This document shows, piece after piece, positions 1-64,000 of a DNA stretch of 64,000 nt. The notes under the pieces were generated by a model that made no database searches, had not been told where the DNA came from, and saw nothing but the letters and a program-made list of their open reading frames with translations. This DNA comes from an uncultured Tateyamaria sp. (GTDB taxonomy: Bacteria; Pseudomonadota; Alphaproteobacteria; Rhodobacterales; Rhodobacteraceae). A program made the position numbers and the translations under genes. The stretch covers positions 812,501-876,500 of the forward strand of contig NZ_CANNES010000001.1 in NCBI RefSeq assembly GCF_947503705.1, in the 5' to 3' direction. Numbering within the stretch: position 1 is the stretch's first letter; the number at the start of each line of letters is the position of its first letter.

Positions 1-1
1 A

Positions 2-262
2 AACGAAACGCGGAAATCATTAGCGCGCAGTGATCTGCCCGGCATGCCCGGGTTGGGTTGGCGCAAAGCTGAAAGCCATGCGAGACGCTTTTTCGAAACT
101 GCCTCTGGTATGAAGCTAACAGCTTGGGACGAAGCCATCGAACAGGCTCGAATAGAAATCCTAACGGACATGAAATTCAGTGAAGATGACGGCGTGCTGC
201 GGTCACCTGGCATACCTTACATCTGCCGCACCGAACTGCCCGACTGGTTCAAAGACAACTGA
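2..262 (+). CDS. Partial hypothetical protein C-terminus in rRNA spacer region
   Basis: A reading frame is open from the first bases of the window to a stop at 262. The first internal ATG is at 44 and would give 72 residues, ending in PDWFKDN. The frame enters the window already open, so this may be the C-terminal part of a longer protein. Amino-acid composition looks protein-like (acidic and basic residues mixed, several aromatic residues), but I recognise no family. It lies about 480 bases before 23S rRNA, where a 16S-23S spacer would be expected, so it is either an unusual spacer ORF, an inserted gene, or a chance open frame. Confidence 0.35.
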   Translation, partial: NETRKSLARSDLPGMPGLGWRKAESHARRFFETASGMKLTAWDEAIEQARIEILTDMKFSEDDGVLRSPGIPYICRTELPDWFKDN

Positions 263-740
263 TGGATTAGATCAGTAAGAGCGCTACCGCGCTTTTACTC
301 GTCCAATCTGGACGCTTTGATTGATCCGAGATCAATCCAATTGACATCGTATAGAGAGATACAAGTTACTTTGAGAGAAATCTCCAAGTAACAATCAACA
401 CTGTTTGATCTCGCCGAGTGTGGCGATGATCTCAGTTTGGTTCTGCATCTTGTTTAGTAGCCGCAAGGCGAAAGGCAGATAAAGAAGGCGACTCATCGAA
501 TGCTTCCTCGTTCGATCTGACGTATCCCTGCTGAAACAAACAGAGTTGTCCAAGTCAAGTACACTAACCAGAGCAGCATCGTTCGTATCCCGCACGGATT
601 ACGGACAATGGTGACTGCTCAATTGTCAGCATGCCACAAACATGCTGGCGGGAAAGTATGCTTTTGATACCGGAAGAATGGATGCATTTAGTTACCAGCT
701 GTGCATCCGCGTTAGACGCAAGTCTTTCTTTTTCTGGATC
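263..740 (+). other. Spacer before 23S rRNA, no gene recognised
   Basis: This stretch shows no convincing gene on either strand. It has features of a pre-23S leader. A small hairpin lies at about 627-647 (CAGCATG paired with CATGCTG). The last 21 bases (728-748) form a long stem with the sequence just after 23S rRNA. A sequence at about 344-366 containing AGAGAGATACA is nearly the reverse complement of a stretch at about 3811-3833 after the 5S gene, which suggests an outer processing stem. No tRNA-Ile or tRNA-Ala is present in the visible part; if they exist they lie before the window. Confidence 0.5.
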
Positions 741-3568
<2,828 letters not shown>

Positions 3569-3678
3569 GATCCAGTAAAAGCGAGATTTCTCGCAATGAC
3601 CGATAAATCAAAAGCATACACAGACTGAAAGTCGTACACGGCTTGGACAACAATTGTTGAGGAATAGAGGATTTTTTC

Positions 3679-3796
<118 letters not shown>

Positions 3797-4068
3797 TAAA
3801 AAATCCTCTACATGTATCTCTCTGACGATACTTCACCAAAAATCTGACTTGCATCCATTGATTGTCTATCTAATGGATGGCTGTCGAATTGCATCTCATC
3901 CGATCTCAACAAGAGTTTCGAACGTGAGCTCGGACCGACCTCCGCGGAGCCTGTTGATATCGTGCCGCTAGCGATATCTGAACTTGGTCGCGTGTGACCC
4001 GGCCCCTTCAGTGATTTCATCGTACAAACTCAACCTGTCCACGGAAAATTTGAGCGCTCTACTGATGA
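3797..4068. other. Post-rrn chromosomal flank with inverted repeats
   Basis: No gene is seen between 5S rRNA and the left end of the mobile element. Two inverted repeats are present: CATCCATT (3852-3859) with AATGGATG (3872-3879), and GATATCG (3956-3962) with CGATATC (3972-3978). Neither has a clear U-tract, so termination of the rrn operon here is possible but not shown. Together with the next 50 bases this was probably the original sequence just beyond the 3' end of the tRNA-Arg gene before the element inserted. Confidence 0.5.
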
Positions 4069-4118
4069 TTTTGGCGACCCCGGCAGGATTCGAACCTGCA
4101 ACCTGCCCCTTAGGAGGG
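4069..4118. repeat. attL: 50-bp copy of the tRNA-Arg 3' end
   Basis: These 50 bases are identical to 15127-15176. They cover the 3' part of the tRNA-Arg gene from the anticodon loop to the encoded CCA, plus three bases beyond it. The match stops abruptly at 4119, where the sequence changes to that of the element. This is the displaced tRNA fragment left by site-specific integration, so it marks the left end of the element. Confidence 0.95.
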
Positions 4119-4132
4119 AACCGTTCATAGCG

Positions 4133-5227
4133 CTATTCCTTCTGTGATTTCTTATTCTTGGGTGTTTGTACAGCGTCCGTCTGTACATGGTTTGTACGAA
4201 AACGAGCCCTGACATCGGCCTCATCCGTCTCGGCATGAGCATAGATGCGCATGGGCAAATTGGGGTCTGACCAGCGGCCAGCCTTGGCTGCGGTGACTGG
4301 ATCGACTCCCTGTCTGACCACCAATTCAGTAAAGAACCCGTGCCTTCCTGCCGGATGTGCCGAAAGGTATGGGATGCCTGCACTCTTGCAAATCGTCTTC
4401 CAGCGCGTGTTGTAACCCGTCGAGCTTCCGTAACCGAAAACACGCGGCTTCATGAATTTGCCGGTCTTGCGGTTCTTAGGACGCTTCGGCGGTAGCGCCA
4501 GAAGCTCGTCCATCATCTGAGGCGAAACGGTGATCCAGCCTTCGGGATGGCCTTTCTGTGCTTTCACTCGAACCTTGTTCTCAGCGGGTCGCAGATCGTC
4601 AGGCTCTATTGAGACAGCCTGATCGATCCGCGCCGCCGTTTCGAACATGAACCTGACCAAAGCGGCGTTGTATGGATCAGCAGCTCGACAGAACGCCTCG
4701 ATCCATTCCTTGTCGGCGGGCTTACGTTCAACACGGCTGGTTTTTCCTCGCCGCTTATCCTGGGCAATGCGCTCGAATTTGTCATAGGGCTTAACCCGGA
4801 TCAGCGGTGTTCCTTCCAACTCGTGCGCGTTGTTGATGACCGCACTCGCTGGCGTCACGATTTCGCGCCACCAAGTATCGGTCGAGGCCTTGGGCTTAAG
4901 TTTAGGGCCAAGTCCCTTCAGAAGCGCACCAGAGATCGCACCTAAAGGCATGTCGCCAATCTCTTCGACAATCGGGATCAACTGCTTCGCCGTCTTCGGG
5001 GAGGCATTGTAGAGCATGATTGCATCCGAGAACGTCTTGCTCGGTTCATCACCAACAACATGGCGGCGTATCTGAAGCTCGGTCTCGCGGTTTATCCAGT
5101 CCCGTGCGCCTGCTTCTGTAGATGCCTTAGTGCTTCGCCTGTATGGGCCTGCGATTGGCCTGCCGTTGTACTCGACCCAGCCCTTAGCCCAGTAGAAGCG
5201 ACCCCTCTTGTAGATTTGGAGCGGCAT
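4133..5227 (-). CDS. int: Tyrosine recombinase (site-specific integrase)
   Basis: This 364-residue protein should insert and excise the element at tRNA-Arg. The C-terminal catalytic half has the box I arginine near residue 200 (in ETAARIDQAV), a box II block near 290-300 (AHPAGRHGFFTEL) and the nucleophilic tyrosine near residue 329 (MRIYAHAETD). In box II the residue three before the arginine is not histidine; the histidine is one position earlier, a variant arrangement. The start at 5227 is supported by an AAGGAGG ribosome site 7 bases upstream that lies inside the preceding gene. The gene ends next to attL, as is usual for integrases of tRNA-targeting elements. It is the last gene of an rhh-xis-int operon. 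Confidence 0.93.
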   Translation of the reverse strand: MPLQIYKRGRFYWAKGWVEYNGRPIAGPYRRSTKASTEAGARDWINRETELQIRRHVVGDEPSKTFSDAIMLYNASPKTAKQLIPIVEEIGDMPLGAISGALLKGLGPKLKPKASTDTWWREIVTPASAVINNAHELEGTPLIRVKPYDKFERIAQDKRRGKTSRVERKPADKEWIEAFCRAADPYNAALVRFMFETAARIDQAVSIEPDDLRPAENKVRVKAQKGHPEGWITVSPQMMDELLALPPKRPKNRKTGKFMKPRVFGYGSSTGYNTRWKTICKSAGIPYLSAHPAGRHGFFTELVVRQGVDPVTAAKAGRWSDPNLPMRIYAHAETDEADVRARFRTNHVQTDAVQTPKNKKSQKE

Positions 5228-5439
5228 GCCTGGCCTCCTTCAAAAATCTTGTCGATCTGCGCGGGTGTGATCAGCATGGTCCGCCCAAGACGGTAGAATG
5301 CACCGGTGTCGTTGGCCCGCTCACGCAATGTCCTCTCTGAGATGTCGATGCCCAAACCGGACATGACTTCGACCCATTGGGCGGGCGTCTTGCCCTGCGC
5401 CAGGATTTGCGAACATTCCGATTTCGCGTTGTCAGCCAT
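5092..5439 (-). CDS. Small DNA-binding protein, candidate excisionase
   Basis: This 115-residue protein begins at MADNAKSEC; a GAGG ribosome site precedes it, and the longer upstream frame to 5508 lacks support. The segment near residues 20-75 (alternating helix pattern with ISERTLRERA and YRLGRTMLITPAQIDKIF) resembles a winged or AlpA-like helix-turn-helix, as found in excisionases. Its start sits two bases after the stop of a 54-residue ribbon-helix-helix gene, and its last 136 bases overlap the integrase start in another frame. Position between a regulator and int makes an excision-directionality role likely, but I cannot name the family with certainty. The overlapping C-terminal tail is rich in small polar residues and may be dispensable. 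Confidence 0.65.
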   Translation of the reverse strand: MADNAKSECSQILAQGKTPAQWVEVMSGLGIDISERTLRERANDTGAFYRLGRTMLITPAQIDKIFEGGQACRSKSTRGVASTGLRAGSSTTAGQSQAHTGEALRHLQKQAHGTG

Positions 5440-5440
5440 A

Positions 5441-5605
5441 TCAAGCGCCTCTTTGCGGGGTCTGGGCCTGTTCCCCCTTGGACATCTCAGCGCGAAGGCA
5501 ACTGACAATCTGAGCGCTCTGTGAACGAAGGTTCTTCTTGGCCTCAGCTTCTAGCCACGCTTTCACATCTGCTGGAATGATTAGTTTGAACTGTTTGGCT
5601 TGCAT
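5441..5605 (-). CDS. Arc-type ribbon-helix-helix regulator (54 aa)
   Basis: A short gene read on the minus strand from ATG at 5605 to TGA at 5441. The protein opens with MQAKQFKLIIPADVKAWLEA and continues with a helical segment containing RSQSAQIVSCL. The pattern of a short strand (QFKLIIP) followed by two helices is that of Arc/Mnt repressors. A GGAGGG ribosome site lies 6 bases before the ATG, and the stop is two bases from the next start, so it is the first gene of an rhh-xis-int operon. It is clearly similar to the divergent gene at 5685 (QFKL, IPAD and K at the same positions). It probably binds the palindromes between the two genes and controls excision. Confidence 0.8.
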   Translation of the reverse strand: MQAKQFKLIIPADVKAWLEAEAKKNLRSQSAQIVSCLRAEMSKGEQAQTPQRGA

Positions 5606-5614
5606 GACGTCCCT

Positions 5615-5673
5615 CCAGTCTACTGGAACATCAGGACATAAAATGTCCGTTTATCCAAGGACAAATTATGTCC
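5615..5673. promoter_or_regulatory. Divergent operator region with three palindromes
   Basis: The 79-base gap between two divergent ribbon-helix-helix genes holds two related 15-bp palindromes. They are GGACAT-aaa-ATGTCC at 5634-5648 and GGACA-aatta-TGTCC at 5659-5673, with centres 25 bp apart. A third, different palindrome CCAGT-ct-ACTGG lies at 5615-5626. Paired sites at this spacing suit cooperative binding of small dimeric repressors. I infer that they are operators for one or both flanking regulators; no promoter boxes are clear enough to call. Confidence 0.65.
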
Positions 5674-5684
5674 ATGGTGGCCCT

Positions 5685-5996
5685 ATGAGTGAAAAAACGC
5701 CGATTCAGTTCAAGCTGATGATACCCGCGGACCTAAAAATCCGGGTCGAAGAGATGGCCTCTTTGAATAGGCGCAGCCTGTCACAAGAGATCGTGGCTGC
5801 TCTTGAAGAGCAGTATCCGGCTCCAAACACATCTGAAGCTGCTGGTATCGAAGCCAGGGTACTTCTTTGGTTGGCGAGAAGAATACGGAAAGGCTCCCCA
5901 AAGCCTGGTTCACTACGCGACCGACAGGCAGCTGCCTACGAGGTTTTGGCCGGCAGATCGATTGCCCAAAACTCCAATGATGGTGATGAATTATAG
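5685..5996 (+). CDS. Arc-type ribbon-helix-helix regulator with C-terminal tail
   Basis: The protein has 103 residues if it starts at MSEKTPIQFK (5685); the upstream in-frame extension to 5538 overlaps the operator and the divergent gene and is unlikely. Residues 6-45 match the Arc-family fold: strand QFKLMIP, then helices around ADLKIRVEEMA and RSLSQEIVAALEEQ. It resembles the divergent 54-residue protein and has an extra C-terminal region (about 45-103) that may mediate oligomerisation. By position it should repress, or compete with, the divergent rhh-xis-int operon. Its own control is likely through the two GGACA palindromes just upstream. Confidence 0.82.
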   Translation: MSEKTPIQFKLMIPADLKIRVEEMASLNRRSLSQEIVAALEEQYPAPNTSEAAGIEARVLLWLARRIRKGSPKPGSLRDRQAAAYEVLAGRSIAQNSNDGDEL

Positions 5997-6150
5997 CTGC
6001 CACCTTTGAAACAGAGAGGGCTCAGTTAGCCAACGGGTATCTTGGCCTTGTGGACGTAGACATAGCTGCCAGTCAAAGCATCAACACCGGCCCAGATTGA
6101 ATGGTTGTGTGAATAATTTGGGGTTGCTTTTGTAAATTAGGATCGATACG

Positions 6151-6768
6151 TTGGCCAAAACCAATATGGGGCAGAGCATGCCGATTCCGAATCAGGCTGT
6201 CGTCAAGCCGATCATTGACGAAATTCGCGACGAGATCGTCGCTGCTATTCATGAGGCATGGGACGACTGGATGGCCAGTGATTATGTTGCTGTCTGGCGT
6301 TGCAAGCGCAGCCGAGCAAACTTCGTTTGGGAACAGATCGTCGACCGGGCGCACGCCGCACTGATGAACTTTGAAAATGTTCACATCATCGAGGCGACTG
6401 AAACGATGAAATTTCTGATCCACGATCAGGTTCTTTTTCGGTTCAAGAAGGCTGACGAAGCAGGCCGCACCGCAAACGTGGCCACCCAAATGGCGATGGC
6501 CTTCCACGACCACGATCAAGACTTGTTTGGACTGCCGGAAGTTCAGCGCGTCGAAGTAGTCTACAAACTGAACAAGCTAGAGACAGCGATTGCCGACATC
6601 TGTGTTGTGGCCCGCAATGGCGATGCCGTGACTTGGGAATACAGCCTTCTCGACGCCGAAAGTGTGGTCGCGCCGTTGCCCGTGCCCGAACCGGAACCCG
6701 TTCGGTCCGCTGCCAAGATCGTCAAACTCAAAGGCGTATCTGACGAACGCAAAAAGCGCGACAAGTAA
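6151..6768 (+). CDS. Hypothetical protein paired with XRE-ImmA regulator
   Basis: The 205-residue product is not a family I recognise. The start shown is TTG; an in-frame ATG occurs at 6166 and either could be used. The first 150 residues look like a compact alpha/beta domain with many helices (for example EIRDEIVAAIHEAWDDW). Then come a proline/glutamate linker near 172-182 (PLPVPEPEPV) and a lysine/arginine-rich tail (DERKKRDK). Its stop overlaps the start of the XRE-ImmA gene by one base (TAATG), so the two are translated together. The pairing suggests it is the target, toxin or partner controlled or cleaved by the ImmA-type protease; this is inference. Confidence 0.7.
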   Translation: MAKTNMGQSMPIPNQAVVKPIIDEIRDEIVAAIHEAWDDWMASDYVAVWRCKRSRANFVWEQIVDRAHAALMNFENVHIIEATETMKFLIHDQVLFRFKKADEAGRTANVATQMAMAFHDHDQDLFGLPEVQRVEVVYKLNKLETAIADICVVARNGDAVTWEYSLLDAESVVAPLPVPEPEPVRSAAKIVKLKGVSDERKKRDK

Positions 6769-7838
6769 TGTCTGGGGAGTTTAATCAAGACCTGCTGCGG
6801 ATCGCGCGGCAGGCACGTGGATGGAGTCAGTCCGAACTTTCGCGTCGCTCTCACGTATCACAGGCAAATATCTCGAAGCTCGAAAATGGCCTCATTGGGC
6901 CGACCGAAGATGTTCTTGAAAACGTTAGCGATGCGCTTGGTTTTCCTCAAAACTTCTTTTTCCAGAACGATCGAGTCATTGGGTTGCCTATGAGCGTTCA
7001 ATACCGGAAGCGAGCGAGTGTTGGTCAGAAAGCCATTGAACGCCTAGAAGCAGAGCTAAACATCAGAATTTTACACATCCGGCGCCTACTAGACGCGGCT
7101 GAACTTGAGCCAGAACTACCGCTGCCGCGACTGGACGTTGACGAATACGGAGGCGATCCGGAGCAGATCGCAGAACTTGTTCGGCGGACTTGGCTGGCGC
7201 CAAGCGGTCCAATCCGGGATCTTGTCGCTTGGGTAGAACGGGCTGGATGCATCGTTGTCCACTGCGACTTCGCCGCTTTGAAAGTGGATGGCTTCACTGT
7301 CCAGATTTCCGACATGCCTCCCTGCATTTTCCTGAACCGAAATCAGCCGGCCGACCGCCAACGGTTCAGTCTCGCGCATGAGCTTGGACATGTTGTAATG
7401 CACCGCGTACCATCACCGGAAATGGAGGATGAGGCGAACGATTTTGCAGCTGCTTTATTGATGCCCGCACGTGACATCCGCCCGCATCTATCTGGCCGCC
7501 GTCTTACAATTCAACGGCTCGCTGGGTTGAAGCCAGTTTGGCGGACATCAATGGCCGCGCTGCTCGTTCGGGCAAAGACTATCGGTGCGATAACTTCTAA
7601 CCAAAGTCAGTATCTTTGGAGGCAAATGAGTTCGATGGGATACCGTCGCTCGGAACCTCCCGAACTTGAGTTTCTGGCAGAGGAACCCAGTGTATTACCT
7701 GAAATCATCAGGCTCCACTTGGAAGACCTAGGATACGGCCTTTCTGACTTGGCCAACGCTTTACACTCGACAGAAAATGACCTGCGAACACTTCATCCTA
7801 TCCCAGGTACTTCGAGGCATCTGCGTGTAGTCAAATAG
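6768..7838 (+). CDS. XRE-family regulator with ImmA/IrrE metallopeptidase domain
   Basis: This 356-residue cytoplasmic protein has an N-terminal XRE helix-turn-helix (about 10-62, with WSQSELSRRSHVSQANISKLENG). A zinc-peptidase domain follows, with HELGH at 204-208 and a downstream glutamate in DEANDFAAALLMP. Proteins of this build are known as repressors or derepressors in mobile elements: the ImmA part cleaves a partner repressor, often after damage. It is co-translated with the unknown gene before it. Two readings are possible: an element-control switch acting on excision, or a toxin-antitoxin/defence pair with the upstream protein. All key metal residues appear intact. Confidence 0.88.
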   Translation: MSGEFNQDLLRIARQARGWSQSELSRRSHVSQANISKLENGLIGPTEDVLENVSDALGFPQNFFFQNDRVIGLPMSVQYRKRASVGQKAIERLEAELNIRILHIRRLLDAAELEPELPLPRLDVDEYGGDPEQIAELVRRTWLAPSGPIRDLVAWVERAGCIVVHCDFAALKVDGFTVQISDMPPCIFLNRNQPADRQRFSLAHELGHVVMHRVPSPEMEDEANDFAAALLMPARDIRPHLSGRRLTIQRLAGLKPVWRTSMAALLVRAKTIGAITSNQSQYLWRQMSSMGYRRSEPPELEFLAEEPSVLPEIIRLHLEDLGYGLSDLANALHSTENDLRTLHPIPGTSRHLRVVK

Positions 7839-7906
7839 AATGTGCGGAAACCACTAGTCAGATCATTGGAGCGGTCTAAGAAGCGATGAGGTCAAATATG
7901 CTTTGG

Positions 7907-8116
7907 TTAGCATCCAAGTTCGCGTAGTTCATCAATCAGTTTTCGCCGGACCAGTTTTGCTTCGTCAGCATCAAGGTTTGAACGTTGGTTAGGCTGACTA
8001 CTCTCCAATTGGGTAGTTTGAGCGCGTCCTTCACAGTTGCCTTGAGTCGTGTTGAAGACAAACATGAATTCAGGCTGATCTCGGCGTACAGGTTGTTTTT
8101 TTGCCATCTTTATCAT
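7907..8116 (-). CDS. Small hypothetical protein coupled to AvcD-like deaminase
   Basis: A 69-residue basic, glutamine-rich protein whose ATG overlaps the deaminase stop (ATGA), so its translation is coupled to the gene before it. An internal ATG three codons in (MAKKQPVRRDQ) is an alternative start. Residues 49-66 (DADEAKLVRRKLIDELRE) should form an amphipathic helix; the middle is polar and probably flexible. I recognise no family. The tight coupling suggests a subunit, regulator or antidote of the deaminase. In the studied Vibrio system the inhibitor of the deaminase is an RNA, so a protein partner here would be different. Confidence 0.6.
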   Translation of the reverse strand: MIKMAKKQPVRRDQPEFMFVFNTTQGNCEGRAQTTQLESSQPNQRSNLDADEAKLVRRKLIDELRELGC

Positions 8117-9678
8117 CCCGCCTGTTTGTCATCCGGTCGCTGCTCGACGCTCTCTATGTGATGTATAACGCGTTTTTCGTGCGTTGTGAATCCATCCATT
8201 GGGGGCGGAAGGACTGGAAGTGCGTTTTTCTTGTCCGCCACGCTTGCCCTTCCATCGATCTTACGTTCGATTCCGTGGTGAAACAGCTTCAACACACTGT
8301 CTGGGCCGACACCCTCGTACTGTAGAAATGCAACCTTCTTGCTCTTCCCGTCAGTCGTTGTACCTATGGAATCGCTGTGGAGATCTAGGGCGAGGCTCTT
8401 GGCGTACGGTTCAACGTAGTAAACCGTCGCTATTCCTGCCGCCACAATGTGGCGAGCACAGTTGTGGCACGGGAATGTAGTCGTGTACAAAGTGCCGCCA
8501 ACCATACCGGTTTTTCCGGCACGACCAGCCGACACAATCGCTTCCATTTCAGCGTGAATAGAGCGGCTGTACTCAATTAAGTCTTTCACCGGTGTCTCAA
8601 TCAGTGCAGCCCGTAGACCGTTCTTGTTAGCGCCCTTTACAAGCAATCCGTTATCCGAGAGCTTCTTGAAAATTTTCTCGTATAGTTCTTCCTTCTTTCT
8701 GTCATTGTGGCAGAGCTTGCCGCCCCACAAGTAGCACCGATGGTCGTCCTCACCGTCCTCAACAGAATACAGCCCGCCAAGTGCTTTCGGTACATCATTC
8801 CACCCAACACTAATCAGTTCGCCATCTTCGGAATAAATGGCCGCGCCGACTTGTCTTGAGAGACACGCAGACTTGCTGGCTGCTGAGACAGCCGCGTACA
8901 TTCCCGCTTCGTCAGTAGTTGGCGTGTGCACAGAGATATTGAAAACAATCTCTAAATATCGCTCGATCACGGACTTTAGACGTGTATCATTTTCTCCGTC
9001 GTTTCTGACGAAGAAGTCAGAGAGATAGGCTGTTTTGCTAACTTTCTGACCATGATCACCTTCTTTATCGTTCTCATCTCTCGTAAAAATCCCTGACAGT
9101 TCGTCCTTCTCAATCCCTTGAGACCGTAGCCGAGCCTCGCGGACTACCTCAGGCGCGAAGACCGTGAATTGCCAATAAATTCCACCGTAAACCCTCCGTA
9201 AGAGTTTTGTCTCTTTCGGGTGCTTCAAGGAATCGATGATCGTTGCTTGGCGTAGACGTTTGGGTTGCGGCACTTGCTTTTCTTCGTCGTAACCGCCTCC
9301 AACTTTTCTTTGAATCGCGATCTTCTCTATTGCTTTTGCTGCTATGTAATCTTCTCCAAAACTATCCCTTAAATAAGTGCCGACGGCCTGTAGGTCCTTG
9401 ATCCTGTCTGAGCCCGATAGAGAAGGAGAGCCTTTGGAGGTCTTAGCGGCATTTTCGCGGATCAGATCGCTAGCCTTTAATATTTCAACGCTGTAGCCGT
9501 AGTCTGTTTCCAAGATGCTCTTTAGTTCCAATGCGCTTCTTGAAACACCAGCACCAACGGCTCCAACCATCCCAATCACTAGCTCTTCAGTTGGCCGTGA
9601 GATGTCTTCAGCCGGTGCGGTTGATTCGAACTGATCTACTACCGATGTTGGTTTGGTTGCTGCTGATTGCTTGGCCAT
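8113..9678 (-). CDS. AvcD-type antiphage dCMP/dCTP deaminase with P-loop domain
   Basis: The protein has 521 residues in two domains. The N-terminal half has a glycine-rich nucleotide-binding loop (GMVGAVGAGVS, 36-46) of the P-loop kinase-like type, lacking the usual lysine. The C-terminal half is a cytidine-deaminase fold with zinc motif HAE at 375-377 and PCHNC at 403-407 (Cys404, Cys407). This order and size match AvcD, a defence protein that deaminates deoxycytidine nucleotides during phage infection and starves phage replication; that role is established for the family and inferred here. An alternative is a housekeeping dCMP deaminase, but those lack the N-terminal domain. A coupled 69-residue gene follows. 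No obvious AvcI-like RNA could be recognised upstream. Confidence 0.85.
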   Translation of the reverse strand: MAKQSAATKPTSVVDQFESTAPAEDISRPTEELVIGMVGAVGAGVSRSALELKSILETDYGYSVEILKASDLIRENAAKTSKGSPSLSGSDRIKDLQAVGTYLRDSFGEDYIAAKAIEKIAIQRKVGGGYDEEKQVPQPKRLRQATIIDSLKHPKETKLLRRVYGGIYWQFTVFAPEVVREARLRSQGIEKDELSGIFTRDENDKEGDHGQKVSKTAYLSDFFVRNDGENDTRLKSVIERYLEIVFNISVHTPTTDEAGMYAAVSAASKSACLSRQVGAAIYSEDGELISVGWNDVPKALGGLYSVEDGEDDHRCYLWGGKLCHNDRKKEELYEKIFKKLSDNGLLVKGANKNGLRAALIETPVKDLIEYSRSIHAEMEAIVSAGRAGKTGMVGGTLYTTTFPCHNCARHIVAAGIATVYYVEPYAKSLALDLHSDSIGTTTDGKSKKVAFLQYEGVGPDSVLKLFHHGIERKIDGRASVADKKNALPVLPPPMDGFTTHEKRVIHHIESVEQRPDDKQAG

Positions 9679-9902
9679 TAACTAATTCTTTCTTTGAAAT
9701 ACCAACAAAAACTCTCGCGCCTTCCGAGGATACAAGGCGATCGGATCAAGTGAAAGATACAACTACCCGCCGCGGCGATTATGCTGGGCTGTAGGGGCAC
9801 TATACTTAAGAGAAGCAAAGGCGGGTGCAATCGAAAGCAGCCTGACAAACGCTGTTCGGGTTGTAGCTCAGCGCACCTGGTGGCTCATCATAGGAGAACT
9901 GC

Positions 9903-9989
9903 ATGGCCAAAACGACATTCGCGGCCACCGCAGCAGAAGTCGGCTTGCCGCCCGGTGTATCAATTGTTGACACATGTATCTCTGAGTGA
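9903..9989 (+). CDS. 28-codon ORF with strong ribosome site, upstream of higBA
   Basis: The ORF starts ATG at 9903 and stops TGA at 9987-9989. TAGGAGA stands 6 bases before the start. The peptide (28 residues, starting MAKTTFAATAAEVGLPPG) matches nothing I know. It could be a leader peptide, a small protein, or the stump of an antitoxin or other gene replaced by higBA. Its 3' end overlaps the -35 box and operator of higBA, so translation there could interfere with repressor binding. Confidence 0.3.
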   Translation: MAKTTFAATAAEVGLPPGVSIVDTCISE

Positions 9990-9995
9990 TACATC
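9967..9995 (+). promoter_or_regulatory. higBA promoter with embedded operator palindrome
   Basis: A sigma70-like promoter is visible: TTGACA at 9967-9972, a 17-base spacer, and TACATC at 9990-9995. Inside it lies a perfect inverted repeat, ATGTATC (9974-9980) and GATACAT (9988-9994) with a 7-base centre, overlapping the spacer and the -10 box. The toxin gene starts at 10002, giving almost no leader. This is the layout expected for autorepression by the HigA antitoxin. Confidence 0.75.
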
Positions 9996-10001
9996 TTCAT
10001 C

Positions 10002-10274
10002 ATGATCCAAAGCACCAAGGGCAAACTCGCCGTCAAAGGCAAGTACGGCAAAGGCTTCCCGGGTGACTTGGTGAAGCGCACGCGGGCGATGCTTTCGGCG
10101 CTGGATGCTGCGGTGGTTGTCGAGGATTTGCGGTTCCCGCCCGGCAACCACCTGGAAGAACTGAAGGGGGATCGGGCCGGGCAACACTCTGTGCGGATCA
10201 ACGGGCAATGGCGCATCTGCTTTGTCTGGACGCCGAACGGCCCTGCCGACGTCGAGATTGTGGACTACCATTGA
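10002..10274 (+). CDS. higB: HigB-type toxin (RelE superfamily mRNA interferase)
   Basis: The 90-residue protein has the RelE/HigB plasmid-maintenance toxin pattern: a helical N-terminus, LRFPPGNHLEELKGDR, then the strand pair HSVRINGQWRICFVW and the closing VEIVDYH. Members cleave mRNA at the ribosome. As in other hig loci the toxin precedes the antitoxin, which begins 12 bases later. It sits under a promoter with an operator palindrome. In this element it probably stabilises inheritance or adds phage defence. The start may be slightly shorter or longer, as the ribosome site is poor. Confidence 0.88.
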   Translation: MIQSTKGKLAVKGKYGKGFPGDLVKRTRAMLSALDAAVVVEDLRFPPGNHLEELKGDRAGQHSVRINGQWRICFVWTPNGPADVEIVDYH

Positions 10275-10286
10275 GAGGATACGCTG

Positions 10287-10577
10287 ATGAGCTTGCTCGA
10301 GGACCCGATGCACCCAGGTGAAGTCCTGAAAGAGCTTTACCTCGATCCCCTGGAGATTGGGGCTATCGCACTTGCACGACGTCTGGGCGTGCCTCGGACG
10401 CGGATCGAGCGGTTGATCAAGGGCACGACCGGGATCACGCCTGACACGGCACTGCGCCTCGCCCGCGTGTTCAACACGACTCCAACCTACTGGGTGAACT
10501 TGCAAACGAATTATGACATGGCGCTCGCCGCTAAGGATATCGACGTTTCTGATATTGAACCGTTGGTTGCTGCATAA
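10287..10577 (+). CDS. higA: HigA-type antitoxin (XRE family)
   Basis: This 96-residue antitoxin begins MSLLEDPMHPGEVLKEL, the usual HigA opening, followed by a helix-turn-helix (about 27-60, ALARRLGVPRTRIERLIKGTTGITPDTALRLAR in outline) and the typical FNTTPTYWVNLQ block. It neutralises the preceding toxin and, with it, should repress the promoter through the ATGTATC/GATACAT palindrome. A short perfect inverted repeat (ATCACG-tc-CGTGAT, 10577-10590) overlaps its stop codon. Confidence 0.9.
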   Translation: MSLLEDPMHPGEVLKELYLDPLEIGAIALARRLGVPRTRIERLIKGTTGITPDTALRLARVFNTTPTYWVNLQTNYDMALAAKDIDVSDIEPLVAA

Positions 10578-10634
10578 TCACGTCCGTGATCTAACTGGAT
10601 TTGTGCGTACAATTACTCCGGGAGTCGTGCATCA

Positions 10635-11774
10635 ATGCTTTTTTTATTTGGCCTTTTGGCCGGAACGGTTTTGTCAATTTTTTTTGGGATGATCGTTTTT
10701 CACGTCTACGGCAAACCCACGCACGGCGCAGAAACCAATTCGATCAAAAAGGTCGTGCTGTCGGTTCCCTTCTTGTCACTATTAGTTTTTGCTCTCGTTT
10801 GCCTCGCCGTGGCAGTCACGGTTGATCTGCTTTTTCTGGCAGGCTCATCGGAAACCATCGGAAGCTTTTTGACATCTCCTAAGACTTGGCTGGCGGTTAC
10901 AAAAGAGCTGTTCTTTGCGGCGTTCATTGCACTCATTATTATTGTTGTCGTTGAAGTAGCATCGAATGACGAACAAGTAGAGCTAATGGCGGAGTTCAAG
11001 GAAAGTGTAGAAAAGCTCACACAGGATTCCATCGACAAGGCTCAAGAAAGCGTGTTCGAGGGTGTCTACAAGAACGCTGTAGACCCTGCGGTGTTCGAAG
11101 AGGTCGTGGACTCGATTTTCACCGCTGACTTCATTCGGGAAGAGCATCACAGGAGTATCGTCTTAGAGCCGGTCGCAGACAGAGACGACATCGTTCTTAT
11201 GAAAGTCAAACAGACGTACACAGTAAAAAATGTGACGAAGAACATAAAGTCTTCAAACCAGAGGTTTTACTTGCCCAACACACGCAACGCTGATGGCGAC
11301 CTGAATCAGTTTACTCAACTGGCCATTACCAGCGAAAAAGGCGAGAAAAACGAAATCCCTGACACCTATCCTTATGTTAGGCAGGCTGAACCTGAGGAGG
11401 ACAACAGTCCCGAAACAGCGCCCGCATGCGATCCAGCCGTTCCCAGTGTTGAACCTAGCTCAAGCGGCGCAGAAACGATCTACACCTTCCCAACAGTAAA
11501 GGTTCAAGGAGGAGGTGTTGTCCGCGTTGAACTAGAGCTACAACTGGTCAAGGATATGTCAGATAATGAGATTCTGACTTTTCTGTCACCAACCTTGAAA
11601 GGTAGTTTTTCCGTCCATAGTTATGTGTCCGATCTCGACATCAAGGCTATCAGCCTGCATCGAGGAGCTTTGACTGAAACTCCCGACGGTGGTGAGGACT
11701 TCAAACGCTGGACCTTCAACCGGCCAATGCTCCCGTATCAAGGCTATGTGGTAATGTGGTCAAAGGTTACTTGA
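10635..11774 (+). CDS. Membrane protein with three N-terminal TM helices, unknown function
   Basis: The 379-residue protein has three hydrophobic segments near residues 1-24, 41-69 and 87-107. A coiled-coil-like acidic stretch (about 108-140) and a soluble C-terminal domain follow. A low-complexity linker around 245-265 is rich in proline, glutamate and serine. GGGAG lies 11 bases before the ATG at 10635. No family is recognised. It is a lone gene between higBA and the mobilization module, in the cargo position where membrane-bound defence effectors are common, but nothing in the sequence proves such a role. The cytoplasmic domain could sense a ligand and the membrane part act as an effector. 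A terminator at 12013-12040 may serve it. Confidence 0.65.
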   Translation: MLFLFGLLAGTVLSIFFGMIVFHVYGKPTHGAETNSIKKVVLSVPFLSLLVFALVCLAVAVTVDLLFLAGSSETIGSFLTSPKTWLAVTKELFFAAFIALIIIVVVEVASNDEQVELMAEFKESVEKLTQDSIDKAQESVFEGVYKNAVDPAVFEEVVDSIFTADFIREEHHRSIVLEPVADRDDIVLMKVKQTYTVKNVTKNIKSSNQRFYLPNTRNADGDLNQFTQLAITSEKGEKNEIPDTYPYVRQAEPEEDNSPETAPACDPAVPSVEPSSSGAETIYTFPTVKVQGGGVVRVELELQLVKDMSDNEILTFLSPTLKGSFSVHSYVSDLDIKAISLHRGALTETPDGGEDFKRWTFNRPMLPYQGYVVMWSKVT

Positions 11775-11940
11775 CAGTTTGTTTCTTGTTTTTGAAGAAC
11801 GCCTAGTTGAACGAACGTTAAGGTTTTTGTAGTCTGGTGGCCGATGATGAAATGCCCTTGATTCCTTGGGCTTAAGTGGCCATATATAGTGTACAGGGTT
11901 GAGCAAAATGGCCCATGTTGTACAGGCAAAGGAGAAAACA

Positions 11941-11988
11941 ATGACTCGGCAGAATCGTTTCCTTGGAGACGGCGGCACAGCTATCTAA
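11941..11988 (+). CDS. 15-residue ORF with strong ribosome site
   Basis: AAAGGAGAAAACA immediately precedes ATG at 11941, and the frame MTRQNRFLGDGGTAI ends at TAA 11986-11988. A strong intrinsic terminator begins 25 bases later, so promoter, tiny ORF and terminator could form a stand-alone transcript. A weak promoter (TATAGT near 11885) lies upstream. It may be a microprotein, a leader peptide or part of a small RNA; I do not recognise it. Confidence 0.35.
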   Translation: MTRQNRFLGDGGTAI

Positions 11989-12012
11989 CCAAGGCCGTAA
12001 ATTGAACGCGTG

Positions 12013-12040
12013 AGCGCGGCAGAATATGCCGCGCTTTTTT
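12013..12040 (+). terminator. Intrinsic terminator
   Basis: AGCGCGGCA (12013-12021) pairs perfectly with TGCCGCGCT (12027-12035) around a five-base loop, followed by a run of six T. This is a strong rho-independent terminator for plus-strand transcription, serving the 15-codon ORF and possibly the membrane-protein gene. On the minus strand the stem is not followed by a T run. Confidence 0.85.
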
Positions 12041-12090
12041 GTGTCTTATAGTTGCGTTGTCAACTTCGACCGGCTTTTCAGACACATCCC

Positions 12091-13644
12091 TCAATGCCTC
12101 AACCCCCTTTCCGCATGCGCCTCCTGGCTGTCTAGCTGTCCCTCAATCTCTCGGCGGCGGCCCTCGCTAAGGTCAAGCTCTGCTGCAAGCTCTCGTCCAG
12201 CGTCTTGTAGCTCGACTCGTCGTTCAGCAATCCGTTCAAGGCCTTCATGGATGCGGCTTGTGAGCGAATGAGCAACGTCACGCAGTCTTTCAAGCCACCC
12301 AGTTCCTTCTCGATCCTGCTGGTCGAGCGTGTCTCCAAGGCGGTCAAGCCCTTCGCGGAGGCCTCTGAGGCCGTCACCAACCGCTCGACGCAGGCGAGCA
12401 AGTCGCGTTCCAAGGCTGTCAGTTGGGTCATCTAGTCCTCCTCGATCTTGATGCAGGTGACGTGTCGTCCGTCCATCGTGCAGGTCCTGAGCCGCGTCTT
12501 CGATGGGTCCAGGATCAGCCAGGTCCCCTCGGGCCGCTCGATCCGTGTCAGGCCCAGTTCCGTTAGTTCCGAACGCGTCAGATGCACCGTCCAGAAAAAG
12601 CTCGCGGCAATCATCGAGGCGATGCCCGTCAGCACCATCAAAGCGATCAGCCAGGGCGAGATCGTCAGCCAGAGGCGGATCGATCTCAGCCGCGTCTCGA
12701 AGATGCTCGCCGTCTCGGTCTGAAAGCGGCGCGTATCGCTCGCGATGGTATGCTGCGCGGCGCCCACAATATTCTTCAAATCGATCCTGAAGTTCTTGAG
12801 CTGGGACGAGATCGAGGCGACGTGTTCCGCGCGCACCGTGTCGAGTTCCGCGTTCAGCTTCTCGCTCAGCCGGGTCGGCTTGCCAGTCTTCATGGAAAAT
12901 CTCTCCTTTCAGCCGCCAGCGTTCGCCGGTCTCCGGGTCGCGGGCCGTGATGTAGGCCTTGCCGGTGCGCGGTAGGTCGAAGCCCGCGTCTGTGAGCGCC
13001 TCGACCATGCTCGCGCGGTCTGTGATCAGCCCCATATCGATCTGGTCCTGTATCCAGGCGTGCAACTCGTCCCGGCCTTGGGCGCGAGTTGGGGCTTCGA
13101 CCGTGTCGCGGACCTCTTGGGCGCGCTCCACATCCATCGGGTCGGCCCAGCCGTGGCGCTGGTTCATCACGTCCCGAAGACTGTCGTAGGCGTCCTGATA
13201 TCCGGGCGGCGCGATGTTGAGGCTCTTGCCCGTCGTCAGCTCCAGGCGCGGGGTGCAGAAGTGCAGCTCGACCCGGCCTTCGTGGCGATGGCGGACCCAG
13301 AGCACCTCATATTGCTCGGGGTCCAGCCCCGCGAAGGCCAGCCGCTCGAACCCGTCCATGACCTCGGCTTGCTCGTCCTCGGTTGGATCGTCAGTGTCGG
13401 CAAAGCTGATCACGCCTGCGCGGTAGGTCCACTGATGGCGGCTGGCATCGATTAGGCCTTCGGTGCGCTGGGGGTTGCCCCGTAGCACCTCGGGCAAAGG
13501 ATCGCGGGTGACTGTAACCGGCTGACCGTCCGCATCACGGATCAGGTCGCGGTTCCCGTCATAGGCCAGCACGTGCTCCGCGACGAGGTACCCGACCGGC
13601 CCTGCGCCCGCGCCTTTGCCGTTGGGGAAGAACTTGATCAGCAC
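12091..13644 (-). CDS. mobA: Relaxase / mobilization nuclease (MobA-like)
   Basis: This 517-residue protein should nick the element's oriT and lead the strand into a recipient. The N-terminal relaxase domain has a candidate catalytic tyrosine near residue 74 (HQWTYRAG) and a metal-binding block near 117-128 (WVRHRHEGRVELHF) followed by NIAPPGYQDAYD. The C-terminal half is charged and helical, rich in arginine and aspartate. Its start overlaps the mobC stop by 7 bases. Two other genes lie entirely within its 3' half in another frame, as in ColE1-type mbe loci, so the unusual composition of the C-terminal half is partly a by-product of double coding. Confidence 0.88.
   Translation of the reverse strand: MLIKFFPNGKGAGAGPVGYLVAEHVLAYDGNRDLIRDADGQPVTVTRDPLPEVLRGNPQRTEGLIDASRHQWTYRAGVISFADTDDPTEDEQAEVMDGFERLAFAGLDPEQYEVLWVRHRHEGRVELHFCTPRLELTTGKSLNIAPPGYQDAYDSLRDVMNQRHGWADPMDVERAQEVRDTVEAPTRAQGRDELHAWIQDQIDMGLITDRASMVEALTDAGFDLPRTGKAYITARDPETGERWRLKGEIFHEDWQADPAEREAERGTRHGARGTRRLDLVPAQELQDRFEEYCGRRAAYHRERYAPLSDRDGEHLRDAAEIDPPLADDLALADRFDGADGHRLDDCRELFLDGASDAFGTNGTGPDTDRAARGDLADPGPIEDAAQDLHDGRTTRHLHQDRGGLDDPTDSLGTRLARLRRAVGDGLRGLREGLDRLGDTLDQQDREGTGWLERLRDVAHSLTSRIHEGLERIAERRVELQDAGRELAAELDLSEGRRREIEGQLDSQEAHAERGLRH
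12132..12431 (-). CDS. MobD/MbeD-like protein nested inside mobA
   Basis: A 99-residue helical protein (MTQLTALERDLLACVERLV onward) encoded wholly within mobA in a different frame of the same strand. It starts directly after the stop of the nested mobB-like gene (TAGATG) and has a GAGGAGG ribosome site 5 bases ahead. Composition is that of a coiled-coil accessory protein, matching the small MbeD/MobD proteins of ColE1-type plasmids in size, position and opening sequence. Its role in mobilization is inferred from that similarity. Confidence 0.75.
   Translation of the reverse strand: MTQLTALERDLLACVERLVTASEASAKGLTALETRSTSRIEKELGGLKDCVTLLIRSQAASMKALNGLLNDESSYKTLDESLQQSLTLARAAAERLRDS
12432..12893 (-). 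CDS. MobB/MbeB-like membrane protein nested inside mobA
   Basis: A 153-residue protein encoded wholly within mobA in another frame. AAAGGAGAG stands 8 bases before its ATG. An N-terminal coiled-coil region (1-73) is followed by a transmembrane segment near 74-103 (LTISPWLIALMVLTGIASM) and a C-terminal region ending in CTMDGRHVTCIKIEED. MobB of RSF1010-type and MbeB of ColE1-type plasmids occupy the same nested place, carry a membrane helix and help relaxase engage the host's transfer apparatus. That function is inferred here. Confidence 0.82.
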   Translation of the reverse strand: MKTGKPTRLSEKLNAELDTVRAEHVASISSQLKNFRIDLKNIVGAAQHTIASDTRRFQTETASIFETRLRSIRLWLTISPWLIALMVLTGIASMIAASFFWTVHLTRSELTELGLTRIERPEGTWLILDPSKTRLRTCTMDGRHVTCIKIEED

Positions 13645-14123
13645 CGCCGCGCCTCATCTAGGAGCGCGGCCAGCTGGCGTTCGATCACCACGAGGCGGCG
13701 CGCAACGGTCAGGCTGTCAAGATCGGTGCGCCCGACCTTCATGGCGTGGTTCAGCCAACGGGCGATCTGGTTGAGGTTGCCGCCAATGCGTCCGATCGCA
13801 AGGACCAGCGCCGGATCGACGCTCGGCATGGGCTTGCGGCGGCGCGCCTCAGTAAGGCCAAGCGCCTCGCGCAGCAGGGTCGAGGCAGGCAGGCCAGCGG
13901 CCTCAGCCTTGGCGCGCAGCTGGGCCTTCTCAGACGCGGTGCAGCGGAAGACGAAGGTCTCGGTCAGCGGCTCTTTGGCTGCTTTTGGGGCGGGGGCTTT
14001 GCGCGCGCCGGTGGGGCTCGAAGGGGAGGCGTGCCACCCCTCGCAAGGTCCCGTGTCATCGGCGCAGCCGTATGACATGGGTCGCCTTGCTGTTTGCGCT
14101 TTGGTTGGATCGGTGGTGCTCAT
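13638..14123 (-). CDS. mobC: Mobilization accessory protein MobC
   Basis: The 161-residue product starts at MSTTDPTKAQ (14123); this ATG overlaps the stop of the upstream gene (ATGA), and the longer frame to 14291 is not needed. Residues 55-161 match MobC relaxosome proteins. They include TETFVFRCTASEKAQLRAKAE, a ribbon-helix-helix-like start, and the diagnostic IGRIGGNLNQIARWLN block near residue 120. It should bind near oriT and help open the strands for MobA, which overlaps its end by 7 bases. Confidence 0.9.
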   Translation of the reverse strand: MSTTDPTKAQTARRPMSYGCADDTGPCEGWHASPSSPTGARKAPAPKAAKEPLTETFVFRCTASEKAQLRAKAEAAGLPASTLLREALGLTEARRRKPMPSVDPALVLAIGRIGGNLNQIARWLNHAMKVGRTDLDSLTVARRLVVIERQLAALLDEARRC

Positions 14124-14974
14124 GATCTGAGGCCTGCCGCCTGGATTTGGGCCTGTGTCACCAGCTCTGCGGCCAATAGTGCATCGATCTGGCCGGGCGT
14201 GATGTGGCGGCAAAGAGGGTGGCGATCCGTGACCCAATTCGCCAAGCCTACCAGCATCTCGGCTTCCTTGGCCTTCGTCTCGGCGCGGCATTTGGTGATG
14301 TCCTCGACGTAAGCTCGCCAGCGTCCCGACTTGAGCCAGTTGTCAGAGAAACAGACCTTGGACCGGGTGAAGTCCGCGCTTTCAGTCGCGTAGGCCTTCA
14401 CGGCCTGTAACAGGTCTTCGGCCTCTGTCCCGGCGTCCAGGATGTCCCTGATCCGCCCAAGGCACTCAGTCTTTCCGCGCAACCGGTCGGGCGGATACGC
14501 TGCCAAAATCCTCTCAACCTCTTCATCCTCGGCCACCACGCGCTCGCGCGAAGGTGGTTTATGGATGGTTTTAGGATGGTTTGGGGGCCGTGGTGGCCCC
14601 GGTACCCCGGCCACTGTGGCCCCCGTTCCGGGTCTAGTCTGGACGGGGTTCACTGTGGCCCCCGTCTCGATATCGGGTTCGGCGGTGAGTTCGAGCGCCT
14701 CGATTTGAGCCAGATCGATGCGGTAAACGACGGTGAATCCGTTCTTGCATCCACGCGCACCTGTCTCGACCAAAATGCCTTCCTTCAGGAAGTCCCGGAT
14801 CGTCCTCTTGACCGTGGTCCCGCCAAGCTCTGTGTGCCTCTGGATCGTCCCCTTTGAACACCAGATGCCGGAGCCATCGTCCGAGGCCTTGTCCGCCAGA
14901 AACATGATGATCTGCTTGCGCGTCGCACTCCCAAACTTCCGCTCCGCACAAGCGTTTGCCACCCGCCAGCTCAT
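14120..14974 (-). CDS. Helix-turn-helix protein, possible replication initiator
   Basis: The protein has 284 residues. Its N-terminal winged helix-turn-helix (about 15-75, ATRKQIIMFLADKASDDGSG then STIQRH-like and TVKRTIRDFLKEGIL) resembles primosomal or phage O-type proteins. A proline-rich linker lies at 115-145 and a second helical domain at 150-230. Such proteins often head mobC-mobA modules in elements of this group. It could initiate replication of the excised circle or control mob transcription. It is the first gene of an overlapping operon with mobC and mobA, close to attR. The exact function is uncertain. Confidence 0.65.
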   Translation of the reverse strand: MSWRVANACAERKFGSATRKQIIMFLADKASDDGSGIWCSKGTIQRHTELGGTTVKRTIRDFLKEGILVETGARGCKNGFTVVYRIDLAQIEALELTAEPDIETGATVNPVQTRPGTGATVAGVPGPPRPPNHPKTIHKPPSRERVVAEDEEVERILAAYPPDRLRGKTECLGRIRDILDAGTEAEDLLQAVKAYATESADFTRSKVCFSDNWLKSGRWRAYVEDITKCRAETKAKEAEMLVGLANWVTDRHPLCRHITPGQIDALLAAELVTQAQIQAAGLRS

Positions 14975-15126
14975 CGGATGGCCTCAAAAGCCGCACGGAC
15001 GTGCGAATTTTGTACAGGTTTTGTACGAGATTTCGGTCGTTTTCGGAGAATTCGGCGGAAAACGAAACGGGCGTTTCTGCACGCTTCGGCAGAACTCCTT
15101 GCAAATAAGCCATATTTTTCAGGCGG
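14975..15126. promoter_or_regulatory. Right-end control region with TTTGTAC repeats and hairpin
   Basis: Between the last element gene and attR lie two TTTGTAC repeats (15009-15015 and 15020-15026, 11 bp apart) and an inverted repeat TCGTTTTC (15037-15044) / GAAAACGA (15058-15065). TTTGTAC also occurs twice near the left end (4165-4171 and 4191-4197). These could be integrase arm sites, replication iterons or part of oriT; the shared motif at both ends favours arm sites. Assignment is inference. Confidence 0.4.
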
Positions 15127-15176
15127 TTTTGGCGACCCCGGCAGGATTCGAACCTGCAACCTGCCCCTTAGGAGGG
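15127..15176. repeat. attR: 50-bp repeat within intact tRNA-Arg
   Basis: Identical over 50 bases to attL at 4069-4118. It overlaps the 3' half of the complete tRNA-Arg gene, so integration left the tRNA gene functional at this end and put the duplicated fragment at the other. Confidence 0.95.
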
Positions 15177-15206
15177 GGCTGCTCTATCCAGTTGAGCCAC
15201 GGGGCC
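15130..15206 (-). tRNA. tRNA-Arg (CCU anticodon)
   Basis: On the minus strand a 77-base tRNA folds fully. The acceptor stem is GGCCCCG with CGGGGTC; a D arm with GGCTCAACTGGATAGAGC, an anticodon arm with loop CTCCTAA (anticodon CCT) and the T arm GGTTCGAATCC follow, and CCA is encoded. It is the insertion site of the integrative element, whose attR covers its 3' half. It reads AGG codons. Confidence 0.95.
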
Positions 15207-15335
15207 GCGCGTCTTTTGTCTACTTACGCAAAACCCGATTGTCACCTATTTCAAACCGCTCAAATGACCGGCAGTGCTTGAAATCCGTGCGGTTTTGTCG
15301 GTAACTCAGATCACCCATTCAAAAGAGGATTGCCT

Positions 15336-16370
15336 TTGACCGATCGCACCCAACGCCCGCTGACGCTTCGTGATGTTTCCGCGGCTTCCGGTGTTTCCGA
15401 AATGACGGTGAGCCGGGTTTTGCGCAATCGGGGCGATGTCTCGGAAGCGACGCGAAAGAAGGTTCTCGAAGCCGCCAAAACGCTCGGCTATGTGCCCAAC
15501 CAGATCGCAGGCTCCCTTGCCTCTCAGCATGTCAATCTGGTCGCCGTTATCATCCCGTCGCTTAGCAACATGGTGTTTCCAGAGGTGCTGACGGGTATCA
15601 ACCAAGTGCTTGAAAACACGCCGCTTCAGCCTGTGTTTGGTGTCACCGACTACATGCGCGACAAAGAAGAGCGGGTGCTCTACGAGATGCTGTCCTGGCG
15701 CCCATCTGGCGTCATAATCGCGGGGCTGGAGCATTCGGATGCAGCTGAGGCGATGCTGCGCAACGCTGGCATCCCGGTGGTTGAGATTATGGACACGGAC
15801 GGGCGGCCCGTCGATAACATGGTCGGCATTTCGCATCGCCAGGCGGGCCTTGATATGGCGCGCGCGATCCTCAAGCAAGGCTATTCGCGGATTGGATTTA
15901 TGGGGACATCGATGCCCCGGGACCACCGAGCGCGTAAACGGTTCGAAGGACTGACCGAAGGCCTCGCCAAAGCAGGTGTCGAGATTGAAGCACGCGACTT
16001 TTATTCGGGCGGATCGGCCTTGGCAAAGGGGCGCGAAATGACAGCCGCGATGTTGAAGGAAAATCCGGATCTTGATTTCCTTTATTATTCCAATGACATG
16101 ATCGGCGCCGGAGGCTTGCTTTACCTTCTGGACGAAGGCATCGACGTACCTGGGCAAATTGGTTTGGCGGGCTTTAACGGCGTTGAATTGCTGCAAGGTT
16201 TGCCACGCCAACTGGCGACAACAGATGCCTGTCGGCTTGAGATTGGGCGCGCAGCCGCAGAAATCATTCTGGATCAGTCCAAATCCGACACAGAAAAAAG
16301 CCCCCAGCACATCACGCTCAGCCCCAAGATTTCATACGGCGACACGTTGCGCCGCAATATGCGGACGTGA
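15336..16370 (+). CDS. LacI-family transcriptional regulator
   Basis: The product of about 344 residues has a LacI helix-turn-helix at its N-terminus (LTLRDVSAASGVSEMTVSRVL) and a hinge with VPNQIAGSLAS. A periplasmic-binding-like domain follows, with an HxQAGLDMARA-type effector region. The helix-turn-helix and hinge are closest in style to GntR-type gluconate repressors. A TTG at 15336 is 8 bases after AGAGG; a TTG at 15330 is also in frame but too near the ribosome site. It is the first chromosomal gene beyond the tRNA. It overlaps the next start (GTGA) although the two functions look unrelated. A sugar-acid effector is likely; the target operon is not clear. Confidence 0.88.
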   Translation: MTDRTQRPLTLRDVSAASGVSEMTVSRVLRNRGDVSEATRKKVLEAAKTLGYVPNQIAGSLASQHVNLVAVIIPSLSNMVFPEVLTGINQVLENTPLQPVFGVTDYMRDKEERVLYEMLSWRPSGVIIAGLEHSDAAEAMLRNAGIPVVEIMDTDGRPVDNMVGISHRQAGLDMARAILKQGYSRIGFMGTSMPRDHRARKRFEGLTEGLAKAGVEIEARDFYSGGSALAKGREMTAAMLKENPDLDFLYYSNDMIGAGGLLYLLDEGIDVPGQIGLAGFNGVELLQGLPRQLATTDACRLEIGRAAAEIILDQSKSDTEKSPQHITLSPKISYGDTLRRNMRT

Positions 16371-17581
16371 CGCCCTTCACGCTGACAAATCAGGCGGCGC
16401 GGCGCGTCTTTCTGGAGCGTCATGCGTTGTCAGACACACCCAGAGGTCCAGCAAAGGGTGCGGACCTCCTCCAATTGATCGAACGCTTGGGCTTTGTTCA
16501 GCTCGACAGCATCAATACCGTGGCTCGCGCCCACGACCTGATCCTGTTTTCGCGCAAACCGCAGTATCGGCCCAAAGCGCTCAAGCGACTTTATGATCAC
16601 GACAGAGTCCTGTTCGAACACTGGACACATGACGCCGCTGTTATTCCAGTCAAGTTTTATCCGCATTGGCATCTGCGCCGCACGCGTGACGCCGAGTTGC
16701 TGCGCAATCGCTGGCGGGATTGGCGGCGCGACGGATTCGAGGCGCAGTTTCAACCCGTACTCGACATGATCCGCGAACGGGGGCCATTGTGTTCTGCGCA
16801 AGTCGGCGAGGGCGAAAAGCGCGGCAGTGGCGGCTGGTGGGATTGGCATCCGTCGAAGACTGCCCTGGAATATTTATGGCGCAGTGGCGCGCTCTGCGTG
16901 GTTAAGCGCGAAGGGTTTCAAAAGCATTACGACCTGACAGAACGGGTGCTGGAATCGTCAGTAACCGACCCCGCCAATGCACCCGATACGGACGAGACCA
17001 TTGATTGGTGTTGCCGCGAGGCGATGAACCGTTTGGGATTCGCCACCCATGGCGAATTGGCCGCGTTCTGGGCGCATGTCACTCCGGTAGAGGCCAAGGC
17101 CTGGTGCGCCGCCGCTGTGGCACGGGGCGATATTGTCGATGTGCTGGTTACAGGTGTCGATGGCGTTGCGCGATCGGCCTATGCCTGGCCCGACATCGCT
17201 GATGATCCCGCGTTGGGGATTGAACCAACGTCGCGCCTGCGTATTCTCAGCCCCTTTGATCCGGCCTTGCGCGATCGCAAAAGGGCCGAACGGCTCTTTG
17301 GCTTTGACTATCGGATCGAGATTTTCGTGCCCGAGCCAAAGCGCAAATACGGGTACTACGTTTTTCCCCTGATGGAAGGTGATCGGCTCGTGGGCCGTGT
17401 GGACGTCAAGGCATTCCGCGGTGACGATGTGATGCGCGTGCGCGCGCTTTGGCCGGAACGTGGCGTGCGCTGGGGCAAAGGACGGCACGCAGCTTTTGAG
17501 GCAGAGCTGGACCGTGTCCGCCGATTGGCAGATGTGTCTGACATTGCCTTTGACGATGGCTGGTTGCGCGATCCAAAATAG
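16367..17581 (+). CDS. YcaQ/AlkX-type DNA interstrand-crosslink glycosylase
   Basis: The 404-residue winged-helix protein belongs to the YcaQ family of glycosylases that unhook crosslinked or bulky alkylated bases. The family's QLDSINTVARAHDLILFSR block is near 44-62 and includes the conserved Gln-x-Asp. It is followed by HWTHDAAVIP and the C-terminal FDYRIEIFVPEPKRKYGYY segment. Its GTG start overlaps the stop of the LacI gene, so it is co-translated with that regulator. Length is typical for the family. The repair role is inferred from the family. Confidence 0.9.
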   Translation: MTPFTLTNQAARRVFLERHALSDTPRGPAKGADLLQLIERLGFVQLDSINTVARAHDLILFSRKPQYRPKALKRLYDHDRVLFEHWTHDAAVIPVKFYPHWHLRRTRDAELLRNRWRDWRRDGFEAQFQPVLDMIRERGPLCSAQVGEGEKRGSGGWWDWHPSKTALEYLWRSGALCVVKREGFQKHYDLTERVLESSVTDPANAPDTDETIDWCCREAMNRLGFATHGELAAFWAHVTPVEAKAWCAAAVARGDIVDVLVTGVDGVARSAYAWPDIADDPALGIEPTSRLRILSPFDPALRDRKRAERLFGFDYRIEIFVPEPKRKYGYYVFPLMEGDRLVGRVDVKAFRGDDVMRVRALWPERGVRWGKGRHAAFEAELDRVRRLADVSDIAFDDGWLRDPK

Positions 17582-17628
17582 GGCGGGTGACAGATTGCGC
17601 TTGGTTGTAGAAACGCTAGGGTCGCGGC

Positions 17629-18378
17629 ATGTCTGAGCAACAGAAATTCGAGCCCAAAATCCGATCCGTCGGGTTGAATGGCGTCCTTGTGACCTTTGGC
17701 GAAAAGGCCACAGATGCCGCCAACCGTGCCGCCATCGCCTTTCGCACCGCCGTCGATACGCAGCACTGGGCAGAGGTTGAGGAAAGCAGCAGCACGCTGG
17801 TCTCTGCATTTTTCCGTGTCGATCTGGCAGCGCATCGCTTCGACAAGATCCATGACCGCATGCAAGGCGTTTTGGCAGAGCAGGATTGGGCAAACGCGCG
17901 CCTGCCGTCTGGCCGGACACTCTGGACGATCCCGGCGGTATTTGGTTCTGATCGGGCGCCGCAATTGGCCGAAGCGGCAGAGGCGGCAGGGTTGTCGCAA
18001 GCCGCAGCATTGCAGGAACTGACGACGGCGCGGCTGCGCGTTCTGACATTGGGATTTGCGCCGGGGCAACCCTATCTGGGCACATTGGGTGAGCATTGGG
18101 ATATTCCGCGCCAGGTGGGCCTGTCACCGAACGTGCCTGCTGGCGCGTTGGTGGCTGCCGTGCGCCAAATCTGCCTCTTTGCCAAAGACACCCCAACAGG
18201 CTGGCGCCATGTTGGCCAATCCGCCTTTCACTGCTTTCGCCCCAAGGGTGGCACGCCTTTTCCACTCTCACCTGGGGATGAAGTACAATTCACCGACATC
18301 TCCGCCAAAGAACTGGCGCGCATCGAGGCACATAACGACGAAGGGGCTGGGGCGGCGATCCGCGAGGTGCTGGAATGA
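17629..18378 (+). CDS. pxpB: 5-oxoprolinase subunit PxpB (KipI-like)
   Basis: The 249-residue protein has the allophanate-hydrolase subunit 1 fold: GFAPGQPYLGTL near 142-153 and SPNVPAGALVAAVRQICLFAKDTPTGW near 166-192 in outline. With PxpC and PxpA it forms the ATP-dependent 5-oxoprolinase that opens pyroglutamate to glutamate. It is longer than the shortest members because of an N-terminal extension. It overlaps pxpC by 4 bases (ATGA) and starts a three-gene operon. Confidence 0.92.
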   Translation: MSEQQKFEPKIRSVGLNGVLVTFGEKATDAANRAAIAFRTAVDTQHWAEVEESSSTLVSAFFRVDLAAHRFDKIHDRMQGVLAEQDWANARLPSGRTLWTIPAVFGSDRAPQLAEAAEAAGLSQAAALQELTTARLRVLTLGFAPGQPYLGTLGEHWDIPRQVGLSPNVPAGALVAAVRQICLFAKDTPTGWRHVGQSAFHCFRPKGGTPFPLSPGDEVQFTDISAKELARIEAHNDEGAGAAIREVLE

Positions 18379-19397
18379 GGGCCCTGGTCGTTCATCAGGT
18401 CGGACCAGGCGTCGCTGTACAGGATATGGGGCGGCCAGGTTTCCTGGCCAAAGGCTTGACGCGTGGTGGCGCGGCTGACCTTCGCGCGGTGTATGAGGGG
18501 GCGGCGCTGTTGCGGCAAAGCGCTGATTTGGCTGTACTAGAAATGGTCGGTACGGGTGGCACATTCGAGGCGAAAGAGCCGCTGCGCATTGCACTGACGG
18601 GTGCGGCCATGACGGTGGCTGTTGATGGTGAAACCGTTGCGTGGAACGCAAGCCATATGATGCCAGCCGGTGCCAAACTGGTGATCGGACCCAGCCGTGA
18701 CGGAACCTACGGTTATCTGCATGTCGGCGGAGGCTTTGACACGGACGCGGTGTTGGGTGCGCGGGCCACGCACCAATCCGTCGGTTTGGGGGACTTGGTC
18801 AGCGCCGGAATGATCTTGCCGGTTGGGCCGGACAAAGGCCGGGATGTGGGCATGACGCTGGCGCGCGATCCGCGCTTTAGCGGTGGAGACTTGCGTATCG
18901 TTCCGAGCATGCAGACCGAGGATTTTGAGCCCACAATACGCGACCGTTTTGAAGAGACAGCCTTTCGCCGCGATCCCCGTGCAAACCGTCAGGGTGTAAG
19001 GCTTGATAGCGATGGCGATGGTTTTTCGAACCCCAAACAGCTCAGCATCGTGAGCGAGGTCATCGTGCCTGGCGATATCCAGATCACTGGTGACGGCACG
19101 CCTTTTGTTTTGATGGCAGAGTGTCAGACGACCGGAGGCTATCCACGCATTGGCACCGTCTTGCCCTGCGACCTGCCTCGGGTGGCACAGGCCCCAGCGG
19201 GCGCGCCTCTGCGCTTTACCTTTGTCAGTCTGGCAGAGGGGGCCGCCATTCAAGCGCGCGCCGATGCTGATCTGCGCAGGATGGGGCAATCGGTGACGCC
19301 CTTGGTCCGCGATCCGCATGACATCAAGGATTTGCTGAGCTATCAACTGGTTGGCGGTGTTGTCTCCGCCACAGACACCCCCCTGGACGAAGGATGA
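18375..19397 (+). CDS. pxpC: 5-oxoprolinase subunit PxpC (KipA-like)
   Basis: This 340-residue biotin-dependent-carboxylase-like protein (allophanate-hydrolase subunit 2 family) opens with a strand-rich domain (VQDMGRPGFLAKGLTRGGAADLRA near 16-39). It contains the family blocks LTGAAMTVAVDG, RDGTYGYLHVGGG and MAECQTTGGYPRIG. It is the second subunit of 5-oxoprolinase. Its ends overlap both neighbours by 4 bases, showing tight co-translation. Confidence 0.92.
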   Translation: MRALVVHQVGPGVAVQDMGRPGFLAKGLTRGGAADLRAVYEGAALLRQSADLAVLEMVGTGGTFEAKEPLRIALTGAAMTVAVDGETVAWNASHMMPAGAKLVIGPSRDGTYGYLHVGGGFDTDAVLGARATHQSVGLGDLVSAGMILPVGPDKGRDVGMTLARDPRFSGGDLRIVPSMQTEDFEPTIRDRFEETAFRRDPRANRQGVRLDSDGDGFSNPKQLSIVSEVIVPGDIQITGDGTPFVLMAECQTTGGYPRIGTVLPCDLPRVAQAPAGAPLRFTFVSLAEGAAIQARADADLRRMGQSVTPLVRDPHDIKDLLSYQLVGGVVSATDTPLDEG

Positions 19398-20170
19398 AAC
19401 CAATGCAGGTCGACCTGAACGCAGATATGGGCGAAAGCTTTGGCCCCTGGAAAATGGGCGATGATGCGGCTCTGTTGGAGACGGTCACCTCGGCCAATAT
19501 CGCCTGTGGCGCACATGCGGGGGACCCCGACGTCATGGCCAAGACCATGGGCATTGCACTGGCGCAAGGCGTTGGCATCGGATCGCATCCCGGCTTTAAC
19601 GACATCCAGGGGTTTGGTCGCCGCCGTATCACCATGCCTTTGGAATCGCTGCAAAACTCGATCCGCGTGCAGGTCGGGGCGACGCTTGGTATGGCCAATG
19701 CGCTGGGCGCGACGGTGCGGCATGTGAAACTGCATGGGGCGCTGGGCAACATGACGTCCGAGGACGAAGACATGGCCCGAGGGTGTTATGAGGCGGCCCT
19801 GTCTGCGCATCCGGATGCGATCCTGATGGTGTTGGCCGCAACCGCTCAGGAACGCGCGGCGCGCAGCCTTGGTGCCCGCTTTGCTTGCGAAATTTTCGCG
19901 GACCGTGCGTATAATGATGATGCGACTTTGGTGGATCGCCGCACGCCGGGTGCCGTGATCCATGACGCCGAACTGGCGGGCCAGCGGATGGTCGACATGG
20001 TGCAGGCCCAGGCTATCATCACCGAGAGCGGCAAGCGGATCGACACGCCCATCGACAGCATTTGCTGTCATGGCGACACGCCCGAAGCGGTGGAGATTGC
20101 CGCGTCTGTCCGGCGCACATTGGAGGCGGCAGGCATCACTGTCCAAACCTTCCAGGGGCGGACAGGCTAG
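19394..20170 (+). CDS. pxpA: 5-oxoprolinase subunit PxpA (LamB/YcsF)
   Basis: The 258-residue protein carries the LamB/YcsF signature DLNADMGESFGPWKMGDD at its start, SANIACGAHAGDP near 34-46, SHPGFNDIQGFGRR near 64-77 and VKLHGALGN near 111-119. It is the hydrolytic subunit that completes 5-oxoprolinase with PxpBC. Two possible starts exist, the ATG overlapping the pxpC stop (19394) and an ATG three codons later. No clear terminator is seen in the 86 bases before the convergent gene. Confidence 0.93.
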   Translation: MKPMQVDLNADMGESFGPWKMGDDAALLETVTSANIACGAHAGDPDVMAKTMGIALAQGVGIGSHPGFNDIQGFGRRRITMPLESLQNSIRVQVGATLGMANALGATVRHVKLHGALGNMTSEDEDMARGCYEAALSAHPDAILMVLAATAQERAARSLGARFACEIFADRAYNDDATLVDRRTPGAVIHDAELAGQRMVDMVQAQAIITESGKRIDTPIDSICCHGDTPEAVEIAASVRRTLEAAGITVQTFQGRTG

Positions 20171-20256
20171 GGCGGAAGACAGCTCTGCCCTCTCGGGTTA
20201 GTCCAGTCGTCGTTCTGCAAATATTCCGTTGTGGCGGGTATTCAGCCGCGGCGCGG

Positions 20257-22230
20257 TCAAACCAATTCGGCGTCGGTCATGATCTCGACCAAGGCCGGGC
20301 CATCCACATCCAGCGCCTTTTGCAACGCTGCCTCGATCTGATCCGAGTTCACGACCTTTTCGCCATGCGCCCCGCAAATCTTGGCAAAGGCGGCAAAGGA
20401 CGGGTTGTGCAGGGTCGTCTCCCACACGGGCCATTCGCCGGAACGCTGCTCCTTGGAAATCTTGCCAAGCTCTCCGTTGTGCAAGAGCACATGGGTGATA
20501 TCCATCCCGTACTTTACAGCCGTCGTCAGTTCCATCGGGTATTGCCCAAAGCCGCCATCACCCGAGATCGAGATGATCTTGCGCCCCTTCAGCCACTCGA
20601 AATCCTGGCAGGCGGCCCAGGCGCCCATGGCCGCCGGAAACCCAAAGCCGATCGAGCCGAGATAGCCCGACATCAGAACCCGCTGGCCCTTGGTCTCGAA
20701 ATACCGTCCGAAGGAATAGGTGTTGTTTCCGACATCCACGGCAATCACCGCGTCCGCCGGGGCGACACGGCTGAGTGCGTCAAAGATGGCAAAGGCGTGG
20801 ATGCCCTTGCTTGTCTCTTCTGACATACGGGTCCGTTTTTCGCTGCGCCAGATGTCCCAGCGTTCGGCCAGTTCGGCCACCTGATCGGGCGCATCCGAGG
20901 GCCGGGACAGGTGCGGTCCGACTGCCGCGCAAAACGCGCCAATCTCGCCCCAGATGGGGAGGGCCACCGGATGGAATTTGCCCAGTTGCATCCGCTCAAA
21001 ATCGACCTGAATGATGGGTTTCGATGGCGTGATCCCCGTGTGGTTCGAAAACGACGTGCCCAGCGAGATGATCAGATCGGCCTCGTTCATGAACCACGAA
21101 GCAATCGGCGTGCCCGACCGGCCCAATACACCTGCCGCATTCGGATGATCATCCGCGATCAACCCCTTGCCTTTGAACGTGGTCAGCACCGGCGCACCCA
21201 TGTCTTCGGCCAGTTTGGCGATCGTGTCTGCGTGATCCCACGCCCCGTGCCCGATGACAAAAATCGGGCGCTTGGCGGCGCTCATCATCTTGGCGGCCTC
21301 AGACACATCCGCGTCAGACGGCTTCACGACTGCGCCGCCCATACGCCCGTCGGGCGTGCTGGCTGGTGCATCAGACGGGTTGGTCTGCATATCATCGGGG
21401 AAGATCAAGTGCGACACATCCCGTTCCACCAGCGCGTTCTTCATCGCCAGCGATACGAGTTCCGAGTGCTTCGATGTGCTCAGCACCGTCTGGCTGAACC
21501 TGCTGACCGCTGCAAAGGCCGAGGCAAGATCAATGTCCTGAAATGCGCCCGGGCCAAAGACCTGCGTTTGCACCTGACCGGTCAACGCCAGAACCGGCGC
21601 GCGGTCTACCTTGGCGTCCCACAGACCTGTCAGCAGGTTGGTGGCGCCTGGCCCCGCGATGGTCAGGCATGCGGCCGGCTTACCAGTTAGCTTGCCATAG
21701 GCTGAGGCGGCAAAGGCGGCCGCCCCCTCGTGGCGGATGCCTACATATTTCATCTCGCCTGCCTCAACACGCATGCGTATGGCGTCGGCCAGTCCAAGGT
21801 TCGAATGGCCCACCATGCCAAAGACATGGCGGATACCCCAGTTGACCATGCTTTCAGCCATTTGATCGCTGACGGTTCGGGTGTGGGGCGGCTCCGGCTC
21901 GAGCCCCACAAAAATCTCGTCACCCTCGATCTTGACCGGGTAAATGTCCTGTCCGCTGTCCTCATGCCCCCCGGGCGGCTTGCCCGTCAACGGGTCAAAA
22001 TCCCACCCGTGCCAGGGGCAGCGGATCCAGCATTTGTCATCCTCGCCCCGCTCGATCGACCCCTCGCCAAGAGGCCCGCGTTGATGCGGGCAATGGTTGT
22101 TCATCGCGGCCCACTGCCCATCGAAATGCGACAAACAGATCGACGTGGTGCGAGCCGTGACCGACTTGACCCGTCCCTCGGGCAGGTCGCCGGTATGGCC
22201 CACGCTGATCCAGTCCAGTTGATCGGTCAT
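20257..22230 (-). CDS. Rieske domain fused to thiamine-pyrophosphate enzyme
   Basis: This 657-residue fusion begins with a Rieske [2Fe-2S] domain (Cys47-x-His49 in NNHCPHQR and Cys71-x2-His74 in RCPWHGWDF). From about 115 onward it is a full acetolactate-synthase/benzoylformate-decarboxylase-type enzyme, with the activating glutamate in RHEGAAAFAASAYGK and a TPP/Mg motif GDGGFGQYPMEL ending at HNGEL. A Rieske cluster joined to a TPP enzyme is unusual and suggests that electrons from substrate decarboxylation leave through the iron-sulfur centre. It overlaps the similarly built FMN gene (ATGA). The substrate, perhaps a 2-oxo acid, is unknown. Confidence 0.85.
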   Translation of the reverse strand: MTDQLDWISVGHTGDLPEGRVKSVTARTTSICLSHFDGQWAAMNNHCPHQRGPLGEGSIERGEDDKCWIRCPWHGWDFDPLTGKPPGGHEDSGQDIYPVKIEGDEIFVGLEPEPPHTRTVSDQMAESMVNWGIRHVFGMVGHSNLGLADAIRMRVEAGEMKYVGIRHEGAAAFAASAYGKLTGKPAACLTIAGPGATNLLTGLWDAKVDRAPVLALTGQVQTQVFGPGAFQDIDLASAFAAVSRFSQTVLSTSKHSELVSLAMKNALVERDVSHLIFPDDMQTNPSDAPASTPDGRMGGAVVKPSDADVSEAAKMMSAAKRPIFVIGHGAWDHADTIAKLAEDMGAPVLTTFKGKGLIADDHPNAAGVLGRSGTPIASWFMNEADLIISLGTSFSNHTGITPSKPIIQVDFERMQLGKFHPVALPIWGEIGAFCAAVGPHLSRPSDAPDQVAELAERWDIWRSEKRTRMSEETSKGIHAFAIFDALSRVAPADAVIAVDVGNNTYSFGRYFETKGQRVLMSGYLGSIGFGFPAAMGAWAACQDFEWLKGRKIISISGDGGFGQYPMELTTAVKYGMDITHVLLHNGELGKISKEQRSGEWPVWETTLHNPSFAAFAKICGAHGEKVVNSDQIEAALQKALDVDGPALVEIMTDAELV

Positions 22231-23837
22231 GCGACACCTCCAAATGTTACGCCCGAGATTTCCGACATATCTTTTTTCCAGGTCGTCAGGTCATCGTGGT
22301 TGAATTTCGACAGATGGTCGTGGCCGCAAGCGCGCGCCATGACCTGCATCAGCTCGGTGCTGGCCTCAAAGAAGTTGGCCAGTTGGCGGGCCGATTTCTC
22401 AATGACCAGACGGCTGACCAGATGTGGTTTCTGGCTGGCGATACCCACCGGACAGTTGTTGGTGTGACAGGCTCGCATCGCGATGCAGCCAATGGCCTGC
22501 ATGGCCGAGTTCGACAGGGCGATGGCATCCGCCCCCAGCGCCAGTGCCTTGATAAAGTCCGCCGGTTTACGCAGGCCGCCAGTGATCACAAGGCTCACAT
22601 CAGGCCGGTTCAAGCGGTCCAGATGCGCCCGCGCCCGCGCCAGCGCAGGGATCGTCGGGACGGAGATATTATCGCGGAAGATGATCGGCGCGGCACCTGT
22701 GCCGCCGCCACGCCCGTCGAGAATGATGTAATCCACGCCGACGGCCAGGGCCGCGTCGATGTCCTTTTCGATATGTTGTGCACTTAGCTTGTAACCGATG
22801 GGAATACCGCCGGTGCGATCACGAACTTCGTCGGCGAAATCCTTGATCTGGGCGGGGTCCGTCCAGTCGGGAAAGCGGGCGGGCGAAATGGCGTCTTGCC
22901 CTTCGTCCAAGCCCCGCACTTCGGCAATTTTGCCGTGCACCTTGTTGCCGGGCAGGTGGCCACCGGTGCCGGTCTTGGCCCCCTGACCGCCTTTGAAGTG
23001 AAAGGCTTGCACCTTGTCCAGTTTGTCCCAGGAAAACCCAAACCGGGCCGAGGCAAGCTCGTAGAAATAGCGGGAATTGGCCTCTTGCTCTTCGGGCAGC
23101 ATGCCGCCCTCTCCCGAACAAATGCCGGTGCCCGCAATCTCGGCTCCTCGGGCCAAGGCAATCTTGGCAGGTTCGGACAGCGCACCATAGGACATGTCAG
23201 ACACAATCAGTGGGATATCGAGGCGCAAGGGTTTTTGCGCATTGGGGCCGATGACAACTTCGGTCCCAACCGGGTCATCGTCCAGCAGCGGGGCCTTGTG
23301 CAATTGCGCCGTGATCAACTGAATGTCGTCCCAATCCGGCAGCGTATGGCGTGGCACGCCCATCGCATCGACCACGCCGTGATGACCGGTCTTGCTCAGC
23401 CCGTCTTTTGCATAGCCTGCGATCAACCCGGCATAGGGTTCTTCCGCGGTGCCATGGGAGGTGTCCGCATAAAGGCCCAGATAGCTGTCGCGATTGAAAG
23501 GTTGCGGATTGGCATAGCCCCACTCGTTGATTTCATCCGCGTCGACACAGATATCGTCGCCATCAATCCAGGATTTGAACTTGGGCAGCGCCTCGTCATT
23601 GGCATATTCCGATACGCCGCTGTCGAGGCGATAGTCCCAATCATGCAATCCGCAAATCAGGTTGTCGCCACGCACAAACCCGTCGGACATCAGCGCACCG
23701 CGGTGCAGGCATCGCCCGTAAAAAACGGACACCTCATCGTCGAACCGCACAACAACAAGGTCCACTTCGCCCACCAGTGCATAGGCTGGCGCGCGGTCGG
23801 CGAGCGTCGAGAGCTGCGCCACAATTTCTTTCTGCAT
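22227..23837 (-). CDS. Rieske domain fused to glutamate-synthase FMN domain
   Basis: The protein has 536 residues: an N-terminal Rieske domain (Cys43-x-His45, Cys62-x2-His65), then a GltB-type FMN/iron-sulfur synthase domain. The latter shows FHFKGGQGAKTGTGGHLPG, LDGRGGGTGAAP and a [3Fe-4S] cluster motif in CIAMRACHTNNCPVG. Amidotransferase and NAD(P)H-binding parts are absent. Electrons might therefore come from the partner Rieske-TPP enzyme. The product could be glutamate or an N-substituted glutamate; neither can be decided by sequence. A TetR regulator lies 90 bases upstream on the same strand. Confidence 0.85.
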   Translation of the reverse strand: MQKEIVAQLSTLADRAPAYALVGEVDLVVVRFDDEVSVFYGRCLHRGALMSDGFVRGDNLICGLHDWDYRLDSGVSEYANDEALPKFKSWIDGDDICVDADEINEWGYANPQPFNRDSYLGLYADTSHGTAEEPYAGLIAGYAKDGLSKTGHHGVVDAMGVPRHTLPDWDDIQLITAQLHKAPLLDDDPVGTEVVIGPNAQKPLRLDIPLIVSDMSYGALSEPAKIALARGAEIAGTGICSGEGGMLPEEQEANSRYFYELASARFGFSWDKLDKVQAFHFKGGQGAKTGTGGHLPGNKVHGKIAEVRGLDEGQDAISPARFPDWTDPAQIKDFADEVRDRTGGIPIGYKLSAQHIEKDIDAALAVGVDYIILDGRGGGTGAAPIIFRDNISVPTIPALARARAHLDRLNRPDVSLVITGGLRKPADFIKALALGADAIALSNSAMQAIGCIAMRACHTNNCPVGIASQKPHLVSRLVIEKSARQLANFFEASTELMQVMARACGHDHLSKFNHDDLTTWKKDMSEISGVTFGGVA

Positions 23838-23927
23838 TCAAACGTCCCAAAGTCAGTGTTTTCGCCACTTTGGCACAAGGGGATGCGCGACGCACATCAC
23901 AATTCTCGCGCTGGGCTGGACACCCAC

Positions 23928-24494
23928 TCAGAGGGCACGATTGCGCAATGTATCAATGGCCGCTTCAAAGCGGGCAGGGTCAGCGGCGGAACGCGCCATG
24001 ATTTGCGCCCCTTCCACCTGTGCCAGAGCCGCCTGCGCCTCGGCTCTTGGGTCCGTGACAGCGCGCACCGTGCCGTCGGACTGTGCCAGACGAAAAACGG
24101 TTTCCAGCCATGCGGCAACATCCCGGTGAAACTGCGCCAGGAGGTTCCGCGTCTCTGCGGGCAAGGCTTGTTGCGTGACGCTAAGTGCCACGCACAGGCA
24201 GAGCGACCGCCCCGCTTCGGCTGCGATACGATAAAGGTCGAGGAACGCCAGCAAACGCGCAGAGGCGGAAGTCGTGTTGGCGTTAATGGCTGCGAGCCGG
24301 TCCAGAAACACAACCCGATAGCGGTCAATCAGGGCCAAGGACAAATCTCCTTTGGTCGCGAAATGGTAGTGGATGGACGCCTTGCGAATGCCGATCCCAT
24401 CAGCCAGATCTGCAAAACTGACACCGTCAAATCCGCGCCGTCGAACAAGGTCTTCGGCACTGTTCAGGAGGGTCGCTCGGGTATCTTGCCTCAT
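23928..24494 (-). CDS. TetR-family transcriptional regulator
   Basis: The 188-residue regulator has the TetR helix-turn-helix at its N-terminus (RATLLNSAEDLVRRRG, then FADLADGIGIRKASIHYHF). A start at 24494 (MRQDTR) is supported by GGAAGG 5 bases upstream; the earlier ATG at 24521 has no ribosome site. It is divergent from the cupin gene and co-directional with the Rieske fusion genes, so it probably controls one or both units. A candidate operator lies at 24587-24602. The ligand is unknown. Confidence 0.9.
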   Translation of the reverse strand: MRQDTRATLLNSAEDLVRRRGFDGVSFADLADGIGIRKASIHYHFATKGDLSLALIDRYRVVFLDRLAAINANTTSASARLLAFLDLYRIAAEAGRSLCLCVALSVTQQALPAETRNLLAQFHRDVAAWLETVFRLAQSDGTVRAVTDPRAEAQAALAQVEGAQIMARSAADPARFEAAIDTLRNRAL

Positions 24495-24586
24495 TATACC
24501 TTCCAGTCGGGTGTTTATCATTTGTTGTTATAAATAAAGTTCATGCGTATAAATTCAATAACAGGATTGCGATTCAATGCTATTTA

Positions 24587-24602
24587 CCTATCTAATGGTA
24601 GG
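24587..24602. promoter_or_regulatory. Candidate TetR operator
   Basis: An imperfect inverted repeat, CCTA-(T/C)C with GRTAGG, sits in the divergent gap between the TetR gene and the cupin gene, 27 bases before the cupin start. Six of eight half-site bases match. Position fits autorepression and control of the cupin operon, but the repeat is short. Confidence 0.3.
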
Positions 24603-24628
24603 CAACGCAAAAGGAAGGGTCAGCACCA

Positions 24629-25300
24629 ATGCAGCTCAACGCCGATTTCACCCAAAAAGTTCGTGTGGTGGATCAAGACAATCCTTGGCGCGCTTCCCCT
24701 AGCGCAGGGGTGGAACGCAAAATGCTCGACCGGATCGGTGAAGAGGTGGCACGCGCCACAACCATCGTGCGGTTCGCGCCAAACAGCGCCTTTGCCCCGC
24801 ACACCCACGATGGCGGCGAAGAATACATAGTGCTCGAAGGTGTGTTTCAGGACGAGGCCGGCGACTTTCCCGTCGGCACATATGTGCGCAATCCGCCGAC
24901 CTCTCGACACACGCCCAAGTCTGAGCCAGGGGCCACGATCTTTGTCAAACTGTGGCAGTTCGCTCCCGAAGATCGCACCCACGTGCGTATCGACATGAAC
25001 TCACTTGTTCTCAAGGCCGATCCGGCGCGTTCTGGGGTCGCAACGGGCCTCCTGTTTCGGGATGCGACAGAGACCGTATTGACGGAACGGTGGGAGCGTG
25101 ACGTCACGCATACGCTCAGCGTCGAGGGTGGCGCGGAAATACTGGTGCTTGAGGGCACGATCACCGAGGCGGAACAAGTCCTTGGGCCGCGCGATTGGTT
25201 GCGCATGCCGCCGGGTACCAGAACATCGCTCACCGCTGGACCAAACGGTGCAAGGATTTGGGTGAAAACCGGTCACTTGGCGCAAATGATCACAGCGTGA
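24629..25300 (+). CDS. Double-cupin protein, ChrR-like
   Basis: This 223-residue protein contains two cupin domains. The first has the metal-binding pattern APHTHDGGEEYIVLEGVFQDEAGDFP (histidines 58 and 60, glutamate 64 in outline) and the second a shorter VEGGAEILVLEGTITE segment. The fold matches ChrR-type cupins, but the zinc-binding anti-sigma domain is absent, so it is an enzyme or ligand sensor rather than an anti-sigma factor. A GGAAGGG ribosome site lies upstream. The gene ends in a GTGA overlap with an amine oxidase, so the two probably act on one substrate. Confidence 0.8.
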   Translation: MQLNADFTQKVRVVDQDNPWRASPSAGVERKMLDRIGEEVARATTIVRFAPNSAFAPHTHDGGEEYIVLEGVFQDEAGDFPVGTYVRNPPTSRHTPKSEPGATIFVKLWQFAPEDRTHVRIDMNSLVLKADPARSGVATGLLFRDATETVLTERWERDVTHTLSVEGGAEILVLEGTITEAEQVLGPRDWLRMPPGTRTSLTAGPNGARIWVKTGHLAQMITA

Positions 25301-26358
25301 GCACAGCCAGGATCAATGTCATCGGCGCGGGTCTCGCGGGCCTGACAGCTGCGCGCCGCCTTGTTGCCCTCGGCACAGATGTAACCGTGCTCGAGGCGCG
25401 CGACCGCATCGGAGGGCGGGCGCTCGTCCTGCCAGCGGGGCAAGGCGCCGTCGATCTGGGCCCCGCGTGGATTTGGCCCGCGGTACAGCCGCAGGTGATG
25501 GCTCTCATCAGCGATCTGGGTCTCGAAACGCTGCCGCAATCCGAGGAGGGTGCATTTGTCTATGAGGCAGCAGAGGGTATTCAACGAGGCCTATTTCCGG
25601 CGCGCTATGGCGACGCGGCTCGCGTGCGGGGCGGAATTTGCGCGCTGGCTCAGGCCATCGCGGCAGAACTGCCTCCGGGCACGGTACGACTGGGCCAGGC
25701 CGTGCATACAGCCGACATCACGGATACGGTAACGGTCACCACACAAACTGGCGACACCTGGACGTCACAGGCGATGATCTGCGCCGCGCCGCCGCCCGTC
25801 GCCGCCACTTGGAACGTTACGCCGCCATGGCCCCTCGCATTGACGCAAGCCATGACGCGCTGGCCGACCTGGATGGCGGCCCATGCCAAAGTGGTGGCCG
25901 TTTACGACAGTGCCTTTTGGCGCGACGCGGGGTTCTCGGGCAGCGCCGTCAGCCAACTCGGGCCGCTGGTCGAGGTTGCCGACCAAAGCGACCCCGAAAA
26001 GGGCCAATACGCCCTTTTCGGTTTTGTGGGATGGCCCGCTGATCAACGCAAAGACACAAGTGCCTTGCGCGAGGCTGCGCTTGCGCAACTAATCCGGCTC
26101 TTTGGCCCACAAGCCGCAAATGTCAAAGCGCTGAGGATCATGGATTGGGCGCAAGAGCCATTTACGGCGACCCTTGCCGACCAAGTTCCGCCTGCGGGGC
26201 ATCCCCCGTACGGCGCACCTGAACTGTCTCAAACAGTCCATGCTCGTGTTCTTTTTGCCGGGGCGGAGGTCGCGCAATCCCATGGTGGTCTGATCGAGGG
26301 GGCGATCCAATCGGGGATGATTGCCGCAGACAAGGCCGTGCAGCTGGCAAACACCTAG
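25297..26358 (+). CDS. FAD-dependent amine oxidase
   Basis: The 353-residue flavoprotein starts at GTG 25297, overlapping the cupin stop (GTGA); the longer frame from 25195 lies inside the cupin gene. The N-terminus has the dinucleotide motif INVIGAGLAGLTAARRLVALG and the acid of VLEARDRIGGRA. The C-terminus has the typical VLFAGAEVAQSHGGLIEGAIQSG. It should oxidise an amine to an imine with release of ammonia, in the cytoplasm. It may feed nitrogen into the neighbouring glutamate-synthase-like protein; this is inferred from position. Confidence 0.88.
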   Translation: MSTARINVIGAGLAGLTAARRLVALGTDVTVLEARDRIGGRALVLPAGQGAVDLGPAWIWPAVQPQVMALISDLGLETLPQSEEGAFVYEAAEGIQRGLFPARYGDAARVRGGICALAQAIAAELPPGTVRLGQAVHTADITDTVTVTTQTGDTWTSQAMICAAPPPVAATWNVTPPWPLALTQAMTRWPTWMAAHAKVVAVYDSAFWRDAGFSGSAVSQLGPLVEVADQSDPEKGQYALFGFVGWPADQRKDTSALREAALAQLIRLFGPQAANVKALRIMDWAQEPFTATLADQVPPAGHPPYGAPELSQTVHARVLFAGAEVAQSHGGLIEGAIQSGMIAADKAVQLANT

Positions 26359-26362
26359 GCCA

Positions 26363-27664
26363 TCAGAGACGCAAATCGCTTTCGCTCTGATCAAACACCG
26401 CCTTCATGTCGAAAAATACGCCGTTGGGCGCAAGATAGGCACGCAACCCATTGGCCCCCAGCGCCACCAGACGATCATGAGACACCGCCAGAACAACGGC
26501 ATCGTAATCGCCAGCAGGTGCGGGCATATCCACCGTCATTTCAACGCCATAGACGTCTCGCACTTCGCCATGATCCGCCCACGGGTCAAACATATCCACG
26601 CTCAAACCATAGCTTTGCAGGTCGTCCAGCATGTCGAGCACTTTGGTGTTGCGGGTGTCGGCGCAGTTCTCCTTGAACGTCAGGCCCAAGAGCAGCACGC
26701 GCCCCCCTTTCACCCGCGCCTCTTTCTGGATCATCTTCTTGATCAAAAGGGTCACCGCGTGACGGGCCATCCCATCATTGATCTCGCGGGCCATACGTAT
26801 GATGTCGGGGATATGGCCTGCGGCGATGGATTTGTGCACCAGATAATAGGGGTCAACACCGATACAGTGGCCGCCCACCAGACCGGGCGACAAGCGGTTG
26901 AAGTTCCACTTGGTGGCCGCGGCGTCCAGCACTGCGTTTGTGTCGATATCCAGATGGGAAAAGATGATAGACAACTCGTTGATCAGGGCGATGGACACGT
27001 CTCGTTGGGTGTTCTCAATCACCTTTGATGCTTCGGCCACGCGGATTGACGGGGCCAGATGGGTGCCGGCCGTGATGATCGTGCCATAAAGCGCGTCGAT
27101 TAGCTGGGCCGCCTCTGGGGTCGATCCGGACGTGACTTTGACGATCTTGGGCAGGGGGCGCGTCTTGTCGCCCGGATTGATCCGCTCGGGGCTGTAGCCC
27201 GCGTAGAAATCCGTGTTCAGGATCAGGCCAGAGCCTGCGGCGACCAAAGGCAGGCAATCCTCCTCGGTGGCACCCGGATAAACCGTGCTTTCAAAAACGA
27301 CGATATCGCCGCGTTTGAGGACTGACCCGATCATCCGCGACGCGGACAACAGCGGCTCCAGATTGGGTTGGCGGTGTTGGTCAATCGGCGTCGGCACCGC
27401 CACGATATAGACGTTGCAGTCGGCAATATCGGCCAGGTCCGTTGTGTACCGCACGTGTTGAGCGGCGGCTAATGCGGCATCCTCGACCTCGCCCGTGCTG
27501 TCACGTCCCGCCTGCAACTCGGCAACACGACCCGCGTTTAGGTCAAAGCCCACAGTGTCACGTTTCTTGCCAAACTCGACCGTCAGCGGCAGCCCGACAT
27601 AGCCCAGGCCAATCACGGCAACGCGCAGGTCTTCCAAAGCAGGCAAAAGGGCGGGCGTGGTCAT
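26363..27664 (-). CDS. Nucleotide-sugar dehydrogenase (WbpA/TviB-like)
   Basis: The 433-residue enzyme belongs to the UDP-sugar 6-dehydrogenase family. VAVIGLGYVGLPLTVEFG near 14-31 is the NAD site and GGHCIGVDPYYL near 263-274 contains the catalytic cysteine. It most resembles WbpA/TviB enzymes that oxidise UDP-N-acetylhexosamines to uronic acids for polysaccharide synthesis. AAGGACC lies before the ATG. It is convergent with the amine oxidase. Surrounded by catabolic genes, it may serve capsule or exopolysaccharide synthesis; no glycosyltransferase is nearby, so the context is unexplained. Confidence 0.88.
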   Translation of the reverse strand: MTTPALLPALEDLRVAVIGLGYVGLPLTVEFGKKRDTVGFDLNAGRVAELQAGRDSTGEVEDAALAAAQHVRYTTDLADIADCNVYIVAVPTPIDQHRQPNLEPLLSASRMIGSVLKRGDIVVFESTVYPGATEEDCLPLVAAGSGLILNTDFYAGYSPERINPGDKTRPLPKIVKVTSGSTPEAAQLIDALYGTIITAGTHLAPSIRVAEASKVIENTQRDVSIALINELSIIFSHLDIDTNAVLDAAATKWNFNRLSPGLVGGHCIGVDPYYLVHKSIAAGHIPDIIRMAREINDGMARHAVTLLIKKMIQKEARVKGGRVLLLGLTFKENCADTRNTKVLDMLDDLQSYGLSVDMFDPWADHGEVRDVYGVEMTVDMPAPAGDYDAVVLAVSHDRLVALGANGLRAYLAPNGVFFDMKAVFDQSESDLRL

Positions 27665-27775
27665 GGGCTTGGTCCTTAAAGGTGGATGCCAACGTGCCTA
27701 ACCAGCCGGGCGATCAAGCGCAATATGAGGGTGGGTGCCCGCGATTGCACCCCGTGAGCACAGTCTCGTGTTGGT

Positions 27776-28642
27776 TCAGGGCCCAAAGATGGTTTTGAAT
27801 CGGTCAATGCACGCGCGAAATCCGGCCTCAAAATTACCGTTGCCGGGGTGATAAACGCTCTCGAGTGACACCACGGCGTTATAGCCATCCGTGCGCAAGG
27901 CGTCCGCGATTGGCTGAAACAGCGGCCCCAATTGCCCCTCGCCCATCTCGCGTACCTCCAGCGTGGCGCGCGGCGTATCGACCTTCACATCCTTGATGTG
28001 GACATGCCCCAGATAGCCGCCTTGTACGGCTTCATAACCGTCAGGGTACGCCAATTCGTGACACCAGCAATTGTTGGCAGGATCCCACAGAACCTTCAGG
28101 GCATCCCTGGCGTCGAGGTCATCAATCAACCGCCGGGCCGTCGCGTTGGAATTGACCATCGTGCCATTGCCCGTCTCAACCACCAAAGTGATGCCCTCAG
28201 TCCGGGCCAATTCGACTGCGGGTGCGATCAGGGGCAGGATGCTGTCCCAGGCCCCATGGGCCACATTCCACTTTTCCGCCCCGCCCGCGCCCCAAAGGAT
28301 CTGCTCCTTCTTCGGGGTCATGATGCGCACCAAAGGGCTGCCTACCACATGGGCCATGTCAATGACGCGCCTCAGCGCGTCCATATGCCGTTGATGCAAG
28401 GCATCACCCGGGCGGTTGGCAACAGTCATCCCGGCAAAGACATGGCGGCTGAGGCAACTGACGGGCTTGCCCCGATCCCGCAGGAGGGCGTCAATCTCTC
28501 GCACCTCCTGCGCGCTGTGATCGCCCACCTCGGTGTCGCCCACAAATTGCAACTCGGCATAGTCGAGGCCAAAGTCATCCATCACATCAACGGCATGGCG
28601 CAGATCGCGGCTGATCCCATCACAGATCACACCCAATTTCAT
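27776..28642 (-). CDS. TIM-barrel sugar isomerase/epimerase family protein
   Basis: The 288-residue protein starts at MKLGVICDG (28642), overlapping the upstream stop. It has the AP-endonuclease-2 TIM-barrel pattern with metal ligands in VVETGNG, LWDPANN, HVHIKD and SLESVY. Members isomerise or epimerise sugars, and some cleave oxidised glycosides by beta-elimination. It is co-translated (ATGA) with a beta-hydroxyacid dehydrogenase and is close to a bank of Gfo/Idh/MocA oxidoreductases, a combination typical of 3-keto-sugar metabolism. Substrate unknown. Confidence 0.85.
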   Translation of the reverse strand: MKLGVICDGISRDLRHAVDVMDDFGLDYAELQFVGDTEVGDHSAQEVREIDALLRDRGKPVSCLSRHVFAGMTVANRPGDALHQRHMDALRRVIDMAHVVGSPLVRIMTPKKEQILWGAGGAEKWNVAHGAWDSILPLIAPAVELARTEGITLVVETGNGTMVNSNATARRLIDDLDARDALKVLWDPANNCWCHELAYPDGYEAVQGGYLGHVHIKDVKVDTPRATLEVREMGEGQLGPLFQPIADALRTDGYNAVVSLESVYHPGNGNFEAGFRACIDRFKTIFGP

Positions 28643-29550
28643 CGCGTCACCTTGGCCGCGTCGCGGTGCAGTTCTGCGCCTACGATCTCTTCGATCACGC
28701 GGGTCGCGACCCAATTGTCACCCTCCGGATGGCGGGTACGGCCTGCATGAAAAATCTGCATCGCTGCGGCGGCAGTGTGTAGGGGCACGCCCAATTCCTC
28801 GCCCAAAGCCATCGAAATGGTGAGATCCTTGTGCATTGTGTTGATGTGACTGCCGGTGCCCTCAAACTGGCGATCAATGATCTTTTCCAGCGCGTTATTG
28901 GTGATGCCAGATCCGGCGGACGAGGTTGAAAACACGTCCAGAATGACTTGACCCGGCACCCCCGCCTTGGCGGCCAGGGCTGCCGCCTCAAACGTGGCGG
29001 AAAAGATTGAACCGATGAGTGATTGCAGACAGGCCTTCACAACCTGCCCATCGCCAGGTGCGGTGCCCACATGGTGGATCGAGGACGACACCGCCTCCAT
29101 CACCGGTTTTGCGTCGCCCAGCACGTTATCGGAGGCGGCCGCCATCAACGTCAGCGTTCCGCCCTGTGCGCCGGGGTAGCCCCCCGACACCGGGCTGTCG
29201 ATCAGATGCAGGCCAGAACCGCGCAATCCGTCCCCTATTGTCCGCGCTTCGGCCGGTTTGATGGTCGAGGTCAGCAGAATGGTCCCCCCGGGGGCCATCG
29301 TTTCTGCTAGGCCACCCTCACCCAGGATCACCTCATGCGCTTCGGTCCCTTTCATCACCATAACAAAGACGTATTGCGCATTCCGGCCCACCTCGGCCGT
29401 GCTCGCGGCCATTTGGCCACCCATCTCGCCAAAGGCCCGGTGACGGTCTGCGATCAGGTCACGGCCCCAGGTTTCAAACCCATTTGCAATCAGGTTCCTG
29501 GCAATCCCGCTGCCCATGTCCCCCAATCCTACAACACCAACTGACGTCAT
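28639..29550 (-). CDS. NAD-dependent beta-hydroxyacid dehydrogenase (LtnD/HIBDH-like)
   Basis: The 303-residue enzyme has the Rossmann opening VGVVGLGDMGSGIARNL. Substrate-site serine/glycine residues are in DSPVSGGYPGAQGG near 118-131, and the catalytic lysine is expected in GQVVKACLQSL near 168. It belongs to the 3-hydroxyisobutyrate dehydrogenase family and is nearest in style to L-threonate dehydrogenase. A GAGGAG ribosome site precedes it. It overlaps the TIM-barrel gene, and the two could convert a four-carbon sugar acid; in threonate catabolism such an isomerase partner is known. Confidence 0.85.
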   Translation of the reverse strand: MTSVGVVGLGDMGSGIARNLIANGFETWGRDLIADRHRAFGEMGGQMAASTAEVGRNAQYVFVMVMKGTEAHEVILGEGGLAETMAPGGTILLTSTIKPAEARTIGDGLRGSGLHLIDSPVSGGYPGAQGGTLTLMAAASDNVLGDAKPVMEAVSSSIHHVGTAPGDGQVVKACLQSLIGSIFSATFEAAALAAKAGVPGQVILDVFSTSSAGSGITNNALEKIIDRQFEGTGSHINTMHKDLTISMALGEELGVPLHTAAAAMQIFHAGRTRHPEGDNWVATRVIEEIVGAELHRDAAKVTR

Positions 29551-29709
29551 CAGCTGCTCCTCTCTCGTGTTACGGTCATTGACGGGGTTTCACACCATAC
29601 GCGGGCGCCCGGCAGGTCCAAAAGACACCCCCTGCCGTATCGCGGCGCACCCCGACGGATGACGCAGCAAAAGGCTAGCACAGGTTTAAAATGGGGCGAG
29701 AGGGAAAAA
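29551..29709. other. Intergenic gap, no gene seen
   Basis: About 160 bases lie between two minus-strand transcription units. No small ORF with a ribosome site or clear terminator was found; a promoter for the downstream dehydrogenase pair is expected here. Confidence 0.4.
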
Positions 29710-30720
29710 TCAGGTGTCGATTGCGACGGCCTGCCCGGTTTGGGCGGCTTGCTTGATGGCCTCGACCACCTGCACCGCGCGCAGCCCGTCCTGACCGGTC
29801 ACGATAGGCTGTGCATCGCCCCTTATCACATCCGCAAAGTGGGCGATCTGCGCTTCCAGCGGATCGACCTGATCCAAAGGCACGCGGGTGGTCGACATCG
29901 GGGCCCACCAATCCGGACCATCCTCCTGATGCCACAGCGTCAGGTTCGGCAAGGCCAGCGATCCGTTGCGGCCCCCGATCACATAGCTGCTTTGATCGGT
30001 TGCCGGATAGGCCGGGTTTTCGCCGGCGGTCAGCTCCCAACTCCACGGGCCCAATGACACGTCGCTCAGGTTCACGGTTCCCAGCGCACCGCTTGCAAAG
30101 CGCAGGATGGCCACGCTGACCTCTTCGGCTTCCGCGCCCCGGATGGCATTACTTTCAAAGGCCTGTACTTCGGTAATCGGTCCGCACAGATGCATCAAAA
30201 CATCCACGTCGTGAATGAGGTTGATAAAGAGCGGCCCGGCCCCCGCGCCCTGCCGCCAGGCATTGGCATAATAGCGATCCGGCTTGGGCAGCCAACAGTG
30301 GCCATGAACGGCTGTGATGGGCCCGAGCGAACCGCTGTCAATGATCTCTTTGGCCTTGGCAATCAACGGGTTGTGGCGGCGGTGATGCCCAACGAGCAAC
30401 GGGACCCCAACGCGGTCGGCCGCGCTCACCATCTCGGCCCCCTCGGCGGCTGTCCCTGCCAATGGCTTTTCGACCAACACGGGGCAATGTGCCTTGACCA
30501 ACGCAACAGCCATGGGCCTGTGCAACGCGTTTGGCACGGCGAGGATTACGCCATCAGAACAGGCTGCCAACGCCTCGATATCGGCCACCATGGGTAGGTC
30601 GCTTGGCGCTGTAACGGCGGGGTCCAGTACGCCAGACAACTGAACGCCCGGCACGCGGCCAATCGCCTTTATGTGGCGCTTGCCGATCAACCCGGCTCCT
30701 GCAACACCGATGCGCATCAT
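29710..30720 (-). CDS. Gfo/Idh/MocA-family oxidoreductase (1)
   Basis: The 336-residue enzyme starts MMRIGVAGAGLIGKRH, a Rossmann NAD(P) site with GxGxxG. It contains the family's EKP motif near residue 84 (VLVEKPLAG) and a candidate catalytic histidine in INLIHDVDVLMHLCG near 165-180. The family oxidises sugar ring or chain hydroxyls. It is the last gene of an operon of four such enzymes with a mannonate dehydratase, each overlapping the next. Its individual substrate cannot be told. Confidence 0.88.
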   Translation of the reverse strand: MMRIGVAGAGLIGKRHIKAIGRVPGVQLSGVLDPAVTAPSDLPMVADIEALAACSDGVILAVPNALHRPMAVALVKAHCPVLVEKPLAGTAAEGAEMVSAADRVGVPLLVGHHRRHNPLIAKAKEIIDSGSLGPITAVHGHCWLPKPDRYYANAWRQGAGAGPLFINLIHDVDVLMHLCGPITEVQAFESNAIRGAEAEEVSVAILRFASGALGTVNLSDVSLGPWSWELTAGENPAYPATDQSSYVIGGRNGSLALPNLTLWHQEDGPDWWAPMSTTRVPLDQVDPLEAQIAHFADVIRGDAQPIVTGQDGLRAVQVVEAIKQAAQTGQAVAIDT

Positions 30721-31916
30721 GCCCGCGCCTCAACGGCGGCCATGATACCGCGCAGCTCGGCCAACCCGCGCATCCGCCCGATCAGGGGATAGCCTGGCAA
30801 GCTCTCGCGGTCGCGATCGCCCAGCAACTCTTGACCATGATCGGGGCGCATCGGGATGGCATGATCGGCGCGACCTTCTGCGCGCCGGCGGGCCTCTTCG
30901 TCCATCAAGGCGGCGATCGTGGCAACCATATCTGTGTCTCCCTCCAAATGCGGGGCCTCCAGGAATCCGGGGCGGGCCGGATCGGGCGACGGCAGCCGCT
31001 TGGTATTTCGCAAGTGGGCAAAATGAATGCGCGGGCCAAAGCTGCGGACGAAACCAGGCGCGTCGAAACTGGCATCCACGCCCAGCGATCCGGTACACAG
31101 GGTCGCTCCATTCGCGACTGTATCTACCGCGTCAAGAACGTGGCCGTAATCATCGGCCGATGACATCACGCGCGGCAGGCCCAATAGGGAAAAGGGCGGG
31201 TCGTCCGGGTGGCAACACAGACGCATATCCAGCCGTTCGGCAACCGGAGTCACCTCGCTCAGGAAGTCGATCAGATTCTGACGCAGGCGCGCTGCGTTGA
31301 TGCCGTCATAGGTCTTCAAGCGCGCACGCACATCATCCAATGTCCATCCGTCATTGGCACCGGGCAGGCCCGCAATGACGGTCCGGGTCAGACGATCCCG
31401 TGCCGTATCATTCATGTCCGCAAAAGCCATTGCTGCTGCGTCTTGAAGCGCCGCCGCATAGTCGTCGACCGCGCCCGGGCGTTGCAGGATATGCAGATCA
31501 AAGGCTGCGAAATCGGTCAAATCAAAGCGCATCGCCGTGCCCCCATGAGGCTGAGGTGCATGGGTTTGCGTTCGTGTCCAATCGAGGATCGGCATGAAGT
31601 TATAGCATATCGTCGAAACCCCGTGTCGCGCCAACGCCTCCATGCTTGCCACGTAGTGGCGCAAATGGTCGGCCATCTCAGGGCCTTGGGTCTTGATGGC
31701 CTCCGAAACGGGCAAGCTTTCGACAACCTCCCAGCTCAACCCAGCCGCCTCGATCATCGCCTTGCGCTCAGAGATGTCCGCGTCGGTCCAAGGCAAACCG
31801 GGTGCGTGCTGATGCAGCGCCGTGACGACGCCAGTTGCACCCACTTGCGGCAGGTCCGACAAATGTGTCGGGTCATCAGGGCCAAACCAGCGCCAGCATT
31901 CGATCATGGTTGCCAT
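30717..31916 (-). CDS. uxuA: Mannonate dehydratase
   Basis: The 399-residue protein opens MIECWRWFGPDDPTHLSDL, followed by the family pattern GATGVVTALH and LPWTDADISERKAMIEAAGL. The metal-site blocks near the middle are CCHPDDPPFSLLGLPR and HFAHLRNTKR. It dehydrates D-mannonate to 2-keto-3-deoxy-D-gluconate in hexuronate catabolism. It lies among Gfo/Idh genes rather than with uxuB, which is 5 kb away and divergently controlled. It overlaps its neighbours at both ends. Together with the uxaC-uxuB pair it completes the glucuronate branch. Confidence 0.92.
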   Translation of the reverse strand: MATMIECWRWFGPDDPTHLSDLPQVGATGVVTALHQHAPGLPWTDADISERKAMIEAAGLSWEVVESLPVSEAIKTQGPEMADHLRHYVASMEALARHGVSTICYNFMPILDWTRTQTHAPQPHGGTAMRFDLTDFAAFDLHILQRPGAVDDYAAALQDAAAMAFADMNDTARDRLTRTVIAGLPGANDGWTLDDVRARLKTYDGINAARLRQNLIDFLSEVTPVAERLDMRLCCHPDDPPFSLLGLPRVMSSADDYGHVLDAVDTVANGATLCTGSLGVDASFDAPGFVRSFGPRIHFAHLRNTKRLPSPDPARPGFLEAPHLEGDTDMVATIAALMDEEARRRAEGRADHAIPMRPDHGQELLGDRDRESLPGYPLIGRMRGLAELRGIMAAVEARA

Positions 31917-32947
31917 CCTTGCCCAAGCGGGCTGTTTGCAGACAGCGGCAGGACGACGCGCGCGCCGCTGCGATGCGACTGATAGATGGCTGTGACCAGC
32001 GCTATGGATGCCGCGCCATCGTCCAAACCCACCGCCCGGTTGGGTTGGTCTGTCAGGGCCCTTGCAACCTCATCCAGAAACCCGGCGAAACCAGACAATC
32101 GGGGCACAGTACCCGCAACCACTGCATCCACGGCCTTCTGTTTTTCGGGGTCGCGCGCTGTGAATGTCCATTTCCCCTCCGCCGGAGCATACGGGAGCGT
32201 ACCCGACGTCGCCGTCAGGTCTTCATAGACAAAACGCAGTCGCGTTTCATCCCGTGCCGCACCCAGCGTGACCGAACTCGTCGCCAATCCACCGCCCTCA
32301 AGGTCAAAGATCAGTGCCGCACTGTCATCGGTTTCAATCGGGTTGATCAGGGTCCCGAGCCGGGCGGTCACGGCGCAGATTGGCGCCATGAAGTGCGACA
32401 GCAGATCGTGGCTGTGGATCGCATGGCCCAGAATTGCACCGCCTTGCTCACCTGCCCATGTTCCACGCCACGGCACTGCATAATACTCTGCGCCACGATT
32501 CCAGTGCGTCTCAAGCGCCGCCATACGCGGCGCACCGCATAGCCCTGCTTCGCGCAACGCCTGCAATTGGGAAGAGCCAGTCCCGAACCGGTACTGAAAC
32601 ACGGGAAAAACATGCCGGTCGGCGGCATCCATTGCGCCACGGATCGCATCAATCTGGGCCAGCGATGTGGCCAAAGGTTTCTCGCATATGACGTGTTTGC
32701 CTGCCTTGAGGGCAGCAATGGTCACGGGGGCATGCAGGTGCGGCGGCAGGCAAATATCGATGAGGTCCACATCCGCGTTCAATGCGGCCTCAAGGTCCGT
32801 CTCGCCGCGGATGCCATCCACCGCTAGCGCGGCCAGCCGGGCAGGATCCTGATCAACCAACATGCTGACTTCGAATCCGGGCAGTGCCCGATAAGCGTCC
32901 AGATGCTGCGCCCCGATCCCGCCGCCCAAAACCGCCACCCGGATCAT
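31904..32947 (-). CDS. Gfo/Idh/MocA-family oxidoreductase (2)
   Basis: The 347-residue enzyme has MIRVAVLGGGIGAQHL at its N-terminus, the EKP signature near residue 90 (HVICEKPLATS), and a conserved histidine pair in GHAIHSHDLLSHF near 174-186. It overlaps uxuA by 13 bases and the next gene by 4. The family oxidises or reduces sugars with NAD(P). The operon context of hexuronate catabolism suggests a uronate or uronic-acid glycoside as substrate. Confidence 0.88.
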   Translation of the reverse strand: MIRVAVLGGGIGAQHLDAYRALPGFEVSMLVDQDPARLAALAVDGIRGETDLEAALNADVDLIDICLPPHLHAPVTIAALKAGKHVICEKPLATSLAQIDAIRGAMDAADRHVFPVFQYRFGTGSSQLQALREAGLCGAPRMAALETHWNRGAEYYAVPWRGTWAGEQGGAILGHAIHSHDLLSHFMAPICAVTARLGTLINPIETDDSAALIFDLEGGGLATSSVTLGAARDETRLRFVYEDLTATSGTLPYAPAEGKWTFTARDPEKQKAVDAVVAGTVPRLSGFAGFLDEVARALTDQPNRAVGLDDGAASIALVTAIYQSHRSGARVVLPLSANSPLGQGWQP

Positions 32948-33951
32948 GTGGACCGCCCCTCTGCCATGGCCTGCGCCCGCAGGGCCAGTTCCATCACCTC
33001 AAAGCAATGGCTTTGCCGCATCGCCGTCTCTGTCCGGTGCGCAATATCGTGGGCCAATCGGTCGAAATAGGGCAGGCCCGCATCCCGCGCGTCAATGGTT
33101 TCACAGCGCGATCCGTTCACCAACACCAGATGATCCGTACCCGCGCGCCCGCCCACATCGACATATTTGCGCAGCTCTATATAGCCGTCCGTCCCCAACA
33201 AGGTCAGTCGCCCATCGCCCCAATTGGGCAGCGCTTCCGGCGTATACCAGTCCACCCGAATGTACCCCGACGCCGTGTCAGAGCGCAGCGCGATCTCGCC
33301 AAAATCCTGCAAGCCGGGATCGCTTGGATTGGCATGATTGGCCACATGAGCCATGGTAATCTGTGCTGTCTTTGACCCGGTGAAGTGCAAAAACTGGTCA
33401 ATTTGGTGCACTCCGATATCGGCCAATACGCCACCGTACCTGTCGCGTTCGAAGAACCAGTCCGGGCGGGTTGCACGGTTCAACCGATGCGGCCCAAGGC
33501 CGGTTGTGTGAATAACGCGACCAATGGCCCCGTCCGCGATCAGGTCGTCAGCGAGCGTCACACAAGGCACCTCAAACCGCTCAGAAAAATTGATGGACCA
33601 GATGCGCCCTGTTTCCGCCACCGCGGCCCGGATGGCCGTCAGTTGTGCAAGGTCAGTACACCCCGGCTTGTCCGTCATAATATCATGCCCGGCGTGCATC
33701 GCGCGGATCGCCAGTGCGGCCCGATCTGCGGGAATGGCCGAGACCAGCGCAAGGTTTGCCCCCGCCGCCAAAGCAGCGTCCAGGGTTTCAAACCGGTGCA
33801 GATCAGGGAACCTTTTCACATACCCTTCAAGGGGCTGCGGGCTTCCTTCGGTCCAATATCCAAGGCAGCAAGCACCGATCCGCACCATGTTTTCAGTCAT
33901 CCCATAGATATGCCGGTGATCCAGACCAAGGGCTACAAAGGCGATGCTCAT
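32944..33951 (-). CDS. Gfo/Idh/MocA-family protein with altered nucleotide site (3)
   Basis: The 335-residue protein starts at MSIAFVALGLDHRHIYGM (33951), where it overlaps the upstream stop. The usual GxGxxG is missing: the N-terminus reads VALGLDHRHIYGM. It retains the DKPGCTD block in place of EKP, and histidines in ADIGVHQIDQFLHFTG. It may bind NAD(P) in another way or have lost oxidoreductase activity. It is one of four related genes in one operon, and may have specialised in a structural or second catalytic role. Confidence 0.78.
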   Translation of the reverse strand: MSIAFVALGLDHRHIYGMTENMVRIGACCLGYWTEGSPQPLEGYVKRFPDLHRFETLDAALAAGANLALVSAIPADRAALAIRAMHAGHDIMTDKPGCTDLAQLTAIRAAVAETGRIWSINFSERFEVPCVTLADDLIADGAIGRVIHTTGLGPHRLNRATRPDWFFERDRYGGVLADIGVHQIDQFLHFTGSKTAQITMAHVANHANPSDPGLQDFGEIALRSDTASGYIRVDWYTPEALPNWGDGRLTLLGTDGYIELRKYVDVGGRAGTDHLVLVNGSRCETIDARDAGLPYFDRLAHDIAHRTETAMRQSHCFEVMELALRAQAMAEGRST

Positions 33952-34985
33952 GATCCGACCTCCGCTTTGGTTCCAGTGCGGGCGGCGCGTTCCATCGCGC
34001 CTATGACGGCGTGGACATGGAGTGCCTCGTGCCCGGTAGCCAAGGGAGCAGTGCCCGCTCTCACAGCCTGTGCAAAACCTTCGATCACGGCCTGATGCCA
34101 AGCGTGAGTAAAGGCCATGGGATCCGCGCCACCGCCAGTCGCGGCACCTTTGCCATCCGTATGCGTACTGACGCGCCCATCCATCCAGGCAATCGTCAGG
34201 TCATCACCGGCCAGGGTCACTTGCGCGCGCGTCGTCGTGATGCTGATGCTCTCGGCGCCGCCGGGATAGGCCACCGTCGACGCGCTCAACACCCCCGACG
34301 CTCCGCAGGCAAATTCCAAAAGGCCGACGGCGATATCCTCGGCCTCCATCCGGTGCAACGGGCTGGTGCGCATCAGCGCTTGCACCTGCACCACCGACCC
34401 AACCAGCCAAAGCCCCAGATCAAGGGTATGGATCGCCTGATTGATCATCACCCCACCGCCGTCTCGGGCAAAAGTTCCGCGACCGGGCACGTCATAGTAA
34501 CTCTGGTCACGCCACCACGGCACGCGCATTTCGACATGCACAACCTCGCCAAGCGCCCCTGAATCCAGTTGCGCCTTCAGCGCCTGTGCCGCTGCTCGAG
34601 TGCGATGTTGAAAGCACAGTGCCATTGGAACGCCCGCCGTTTCAAAGCAGGTCAGAACCGCGCGCGCGCCGTCCATCGTCCGCTCCAGCGGTTTCTCGAA
34701 CAGGGTTGGAATACCGGCGGTGGCCAAACTTCGGGCGTAGTCGAGCCGGGCATTGGGTGGGGTCAGAACGAGGGCCAGATCAGGGCGCGCCACCAAGGCA
34801 TCATCCAACGACACATGTGCTGCGACGTCATAACCCAACATGAGGCCAGCCTCATCACAAAACGCTTCAGTCCGCGCCGCATCCCGTCCCAAAACGGCGC
34901 CAAGGCGCAGGCTGGACGTGTTGTCGCGCAAGGCCATCACGTGGGTCTGGGCCACCATCCCCATCCCGATCATCAGCACGTTCAT
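33948..34985 (-). CDS. Gfo/Idh/MocA-family oxidoreductase (4)
   Basis: The 345-residue enzyme begins at ATG 34985, 7 bases after GGAGG; a GTG one codon earlier is also in frame. It has NVLMIGMGMVAQTHVMAL with GxGxxA, FEKPLERTM near 95, and a histidine block MINQAIHTLDLGLWLVG. It is the first gene of the five-gene operon that runs to 29710. The gap upstream to uxaC contains TTGGCG palindromes that probably control both directions. Confidence 0.88.
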   Translation of the reverse strand: MNVLMIGMGMVAQTHVMALRDNTSSLRLGAVLGRDAARTEAFCDEAGLMLGYDVAAHVSLDDALVARPDLALVLTPPNARLDYARSLATAGIPTLFEKPLERTMDGARAVLTCFETAGVPMALCFQHRTRAAAQALKAQLDSGALGEVVHVEMRVPWWRDQSYYDVPGRGTFARDGGGVMINQAIHTLDLGLWLVGSVVQVQALMRTSPLHRMEAEDIAVGLLEFACGASGVLSASTVAYPGGAESISITTTRAQVTLAGDDLTIAWMDGRVSTHTDGKGAATGGGADPMAFTHAWHQAVIEGFAQAVRAGTAPLATGHEALHVHAVIGAMERAARTGTKAEVGS

Positions 34986-35000
34986 CACTGTCCTCCCAAG

Positions 35001-35034
35001 CGCCAGCTTGGCGGTATTTTACAGATGCGCCAAG
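35001..35034. promoter_or_regulatory. TTGGCG/CGCCAA palindromes between divergent uronate operons
   Basis: The 90-base divergent gap contains a perfect palindrome CGCCA-gct-TGGCG at 35001-35013 and a second pairing, CTTGGCG (35007-35013) with CGCCAAG (35028-35034). Another half-site, TTGGCG, occurs at 35051-35056. This cluster of the same half-site in a short regulatory gap is unlikely by chance and probably binds the local regulator (LacI- or GntR-type). Which regulator is not known. Confidence 0.5.
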
Positions 35035-35075
35035 GGGCATTCGTGCTAGGTTGGCGGCAAATCACGGGGGCAGAT

Positions 35076-36434
35076 ATGGTCAGGCAATTATCAGGGGTTG
35101 CGGCGACGCTTTACGAGGCAGTCAAGGATGCACCCATCGTGTCACCACACGGTCATTGCGACCCGGCATGGTTCGCGCATAATGCTGCTTTCTCCGACCC
35201 GGCAGAGCTGTTGGTGATCCCAGATCACTATGTATTTCGGATGCTCTATTCCCAAGGGATCAGCTTGCGCGATCTGGGCATTGGCGTGCCGACGGCAGAG
35301 CGTGACGCGCGCCGCATCTTCCAGATTTTTGCGGATCACTGGCACTTGTTTCTGGGCACGCCCAGTCACGGTTGGATGACCTATGTTCTTGAAAACACGA
35401 TTGGGTGCGACATCCCGCTTGGGCCTGATACGGCCCCCGCCATCTATGATCATATCGACGATTGGCTCAAAGACCCCGCGCATTGCCCCCGCGCACTCTT
35501 TGATCGGTTTAACATTGACGTTCTGGCGACCACGGATGGCGCGCTTGATCCGTTGAATGACCATGAAACCATCCGTCAATCCGGCTGGCAGGGCAGGGTC
35601 GTGCCCACTTTCCGGCCCGATGCCGTCCTTGATCCCAACAGCCCCGACTGGGGCGATGCGGTTGCGCAAATGGGCCGGATCACCGGGCAGGATGTGCAGG
35701 GTTTCGCGGGCTATCTTGAGGCGCTGCGCATCCGGCGTGCCGCTTTCAAGGCAATGGGGGCCACCGCTACGGATCACGCCATCGAAGTACCAAATACCTG
35801 CTGGCTCGACGCGCCCGCCGCAGTTTACGACCAACTCGTTGCCGGGGATATGACACACGCGGATGCCTTTCATGGCCATATGCTGATCGAGATGGCTCAA
35901 ATGTCGATCGAGGACGGGCTGGTCATGCAGCTTCATGCAGGCAGCAGGCGGAACACGAACCATGCCGTTTTGGATGGGTTTGGCCGCGACAAAGGGGCCG
36001 ACATTCCCATCGCCGTCGACTGGGTCAGGGGGCTTGAACCGTTGTTGAACCGGGTGGGTAACAACCCTGCGCTAACCCTCATCCTCTTTACTTTGGACGA
36101 GACCACTTACGCCCGCGAACTGGCCCCAATGGCCGGGCATTGGCCGTGCCTGCGCATTGGGCCTCCCTGGTGGTTCCATGACAGTGCTGCGGGCATTGCG
36201 CGCTATTTTGATCAGGTCGTCGAGACGGCGGGGTATTGGAATCTGGCGGGTTTCAACGATGACACGCGTGCCTTTTTGTCAATTCCTGCGCGGCACGATC
36301 TGTGGCGGCGCGCCGTTGGCCTTCATTTGGCAGAGCAGGTGGGGCGCGGGTATTTCTCGGTCACCACGGCCGAAGAATTGGCGCACCTGCTCGCCACCGA
36401 TCTGGCTCGTACAACATATCGGTTGGGCGCATGA
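35076..36434 (+). CDS. uxaC: Glucuronate isomerase
   Basis: The 452-residue enzyme starts MVRQLSGVAATLYEAV (35076), a few bases after GGGGG; the much longer frame upstream is on the coding strand opposite another gene and is spurious. Family marks are the metal-binding SPHGHCDPAWF near 23-33, HDLWRRAVG near the end, and DWVRGLEPLLNRVGNNPALTLILFTLDETTYARE in outline. It converts glucuronate to fructuronate and galacturonate to tagaturonate. Its stop overlaps uxuB (ATGA). It is transcribed away from the Gfo/Idh-uxuA operon. Confidence 0.93.
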   Translation: MVRQLSGVAATLYEAVKDAPIVSPHGHCDPAWFAHNAAFSDPAELLVIPDHYVFRMLYSQGISLRDLGIGVPTAERDARRIFQIFADHWHLFLGTPSHGWMTYVLENTIGCDIPLGPDTAPAIYDHIDDWLKDPAHCPRALFDRFNIDVLATTDGALDPLNDHETIRQSGWQGRVVPTFRPDAVLDPNSPDWGDAVAQMGRITGQDVQGFAGYLEALRIRRAAFKAMGATATDHAIEVPNTCWLDAPAAVYDQLVAGDMTHADAFHGHMLIEMAQMSIEDGLVMQLHAGSRRNTNHAVLDGFGRDKGADIPIAVDWVRGLEPLLNRVGNNPALTLILFTLDETTYARELAPMAGHWPCLRIGPPWWFHDSAAGIARYFDQVVETAGYWNLAGFNDDTRAFLSIPARHDLWRRAVGLHLAEQVGRGYFSVTTAEELAHLLATDLARTTYRLGA

Positions 36435-37624
36435 CCCAGCGCATCTTGCACCTCGGTGTCGGCAACTTCTTTCGCGCCCATCACGCTTGGTACACGCAAT
36501 CGTGCCCGGGCTGGCGGATCACTGGTGTCAGTTTCCGATCGCCTGACATACGAGACCGTCTGTCTGCGCGCGGCTATAACTACGCTCTGGTGATCAAGGA
36601 CGCCGCAGGCACGCAAATCAACCGGATCACGTGCATGGACCGGATGCTTGTCGTGGCCGAGAACCCGGGCGCTCTCCTGGCCGAGATTGCGGATGCGGCC
36701 ATCTCGGTTATCACGCTCACCGTGACCGAGAAAGGATATCGCTTGGGGCCAGACGGCACGTTGGACATGTCCGACCGGGCGATCCAAGATGACTTGCGCG
36801 GTGGTGCGGTCACGCCCGTAGGCGCTTTGGCCCGCGGCCTAGCGATGCGCAGAACGCCCGTGACGGTTCTGTCCTGCGATAACTTGCCGGATAACGGGCG
36901 CAAGCTGGGACAGGCGGTCGCTGCATTTGCCGATGCCGCGAGCCTCACCATTCCGCCCGACGTGGCGTTTCCTTCTTGCATGGTTGACCGGATCACGCCC
37001 GCCACGACAGACGACATCCGGGCCGAAGCCCAAGACCCGATGGCCGTCCCCACCGAGGCTTTCACCGAATGGGTGATCGAAGATGAATTTGCAGGCCCCC
37101 GCCCCAACTGGCCCGGCGTGCAATGGGTACAGAACGTGGCCCCGCACGAGATGCGCAAGCTGCGGATGCTGAACGGGGCGCATTCCTATCTGGCCTATGC
37201 AGGCACGTTGCGGGGCCATGAATTTGTGCACGAGGCGATTGCTGATCCCGTCCTGCGGGCGGGTGCGCGCGGGATCATGGCAGAGGCGGCGACGACCCTG
37301 CCCGAACAAGTCCAGACGCAGGCCGCCGACTATGCCGACGCCCTCATCACCCGGTTCGAGAACCCCAACCTGAATCACCGCCTGCGCCAGATTGCCATGG
37401 ACGGGAGCCAAAAGCTCCCCATCCGCATCCTTGCCACAATGGCGGACCGCAAGGGCCAGGCCAGCCCGGCGCTGAACGCTGCCGTTGATGCCTGGTTGCA
37501 CTTTGTCCAGGCAGAGGTTGCGGCCGGCAGGCAACTTGATGATCCGATGGTCGATGCGCTGGCCAGCGCGTGCGCAACAGATGATCCAGAAACAGCCCTG
37601 CGCGTGCTCATCGGCGCAAACTAG
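36431..37624 (+). CDS. uxuB: Mannitol dehydrogenase-family fructuronate reductase
   Basis: The 397-residue protein starts MTQRILHLGVGNFFRAHHAWY; the longer frame upstream overlaps uxaC and is discarded. Features of the family are the GVGNFFRAH nucleotide site, LTVTEKGY near 102-109, VLSCDNLPDNG near 150-160 and the catalytic lysine of MRKLRMLNGAHS. It reduces fructuronate (or tagaturonate) to mannonate (or altronate). It is co-translated with uxaC. Its stop and that of the convergent kdgK share a CTAG. Confidence 0.9.
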   Translation: MTQRILHLGVGNFFRAHHAWYTQSCPGWRITGVSFRSPDIRDRLSARGYNYALVIKDAAGTQINRITCMDRMLVVAENPGALLAEIADAAISVITLTVTEKGYRLGPDGTLDMSDRAIQDDLRGGAVTPVGALARGLAMRRTPVTVLSCDNLPDNGRKLGQAVAAFADAASLTIPPDVAFPSCMVDRITPATTDDIRAEAQDPMAVPTEAFTEWVIEDEFAGPRPNWPGVQWVQNVAPHEMRKLRMLNGAHSYLAYAGTLRGHEFVHEAIADPVLRAGARGIMAEAATTLPEQVQTQAADYADALITRFENPNLNHRLRQIAMDGSQKLPIRILATMADRKGQASPALNAAVDAWLHFVQAEVAAGRQLDDPMVDALASACATDDPETALRVLIGAN

Positions 37625-38499
37625 GCAGGCAGGATCGCGCCCTTGTGCCCGATCACTCGGGCCGCCAGGTCATGGCCTGCACGCAAAGCGGTCGCCTGAT
37701 CCTGACCGGTCAACACTGCGCCCAGATAGGCGCCGTTGAAACTATCCCCCGCCGCGGTCGTATCCACCACACGGGTTGCGGCAGCGTATTGGCCAGACGT
37801 ACCCGTCTGCAAACACAGCGGGCCAACCGGCCCCCGCTTCAACGCGCCAGTCCTGCCTATCGCGCCGAAGCGTTGGGCCACCTCTTCGCCAGTTTCACCC
37901 GTCATCGCCTGTTCATCATCAATCGAGGGCAGGGCAATATCGCTGAGCGCCCACAGCTGAGCATTCACGGCACGGGCGGTGGCGGCATCCTCCCATAACC
38001 GGGGGCGATAATTGCTGTCATAAACCACGCGCCCGCCGCCGCCCCGGAACTCTGCCAGCCACTCAATCAAGGCCAGCCGCGTCGCGTGAGGCAGAATGGC
38101 CAGCGAAATGCCCGACAGATACAAAACGTCATATCCGGCAAGTCCCGAAAAATCAGGCGCATCATCACCCATAAATACTGACCGCGCCGCCGCCGCATCG
38201 CGCCAATAGGTGAATGACCGCTCGCCTTCGGCATCCGTGGTGATGGCGTAAAGGCCAGGCGTGCCATCCGGATCACGCTCAATCGCGGCGGTCCCGACAC
38301 CTTGGGCGGCAATGAAGTCTGCGATCTTGTTGGAAAACGGCTCAACCCCCAAACGGGTCACATAATCGACGTGCAGATCGGGCGCGCAGCGTTTCAAGTA
38401 AATGGCGGTGTTCAACGTGTCCCCGGCAACGCCGACAGAAGCGCTGTCGCCGTCTATGGACAATTCGATCATCGCCTCGCCTATGGCGGCAACTTTCAT
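37621..38499 (-). CDS. kdgK: 2-keto-3-deoxygluconate kinase (PfkB family)
   Basis: The 292-residue sugar kinase starts MKVAAIGEAMIELS (38499), preceded by GGAAGGAA. It has the PfkB signatures GVAGDTLNTAIYLKR near 26-40 and DTTAAGDSFNGAYLGAVL near 244-261, with the catalytic aspartate in the latter. It phosphorylates KDG to KDPG, the joint step of both uronate branches. It is the last gene of the minus-strand operon from the TRAP transporter; its stop codon shares CTAG with uxuB. No KDPG aldolase is in the window. Confidence 0.92.
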   Translation of the reverse strand: MKVAAIGEAMIELSIDGDSASVGVAGDTLNTAIYLKRCAPDLHVDYVTRLGVEPFSNKIADFIAAQGVGTAAIERDPDGTPGLYAITTDAEGERSFTYWRDAAAARSVFMGDDAPDFSGLAGYDVLYLSGISLAILPHATRLALIEWLAEFRGGGGRVVYDSNYRPRLWEDAATARAVNAQLWALSDIALPSIDDEQAMTGETGEEVAQRFGAIGRTGALKRGPVGPLCLQTGTSGQYAAATRVVDTTAAGDSFNGAYLGAVLTGQDQATALRAGHDLAARVIGHKGAILPA

Positions 38500-39389
38500 G
38501 GTGTTTCCTTCCTGGCGGTGCGCCGCCAAATGATCAAACCCGACACCACGATGATACTTGCCCCAATCAGGGTCCAGCCATCCGGCACGTCGTTGAAAAC
38601 GATATAGCTGGCCACCGCGAGGTAGAGCAAAAAGCTATACGTGTAAGGCATAAGTGTGTTGGCCGGAGCATAGGAATGCGCCCGCGAGAATACCTCGTGA
38701 CCGGCCCAACCCCAGACGCCAAGCGCAATCATCAGCGACCACTCCAGCCCGTTCGCGGGTGGGATCCAGACCCAAAAGGCAAAGGGAAACAACGTGATCG
38801 CCCCAAAGGCCCCCATGTAAAACTGCATCGTCTCCGCAGCCACCACGCCCGAGATTTTGCGCGTGATGATCGAATAGAGCGCCAGCGAAAACGCGTTGTA
38901 GACGTTGAGCAAGGCAATCCAATGAAAGTCCGCGTCAAAGGGCCGGATGACCACCAAAACCCCCATGAACCCCAAGATAATCGCAAACCACCGCCACGGC
39001 CCCACCCGCTCACCCAGCAGAGGCCAGGACAAGGCGCAGACGATGATAGGCGTCGAGAACATGATCGACCCGGTGACCGTCAGAGACAGATAATTCAAGG
39101 TGATAAAGTTGAACAGCGTGGCCGAGGCCAGCAAAAAGGCCCGAAACAGGACCAGCCCCATATGCGCCGATTGAAAGCTGTTCCAGCCGTCGCCCTTGCG
39201 CAAAAGCAGCACGGTCGAGATGATGAAATGCGGCAGATACCGCATAAACGCCAATTGAAACGCCGGCAGCCCCGCCAGAACCAGCCACTTGACCGACGTA
39301 TCGACCAGCGAAAAGAACGCATAAGCGGCCAATGTCATCGCAATCCCAAGCGAGGCGCGATCTTGCGTGGCTTGGGCTGCGATGGCCAA
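38496..39389 (-). CDS. EamA/DMT-family membrane transporter
   Basis: The protein of about 298 residues has ten hydrophobic segments in two EamA repeats (for example AFQLAFMRYLPHFIISTVLL, and TIGA-like VPDGWTLIGASIIVVSGLII at the end). The start is taken as TTG 39389 because AAAGGG lies 8 bases before it; an ATG at 39338 would lose part of the first segment. It sits in the uronate operon between kdgK and a dehydrogenase and may export or import a metabolite. The substrate is unknown. Confidence 0.82.
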   Translation of the reverse strand: MAIAAQATQDRASLGIAMTLAAYAFFSLVDTSVKWLVLAGLPAFQLAFMRYLPHFIISTVLLLRKGDGWNSFQSAHMGLVLFRAFLLASATLFNFITLNYLSLTVTGSIMFSTPIIVCALSWPLLGERVGPWRWFAIILGFMGVLVVIRPFDADFHWIALLNVYNAFSLALYSIITRKISGVVAAETMQFYMGAFGAITLFPFAFWVWIPPANGLEWSLMIALGVWGWAGHEVFSRAHSYAPANTLMPYTYSFLLYLAVASYIVFNDVPDGWTLIGASIIVVSGLIIWRRTARKETP

Positions 39390-39393
39390 TGTC

Positions 39394-40281
39394 TTACCCT
39401 TTGAACTTGTCGGCGTAGAAGTCGACCATTTGCGAGACCATGTCGTCACCCCGGCCCGCGTCGCGGGCTTCGGTCAGGGCCGCCAGCGCGCATTTTGACA
39501 TGATCGACGTGATGCCCGCGTCTGATGCCATTTGCGAATAATAACCCACGTCTTTGGCCGCATTCTTGATGGCAAAGGCCAATTGGTTCGGATCGCCGTC
39601 CACGCCATAGCCCTTGACGAAATCCATCATTCCCGATTTCAGCGGTCCGGCCGCCATAACGTCGTAAAGGTCCTTGCGGTCCACGCCCGCCACGTCGGCC
39701 ATGGCAAAGGCTTCGGCCATCGCATTGGCCACTGTCATCCCGAAAAAGTTATTGATCAGCTTGATGGTGTGGCCCGACCCAAGCGCGCCCAGATGGAACA
39801 CGTTTTCGCCCAGATCATCCAGGACGGGCCGTACGGTAGCGAACGCACCTTCATCGCCCGAACACATGATGTTCAGCAAGCCGTCTACCGCATGGGCGGG
39901 TGTCCGTCCCAAAGGCGCATCGAGATAACGGCCACCTGCCGTCGCAACCGCATCACCCAAAGCGCGGGTGGAACCGGGCAGCGATGTGCCAAAATCAACG
40001 ACAATCGCGCCGGGTTTCAGCCCGGCGATCACGCCCTCATCCCCATGCATCCGTGCCTCAACATTCGCGGACGTATCCATGCACAGCATCACGATGTCCG
40101 ACGCTTCGGCCACGGCCTTGGCCGATGTCACCTCGGTCGCACCGCGCGCGACGGCCTGATCCACATAGGTCCGGGTGCGATTTGCAATCACGGTCAGGTC
40201 ATAGCCCTGATCCTGCAAGCGGCCGACCATGGCACCGCCCATTAGCCCCAGGCCAATAAATCCGATTGTTGGTTTACTCAT
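39394..40281 (-). CDS. 2-hydroxy-3-oxopropionate reductase-like dehydrogenase
   Basis: The 295-residue member of the beta-hydroxyacid dehydrogenase family opens TIGFIGLGLMGGAMVGRL. DAPLGRTPAHAVDG takes the usual GGxxGA-type substrate block, and the catalytic lysine is in GSGHTIKLINNFFG near 174. It is close to GarR-type tartronate semialdehyde reductases, which appear in glucarate/galactarate catabolism. In this operon with an altronate/galactarate-type dehydratase it may handle a small semialdehyde product. Confidence 0.85.
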   Translation of the reverse strand: MSKPTIGFIGLGLMGGAMVGRLQDQGYDLTVIANRTRTYVDQAVARGATEVTSAKAVAEASDIVMLCMDTSANVEARMHGDEGVIAGLKPGAIVVDFGTSLPGSTRALGDAVATAGGRYLDAPLGRTPAHAVDGLLNIMCSGDEGAFATVRPVLDDLGENVFHLGALGSGHTIKLINNFFGMTVANAMAEAFAMADVAGVDRKDLYDVMAAGPLKSGMMDFVKGYGVDGDPNQLAFAIKNAAKDVGYYSQMASDAGITSIMSKCALAALTEARDAGRGDDMVSQMVDFYADKFKG

Positions 40282-40282
40282 G

Positions 40283-41179
40283 TTATGTCTCCTTCAAGGG
40301 AATGGTGTCAAAGGCGCGCTTTTTCAGGCCCTTCTGAATTTCGTAGATCGAGATCGGTACATCCGGTTGCGGTTGCGGGATGCGAATGGGAATGTCCTTA
40401 AGGCGGGGCGTCAGGGTCGGCTCACCGCACAACATCCGCGAGTTGTAATCTGCGATCCCGTCCCATTTCGTCATGCTACCCATGATGGGAAAGGCATCTG
40501 CCGCCATCATCTCATAGAACAGGATGCGCCGCGCACGGTCGCTGGTGTTAAGGGCAGAGCCATGCACGATCCGCCCATGGTGAATGCTGATCGAACCCGC
40601 AGGGCCAGTCAGTTGCACTGCATCAGCGGGGTCGAGCCCATTTTCTTCGGGCAACAGTGCGCCGGCAAAGACACCATCGACATGGTGGTCAAACACCGGC
40701 CCTTTGTGACTGCCGGGATAAACCATCAGCGGTCCGTTTTCCGGGGCCATATCGTCGATGCAAATCCCGATGGCCAGAATGTCGTCATTGGTATGCGGGT
40801 AAAACGCATAGTCCTGATGCCACTCGACGGCGGCCCCGTACCCGGCTGATTTCATGTTCAGCTTGGTGGTGTGCAGGCGCAGGTTTGGCCCAATCAGATC
40901 GCGGGCCGGGGCCAGAACATGGTCCGAATACATCAATTCGCGCATCACATCCGAAATCATGTGCGGCAGCTTGATCCGGCGCAGGCGTGGGTCTTCGGCG
41001 CTATGGCTGTCCTCCAGATCCAGGCGGTCGTTGCTGGCGGTCATGGTCGCGGCCTCGCCCTCGAACCGCGCGATCTCGTCCCGGATTTTGGTCAACCAAT
41101 CGGCCGGAACCTGGTTTTCGATCAGCAGATATCCGTGTTCGTCGAAATGCGCCTTTTGCGCCGGACTAAGGGTTTCCAT
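40283..41179 (-). CDS. Phytanoyl-CoA dioxygenase-like Fe(II)/2-oxoglutarate enzyme (1)
   Basis: The 298-residue oxygenase has HQD at about residue 122 (VEWHQDYAFYPH) and the distal histidine in IHHGRIVHGS near 211, with the following arginine-rich SDRARRILFYE. These are the Fe(II) ligands and the 2-oxoglutarate arginine. The start ATG shares one base with the stop of uxaA (TGATG); an in-frame GTG is one codon earlier. It hydroxylates an unknown small substrate in a uronate operon; oxidative removal of an O-methyl or other substituent is a possibility. Confidence 0.85.
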   Translation of the reverse strand: METLSPAQKAHFDEHGYLLIENQVPADWLTKIRDEIARFEGEAATMTASNDRLDLEDSHSAEDPRLRRIKLPHMISDVMRELMYSDHVLAPARDLIGPNLRLHTTKLNMKSAGYGAAVEWHQDYAFYPHTNDDILAIGICIDDMAPENGPLMVYPGSHKGPVFDHHVDGVFAGALLPEENGLDPADAVQLTGPAGSISIHHGRIVHGSALNTSDRARRILFYEMMAADAFPIMGSMTKWDGIADYNSRMLCGEPTLTPRLKDIPIRIPQPQPDVPISIYEIQKGLKKRAFDTIPLKET

Positions 41180-42678
41180 CACATGACCGCACCGATCTGC
41201 CAGGGCACGAATTCGTAATCTCCAAGGCCCTGCGCTTCCGACTTGCTCATCTCGCCCGAGGCCACGCGCAAAAACAGTTCGTAAATCTCGCGCCCCTTTT
41301 CCTCCAGCGTGACGCCGTCAGTCATCATGGCGCCTGCATTCACGTCCATGTCTTCGGTCATGCGATTGTACATTTCGGTATTCGTCGCGACCTTGATCGT
41401 TGGGCTGGGCTTTGAGCCAAATGCCGAGCCGCGCCCGGTGGTAAAGCACACCAGATTGCACCCGCCCGCGATCTGGCCCGTGACCGACGCCGGGTCATAG
41501 CCGGGGCTGTCCATAAAGGTGAAGCCACGCGCTCGCACAATCTCTGCGTATTTGTAGACACCCGTCAGGGGCGTCGTCCCCCCCTTGGCCGCAGCGCCGA
41601 GGGATTTCTCAAGGATCGTTGTCAGCCCCCCGGCCTTGTTGCCGGGGCTCGGATTATTGTCCATCGACCCCTTGTTGCGGGCGGTATAGTCCTCCCACCA
41701 GCGGATGAGATCAATGAGACGCTCGCCCGTGGCTTGATCCTTGGCGCGGGCGGTCAAAAGGTGTTCGGCACCATAAATCTCGGGTGTTTCGGCCAGTACA
41801 CCGGTGCCGCCTTGGGCCACCAGAAGATCCGTTGCGTAACCCAAGGCCGGGTTCGCCGTGATCCCTGACCATGCATCCGAACCGCCGCATTGCAGGGCCA
41901 CTTTCAACTCGGACGCGGGGCAGGGTTCGCGGGTGCATTCATTGGCCAGCGGCAGCATCGCCGCCACCTTCTCGATACCCTTTTCCACCGTCCGGCGCAG
42001 GCCCGCGACAGACTGGATGTTCATTGTTTGGAAAAGCGGCCCCTGCTTGAGCCCCCAGGCGTCCAGCAACCAGTCAATCTGGTTCATCTCACAGCCCAGA
42101 CCCACCATCAAAACACCCGCATGATTGGGATGCCGGGCATAGCCCCACATGACGCGTTGCAGCGCCTCGAACCCGTCGCCGCTGTCAGCCATGCCGCAGC
42201 CGGTGCCGTGAACAAATGCGACAACGCCGTCGACATTGGGATAGTCGGAGAGGACGTCGGGGGTGAAATGCGCGGCAATCATTCGCGCGGCGGTGGCAGA
42301 GCAGTTCACCGAAGTGACGATGGCGATGTAATTGCGCGTACCAACCGACCCGTTTTCGCGGCGGTAGCCCATGAAGGTGTCGGTTGTCCCCGCGGGGACA
42401 GGGCGCAGGTTCGTGGCGAATTCATAGGCCGCATCAGTGGCGCGGAACTCTACGTTGTGCGTGTGGACGTGGTCGCCTGCTAGAATTGGTGTTGCGGCAT
42501 AGCCGATCACTTGCGCGTATTTACGCACCACGTCGCCCACTGCCATGTCGCAGGCAGCGATCTTGTGGCCCGAGGGGATCAGGGCGCGGGTTTTGAAACC
42601 TTCAATCGGCACACCCGCTTGCAAGGCGCGGGTGGCGGTCACGACAGTGTCGGTTGGGTCAAGACGCAGAAAATCCAT
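41179..42678 (-). CDS. uxaA: UxaA-family altronate dehydratase with SAF domain
   Basis: The 499-residue enzyme has an N-terminal SAF domain (about 1-90; LDPTDTVVTATRALQAGVPI, and HVHTHNVEF near 70-78). The UxaA catalytic core follows: GYRRENGSVGTRNYIAIVTSVNC near 103-125, GTGCGMA, LGCEMNQ, and ALQCGGSDAWSGITANPALG near 265. It dehydrates D-altronate to KDG in the galacturonate branch; a galactarate-type role cannot be excluded. It sits between two dioxygenase genes in the TRAP operon. Confidence 0.92.
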   Translation of the reverse strand: MDFLRLDPTDTVVTATRALQAGVPIEGFKTRALIPSGHKIAACDMAVGDVVRKYAQVIGYAATPILAGDHVHTHNVEFRATDAAYEFATNLRPVPAGTTDTFMGYRRENGSVGTRNYIAIVTSVNCSATAARMIAAHFTPDVLSDYPNVDGVVAFVHGTGCGMADSGDGFEALQRVMWGYARHPNHAGVLMVGLGCEMNQIDWLLDAWGLKQGPLFQTMNIQSVAGLRRTVEKGIEKVAAMLPLANECTREPCPASELKVALQCGGSDAWSGITANPALGYATDLLVAQGGTGVLAETPEIYGAEHLLTARAKDQATGERLIDLIRWWEDYTARNKGSMDNNPSPGNKAGGLTTILEKSLGAAAKGGTTPLTGVYKYAEIVRARGFTFMDSPGYDPASVTGQIAGGCNLVCFTTGRGSAFGSKPSPTIKVATNTEMYNRMTEDMDVNAGAMMTDGVTLEEKGREIYELFLRVASGEMSKSEAQGLGDYEFVPWQIGAVM

Positions 42679-42684
42679 GAGGCC

Positions 42685-43629
42685 TCAGGCGCAAAAGGGG
42701 GCGTCGGACGCCCAGCGGTGGATTGGGATGTGCGGCGTAGTCGATAACCGCGCGCGTGCAACGTACCACGCATCGCGCCAGCCCCGCCAATCGCGTAGCT
42801 CGGTTTCCGGCGCGGCACGGCTGCGGGCGACAAAGCTGGGGAAATGATCGCGACCCGTGGGCTGGCCCGTTACGTTATAGCGTAGATCAAAAGACCAGCG
42901 GAACCCGTCAGAGACGTTCGGCAAAGACGCGTGCGGCACCAACGGATGAAAGAGCACAACGCCGCCCGCCTTGACGGGCAGTGGCACGGCGCGCGCAGTA
43001 TCCAGATGCGCAGGCGCAATCGCCGTCTGCACTTGGGGGCAATGAGGCAAGAGGCCGTCGTCGATCCCCGGCACCACTTGCAAGCAGCCGTTTTCAACCG
43101 TTGCATCGGTGATCGCGACCCAGGCGGTGATCATGTCGGTCTGGTCGGCGTCGGCGTGGCCTACGCCGCGATCCTGATGCCAGTCGGTGCGGGTGATATG
43201 GGCGCGCACCTCATCCGCGGCCAGTCGGGTGCTGGGCGGTTTGATGCGCACATGCTGAATCGGGTTCGAGGTGATCTCTGGCCCGATCAAGACCTCGATC
43301 AGGTCCAAAAGCCGCTCATGCACCACCAGATCAAAGATAGCCGGGCCGAAATGCATCGGGCAATCGGGGGCAATCGCGTCGCCGGGCAGGCTGATGTCCA
43401 TCGGTTGGAACCAGTCGCACCCGGCGGCATAAGACGCGCCGAGCTTGGCCCAAAAATCCATGCCGGTACCATCGGACACACGCCCCTCGGCCTGCCAATC
43501 GGCATAGAGGTCGTCCATCAGCCCCGCATACTCTGCCCGGACGCCGTCCAGAACGGCGCTGGGCAGAACATCGTCAACAACCAGATAGCCCTGCGTTCGG
43601 AACTCCGAAACCTGGTCTGCGGTCAGCAT
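42685..43629 (-). CDS. Phytanoyl-CoA dioxygenase-like Fe(II)/2-oxoglutarate enzyme (2)
   Basis: The 314-residue oxygenase has HQD in TDWHQDRGVGHADADQ (near 146), a distal histidine in LFHPLVPHASLPN (near 234), and an arginine following in FRWSFDLRYN. It differs clearly from the neighbouring enzyme at 40283. Two distinct dioxygenases flank uxaA in one operon; each may act on a different substituted or methylated uronate or lactone. Specific function is not determined. Confidence 0.85.
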   Translation of the reverse strand: MLTADQVSEFRTQGYLVVDDVLPSAVLDGVRAEYAGLMDDLYADWQAEGRVSDGTGMDFWAKLGASYAAGCDWFQPMDISLPGDAIAPDCPMHFGPAIFDLVVHERLLDLIEVLIGPEITSNPIQHVRIKPPSTRLAADEVRAHITRTDWHQDRGVGHADADQTDMITAWVAITDATVENGCLQVVPGIDDGLLPHCPQVQTAIAPAHLDTARAVPLPVKAGGVVLFHPLVPHASLPNVSDGFRWSFDLRYNVTGQPTGRDHFPSFVARSRAAPETELRDWRGWRDAWYVARARLSTTPHIPIHRWASDAPFCA

Positions 43630-43638
43630 GGCGCACCT

Positions 43639-45360
43639 TTACAGCAGGATCGAGATGATGGGCGGATAGATCAACAGAACCGACAAAGCGATCAACTGAA
43701 TACCGATAAAGGGCAGGAACCCTTTGAAGATATCCGTGAGCGAGATGTGCGGCGGGGCCACTGATTTGAGGTAGAAGGCGGCAGGGCCAAAGGGGGGCGA
43801 CAGGAACGACACCTGCATGTTCATACAGAACACAACGCCAAACCAGATCGCCACATGACGCGGGTTCAGTTCGCCCAGCAGGCCAATCTCGTCGATGGGC
43901 AGCTTCAGCACGATCGGCAGGAACACCGGGATGATCAGCAGCACGATACCCACCCAATCCATGAAGGCGCCCATGAACAAGAGGATCAGCATCATGAAGA
44001 GGATCACGGCCATGGTGGGCAGTTCAGAGCCAACAATGAAATCGGCCACATAGTTGGGCCCGCCCGCGATGGTGTAAGCACCCGCAAGGGCCGTGGCCCC
44101 GATGGTCACCCAGACGATGGTGCCGGTGGATTTCAACGTCCGCATCAGCGAATCCCAGACCAATTCGGGCGACGCCTCGCCGCGCAAAAGAGCGATGACA
44201 AAGACCGCCATGGCCCCCATGCCCGCCGCCTCGGTGATGCCGGTGATCCCGCCATAGATGGACCCCATGACAACACCGATTACCACGATAGGCGGCACAA
44301 GGCCCTTGCCCATGGACCAGCCCGTGGCGGTGCGTTCGCGGCCAAAGACAAAGAACATCAGGGCCATGGACACTGCAAACATTCCGGCAAAGATGCCGAT
44401 GAATTCGGCGGTGCCCCAAAAGGCGTCGGCCCCGGTATTGGCCGCGTTCGAGCCGGAGAATTCAAAGAAGGACGCGCGCAGGAACAGCGCGGCAGTAAAG
44501 CCTGCCAGCACCACGTTCAGGAACGCCCCAAAGAGCATCCATTTCGCTCCGCCACGTGGTTGGGATTCCAGATCGTCGCGTTCCAGGATCAGGGCGTCCC
44601 GCTCTGCGGTCTCTTCGCTCGTCAACTCTGCAATCGCGTCCAACTCGCCCATGCGCTTGGCAATGCGCTCTTCCGGCAGAGGCGCGTCCTCGGGTTTCAG
44701 GGTCGTGCGGATGATGATGTAGATGATGATGAACGAGGCCAGCATGAAGCCGGGGATAAAGGCCGCCGTAAAGAGCGCCTTGATCGAGGTTTCGGTGATC
44801 AGTCCGTAGATGATCAAAACGATGGACGGCGGGATCATGGTGCCAAGCGAGCCGCTGGCACAGATCACACCGATGGCGAGGTTCTGGTTATAGCCCAGCC
44901 GCAGCATTTGCGGCAGCGCGATCAGGCCCAAAAGGACCACCTCGCCCCCGATGATGCCGGACATGGCGGCCATGATCACGGCCATGATGGACGTCACGAT
45001 GGCAATCCCGCCCCGTGTCCGGTTCAGCCAGACGTTCAGCGAGGAATACATTTCCTTGGCAATGCCGGAGCGTTCCAGCAGGGCCGCCATGAAGATGAAA
45101 AGCGGAATGGATATGAGAACGTAACTGGTTAAAACGTCCCCGTATATTCGCTGGGGCAGGATGTTGAGCGGCCCCGATCCGGGCCTGCCGGTCAGCAACC
45201 CTTCACCCCAAAGCGATGGGTTCATGAGCAAGGCAGGCTCGAATTTCATGAACAGCACCACGACCGCCATAAAGGCAGAGGCAAAGCCCAGCGGCATCCC
45301 GATCGCCAGGAGCAGCATCAGTCCAAGCATCAGGACCAGTGAAATCGTTCCGACATCCAT
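43639..45360 (-). CDS. dctM: TRAP transporter large permease (DctM)
   Basis: The 573-residue membrane protein has about 12-13 hydrophobic segments and the DctM signatures (IGMPLGFASAFMAVVV near 20-35; SGSLGTMIPPSIVLIIYG near 167-184). A hydrophilic insert near 230-270 carries charged helices. It imports the solute delivered by the binding protein, driven by a sodium gradient. The transported solute is probably a hexuronate, judging from the operon. AAAGGACTAAG precedes its start. Confidence 0.92.
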   Translation of the reverse strand: MDVGTISLVLMLGLMLLLAIGMPLGFASAFMAVVVLFMKFEPALLMNPSLWGEGLLTGRPGSGPLNILPQRIYGDVLTSYVLISIPLFIFMAALLERSGIAKEMYSSLNVWLNRTRGGIAIVTSIMAVIMAAMSGIIGGEVVLLGLIALPQMLRLGYNQNLAIGVICASGSLGTMIPPSIVLIIYGLITETSIKALFTAAFIPGFMLASFIIIYIIIRTTLKPEDAPLPEERIAKRMGELDAIAELTSEETAERDALILERDDLESQPRGGAKWMLFGAFLNVVLAGFTAALFLRASFFEFSGSNAANTGADAFWGTAEFIGIFAGMFAVSMALMFFVFGRERTATGWSMGKGLVPPIVVIGVVMGSIYGGITGITEAAGMGAMAVFVIALLRGEASPELVWDSLMRTLKSTGTIVWVTIGATALAGAYTIAGGPNYVADFIVGSELPTMAVILFMMLILLFMGAFMDWVGIVLLIIPVFLPIVLKLPIDEIGLLGELNPRHVAIWFGVVFCMNMQVSFLSPPFGPAAFYLKSVAPPHISLTDIFKGFLPFIGIQLIALSVLLIYPPIISILL

Positions 45361-45364
45361 GTGC

Positions 45365-46255
45365 TTAGTCCTTTGTCGACGTGTGTTGGCCGGTGACGTC
45401 GATATCGCTGACGCCTTCGGTTCCGACCTGGGCCTTGATGCGTTCGATTTCCTCTTGGTCGAGGTCCTCGCCGCCGTAATGCACTTCTTCCTTGCTCCAG
45501 TCAGAGATCAGGTTGACCACGGCCTGAAGCGCGACCAGCGACACGATGATCAGCACGAGGGGCTTCATTGTGGCGGGGATCGGCGGGTCAAAGGCCGTGC
45601 CAAAGGTTTCCCACCGATAGAATTTGTCAAAGGCCTCGCCATAGCCGCCATAGCAGAGGAAGAAGGCGAAGATGCAGATGCACGAGGTCGAGATCACGTC
45701 AAAGATGCGCTGCGCCCAGCGGGGCACGGCGTCGTAAAGCAGGACGATGCGGATGTGGCTGCGCTGTTGCATGGCGTAGAGGCCCGCGCAGAGGAAGACG
45801 AACCCCGCCAGCCAGAGCGACATTTCGTTGGCCCAGAGCGTTGGCGCTTCGAATACGTAGCGCAGCAGCACCTCGTAGAGCATCACACCGGTCAAAAGGA
45901 CGATCAGCATCATGGTGACGCGGCCGATGAAAACGGCAAGGCGGTCGGCTGGTTTCCAGCTTTCGAATTCCATCCCTGCGCGTTGGACGGTGCGGACGCC
46001 GATAAAGGCAAAGACGGGCATCCCGATCAGGGCCAGCCAGTCTATGATGTCGGCAAAGCCGCCAAAGAGGCCGCTGAGGCCCGCGCTCACATCATTGCGC
46101 TTGAACAGTGCCGACAGTTTGTCGAATTGTGACGGGTCGGTGGGCGGAACAAAGTCGAGGGTGAAGGCGGGCAAGTGCCAGGTCACCCAACCTGCACACA
46201 AGATGAAGGCCAAAGGTACAAGCCATTCCACCGGAGAGCCGGAGCGCACCTGCAT
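45365..46255 (-). CDS. dctQ: TRAP transporter small permease (DctQ)
   Basis: A small-permease component of about 296 residues with four main hydrophobic segments after an N-terminal one. It is larger than most DctQ proteins because of extra loops (around 25-75) and an acidic C-terminal tail. The start is uncertain: GGGGGA stands 7 bases before ATG at 46255, while ATGs at 46312 and between lack a good ribosome site. It pairs with the DctM gene 4 bases away. Confidence 0.85.
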   Translation of the reverse strand: MQVRSGSPVEWLVPLAFILCAGWVTWHLPAFTLDFVPPTDPSQFDKLSALFKRNDVSAGLSGLFGGFADIIDWLALIGMPVFAFIGVRTVQRAGMEFESWKPADRLAVFIGRVTMMLIVLLTGVMLYEVLLRYVFEAPTLWANEMSLWLAGFVFLCAGLYAMQQRSHIRIVLLYDAVPRWAQRIFDVISTSCICIFAFFLCYGGYGEAFDKFYRWETFGTAFDPPIPATMKPLVLIIVSLVALQAVVNLISDWSKEEVHYGGEDLDQEEIERIKAQVGTEGVSDIDVTGQHTSTKD

Positions 46256-46322
46256 CATCATATCCCCCATGTTCCGAAAATTTGAAATGTCCCGGGCGCG
46301 TGAATTGCGCATCGCCGGGTGG

Positions 46323-46350
46323 TTGGGGCCCCGCCTGTGCAGGGCCCCAA
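46323..46350 (-). terminator. Intercistronic stem-loop after dctP
   Basis: TTGGGGCCC (46323-46331) pairs perfectly with GGGCCCCAA (46342-46350) around a 10-base loop, just after the binding-protein stop. There is no T run on the minus strand, so it is more likely an mRNA-stabilising or attenuating hairpin than a full terminator. It would raise the amount of binding protein over permease. Confidence 0.65.
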
Positions 46351-46357
46351 AGTTAGC

Positions 46358-47383
46358 TTACTGAGACACGAGGCCCAGCTGACGCAGATAGCTCAGGTGC
46401 GCTTCGACCAGCGCCTTGGCTTCTGGCGTGTCGGCGAACTCGGGCCATGTGGCCTGTGCCGCGTCACGGAACTTCTGCAGTTCCTCAGGCGCCCACTGCG
46501 ACAGGGTCACACCATCGGCACGCAGCTGAGCAGCCGCTTCGGCGTTCTTTTTCTCGAACGTCAGGGCGGTGCGTAGGGCCAGCGCTTCCATGGCGACCTT
46601 CATGATGGTCTGGTGTGCTTCTGGCATCGCGTCAAACACGGCCTTGTTGCACGCCAGGTGGTCCGAAGGCATCGAGTGGAAGCCGGGGAAGTTGGCGTAT
46701 TTGACGATGTCATACAGACCCAGGCCGACGTTGTTGGCCAGGCCCGATGCGTCCGCGCCGTCGATGATGCCAGTTTCCAGGGCGGTAAAGATCTCTGTGA
46801 AGTCCATCACGATGGGCGAAGCGCCCAGCTTTTCAAAGATCTTGGTTTCCATGCCGGGGGGCGAACGGAATTTCCAGTCCTTGAAGTCGGCAACCTTTTC
46901 GATGGGCTTGGACGAGGCGAACGACTCCTGGCCGTAGACCCACCAGCCGATCAGCTCCATGCCGTACTTGTTGTACAGGGGTGCCGCCGCTTCGCGACCG
47001 CCACCGAAGTACAGCCAGCTCAGCTGCTGATACGGCGTCTCGTAGCCGCCCATGATGTCGCCCACGAACTGGAACGCCGAGTTCTTGCCGGTCTGATAAC
47101 CGCCACCCGTCATGTCACAGTCCAGGATGCCCGTGGCTGCCGCGTCGAATGTTTCCACCGACTTCACAACGGACGAGCTGTAGAACATCTCGACCTGGAT
47201 GCCACCGCCGGACATTGTTTGGATGTCTTCGACATATTGCGCTGCCAGACGACCGGAAACGGTTTCAGGGGCGTAGTGCGTTTGGATGCGCAGTTTTGTT
47301 TCCTGCGCGCTCACGGACATCGCCGTGCTTGCTGCAAGCGTCGCAGCGACGGCGACGGATGCCGCCTTCTTCATGAATGTCAT
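46358..47383 (-). CDS. dctP: TRAP transporter solute-binding protein (DctP)
   Basis: The 341-residue protein starts at MTFMKKAASVAVAATLAA with a signal peptide cleaved near residue 25 (VSAQ-ET); the longer upstream frame is spurious because GGAGG lies 6 bases before this ATG. The mature part has TRAP binding-protein blocks such as SPPGMETKIFEKLGASP near 193-209, including the arginine-type ligand site, and ALETGIIDGADASG. It captures a sugar acid in the periplasm for DctQM. It is the first gene of the operon, controlled by the divergent GntR gene. Confidence 0.93.
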   Translation of the reverse strand: MTFMKKAASVAVAATLAASTAMSVSAQETKLRIQTHYAPETVSGRLAAQYVEDIQTMSGGGIQVEMFYSSSVVKSVETFDAAATGILDCDMTGGGYQTGKNSAFQFVGDIMGGYETPYQQLSWLYFGGGREAAAPLYNKYGMELIGWWVYGQESFASSKPIEKVADFKDWKFRSPPGMETKIFEKLGASPIVMDFTEIFTALETGIIDGADASGLANNVGLGLYDIVKYANFPGFHSMPSDHLACNKAVFDAMPEAHQTIMKVAMEALALRTALTFEKKNAEAAAQLRADGVTLSQWAPEELQKFRDAAQATWPEFADTPEAKALVEAHLSYLRQLGLVSQ

Positions 47384-47581
47384 AGTATCCTCCCAGACAT
47401 ATTGGCGTACAAGTCGATGGGGCTTTTTACCCTTCTTTGACGCGAAGTGATTTGAGGCTAGGCGCAGATGTTCCACACGACAACAAAAAAATGAAATTAT
47501 GCGGAATTTCGTGATTATGATGGAATTTCGAGATTTTGTGATCTACTGATTTTACAAAACCCAAGACCCGAATGGCCCCCG
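47384..47581. promoter_or_regulatory. Divergent promoter region with GntR-type repeats
   Basis: The AT-rich gap between dctP and the GntR gene contains direct repeats GGAATTTCGTGATT (47503-47516) and GGAATTTCGAGATT (47522-47535), 19 bp apart. It also has an inverted repeat GAAATT (47493-47498) / AATTTC (47505-47510). The spacing of about two helical turns suits cooperative binding of a dimeric GntR regulator. I infer that this is its operator for both directions. Confidence 0.55.
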
Positions 47582-48238
47582 ATGCCTTATGACACCGACA
47601 TTTTCGAGACATTGCGCCACCGCCTGATGACCAATGGGTTTTCCCACGGTGACAAAGTCCGGGCGGAACATCTTCGCGTCGAATTTGGCTGTTCTGCCAG
47701 TACCATACGCGAAGTTCTGTTTCGCTTGTCGACCCTCGGTTTGGTCCAGTTTCAGGAACAACGCGGCTTTCGTGTGCCGGAAAAATCCGCCCAAATGGTG
47801 CATGACCTGACGCATCTTCGCGTTCTGCTAGAGGCCGAAGGCACGGCCATGTCGATTCGCCGCGGCGGTGTCGCCTGGGAGGCCCGATTGACCGCCGCCC
47901 ACCACCAACTCAGCCATCTTGAGATGCGCCTGCAGACGACCACCGATTCCGAGCCATTTGTCGACTTGTGGTTCAATGCAGAGCGGCAATTTCACGAAAC
48001 CCTGATCTCTGCCTGCGGCTCTGACGCGCTGATCGAGACGCATCACCAGGTCTATTGCCGCTTCCGGCAGCAACTGATGGTCGAGGATCGCGCGTTCGAT
48101 TACATCTCGGAAAACATCAAGCATCATCAGCAGATTCTGGATGCCGCCATGGCAGGGGATGAGGCACTGACACGGCAAAAAATCCACGACCATCTGGCTA
48201 GGCATCTTCTCACCGCACAAAGGGTAGAGCCGGTCTAG
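47582..48238 (+). CDS. GntR-family regulator (FadR subgroup)
   Basis: The 218-residue regulator has a winged helix-turn-helix at 10-65 (RAEHLRVEFGCSASTIREVLFRLSTLGLVQ) and an FCD-type effector domain with RHHHQ-like metal residues in FHETLISACGSDAL and HHQQILDAAMAGD. It is divergent from the TRAP operon and should repress it until a uronate or its breakdown product is present. It does not belong to the neighbouring fucose operon. Confidence 0.88.
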   Translation: MPYDTDIFETLRHRLMTNGFSHGDKVRAEHLRVEFGCSASTIREVLFRLSTLGLVQFQEQRGFRVPEKSAQMVHDLTHLRVLLEAEGTAMSIRRGGVAWEARLTAAHHQLSHLEMRLQTTTDSEPFVDLWFNAERQFHETLISACGSDALIETHHQVYCRFRQQLMVEDRAFDYISENIKHHQQILDAAMAGDEALTRQKIHDHLARHLLTAQRVEPV

Positions 48239-48246
48239 CACCCCGC

Positions 48247-49524
48247 TTATAGTGGCTCAAATCGGAAATCGCGCAGCGTCGCCGCCTTCATCTCGATCGA
48301 GAAACCGGGGGCCGTGGGCACCTGATAAGCACCGTTCTGGACGATGCAGGGGTCAACGAAATGTTCGTGCAGGTGATCCACATATTCGATGCGCTTGCTG
48401 TCCTTTTCGCCGGTGATCGCGACGAAGTCGATCATCGACAGGTGTTGCACATATTCGCACAGGCCCACACCGCCCGCATGGGGCCAGACCGGCAATCCGT
48501 ATTTGGCGGCCATCAACTGCACCGCCAACACTTCGTTTAATCCGCCTAGGCGGCAGCTGTCGATTTGGACAACATCAATGGCCCCGTTGGCGATGAACTG
48601 TTTGAAAAGAATGCGGTTTTGACACATTTCGCCCGTGGCGACCTTGATTGGCTTAACGGCCTCTCGGATGGTGCGGTGGCCGATCACGTCATCGGGGCTG
48701 GTCGGTTCTTCGATGAACAGGGGCCGGGCAAAAGCGAGCGCCTTGACCCAGGCAATCGCCTGATCCACCTCCCAGACCTGATTGGCGTCGATCATGATGT
48801 TCATATCTTCGCCAAGTTCTTCGCGAGCGATGGTCAAACGGCGAATATCATCGTCCAGATCACGCCCCACCTTGAACTTGGTGTGGGTAAAGCCGGCCGC
48901 TCTGGCCTCGCGGCAGAGCCGCCGCAGTTTGTCATCAGAGTAGCCCAACCAACCGGCCGAGGTGGTGTAGCACGGGTATCCTTCGGCCTTGAGCGTCGCG
49001 ATGCGCTGGGCCTTGCCCGGCTCTGCCGCCCGCAAAATCTCCAGCGCTTCATCGTGGGTCAGCACGTCGGTCATATAGCGGAAATCGACAAGGCGCACGA
49101 TCTCTTCCGGCGGCATATCTGCCACCAATTGCCAGACCGGTTTTCCCGCCTCTTTGGCCAGCAGATCCCAGACCGCATTGACCAGGGCCCCCGTTGCCAG
49201 ATGGATTGCGCCCTTGTCCGGTCCGATCCAGCGCAGTTGGCTGTCGCCCGTTATGTGCCGCCAAAACCGGCCCGGATCGGCGCGCACCCAATCCAGATCA
49301 AGACCCACCACCAGATGCCGCATCGCCTTGATCGCGGCCACGCAAATTTCCGTCCCGCGCCCGATGGTAAAGGTCAGCCCGTGGCCCTGATGCGCGCCAT
49401 CGGTGTGCAGCACCACATAGGCCGCCGAATAGTCCGGATCCGGGTTCATCGCGTCTGACCCATCCAGCGCTTGCGAGGTGGGAAAGCGCAGATCGTGGGT
49501 GGTGATGTCGGTGATTTTGGTCAT
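48247..49524 (-). CDS. fucD: L-fuconate dehydratase (enolase superfamily)
   Basis: The 425-residue enzyme has LRFPTSQALDGSDAMNPDPDYSAAYVVLHTDG at its start and the family's GWLGYSDDKLRRLCREA. The catalytic KFKVGRD stands near 218, IDANQVWE near 247 and the HAGG block near 350. Its sequence matches FucD/ENOSF1-type L-fuconate dehydratases strongly. It produces 2-keto-3-deoxy-L-fuconate. It is the last gene of the minus-strand fucose operon, behind the mutarotase and a second enolase-family gene. Confidence 0.92.
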   Translation of the reverse strand: MTKITDITTHDLRFPTSQALDGSDAMNPDPDYSAAYVVLHTDGAHQGHGLTFTIGRGTEICVAAIKAMRHLVVGLDLDWVRADPGRFWRHITGDSQLRWIGPDKGAIHLATGALVNAVWDLLAKEAGKPVWQLVADMPPEEIVRLVDFRYMTDVLTHDEALEILRAAEPGKAQRIATLKAEGYPCYTTSAGWLGYSDDKLRRLCREARAAGFTHTKFKVGRDLDDDIRRLTIAREELGEDMNIMIDANQVWEVDQAIAWVKALAFARPLFIEEPTSPDDVIGHRTIREAVKPIKVATGEMCQNRILFKQFIANGAIDVVQIDSCRLGGLNEVLAVQLMAAKYGLPVWPHAGGVGLCEYVQHLSMIDFVAITGEKDSKRIEYVDHLHEHFVDPCIVQNGAYQVPTAPGFSIEMKAATLRDFRFEPL

Positions 49525-49551
49525 AGGGCGGCCATGGCCTGTGTGCCCGTT

Positions 49552-49881
49552 TCAGTCGGCATGAAACACCTCTTCCATCATCGACCACTGTTCACCCGCC
49601 GCCCGTGTCGCCAGCGGCGTCTGGCAGGGGTCCGTATGGGTCCACCATTCGCGGGTTTTCGGGTCTTTGGCCATGCGCGCCATATCCGCGGCAAAGTCGT
49701 CTCCGTGATATTCCCAATAGCCGAACAGCAGGTTTTCCGGCTCACGCAGAAAGATCGAATAGTTGCGAATATTGCTGCCCTTGATCTGGGCCAGAACCTC
49801 GGGCCAGGTGGCGGCGTGCAGGCGTTTATACGTGTCGATCATCTCGGGTTTGATCCCGATCACCATGCCCATGCGTTGCAT
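49552..49881 (-). CDS. rhaM: L-rhamnose/L-fucose mutarotase
   Basis: The 109-residue protein belongs to the RhaM mutarotase family: MGMVIGIKPEMIDTYKRLHAATWPEVLAQIK, FGYWEYHGDDFAADM and the tryptophan-rich end WSMMEEVFH. It equilibrates sugar anomers so that the dehydrogenase is fed with the right one. Its start overlaps the preceding stop (TAATG). In this operon the sugar is probably L-fucose, but L-rhamnose is possible. Confidence 0.9.
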   Translation of the reverse strand: MQRMGMVIGIKPEMIDTYKRLHAATWPEVLAQIKGSNIRNYSIFLREPENLLFGYWEYHGDDFAADMARMAKDPKTREWWTHTDPCQTPLATRAAGEQWSMMEEVFHAD

Positions 49882-50993
49882 TAAGCGCCCTCCGTGATGG
49901 ATTTGGAAAAGACCGATTTGGCGGTGATTGCGTCTGTGTCCCAGTCAATACCCAGACCCGGCACATCAGAGGGGATGGCAAAGCCCCCCTCCATCCGCAT
50001 GGGCGCGCCGGTGATGGTGTCAAGCTGTGGGATATATTCCAACCATTTCGCGTTGGGCACCGCACAGACCAGCGGCAAGTGCAGTTCCATCAGGAAATGC
50101 GGGCAGACCATGACGTTGAACGCCTCGGCCAGATGCGCGACCTTGAGCCAGGGGGTGATCCCCCCGATCCGGGCCACGTCGACCTGCACGACGCTGGCGG
50201 CGCCTGCTTGCAGGTAGTCCTTGAACTGGCTCAGCGAATACATGCTTTCCCCCACCGCGATGGGCACGGATGTGCGCCGGGCCAGTTCGGTGTGCCCGGC
50301 CACGTCGTCAGCGGGCAGGGGTTCTTCGAACCATCCGATATTGTGCTCTTCCAGTACGCGGGCCCGGCGGATCGCTTCTGACAGGGTAAAGCCCTGATTG
50401 GCGTCGGTCATGATCTCATAACTTTCGCCCACCGCGTCCCTGACCGCGCTCAGGCGAGTGGCATCCTGGCTGATATGCTCCGACCCGATTTTGATCTTGG
50501 AGCCGCGAAACCCCTTGGTCTGCATCGCCAGCGCGTCATCGACCAGCGCCCCGATCTCAAGGTGCAGCCAACCGCCCTCGGTCGTATAAAGCGGGATGCG
50601 GTCGCGACTGCCGCCCGCAGCCTTCCAAAGAGGCAGGCCCGCCTTTTTGCAGTGCAGATCCCAGAGCGCCGTGTCGATGGCGGCCAAGGCCAGCGAGGTG
50701 ATTGCGCCCACGGACGTGGCATGGGTCAGGAACAACAGATCGCGCCAGATGCCGTCGATCCGCGCAGGGTCACGGCCAATGAGGGCGGGGGCCAGCGTGT
50801 GTTCCAAGAGCGCCATGACCGACGGCCCGCCGGTGCCGATGGTATAGCTATAGCCAAATCCGGTGGCCCCGTCGCTGTCATGAACCGTCACCATCGGGGT
50901 TTCCTGCGAGACAAAGCTCTGGATGGCGTCGACCCGTTTGGTCGCGGGCACCAGGTCGACCATCGCCAGGTCAATGCGTGTGATATGGGCCAT
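49881..50993 (-). CDS. Mandelate racemase/muconate lactonizing-type sugar-acid dehydratase
   Basis: The 370-residue enolase-superfamily enzyme has the catalytic KIKIG near 165, IMTDANQGF (Mg site) near 193, WFEEPLP near 221, GESMYS near 248 and the HFLMELH block near 297. It is not a close copy of the FucD gene. It probably dehydrates another aldonate, such as L-galactonate, L-lyxonate or D-arabinonate, extending the operon to related sugars. It overlaps the mutarotase gene. Confidence 0.87.
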   Translation of the reverse strand: MAHITRIDLAMVDLVPATKRVDAIQSFVSQETPMVTVHDSDGATGFGYSYTIGTGGPSVMALLEHTLAPALIGRDPARIDGIWRDLLFLTHATSVGAITSLALAAIDTALWDLHCKKAGLPLWKAAGGSRDRIPLYTTEGGWLHLEIGALVDDALAMQTKGFRGSKIKIGSEHISQDATRLSAVRDAVGESYEIMTDANQGFTLSEAIRRARVLEEHNIGWFEEPLPADDVAGHTELARRTSVPIAVGESMYSLSQFKDYLQAGAASVVQVDVARIGGITPWLKVAHLAEAFNVMVCPHFLMELHLPLVCAVPNAKWLEYIPQLDTITGAPMRMEGGFAIPSDVPGLGIDWDTDAITAKSVFSKSITEGA

Positions 50994-50996
50994 GTC

Positions 50997-52088
50997 CTAC
51001 ACCCGGATCGCGTTGGACGTGGCCGCGTCAAAGACGTGGCATTTGTCGATCATCAGTTGGAACTTCAGGGTCTCGCCCGGGCGCACAGGGCGGGGGTTCA
51101 GCATCTTGGCCTGCACCTCGGTGCCCGCCATCTCGGTAAAGAGCACCGTCTCGGTTCCCAAGGGCTCGGTCAGGATCACTGGCAGCTCCAGCGTAGCCAC
51201 CGCGCCGCCCTCAAACACCCCGTGCCCCTCGGGCATCAGGTTGTCAGCGCGAAATCCGAAGTGGACCATTTGGCCGTCCTGCACGCGGCCTTGCGCCTGT
51301 AGGGGCACCGGCACCGTCAGCCCGCCATCGAGCGCAATGGTCTCACCATCCACCACCCCATCAATCAGGTTCATGGGGGGCGAGCCGATGAACGTCGCCA
51401 CAAAGGTGTTTACGGGCGTGTTAAATAGCTCAAGCGGCGTGCCCACCTGCACGATATGGCCGTCCTGCATCAGCACGATACGGTCGGCCAGAGTCATCGC
51501 CTCGACCTGATCATGGGTCACATAGATGATGGTGTTGCCGACGCGCTGGTGCAGCTTCTTGATCTCGACGCGCATCTGCGTGCGCAGCTTGGCATCCAGA
51601 TTGGACAGCGGTTCGTCAAAGAGAAACACATCCGGCTGGCGCACAATGGCACGGCCCATGGCGACACGCTGGCGCTGACCACCCGACAGTTCGGCTGGCT
51701 TGCGGTCCATCAACTCGGCCAGTCCCAGGATGCCCGCCGCCTCGTCCACCGCGCGAACAATCGCGGCCTCGTCCACCTTGGCCACTTTCAACGAAAACCC
51801 AAGGTTCTCGCGCACGGTCATGTGCGGATAAAGGGCGTAATTCTGAAACACCATCGAGATGTTGCGCTCGCGCGGGGGCAGATCATTGACGACGCGGCCA
51901 CCGATGCGAACCTCGCCATCCGAAATCGCCTCTAGCCCCGCGATCATCCGCAAGGTTGTGGATTTGCCGCAGCCGGACGGGCCCACCAGCACCACAAATT
52001 CGCCATCGGCAATGTCGAGGCCGATGCCATGCACCGCGCGCGATTTGCCGTAATATTTGACGACGTTGGACAGGGTGACTTGGCTCAT
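50997..52088 (-). CDS. Sugar ABC transporter ATPase (UgpC/MalK type)
   Basis: The 363-residue ATPase starts [15 protein letters not shown] (52088); the longer upstream frame runs through the permease gene and is spurious. It has the Walker A motif GPSGCGKST near 36-44, signature LSGGQRQR near 135-142, Walker B DVFLFDEP near 155 and a TOBE domain at the C-terminus. It powers the importer made by the two permeases and the binding protein upstream. The solute is probably L-fucose. Confidence 0.93.
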
Positions 52089-52093
52089 GGGAC

Positions 52094-52957
52094 TTATCCT
52101 TTGACGCCGCCGAAGGTGAGGCCGGCAATCAGGTGTTTCTGTACGATAAAGGTGAGGATCAGTGCGGGCAGGATCATCAGAACCGCCAGCGCGCACATCC
52201 CGCCCCAGTTGATGGTGAACTCTGCCGTGAAATCCAACAGACCCACGGGCATCGTCTTGGACCCCACCGACCGGGTCAGTTGCGAGGCCAGCGCAAATTC
52301 GTTCCAAGAGGTGAGAAAGGCAAAGATCGCCGCCGAGGCCACGCCAGAGCGTGCGACCGGAAATTCCACCTTCCAAAACGCCTGCCATCGGGTGCAGCCG
52401 TCAATTTCGGCGGCCTCGTGCAATTCCTTTGGGATTTGACGGAAAAACCCGTCGGTTAGCCAGATGGTAAAGGGCACGTTCAATGCCACATAGACGAGGA
52501 TCAGGCCGAAATGGGTGTCGATGATCCCCACTTTGGCAAAGACGATGAACAAGGGCAGCGACAGCGCCACGCCCGGCACCGCCCGAAACAGCATCAGGCC
52601 CACGAAGTAGCTCGATTTGCCCCGAAACCGGTAGCGGGCAAAGGCGTATCCGCCCGACATGCCGATCAGGATGGCGATGGCCGTGGACACCACCGACACG
52701 ATCAGCGAGTTGCGGAAATAGGACAGGACGGGCACGCCGCCCTCGCCCGCACCGCCAAACATCGCGCGGTAATGGTCAAGGGTGAACGAAGGGATCCAGA
52801 CCGCAGGCTTGGCCATAATCTCGACCGTGGGGCGGAACGAGTTCAGCACGATCCACAGCCCCGGAATGCAGATGATCGACATGGTCAGGAACAGCGCCAG
52901 AAAGTGCAAAGCCTTCAGGCCCCGTTTGCGGTTGCGGTGTGCTTGATTGCGGTCCAT
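52094..52957 (-). CDS. Sugar ABC transporter permease (MalG-like)
   Basis: The 287-residue inner-membrane protein has six hydrophobic segments and the EAA loop for ATPase contact near 195-215 ([21 protein letters not shown]). Its start is at [13 protein letters not shown] (52957), where a basic N-tail precedes the first segment. It forms the channel with the MalF-like permease 4 bases upstream. Confidence 0.92.
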
Positions 52958-52961
52958 CGCG

Positions 52962-53855
52962 CTACCCTCCCATGCCCAGTTCGGCGCGCGCGGCGCTAAG
53001 CTTGCGGAAGAAATAGACGGTGAAGGCGATCGACAGCAGGATCGACACATAGCCCATCGCATTGGCCAGCCCCATGCGGGCATCGACATAGCCTGTGCGG
53101 CTCATCAGGGTCCAAAGCAGTTCGGTCCGCCGCGCGGGTCCGCCCCCCGTCATGATCTGCACGATGTCATAGGCGCGGGCCACGTCGAGCGACCGGATGG
53201 TCATGGCGATGTAAATGAACGGCATGAGGAAGGGCAGCGTGATGTGCCGAAACGTCTGCCACGGGGTGCAGCCATCGACTTTGGCCGCCTCCAACGGGTC
53301 ACGGGGCATGGCAAAGAGGCCCGCAAGGATCAGAATGGCAAAGACTGACGTGCTCATCCACACTTCGGCAAAGATGATGGAGAACATCGCCAGCTTGCCA
53401 TCCACCAGCCAGGGCAGGGCTACGTCAAATCCCATGGATTGCAGCGCGTTGTTCACCAGCCCGATATTGTCGTTGAAAATGAACTTGAACTGAAAACCGA
53501 CCAGGATCGGCGAAAACATCATCGGGAACATCAGGATGGTGCGCAGGGTGCGTTGCCCCCATGTGACCTTGTTCATCATCAGGGCGATGCACAGGCCCAG
53601 GATCAGTTCGAGGTTCAGCACGATAGTCAGGAACAGAACAGTCCGCCCAAAGGCTGCCCAGAATTTGGCGTCTGTCAGAATGCGTTCGTAATTTGCCGTT
53701 CCGATCCAGCGCCACAGGGTCGAGGGGCGGGTCAGCTTGTAGGGCGTAAAGCTTGAATACAGCGAGAAGATGAGGGGGATCAGCACCACGGCCGCAATCA
53801 CGATGAAAGCAGGCAGCAAGAGAACCAACCACTCGGGCAAGCGGCGGCGGAACAT
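52962..53855 (-). CDS. Sugar ABC transporter permease (MalF-like)
   Basis: The 297-residue permease has six hydrophobic segments, the first at about 12-35 (VLLLPAFIVIAAVVLIPLIF), and the EAA motif near 205-225 (DPLEAAKVDGCTPWQTF). It pairs with the MalG-like permease. GAGAGG precedes its start. It is the second gene of the operon after the binding protein. Confidence 0.92.
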   Translation of the reverse strand: MFRRRLPEWLVLLLPAFIVIAAVVLIPLIFSLYSSFTPYKLTRPSTLWRWIGTANYERILTDAKFWAAFGRTVLFLTIVLNLELILGLCIALMMNKVTWGQRTLRTILMFPMMFSPILVGFQFKFIFNDNIGLVNNALQSMGFDVALPWLVDGKLAMFSIIFAEVWMSTSVFAILILAGLFAMPRDPLEAAKVDGCTPWQTFRHITLPFLMPFIYIAMTIRSLDVARAYDIVQIMTGGGPARRTELLWTLMSRTGYVDARMGLANAMGYVSILLSIAFTVYFFRKLSAARAELGMGG

Positions 53856-53885
53856 GGGTCACCTCTCGGGGTTCTGGGGCAGGTC

Positions 53886-53911
53886 GGGGGCGCGAGCGGT
53901 GCCGCGCCCCC
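53886..53911 (-). terminator. Intercistronic stem-loop after ABC binding-protein gene
   Basis: GGGGGCGCG (53886-53894) pairs perfectly with CGCGCCCCC (53903-53911) around an 8-base loop, right after the binding-protein stop and before the permease. No T run follows on the minus strand. It is the same design as the stem-loop after dctP and probably protects the upstream mRNA for higher binding-protein output. Confidence 0.65.
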
Positions 53912-53923
53912 AGGAAGGTTTTC

Positions 53924-55246
53924 TTAGTAGTAGCCGGACTCGCGCATCAGCTCGTCCACCGCCTCGGCGGCATCGTTCAGCGCCTGCTCGACGGTCTTGT
54001 CACCGACGATGGCTGCCTGAAGCTCGGGGAAGACGATGTTGGTGCTTTCGCCCCATTCCGGCACGGGTGGCACGGCAAAGGCATATTCGGCCCCCGCCGC
54101 AAAGGCGGCCAGCGCCTCTGCCCGGAACGGATCATCACCCGCCTGTGCGGCGGCCACGTTCGCCTCCCACACCGCGCTGCGTGTGGGCAGGGACCCGCCA
54201 GAGCTTTCGGCCAGTTGGCTTTCCTCGCTGGTCAGAAAGCGGACCAAGGACACGGCAGCATCCTGGTTGACGCAGTCATTCGTAACGGAAAAGCCGTGAT
54301 GCCCGGACCAACCCGTGCGCGTAACCGACCCCATGGGCTGGATCGCGACGCCCACATTGCCCGCGGCCTTTGAGCTGTCGGGATCGTTAAAGAACCCTGC
54401 CCAACCGGGCCAATCCAGGTTCAGCGCAACCGTGCCACTGGCAAATCCCTGGCCCAGATCGTCCCAGACATAGCTGATGGTGCCTGCGGGCACGGCCTGG
54501 GCCTCATAAAGGTCGACAAACCACTGCAACGCGCGTTGGCCCGCCTCGGAATTGAAAACCGGGCGCTTGTCTTCGTCCAAATAATTGCCGCCCTCAGCCA
54601 CCACCATCTCATAGAAGCGGCCCACGATGGCCTCGTCCTTGCCCGCATATTGCGTGCCATAGAAATTCGGCGGATCGGCAAAAAAGATCGCCTGATCACG
54701 GACCTGATCCCAGGTTTCGGGCACGGCGAGGGCATAGCCATATTCCGCCTCGAACGCAGCGGCCCTTTCCGCGTCTTCGTAGTTGGATTTCAGATAGTAG
54801 AGAACCGACACATCGAACTGCGCGCGGGGCAGCATCAAGAGTTCGCCGCCAACGGTCGAGGCCCCGATATTGCCGGGTACAAAGGCGGCAATCTCGTCCG
54901 CAGGGACCAGATCGCTCAGGTCCGCGTATAGCCCCTCGTATTGCGGGGCAAAGGACGAATGATTCGACCCCACGCACCAGTCGGTCGTGCCTGCGGCCAT
55001 GTCCGACTTGATTTCCTTGTCGATCTCAAAGTGGCTCTTCTTTGAAATGATCTCGACGCTGGCACCGGTCGCGGCCTCCCACTCCGCAATGCGGCCATAA
55101 AGGGCCTCGTATTGCTGGCCGCCGATCAATTTTGCCTCGACGGTCACGCCATCAAAGCTGCCATAGTCCTGCGCTGCTGATGATTCGGCCGATGCGACGA
55201 GGGCTGAACTGGCGAGCAAAGCTCCCAAAACATTCATCTTTTTCAT
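53924..55246 (-). CDS. Extracellular sugar-binding protein of ABC importer
   Basis: The 440-residue protein has an N-terminal signal peptide (MKKMNVLGALLASSALVASA, cleaved near 25). The mature part is a family-1 binding protein with WSGHHGFSVTNDCVNQDAA and SGGSLPTRSAVWE blocks near the end. It captures an oligo- or monosaccharide in the periplasm, probably L-fucose. GGGAGG precedes the start. It is the first gene of the minus-strand fucose operon, divergent from the IclR regulator. Confidence 0.92.
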   Translation of the reverse strand: MKKMNVLGALLASSALVASAESSAAQDYGSFDGVTVEAKLIGGQQYEALYGRIAEWEAATGASVEIISKKSHFEIDKEIKSDMAAGTTDWCVGSNHSSFAPQYEGLYADLSDLVPADEIAAFVPGNIGASTVGGELLMLPRAQFDVSVLYYLKSNYEDAERAAAFEAEYGYALAVPETWDQVRDQAIFFADPPNFYGTQYAGKDEAIVGRFYEMVVAEGGNYLDEDKRPVFNSEAGQRALQWFVDLYEAQAVPAGTISYVWDDLGQGFASGTVALNLDWPGWAGFFNDPDSSKAAGNVGVAIQPMGSVTRTGWSGHHGFSVTNDCVNQDAAVSLVRFLTSEESQLAESSGGSLPTRSAVWEANVAAAQAGDDPFRAEALAAFAAGAEYAFAVPPVPEWGESTNIVFPELQAAIVGDKTVEQALNDAAEAVDELMRESGYY

Positions 55247-55426
55247 CGTGTCCTCCCTTGGTGCGATGAAGAACGGGCTCGTAAATCGTCGGCCGTTCTG
55301 TTCGTATGTAAATCATTTATTCATTTATAAATCAATCTTGACATAAGCCGGAACATGGCGAGACTGGTGCCCAGGGCTGGGTTCTGCTCCAAAGGTTACG
55401 CAGACCGCGGCTTTGAAGGACGATAG
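55247..55426. promoter_or_regulatory. Divergent promoter region with tandem repeat
   Basis: The 180-base AT-rich gap between the ABC operon and the IclR gene contains a tandem repeat TCATTTAT (55313-55320 and 55321-55328) next to a palindrome ATTTATAAAT (55323-55332). This is the likely control region for both units by the IclR regulator. No promoter boxes are clear enough to call. Confidence 0.45.
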
Positions 55427-56221
55427 ATGGACGATCCAAACGGCAAATACCGGGCCCCGGCTTTGGAAAAAGGCCTCGATATCATCGAGTTGCTGGCCAA
55501 TAGCGGCGAGGGGCTGAGCCAAGGCGAGGTGGCCAAGGCACTGGATCGTTCGCCAAGCGAGATTTACCGGATGCTCTCGACCCTGGTGCGGCGCGGATAT
55601 GTGCTGCGCTCGGCTTCTGGGGATCGCTATTCGCTCAGCCTCAAGATGTTTTCGATCAGTCAACGGCACCCACCCATTGGCCGGGTGATCGAGATGGCCC
55701 TGCCGCGCATGCGCGCGCTGACCCGGCAAGCCTGGCAATCGTGCCATATCGGCATGGAAAGCAACGGGGATATCGTGGTCGTGGCCACGGCGGAATCGCC
55801 CGGCAACTGGGGGTTGGCCCTGAAAATGGGCACTGTGGTGGGGCTTTGGAACACCGGGACGGGCCGGGTTTTGGCGGCCTTTCGCACAGATCAAGAGGTC
55901 GATGACCTGATCGCCCGGCACCGTCCCGCGCTGGGCGAGCCAGCCCTTGACCGTGCCGCGTTCGAGGCTGATCTGGCCCGCATCCGCCGCGTCGGCTTTG
56001 AACAGATGCCATCGGCCACTACGGTCGGCGTCACCAACATTGCCTTCCCGATCTTCAGCCCCTCGGGTGCCGTCGTGGCCGCGCTAAGCTGCCCTTATCT
56101 GGAACGCACCGACGCGCTTGAGGTGCCATCGCTGGACGAGGTGGTCGAGATGTGCCGCGCCCTCGCCGATGAGCTTACGGCGATCTATGGTGGCACCAAC
56201 CCTTACGCAAACGAGGACTAG
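55427..56221 (+). CDS. IclR-family transcriptional regulator
   Basis: The 264-residue regulator has a winged helix-turn-helix near 10-70 (LEKGLDIIELLANSGEGLSQGEVAKALDRSPSEIYRML in outline) and an IclR effector domain ending GAVVAALSCPYL. GAAGGACG precedes its ATG. It is divergent from the fucose importer genes and starts a plus-strand operon with the dehydrogenase and lactonase. It most likely controls the whole fucose locus; the inducer is unknown. Confidence 0.9.
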   Translation: MDDPNGKYRAPALEKGLDIIELLANSGEGLSQGEVAKALDRSPSEIYRMLSTLVRRGYVLRSASGDRYSLSLKMFSISQRHPPIGRVIEMALPRMRALTRQAWQSCHIGMESNGDIVVVATAESPGNWGLALKMGTVVGLWNTGTGRVLAAFRTDQEVDDLIARHRPALGEPALDRAAFEADLARIRRVGFEQMPSATTVGVTNIAFPIFSPSGAVVAALSCPYLERTDALEVPSLDEVVEMCRALADELTAIYGGTNPYANED

Positions 56222-56224
56222 GCC

Positions 56225-57244
56225 ATGCACTTCACCACGCGGCCCGTCGGGCAAACATCCCTGCGGCTGCCCACGCTGGGCTTTGGCACGGCCCCCTTGG
56301 GCGGCCTTTTTGATGCAGTGAACGGGACCGAGGCTGGGCTGACGCTGGCCGAGGCACTCGCCACCGGCATGGGTTACGTGGATACCGCGCCATTTTATGG
56401 CTTTGGCCTGTCGGAGCGGCGGGTGGGCGACCAATTGCGGGGCCGCCCCCATCTGATCTCGACCAAAGTAGGCCGGTTGCTGGAGCCCGGCCCGGTGCCC
56501 GATCCTGCTGAAATGGGGTGGCCCGATGCGCTGCCCTTTCACCCGGTACACGACTATACCTATGACGGTGTGATGCGGTCGTTTGACCATTCCTTACAAC
56601 GGCTTGGCCTTGACCGGGTCGATATCCTCTATGTCCACGACATCGGCGAAATGACCCTGGGCGCGGACAATGCAAAACACTTCAAGGACCTTGCTGACGG
56701 CGGCTATCGCGCATTGGATGAGCTGCGCGCAGCGGGCCGGATCAAAGCCATCGGCCTTGGTGTGAACGAGGTCCAGATTTGCCTTGATGCGCTTGAGATC
56801 GGCGAATGGGACGTTTTTTTGCTCGCCGGGCGCTACACGCTGCTGGAACAGACTGCGCTGGACGCATTGCTGCCCAAATGCGCAGCGCGGGGCATGTCGA
56901 TCGTGGTGGGCGGGCCATTCAATTCCGGCATTCTTGCTGGTGGCAAAACCTGGAACTACGCCGCCGCCCCTGCCGAAGTTGTGGCCCGGGTTCAAGCCTT
57001 GCGCGCTGTTTGCCAGGATTTCGATGTGCCGCTGTCGGCGGCCGCCCTGCAATTCCCGCTGGGCCACGATGTGGTCTGTTCGGTCATCCCCGGACTGCGC
57101 AACCGGGCCGAGCTGGCGGATACACTGCGCTGGGCTGCACACCCGATTCCATCCGCTTTTTGGGAGACGCTGAAACAGCGCGCACTCATGCATCCCGACG
57201 CGCCGACACCGCGCCCCCATCCCTTTGAGGAGGCACAAGGATGA
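56225..57244 (+). CDS. Aldo/keto reductase, L-fucose dehydrogenase-like
   Basis: The 339-residue enzyme has LRLPTLGFGTAPLGGLFDAV at its start, the catalytic tyrosine in VDTAPFYGFGLSERR near 52-66 and lysine in LISTKVGRLL near 77-86. DILYVHD and VVGGPFNSGILAGG follow. The family includes L-fucose/D-arabinose dehydrogenases that make aldonolactones. It overlaps the lactonase gene (ATGA), which is the next enzymatic step, so the pair performs the first two steps of fucose oxidation. Confidence 0.9.
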   Translation: MHFTTRPVGQTSLRLPTLGFGTAPLGGLFDAVNGTEAGLTLAEALATGMGYVDTAPFYGFGLSERRVGDQLRGRPHLISTKVGRLLEPGPVPDPAEMGWPDALPFHPVHDYTYDGVMRSFDHSLQRLGLDRVDILYVHDIGEMTLGADNAKHFKDLADGGYRALDELRAAGRIKAIGLGVNEVQICLDALEIGEWDVFLLAGRYTLLEQTALDALLPKCAARGMSIVVGGPFNSGILAGGKTWNYAAAPAEVVARVQALRAVCQDFDVPLSAAALQFPLGHDVVCSVIPGLRNRAELADTLRWAAHPIPSAFWETLKQRALMHPDAPTPRPHPFEEAQG

Positions 57245-58062
57245 GGATCGATACGCATCAGCATTTTTGGAAACTCGATCGCGGTGATTACGGCTGGCTG
57301 ACACCGGAGCTTGCCCCGCTTTACCGCGATTTTGCCCCTTCAGACCTCAAACCGCTGTTGGACGCCGCGGGCATCGACGGCACCATCGCGGTGCAGGCCG
57401 CGGATACAGAGGCCGAAACCGAATACCTGCTGTCACTGACGCAGGAACACGATTGGATCGTGGGCGTTGTCGGCTGGGTCGACCTTGAGGCACCCAGCGC
57501 CGTGGACAGTTTGTACCGGCTTGCCGCGCACCCCAAGCTGGTGGGCATTCGTCCCATGATCCAGGACCTTGCCGATGATGCCTGGATGCTGCGCGATGCG
57601 ATTGCGCCTGCCCTCGCCGCTATGGCTGCGCTCGATCTTACCTTTGATGCGCTGGTGATGCCCCGGCATCTGGTCCATCTAAAAGCCTTCCTCGCGCGCT
57701 ATCCTGACCTTCGCGTCGTTGTAGATCACTGCGCCAAGCCAGAGATCCGCAATCAGGCCTTTGAGCCGTGGGCCAGCGACATGACCCAGATCGCCGCGAA
57801 CCCACAGGTTTTCTGCAAAGTCTCCGGCCTCGTGACCGAAGCGAATGCCGATTGGACGGCAGAGGACCTCGCGCCTTACGTGGCCCATGTCGTGCAGGCC
57901 TTTGGCCCCGCTCGCGTCCTCTTTGGCAGCGACTGGCCGGTGGTCAACCTCGCGTCCGAGTATGGGCAGTGGCGCGACACGTTTAAGGGGTTGATGCGGG
58001 ATCAGCCCGAGGCCATCAAGACCGTGCGCGCCGCCTATCCGCGCATGTCCTCGTTAACATAG
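57241..58062 (+). CDS. L-fuconolactonase (amidohydrolase 2)
   Basis: The 273-residue metal-dependent hydrolase opens MRIDTHQHFWKLDRGDYGWL, with further amidohydrolase-2 marks in VGIRPMIQD near 99-107, VVDHCAKPEI near 160-169 and LFGSDWPVVN near 223-232. This is the pattern of L-fucono-1,5-lactonases. It hydrolyses the lactone to L-fuconate. Its last 28 bases overlap the convergent epimerase gene. Confidence 0.9.
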   Translation: MRIDTHQHFWKLDRGDYGWLTPELAPLYRDFAPSDLKPLLDAAGIDGTIAVQAADTEAETEYLLSLTQEHDWIVGVVGWVDLEAPSAVDSLYRLAAHPKLVGIRPMIQDLADDAWMLRDAIAPALAAMAALDLTFDALVMPRHLVHLKAFLARYPDLRVVVDHCAKPEIRNQAFEPWASDMTQIAANPQVFCKVSGLVTEANADWTAEDLAPYVAHVVQAFGPARVLFGSDWPVVNLASEYGQWRDTFKGLMRDQPEAIKTVRAAYPRMSSLT

Positions 58063-59006
58063 ACGTCAATGATGTCGCGGAACGTCGTCTCGGACGTAAA
58101 GCCCAACCCAATCGCCCGCTCAGGCGCAAAGTCACGGGGCCAGCCGTCAACGATGCTGACAATGTCAGGGTCCAGTTGCGGCTTGATCCGGGCCACCACG
58201 TCATTGCCGGCCACATCGCGCAACGCTTCGATCTGTTCAGCAACCGTACAGCTGAGGCCCGGCAGGTTCAGCGCGCGCCGCCCACCCAAAACCTCTGTGT
58301 CCAACCCCGCTGCATGGGCCAGAAACCCGGCGGCAGAACGGGGCGAAGCATGCCAATGACGCACCGTATCCGCCACCGGCAGGATCGCCTCGACCCCATT
58401 CAGAGGCTCGCGAATGATGCCGGAAAAGAACGACGAGGCCGCGAGGTTCGGCTTGCCCGGACGCACACAGATCGTGGGCAGGCGCAACGACACCCCGTCA
58501 ATGAAACCCTTGCGGGAAAAATCCTGAATCATCAGCTCGCAAGAGGCCTTTTGCGCGCCATAGCTGGTTTGCGGCGATTGCAGGAACTCATCCGAAATCT
58601 TGTCCGGGTACGGCCCGCCAAAGACGGCGATGGACGAGGTAAAGATCAGCTTGGGCACATAGGCGCCGCCGGTCGCCCGGTGTTGGGCGCGCAGGGCTTC
58701 AAGAAAATTCCACATGGGCCACAGATTGGTTTGCCAGCCCTTGTCGAAATCCTGCTCGGCCTCGCCCGACACGACGGAGGCCAGGAAATAGATCAGGTCA
58801 AAGCGTTCCGCAGCCAGGGCCGCCCCTTCGGCGGCAACCGACAGATTGCCCACCAGATGACGGCGGTTCGGGGCTGCGGGCGGCGGGGCAATGTCGTGCA
58901 AAGTAAGATCGAAAGCTTCACCGCTTGGCAGGCCGTTCGTTTCAAGATGGTGGGCCAGCTTTTGCCCCACCATGCCGCCACCACCCAGGATCAGAATGCG
59001 TTTCAT
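58035..59006 (-). CDS. denD: DenD-like D-erythronate dehydrogenase (NAD epimerase fold)
   Basis: The 323-residue short-chain-like enzyme has ILILGGGGMVGQKLAHHL at its start and SYGAQKASCEL (Tyr-x3-Lys) near 152-162, plus GVSLRLPTICVRPGKPN near 176. It closely resembles D-erythronate dehydrogenases. It pairs with the ltnD-like gene downstream of it in the opposite order, suggesting catabolism of four-carbon sugar acids. It overlaps the fuconolactonase by 28 bases on the other strand. Confidence 0.82.
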   Translation of the reverse strand: MKRILILGGGGMVGQKLAHHLETNGLPSGEAFDLTLHDIAPPPAAPNRRHLVGNLSVAAEGAALAAERFDLIYFLASVVSGEAEQDFDKGWQTNLWPMWNFLEALRAQHRATGGAYVPKLIFTSSIAVFGGPYPDKISDEFLQSPQTSYGAQKASCELMIQDFSRKGFIDGVSLRLPTICVRPGKPNLAASSFFSGIIREPLNGVEAILPVADTVRHWHASPRSAAGFLAHAAGLDTEVLGGRRALNLPGLSCTVAEQIEALRDVAGNDVVARIKPQLDPDIVSIVDGWPRDFAPERAIGLGFTSETTFRDIIDVYVNEDMRG

Positions 59007-59881
59007 GTGAGCATCCCGTTGCGTTTCTTCAGCTCAAGGTACAGGCCCGAATGATCCATGTCCGCCCCATCCATGTCGTCCACAAAATGCGCGAAACGGT
59101 CGCGCACGCCTTGGGTCATGGGCAGCGACAGGTTCACATGTGCGGCCTCGGCCAGCACGTTGTCCAAGTCCTTGAGCTGAAATTTGGACAGGCCACCCGG
59201 CACGAAATTGCCTTCTGTCATCCGCTCTCCATGCTGTTGCAGGATGGTGCTGTCAGCGAAACCGCCCTTGAGGGCCGCGCGCAGCGCCGCAGGGTCGGCG
59301 CCACCCTCAGCGGCCAGCAGCATCGCTTCGGCCACCGCGCCAATGGTCACGGCCACAATCGTCTGATTGCAAAGCTTGGACAGTTGCCCCGTTCCCGCAG
59401 GGCCCACGTGCACAGGGCGGCCCATCGCCTCGAACACCGGGCGGGCGCGGTCGAAATCAGACGCCTCGCCGCCCACCATGATGGCCAGACCGGCGGCTTC
59501 GGCCCCCTTGGTGCCACCCGACACGGGCGCATCCAGATGGGCAATGCCCGCCTTGGCCAGGATCGCCTTTTGGGCGCGGGCCTCTTCAGGCTTGGTCGAC
59601 GACATGTCGATCCACAGCGCCCCGTCCTTCAACGCGCCCACGTTTTCCTCGACCACGGCCAAGACTGTGGGCCCGTCACTCATCATGGAAATGACGATAT
59701 CGGCCCCGGCGACAGCCTCTGCCACAGTGGCTGCGACCGTCGCGCCATGAACGGCCAGCGGATCGGCCTTGGCCTGGGTTCGGTTCCAAACGGTCAGCGG
59801 CACACTCGCCGCTGCCAGATTGCGGGCCATGGGAAATCCCATCAACCCGGTGCCCAACAAAGCCACCTTTTCCATCGCCAT
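59003..59881 (-). CDS. NAD-dependent beta-hydroxyacid dehydrogenase (LtnD-like)
   Basis: The 292-residue enzyme starts MAMEKVALLGTGLMGFPMARNL (59881), 9 bases after GGGAG; an earlier ATG at 59905 lacks support. DAPVSGGTKGAEAAG near 119-133 is the substrate block and the catalytic lysine is in GQLSKLCNQTIVAV near 168-181. It is in the 3-hydroxyisobutyrate dehydrogenase family and by neighbourhood with denD may act on threonate or a related acid. It overlaps denD by 4 bases. Confidence 0.82.
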   Translation of the reverse strand: MAMEKVALLGTGLMGFPMARNLAAASVPLTVWNRTQAKADPLAVHGATVAATVAEAVAGADIVISMMSDGPTVLAVVEENVGALKDGALWIDMSSTKPEEARAQKAILAKAGIAHLDAPVSGGTKGAEAAGLAIMVGGEASDFDRARPVFEAMGRPVHVGPAGTGQLSKLCNQTIVAVTIGAVAEAMLLAAEGGADPAALRAALKGGFADSTILQQHGERMTEGNFVPGGLSKFQLKDLDNVLAEAAHVNLSLPMTQGVRDRFAHFVDDMDGADMDHSGLYLELKKRNGMLT

Positions 59882-60002
59882 TCTGATACTCCCGAAATTT
59901 CGCAAGCCGTCTGGTCAAGCCCAACGCCTTGTCTTACGCTAACACCAAAACGCAGCGGACGCCGTTGCGCAACACCTGATCAAAAATGGGAGGGACGACG
60001 CC

Positions 60003-60749
60003 ATGGGCCGTTTGGACGGTAAGCGCGCGCTTGTGACGGCTGCGGGCCAGGGAATTGGGCGGGCCAGTGCACTGGCCATGGCCGCCGAGGGCGCACAAGT
60101 CTTTGCCACCGATGTGAACGAGGCGGCGTTGGCCGACCTTACCGGGGACAATATCGAAACACTGGTGCTGAATGCGATGGACGCCGACAGCATCAAAGCC
60201 GGGGTCGCCCATGCGGCACCGGATGTTTTGTTCAATTGTGCGGGCTTTGTGCATCACGGTACGGTTCTGGACGCGACCGACGACGAATGGGATTTCGCCT
60301 TCACCCTCAATGTGCGCTCCATGGCGCGGACGATGCAGGCGGCCTTGCCTGGTATGATCGAACGGGGTGGCGGGTCGATCATCAACATGTCCTCGGCCTG
60401 TTCCAGCATCATCGGCGCGCCCAACCGGTTCATCTATGGCACGACCAAGGCCGCCGTGATCGGCATGACCAAATCGGTCGCCGTGGACTATGTGACCAAA
60501 GGCATCCGCTGCAACTGCATCTGCCCCGGTACGGTGGAAAGCCCAAGCTGGTTGGACCGGGTCAAGGCACTGGGCGAAGAATTGGGCAGCTATGACGAGG
60601 CTCTGGCACAGTTCGTGGCCCGCCAACCCATGGGCCGCGTCGCCTCTGCCAGCGAAATCGCTGCTCTTGTGGTGTATCTGGCCAGCGACGAAAGCGGCTT
60701 TACCACCGGGCACCCCCATATCATCGACGGAGGCTGGTCAGGCCAATGA
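60003..60749 (+). CDS. SDR, 2-keto-3-deoxy-L-fuconate dehydrogenase-like
   Basis: The 248-residue short-chain dehydrogenase has [19 protein letters not shown] near 9-27, NCAG near 78-81, the [21 protein letters not shown] block with catalytic Ser, Tyr and Lys near 131-151, and [10 protein letters not shown]. It matches 2-keto-3-deoxy-L-fuconate dehydrogenases that make the 2,4-diketo acid. GGAGGGACG precedes the start and it overlaps the dehydratase gene (ATGA). Confidence 0.88.
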
Positions 60750-62545
60750 CAAAACGTATCGGTATCGAAGACCTGCGGTCGCGCAAATGGTTCATGAACC
60801 CCGACAATCCGGAAATGACGGCGCTCTATCTTGAACGCTATCTGAATTACGGCCTGACCCGGGCCGAACTCCAATCGGGCAAGCCGATCATCGGGATTGC
60901 GCAGACGGGCAGCGACCTGTCACCTTGCAACCGCCATCACCTCGAACTGTCCAAGCGGGTGCGCGACGGCATCATCGCGGCGGGTGGCACGTGCATCGAA
61001 GTGCCCGTGCACCCCATTCAGGAGACCGGCAAGCGGCCCACCGCTATGCTCGATCGCAACCTCGCCTATCTCTCGCTGGTGGAAACTTTGTTTGGCTATC
61101 CGCTGGACGGCGTTGTTCTGAACATCGGCTGTGACAAGACCACTCCGGCCCTTTTGATGGCCGCTGCCACAGTCAACATCCCCGCCGTGGCCCTGTCGGT
61201 CGGGCCCATGCTGAACGGCTGGTTCAAGGGTGAGCGGACGGGATCAGGCACAATCGTCTGGAAGGCCCGCGAAATGCTGGCAGCGGGCGAGATTGACGAC
61301 GATGGGTTCATGGAACTGGTCGCCTCCTCCGCCCCTTCGGTCGGCTATTGCAACACGATGGGCACCGCGACCACGATGAACTCGCTTGCCGAAGCGTTGG
61401 GCATGCAGATGCCGGGGGCGGCTGCCATCCCCGCGCCTTACCGCGAGCGGGGGCAGATGGCTTATGAAACCGGACGCCGCATCGTTGATATGGTGTGGGA
61501 AGACCTGCGCCCCTCCGACATCATGACGCGCGAAGCCTTTGAAAACACAATCGTTATCAACTCCGCCATTGGCGGGTCAACGAACGCGCCAATCCACCTC
61601 AACGGCATCGCCAAGCATCTCGATGTGCCTTTGAACAATGACGACTGGCAAAACGTCGGCCATGAAATCCCGCTGATCGTGAACATGCAGCCTGCAGGCG
61701 AATATCTGGGCGAGGATTACCAACATGCGGGCGGCGTGCCGGCCGTTATTGGGGAATTGATCGCCGCCGATCTGCTGCCCCATCCGGACGTGATCACCGC
61801 CAATGGCAAGACCATGCGCGAGAACTGCGCAGGGGTGCGGAGCGCGGACACCCGCGTGATCCGCCCCGTGTCGGACCCGATGAAGGAGCATGCGGGCTTC
61901 ATCAACCTCAAGGGCAATCTGTTCGACAGTGCGATCATGAAAACCTCGGTGATTTCAGATGAATTCCGTAATCGCTATCTGTCAAACCCCGACGACCCCG
62001 ATGCCTTTGAAGGCCGCGCCGTGGTGTTTGACGGCCCCGAGGATTTTCATCATCGCATCGACGATCCGGCAGAGAACATTGATGAAAATTGCATCCTGTT
62101 CATGCGCGGGGCGGGCCCCAAAGGGTATCCCGGCGGGGCCGAAGTGGTGAACATGCGTCCGCCCTCGTACCTGCTGAAAAAGGATATCCACGCCCTGCCA
62201 TGCGTCGGTGACGGGCGACAGTCGGGCACCTCCGGCAGCCCTTCGATCCTCAACGCCTCACCCGAGGCGGCGGATGGGGGTGGTCTGGCCCTGCTCAAGA
62301 ACGGCGACAAGGTGCGGATCGACCTGAAGAAATGTACCGCCGACATGCTGATCGACGCCTCTGAACTCGCGGCGCGATCCGTGGCGCTGGCCGAGGCGGG
62401 CGGCTATGACAGCCCGGAAAACCAAAGCCCGTGGCAAGAGATCTTCCGCGACCGCGTGGGACGCTTTGATGAAGGGATGACTCTGAAAGGGGCCGCCGAT
62501 TACCAGGATATCTCGCGCAAGCACATGCCGCGCGACAACCACTAA
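60746..62545 (+). CDS. IlvD/Edd-family sugar-acid dehydratase
   Basis: The 599-residue enzyme has the IlvD/Edd blocks [16 protein letters not shown] near 49-64 (first cluster cysteine), [16 protein letters not shown] near 125-140, [13 protein letters not shown] near 190-202 and [20 protein letters not shown] near 490-509. It is an aldonate dehydratase of the arabinonate/fuconate type with an iron-sulfur cluster. Since the cluster already has FucD and a second enolase-family gene, it may handle L-arabinonate, D-xylonate or the same fuconate. Confidence 0.9.
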
Positions 62546-62561
62546 ACAGGGAATTAAAGTC

Positions 62562-63404
62562 ATGAAATTAGTTCGTTACGGCGATGTGGGTGCCGAAAAG
62601 CCCGGGATGATGGACGGCGAAACGCTGCGCGACCTGTCCGGCGTGATAGACGACATCAATGGTGCGACGCTGGGCGATGACAACCTGGCCAAACTGCGCG
62701 ACATTGACCCCGCGACGCTGCCCGCAGTGGACGGCAATCCGCGCATCGGGGCCTGCGTCGGCGACATTGGCAAGTTTCTCTGCATCGGTCTCAACTACTC
62801 CGACCACGCCGCTGAAACCGGGGCCGCGATCCCCGAACATCCGATCCTGTTTTTCAAGGCAAACTCGGCCATCGTCGGCCCCAATGACGACGTCTACATG
62901 CCGCGCGGATCCGAGAAAACAGATTGGGAGGTCGAACTGGGCGTGGTCATCGGGACCACCTGCAAATACGTCTCCAAGGACGAGGCGCTGGACTATGTGG
63001 CGGGCTATTGCGTCGTCAACGACGTCAGCGAACGGCATTTTCAGGCGAACCTGACGGGCCAGTGGACCAAGGGCAAATCCTGCGACACCTTCGGCCCTAC
63101 GGGTCCGTATCTTGTGACCCGGGACGAGGTGGCTGACCCGCAAAACCTCGCCATGTCGCTGGACGTGAACGGCAAGCGGATGCAGACCGGCAACACCGCC
63201 ACCATGATCTTTACCGTGGCCGAGATCATCGAACATCTCAGCCAACTCATGACCTTGCACCCCGGTGACGTAATTACCACGGGCACGCCTCCCGGCGTCG
63301 GTCTGGGGATGAAGCCGCCCACTTTCCTCAAGGTCGGCGACGTGATGGAACTGGAAATCGAAAGCTTGGGCAAACAGCGCCAAGAGGTGAAACAAGATGC
63401 CTGA
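62562..63404 (+). CDS. Fumarylacetoacetate hydrolase-family 2,4-diketo acid hydrolase
   Basis: The 280-residue protein has the family motifs CIGLNYSDHAAETG near 74-87, PILFFKANSAIVGPND near 94-109, EVELGVVIG near 125-133 and TGTPPGVGLGMKPP near 246-259, with metal ligands among the glutamates and aspartates. In the L-fucose oxidation pathway such enzymes cleave 2,4-diketo-3-deoxy-L-fuconate to pyruvate and lactate. Its gene follows the SDR and dehydratase genes, which supports this role. Confidence 0.88.
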   Translation: MKLVRYGDVGAEKPGMMDGETLRDLSGVIDDINGATLGDDNLAKLRDIDPATLPAVDGNPRIGACVGDIGKFLCIGLNYSDHAAETGAAIPEHPILFFKANSAIVGPNDDVYMPRGSEKTDWEVELGVVIGTTCKYVSKDEALDYVAGYCVVNDVSERHFQANLTGQWTKGKSCDTFGPTGPYLVTRDEVADPQNLAMSLDVNGKRMQTGNTATMIFTVAEIIEHLSQLMTLHPGDVITTGTPPGVGLGMKPPTFLKVGDVMELEIESLGKQRQEVKQDA

Positions 63405-64000
63405 TCTTTTGCAGATCGGTGGGATCACCGACACCATGCGCGACCGTCTGGAAGCCGAGTTCACCATCCACAAGTTGGCTGACGGCACCTATCCCGCCGA
63501 TGCCATCACCCACATCGCCACGAACGGCCATGATGGCGTCCCAAGCGACGTGATGGCGGGCCTGCCGAACCTCAAAATGGTCAGTTGCTACGGCGTCGGC
63601 TATGACGCCATCGACACCAAGGCGGCAGCGGATCGGGGCATTCTGGTCACCCATACGCCTGATGTTCTGAACGCCGAAGTCGCTTCGACCACTATCTTGC
63701 TGATGCTTGCAAGTTTCCGGAATTTTTTGGCGGACGAGGCACACGCCCGGTCCGGCAATTGGGAGGCGAATGGAAATGCGCCCCTGTCGCGCAGCGCCGA
63801 CAATCGCAAGGTTGGCATCCTGGGTCTGGGTCGGATCGGTCAGGCCATCGCCGACAAGCTTGAGGCGTTCAACGCCGAAATCCATTATCACACGCGGACC
63901 AAAAAGGACGTGGATTACACGTACCACGCCAATCTCACTGACATGGCAGCCGCCGTCGAAGTGCTGATCTGCATCACACCCGGCGGTCCGTCGACCAACA
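63397..64000 (+). CDS. D-2-hydroxyacid dehydrogenase, truncated by window end
   Basis: The visible 201 residues start MPDLLQIGGITDTMRDRLEAEF (63397) and overlap the previous stop by 8 bases. The catalytic/substrate domain (1-100) with VSCYGVGYDAIDTKAA is followed by a nucleotide-binding GILGLGRIGQAIADKL near 148-163 and CITPGGPS. It resembles glyoxylate/hydroxypyruvate reductases. It is probably part of the fucose operon and may reduce a 2-oxo acid; the C-terminal third is not in view. Confidence 0.88.
   Translation, partial: MPDLLQIGGITDTMRDRLEAEFTIHKLADGTYPADAITHIATNGHDGVPSDVMAGLPNLKMVSCYGVGYDAIDTKAAADRGILVTHTPDVLNAEVASTTILLMLASFRNFLADEAHARSGNWEANGNAPLSRSADNRKVGILGLGRIGQAIADKLEAFNAEIHYHTRTKKDVDYTYHANLTDMAAAVEVLICITPGGPSTN

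Follow-up and report, generated by a model that had tools for sequence, protein, structure and literature searches.

Two short genes, here called A and B, stand back to back on opposite strands of the window (the whole 64-kb stretch of DNA that was analysed), with two similar palindromes between them (Table 1). The original prediction placed a 54-residue ribbon-helix-helix (RHH) gene and a divergent paralogue here, with QFKL, IPAD and K at matching positions. BLASTP bears this out, as 18 of 33 residues are identical (E 2e-9) and QFKL-x-IPAD-x-K aligns in register. Comparison of profiles that include relatives of each protein gives a probability of 98.1 and an E of 7e-14.

Table 1. Features of the A/B locus and of the surrounding element (window coordinates)
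Feature	Position	Strand	Description
Gene A	5441..5605	-	54-aa RHH protein; first gene ahead of P0003 and the integrase; Arc/Cro-like role proposed
Gene B	5685..5996	+	103-aa RHH protein, divergent from A and extended at its C-terminus; proposed maintenance repressor (Mnt/CI-like)
Shine-Dalgarno of gene A	5611..5616	-	GGAGGG, read from the sequence
Third palindrome	5614..5627		TCCAGTCTACTGGA; not conserved, probably not an operator
Operator candidate 1, A-proximal	5634..5648		GGACATAAAATGTCC; 15-bp palindrome, GGACA-N5-TGTCC
TTTATCCAA	5650..5658	-	site where 11/22 distinct pairs have TTGCGTCAA; matched by position
Operator candidate 2, B-proximal	5659..5673		GGACAAATTATGTCC; 15-bp palindrome, GGACA-N5-TGTCC
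P0003, putative excisionase	5092..5439	-	weak match to PHROG 1840 excisionase, E 0.0044
Tyrosine integrase	4133..5227	-	Pfam PF00589, E 1.5e-8
att repeat, left	4069..4118		50 bp, identical to 15127-15176
att repeat, right	15127..15176		mostly within tRNA-Arg(CCT), 15130-15206

The gene pair and the element that carries it

Profile matches support the placement of both proteins among the Arc/Mnt-type RHH repressors. The gene A profile reaches Mnt at 6.5e-5 and Arc at 9e-4, and the gene B profile reaches them at 2.4e-3 and 0.018. AmrZ is the top solved relative of both (1.1e-7 for A and 6.4e-8 for B), and the PDB entries matched are 1mnt, 1arq and 3qoq. The Pfam Arc match of B falls under its cut-off (15.5 versus 20.4). 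Structure prediction, proposed as a check beside alignment, gave no relevant or significant fold match: A was modelled as a monomer without a strand (pLDDT 76.9, pTM 0.37) and matched nothing relevant among known folds, and the B model (pLDDT 67.3, pTM 0.35) matched 1baz, 3qoq and 1par with probabilities of 0.90-0.96 but with an E of 0.59 or worse. Thus the RHH assignment rests on the sequence profiles.

A single base separates gene A from P0003, and the integrase gene follows. The claim that A heads a xis-int operon therefore stands as gene order, with a weak excisionase call. P0003, with its 3' end, and the integrase gene, with its start, overlap over 136 nt in different frames (5092-5227), as they also do in loci L040 and L041. 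The att repeats delimit an element of ~11 kb at tRNA-Arg, whose cargo includes a relaxase (PF03432, barely over its cut-off at 25.3 versus 24.6), a NikA/MobC-like protein and a HigB-like toxin with an HTH partner. With a tyrosine integrase, direct-repeat att sites at a tRNA gene and a relaxase, it qualifies as an integrative mobilizable element. The prediction called bistable control of excision unusual for such an element; a search of 21 other loci, a set that lies outside L140-L159, for relatives of its relaxase gave none. The gene next to B, 154 bp on, is a PHROG 15813 gene that adjoins a gene for an RmrA-like XRE-M78 regulator (6768-7838, ~770 bp past B; PADLOC RmrA 1.1e-62); these two (6151-7838) are perhaps a RosmerTA-like pair. 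The element also encodes an anti-phage dCTP deaminase (8113-9678; NF041025, 460.5 bits, cut-off 400).

Protein identity to the window is 88-98% for the integrase, P0003, A and B of the closest relatives, L040 from Litoreibacter and L041 from a Rhodobacteraceae genome (the same DNA as L039). At their integrase end all three carry an att-like core; they also share the palindromes, the A-proximal palindrome of L040 being one base short, and they differ in cargo. No tRNA was called within the fetched L040 and L041 stretches, and the other window proteins are missing from them, except for the HigBA pair in L041. Because the block from integrase to B is kept while these other proteins are missing, it resembles a conserved core around which cargo is exchanged in a small family of elements. 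The named relatives suggest a host within Rhodobacterales.

A still smaller arrangement occurs beside tRNA-Cys, where a block of ~1.9 kb holds an integrase gene, an ORF and the divergent A and B genes (L042-L045, L048, L050-L058). It recurs in several genera with common flanking genes and two integrase families. Of the 16 loci scanned, 14 had a called tRNA-Cys (the others being L049 and L059) and none had a right-hand direct repeat of at least 13 bp; L054 carries ~2.7 kb extra between B and the conserved flank.

Paired palindromes and their conservation

The two 15-bp palindromes, predicted from the letters at 25-bp spacing, are where they were said to be. They start 25 bp apart, and candidate 2 ends 11 bp ahead of the B start codon. 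When the A/B intergenic region was shuffled 200 times with its dinucleotides kept, no shuffle reached their paired-palindrome score of 20/20. GGACATN3ATGTCC has 16 matches in the window, fewer than the shuffled mean of 27.8; matches with zero or one mismatch occur at the two candidates only, and the remaining 14 have three mismatches each. The exact sequence of candidate 1 occurs once in the genome. A third palindrome, included in the prediction, exists, overlaps the Shine-Dalgarno sequence of gene A (5616-5611) and lies ~21 bp from candidate 1, near the place of a third GGACA site in L046, L089 and L097 (21-24 bp). It is absent from L040 and L041, and an operator role was rejected for it.

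Conservation of the palindromes in related elements, whose lack would have counted against the prediction, was found between divergent A/B pairs. Among 394 family genomes, protein searches found relatives of B in 22 and of A in 12, with the two adjacent and divergent in eight. A gene-blind scan of the same genomes for GGACAN5TGTCC-N7-13-GGACAN5TGTCC matched eight genomes at nine loci, and in seven of the eight the doublet lay between divergent A and B genes; these seven are all of the divergent-pair genomes except G088 (L047), which has degenerate GGACA sites only. The eighth match, G094 (L066), has no RHH gene nearby, and the reversed pattern gave none among the matches listed. On the shuffles, the mismatch scan of the window and this 394-genome scan, a chance origin of the palindromes was rejected.

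Viral contigs contain the same doublet in 39 stretches, and in four of them it is flanked by a divergent RHH pair (L089, L097, L106, and L083, whose DNA is that of L046). The other 35, some of which lie at contig ends, showed no RHH gene within 700 bp, so one or more other systems with this palindrome exist. Examples of doublets that lack an RHH gene are L070, L075 and L100. A search of viral contigs with protein B, which picks up close relatives only, returned none, though L083, L089 and L097 encode some. Relatives of B were found in one of 50,697 phage records (Pyei1) and in two plasmid records, from Leisingera (L163), with no divergent gene ahead of the B relative, and from Paracoccus, with no annotation at that position. 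At order level the A/B profile was found in 48 of 390 genomes, versus two of 385 at class level, one of these being the window's own.

Forty-seven loci, selected for a protein or palindrome match, were then compared. A divergent A/B pair is present in 44, the exceptions being L059, L156 and L159, which like the Leisingera plasmid have a single RHH gene. The 44 pairs reduce to 22 distinct ones at 85% identity. In 18 of the 22, no more than 3 of 200 shuffles equalled the paired palindromes; L058, L147, L150 and L151 failed. Leaving aside L089, L097 and L106, which had been found through the palindrome itself, the count is 15 of 19. The palindrome sequence varies by lineage and includes GGACA..TGTCC, TGGCA..TGCCA, GTCAC..GTGAC and AGCAC..TTGCT, among others. 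Among loci of the GGACA group with at least two exact sites, the start-to-start distance of the two B-proximal operators is 25 bp, except in L106 (27). In this group 14-22 nt lie between the end of the last operator and the start of the B domain match.

Candidate promoter elements were looked for between the two genes. In 11 of the 22 distinct pairs, TTGCGTCAA lies 44-70 nt from the A side, and its reverse, TTGACGCAA, resembles a -35 box directed towards A that may serve as a promoter element. At this position the reverse strand of the window reads TTGGATAAA, and the TTGACG box of other pairs is absent; a promoter consensus scan found one site (9 of 12 positions), with 0.6 expected. Some pairs (for example L150, L153, L154 and L155) have TTGACG towards A followed by a TATANT-like box with the operator between them, at a spacing of 19-21 nt (counted by eye), which is unusually long. 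A MerR-like reading of these pairs, with the operator within that spacer, was set aside because the window copy has no TTGACG.

Genes downstream of A

ORF lists and Pfam searches place an integrase gene within ~2 kb of A, on its A side and strand, in 11 of the 22 distinct pairs (the window, L042, L048, L058, L089, L097, L150, L152, L154, L155, L157); no integrase gene was seen near A on its strand in the other 11. Three of the 22 instead have an antirepressor-type gene on the A side, namely L047 and L109 (Rha plus ANT/KilAC, with ANT PF03374) and L148 (ORF6N, PF10543). In L060 and L046 the integrase gene lies on the strand of A at ~4.6 and 5.1 kb, with portal or other genes between, in L151 and L153 it lies on the far side of B, and the L147 pair lies at a contig start, following an ORF that resembles the putative xis of L042. 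Neither type of gene occurs in the stretches viewed of L106, L149 and L158. Portal or terminase genes lie near the pair in L046, L060, L150, L155, L157 and L158, the portal matches of L155 and L157 being under the Pfam cut-off. In Paracoccus phage vB_PyeM_Pyei1 (L109), the annotation names the two proteins Arc-family and Arc-like; their genes lie among tail genes, and a KilAC/Rha gene follows the short RHH gene. By these comparisons the A/B module is shared with prophages, with A ahead of integrase or antirepressor-type genes, and the presence of a divergent RHH module at the integrase is well supported.

The same recurrence of integrase or antirepressor-type genes counts against a reading in which A, B or both are architectural RDF-like recombination factors near att, or RHH antitoxins. 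An RDF-like role would suit the position of A beside the xis-int genes, but beyond the two operators no window site has fewer than three mismatches. For the antitoxin role, RHH proteins can be antitoxins, A has a weak FitA-like match (14 bits versus a cut-off of 27), and the PHROG 15813 gene past B may encode a toxin; the toxin would, however, be that of the RmrA-like pair, given the gene that it adjoins, and the PHROG 15813 gene was not found in the fetched DNA of L040 and L041. Roles of this kind are very unlikely.

Probable shared operators and candidate switches

RHH proteins contact DNA through their strand, as established for Arc. Across the distinct pairs, strand residues that would face DNA are identical within pairs at 34 of 63 positions, versus 19.6 with partners shuffled (0 of 20000 shuffles). 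Helix residues within pairs also agree (231 versus 212 shuffled; 109 of 20000), so common descent of the pairs accounts for some of the strand agreement. Both strands carry Q-x-K in nine distinct pairs, and an exact GGACA-N5-TGTCC occurs in seven of these nine versus none of the 13 others (p 2e-4). The association holds without L089, L097 and L106 (4/6 versus 0/13, p 0.004) and with the window also left out (3/5 versus 0/13, p 0.012). In pairs without Q-x-K the strands are alike and the palindromes varied, so the strand is not the whole explanation. These motifs are most simply read as binding of A and B to the same sites, of one operator type.

Binding of the palindromes by some other protein of the element, such as the XRE-M78 regulator, with A and B acting elsewhere, would have to account for this tracking of GGACA sites with the A/B strand motif. 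Palindromes of roughly 15 bp are common targets of XRE regulators, and the XRE-M78 gene is close to B. Nevertheless L041, L042, L043, L045 and L046 keep the palindromes and A/B with no XRE match in their fetched DNA, and L044 has a weak match (31%) that lies elsewhere. The XRE-M78 protein was judged an unlikely binder, given the fetched DNA of these relatives that keep the palindromes, and the reading as a whole is very improbable.

The two sites may not be equivalent. At the B-proximal operator 13 of 14 half-sites have A as their sixth base, whereas 7 of 12 have T at the operator that follows (Fisher p 0.009, from seven and six distinct pairs, phylogenetically uncorrected), which suggests unequal affinities but does not prove bistability. 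A tree built from helix residues (21 pairs, midpoint-rooted, omitting L147, whose A is truncated) places 20 of 21 A proteins in one clade with support 0.87; this clade also holds the B protein of L106, and the A protein of L109 falls among the B proteins. Since the tree separates A from B almost cleanly, they are probably old paralogues.

These observations bear on whether the pair forms a switch at all. If A and B, as homo- or heterodimers, simply repressed both promoters through the same two sites, the outcome would be low, steady integrase, with neither bistability nor a division between maintenance repressor and early regulator. Such co-repression fits one operator type for both proteins, near-identical sites, Q-x-K in both strands, and the presence in the window of two sites only, where L046, L089 and L097 have three; it fits less well with two paralogues that stay separate through the diversification of pairs, and with the sixth-base difference. 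It is possible but doubtful. Bistable control, as originally proposed, is not supported, and the apparent common operator type would also permit co-repression.

Several known systems resemble parts of the locus. In phage P22, Mnt keeps both arc and ant repressed, while Arc in turn inhibits mnt and has a moderating effect on ant (PMC11016777); immI itself sits inside the late operon (PMC8022706, PMC2629481). Like immI (mnt-arc-ant), the window has two Arc-type RHH repressor genes on opposite strands, with operator-like sites between them as judged by sequence, and the shorter gene precedes those that would be controlled. The likeness extends to relatives: the Pyei1 and L047 pairs precede a Rha/KilAC antirepressor-domain gene, and Pyei1 has the immI layout with its pair among tail genes. 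Unlike immI, the window has P0003 and the integrase gene, not ant, behind its short RHH gene; moreover, P22 Arc and Mnt use different operators, whereas one palindrome type is seen here. The predicted Arc/Mnt-like divergent switch is supported by the Arc/Mnt-type profiles, the conserved palindromes, the A-side integrase in 11 of 22 pairs and the immI-like relatives, and departs from P22 in its apparent single operator type.

If the operators are common to both proteins, the logic may be nearer to lambda CI/Cro than to Arc/Mnt. At the lambda right-operator switch, the paralogous repressors CI and Cro are encoded by divergent genes and act on an array of similar palindromes. A/B modules likewise have paralogous divergent repressor genes and an array of two or three similar palindromes, 21-27 bp apart and with small site differences; a common binding of this array by A and B is suggested by the strand motifs. 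Unlike CI and Cro, which are HTH proteins, A and B have an RHH fold by sequence profiles, and no known inducible domain was recognised in B. AmrZ, listed in the PDB as 'Alginate and motility regulator Z', is the top solved relative by profile and is a chromosomal Pseudomonas regulator rather than a mobile-element switch. TprA of ICE PAPI-1 is likewise an RHH regulator of the Arc-like kind, carried by an integrative element whose transfer it controls, but it activates pilus and transfer genes together with NdpA2, and no divergent pair at an integrase operon is described in the available part of its source (PMC8565334).

The evidence leans towards A and B as Arc-type RHH regulators on a common operator array, with B as maintenance repressor and A as early regulator, and control of xis-int by the pair is likely. 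By the logic of Mnt and Arc, both proteins would bind the array between their divergent promoters, and B, the long protein encoded divergently from int, would keep A, P0003 and int, as one transcript, silent while the element is integrated. Upon entry into a cell that lacks B, or upon loss of B, A-P0003-int would fire, and the integrase and putative excisionase would be made. The short protein A, encoded ahead of both, would then act like Arc or Cro, turning down B and later its own promoter. A more elaborate version is tentative: A and B may be an RHH-fold counterpart of CI and Cro, paralogues with opposite site preference that compete for two or three operators to set the integrated or the excising state. 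The module would then be swapped among Rhodobacterales phages, minimal integrase islands and the mobilizable element, its proteins and operators changing specificity together, and would be wired to an antirepressor or to xis-int.

Excision control is the key decision of an integrative element, and the open-licence papers searched did not describe any integrase with a divergent RHH pair beside it. If the proposed reading is true, a module of the P22 secondary-immunity type would serve as a portable integrase switch in these bacteria, and its several natural operator sequences would form a collection for studying how paralogues and operators change specificity together.
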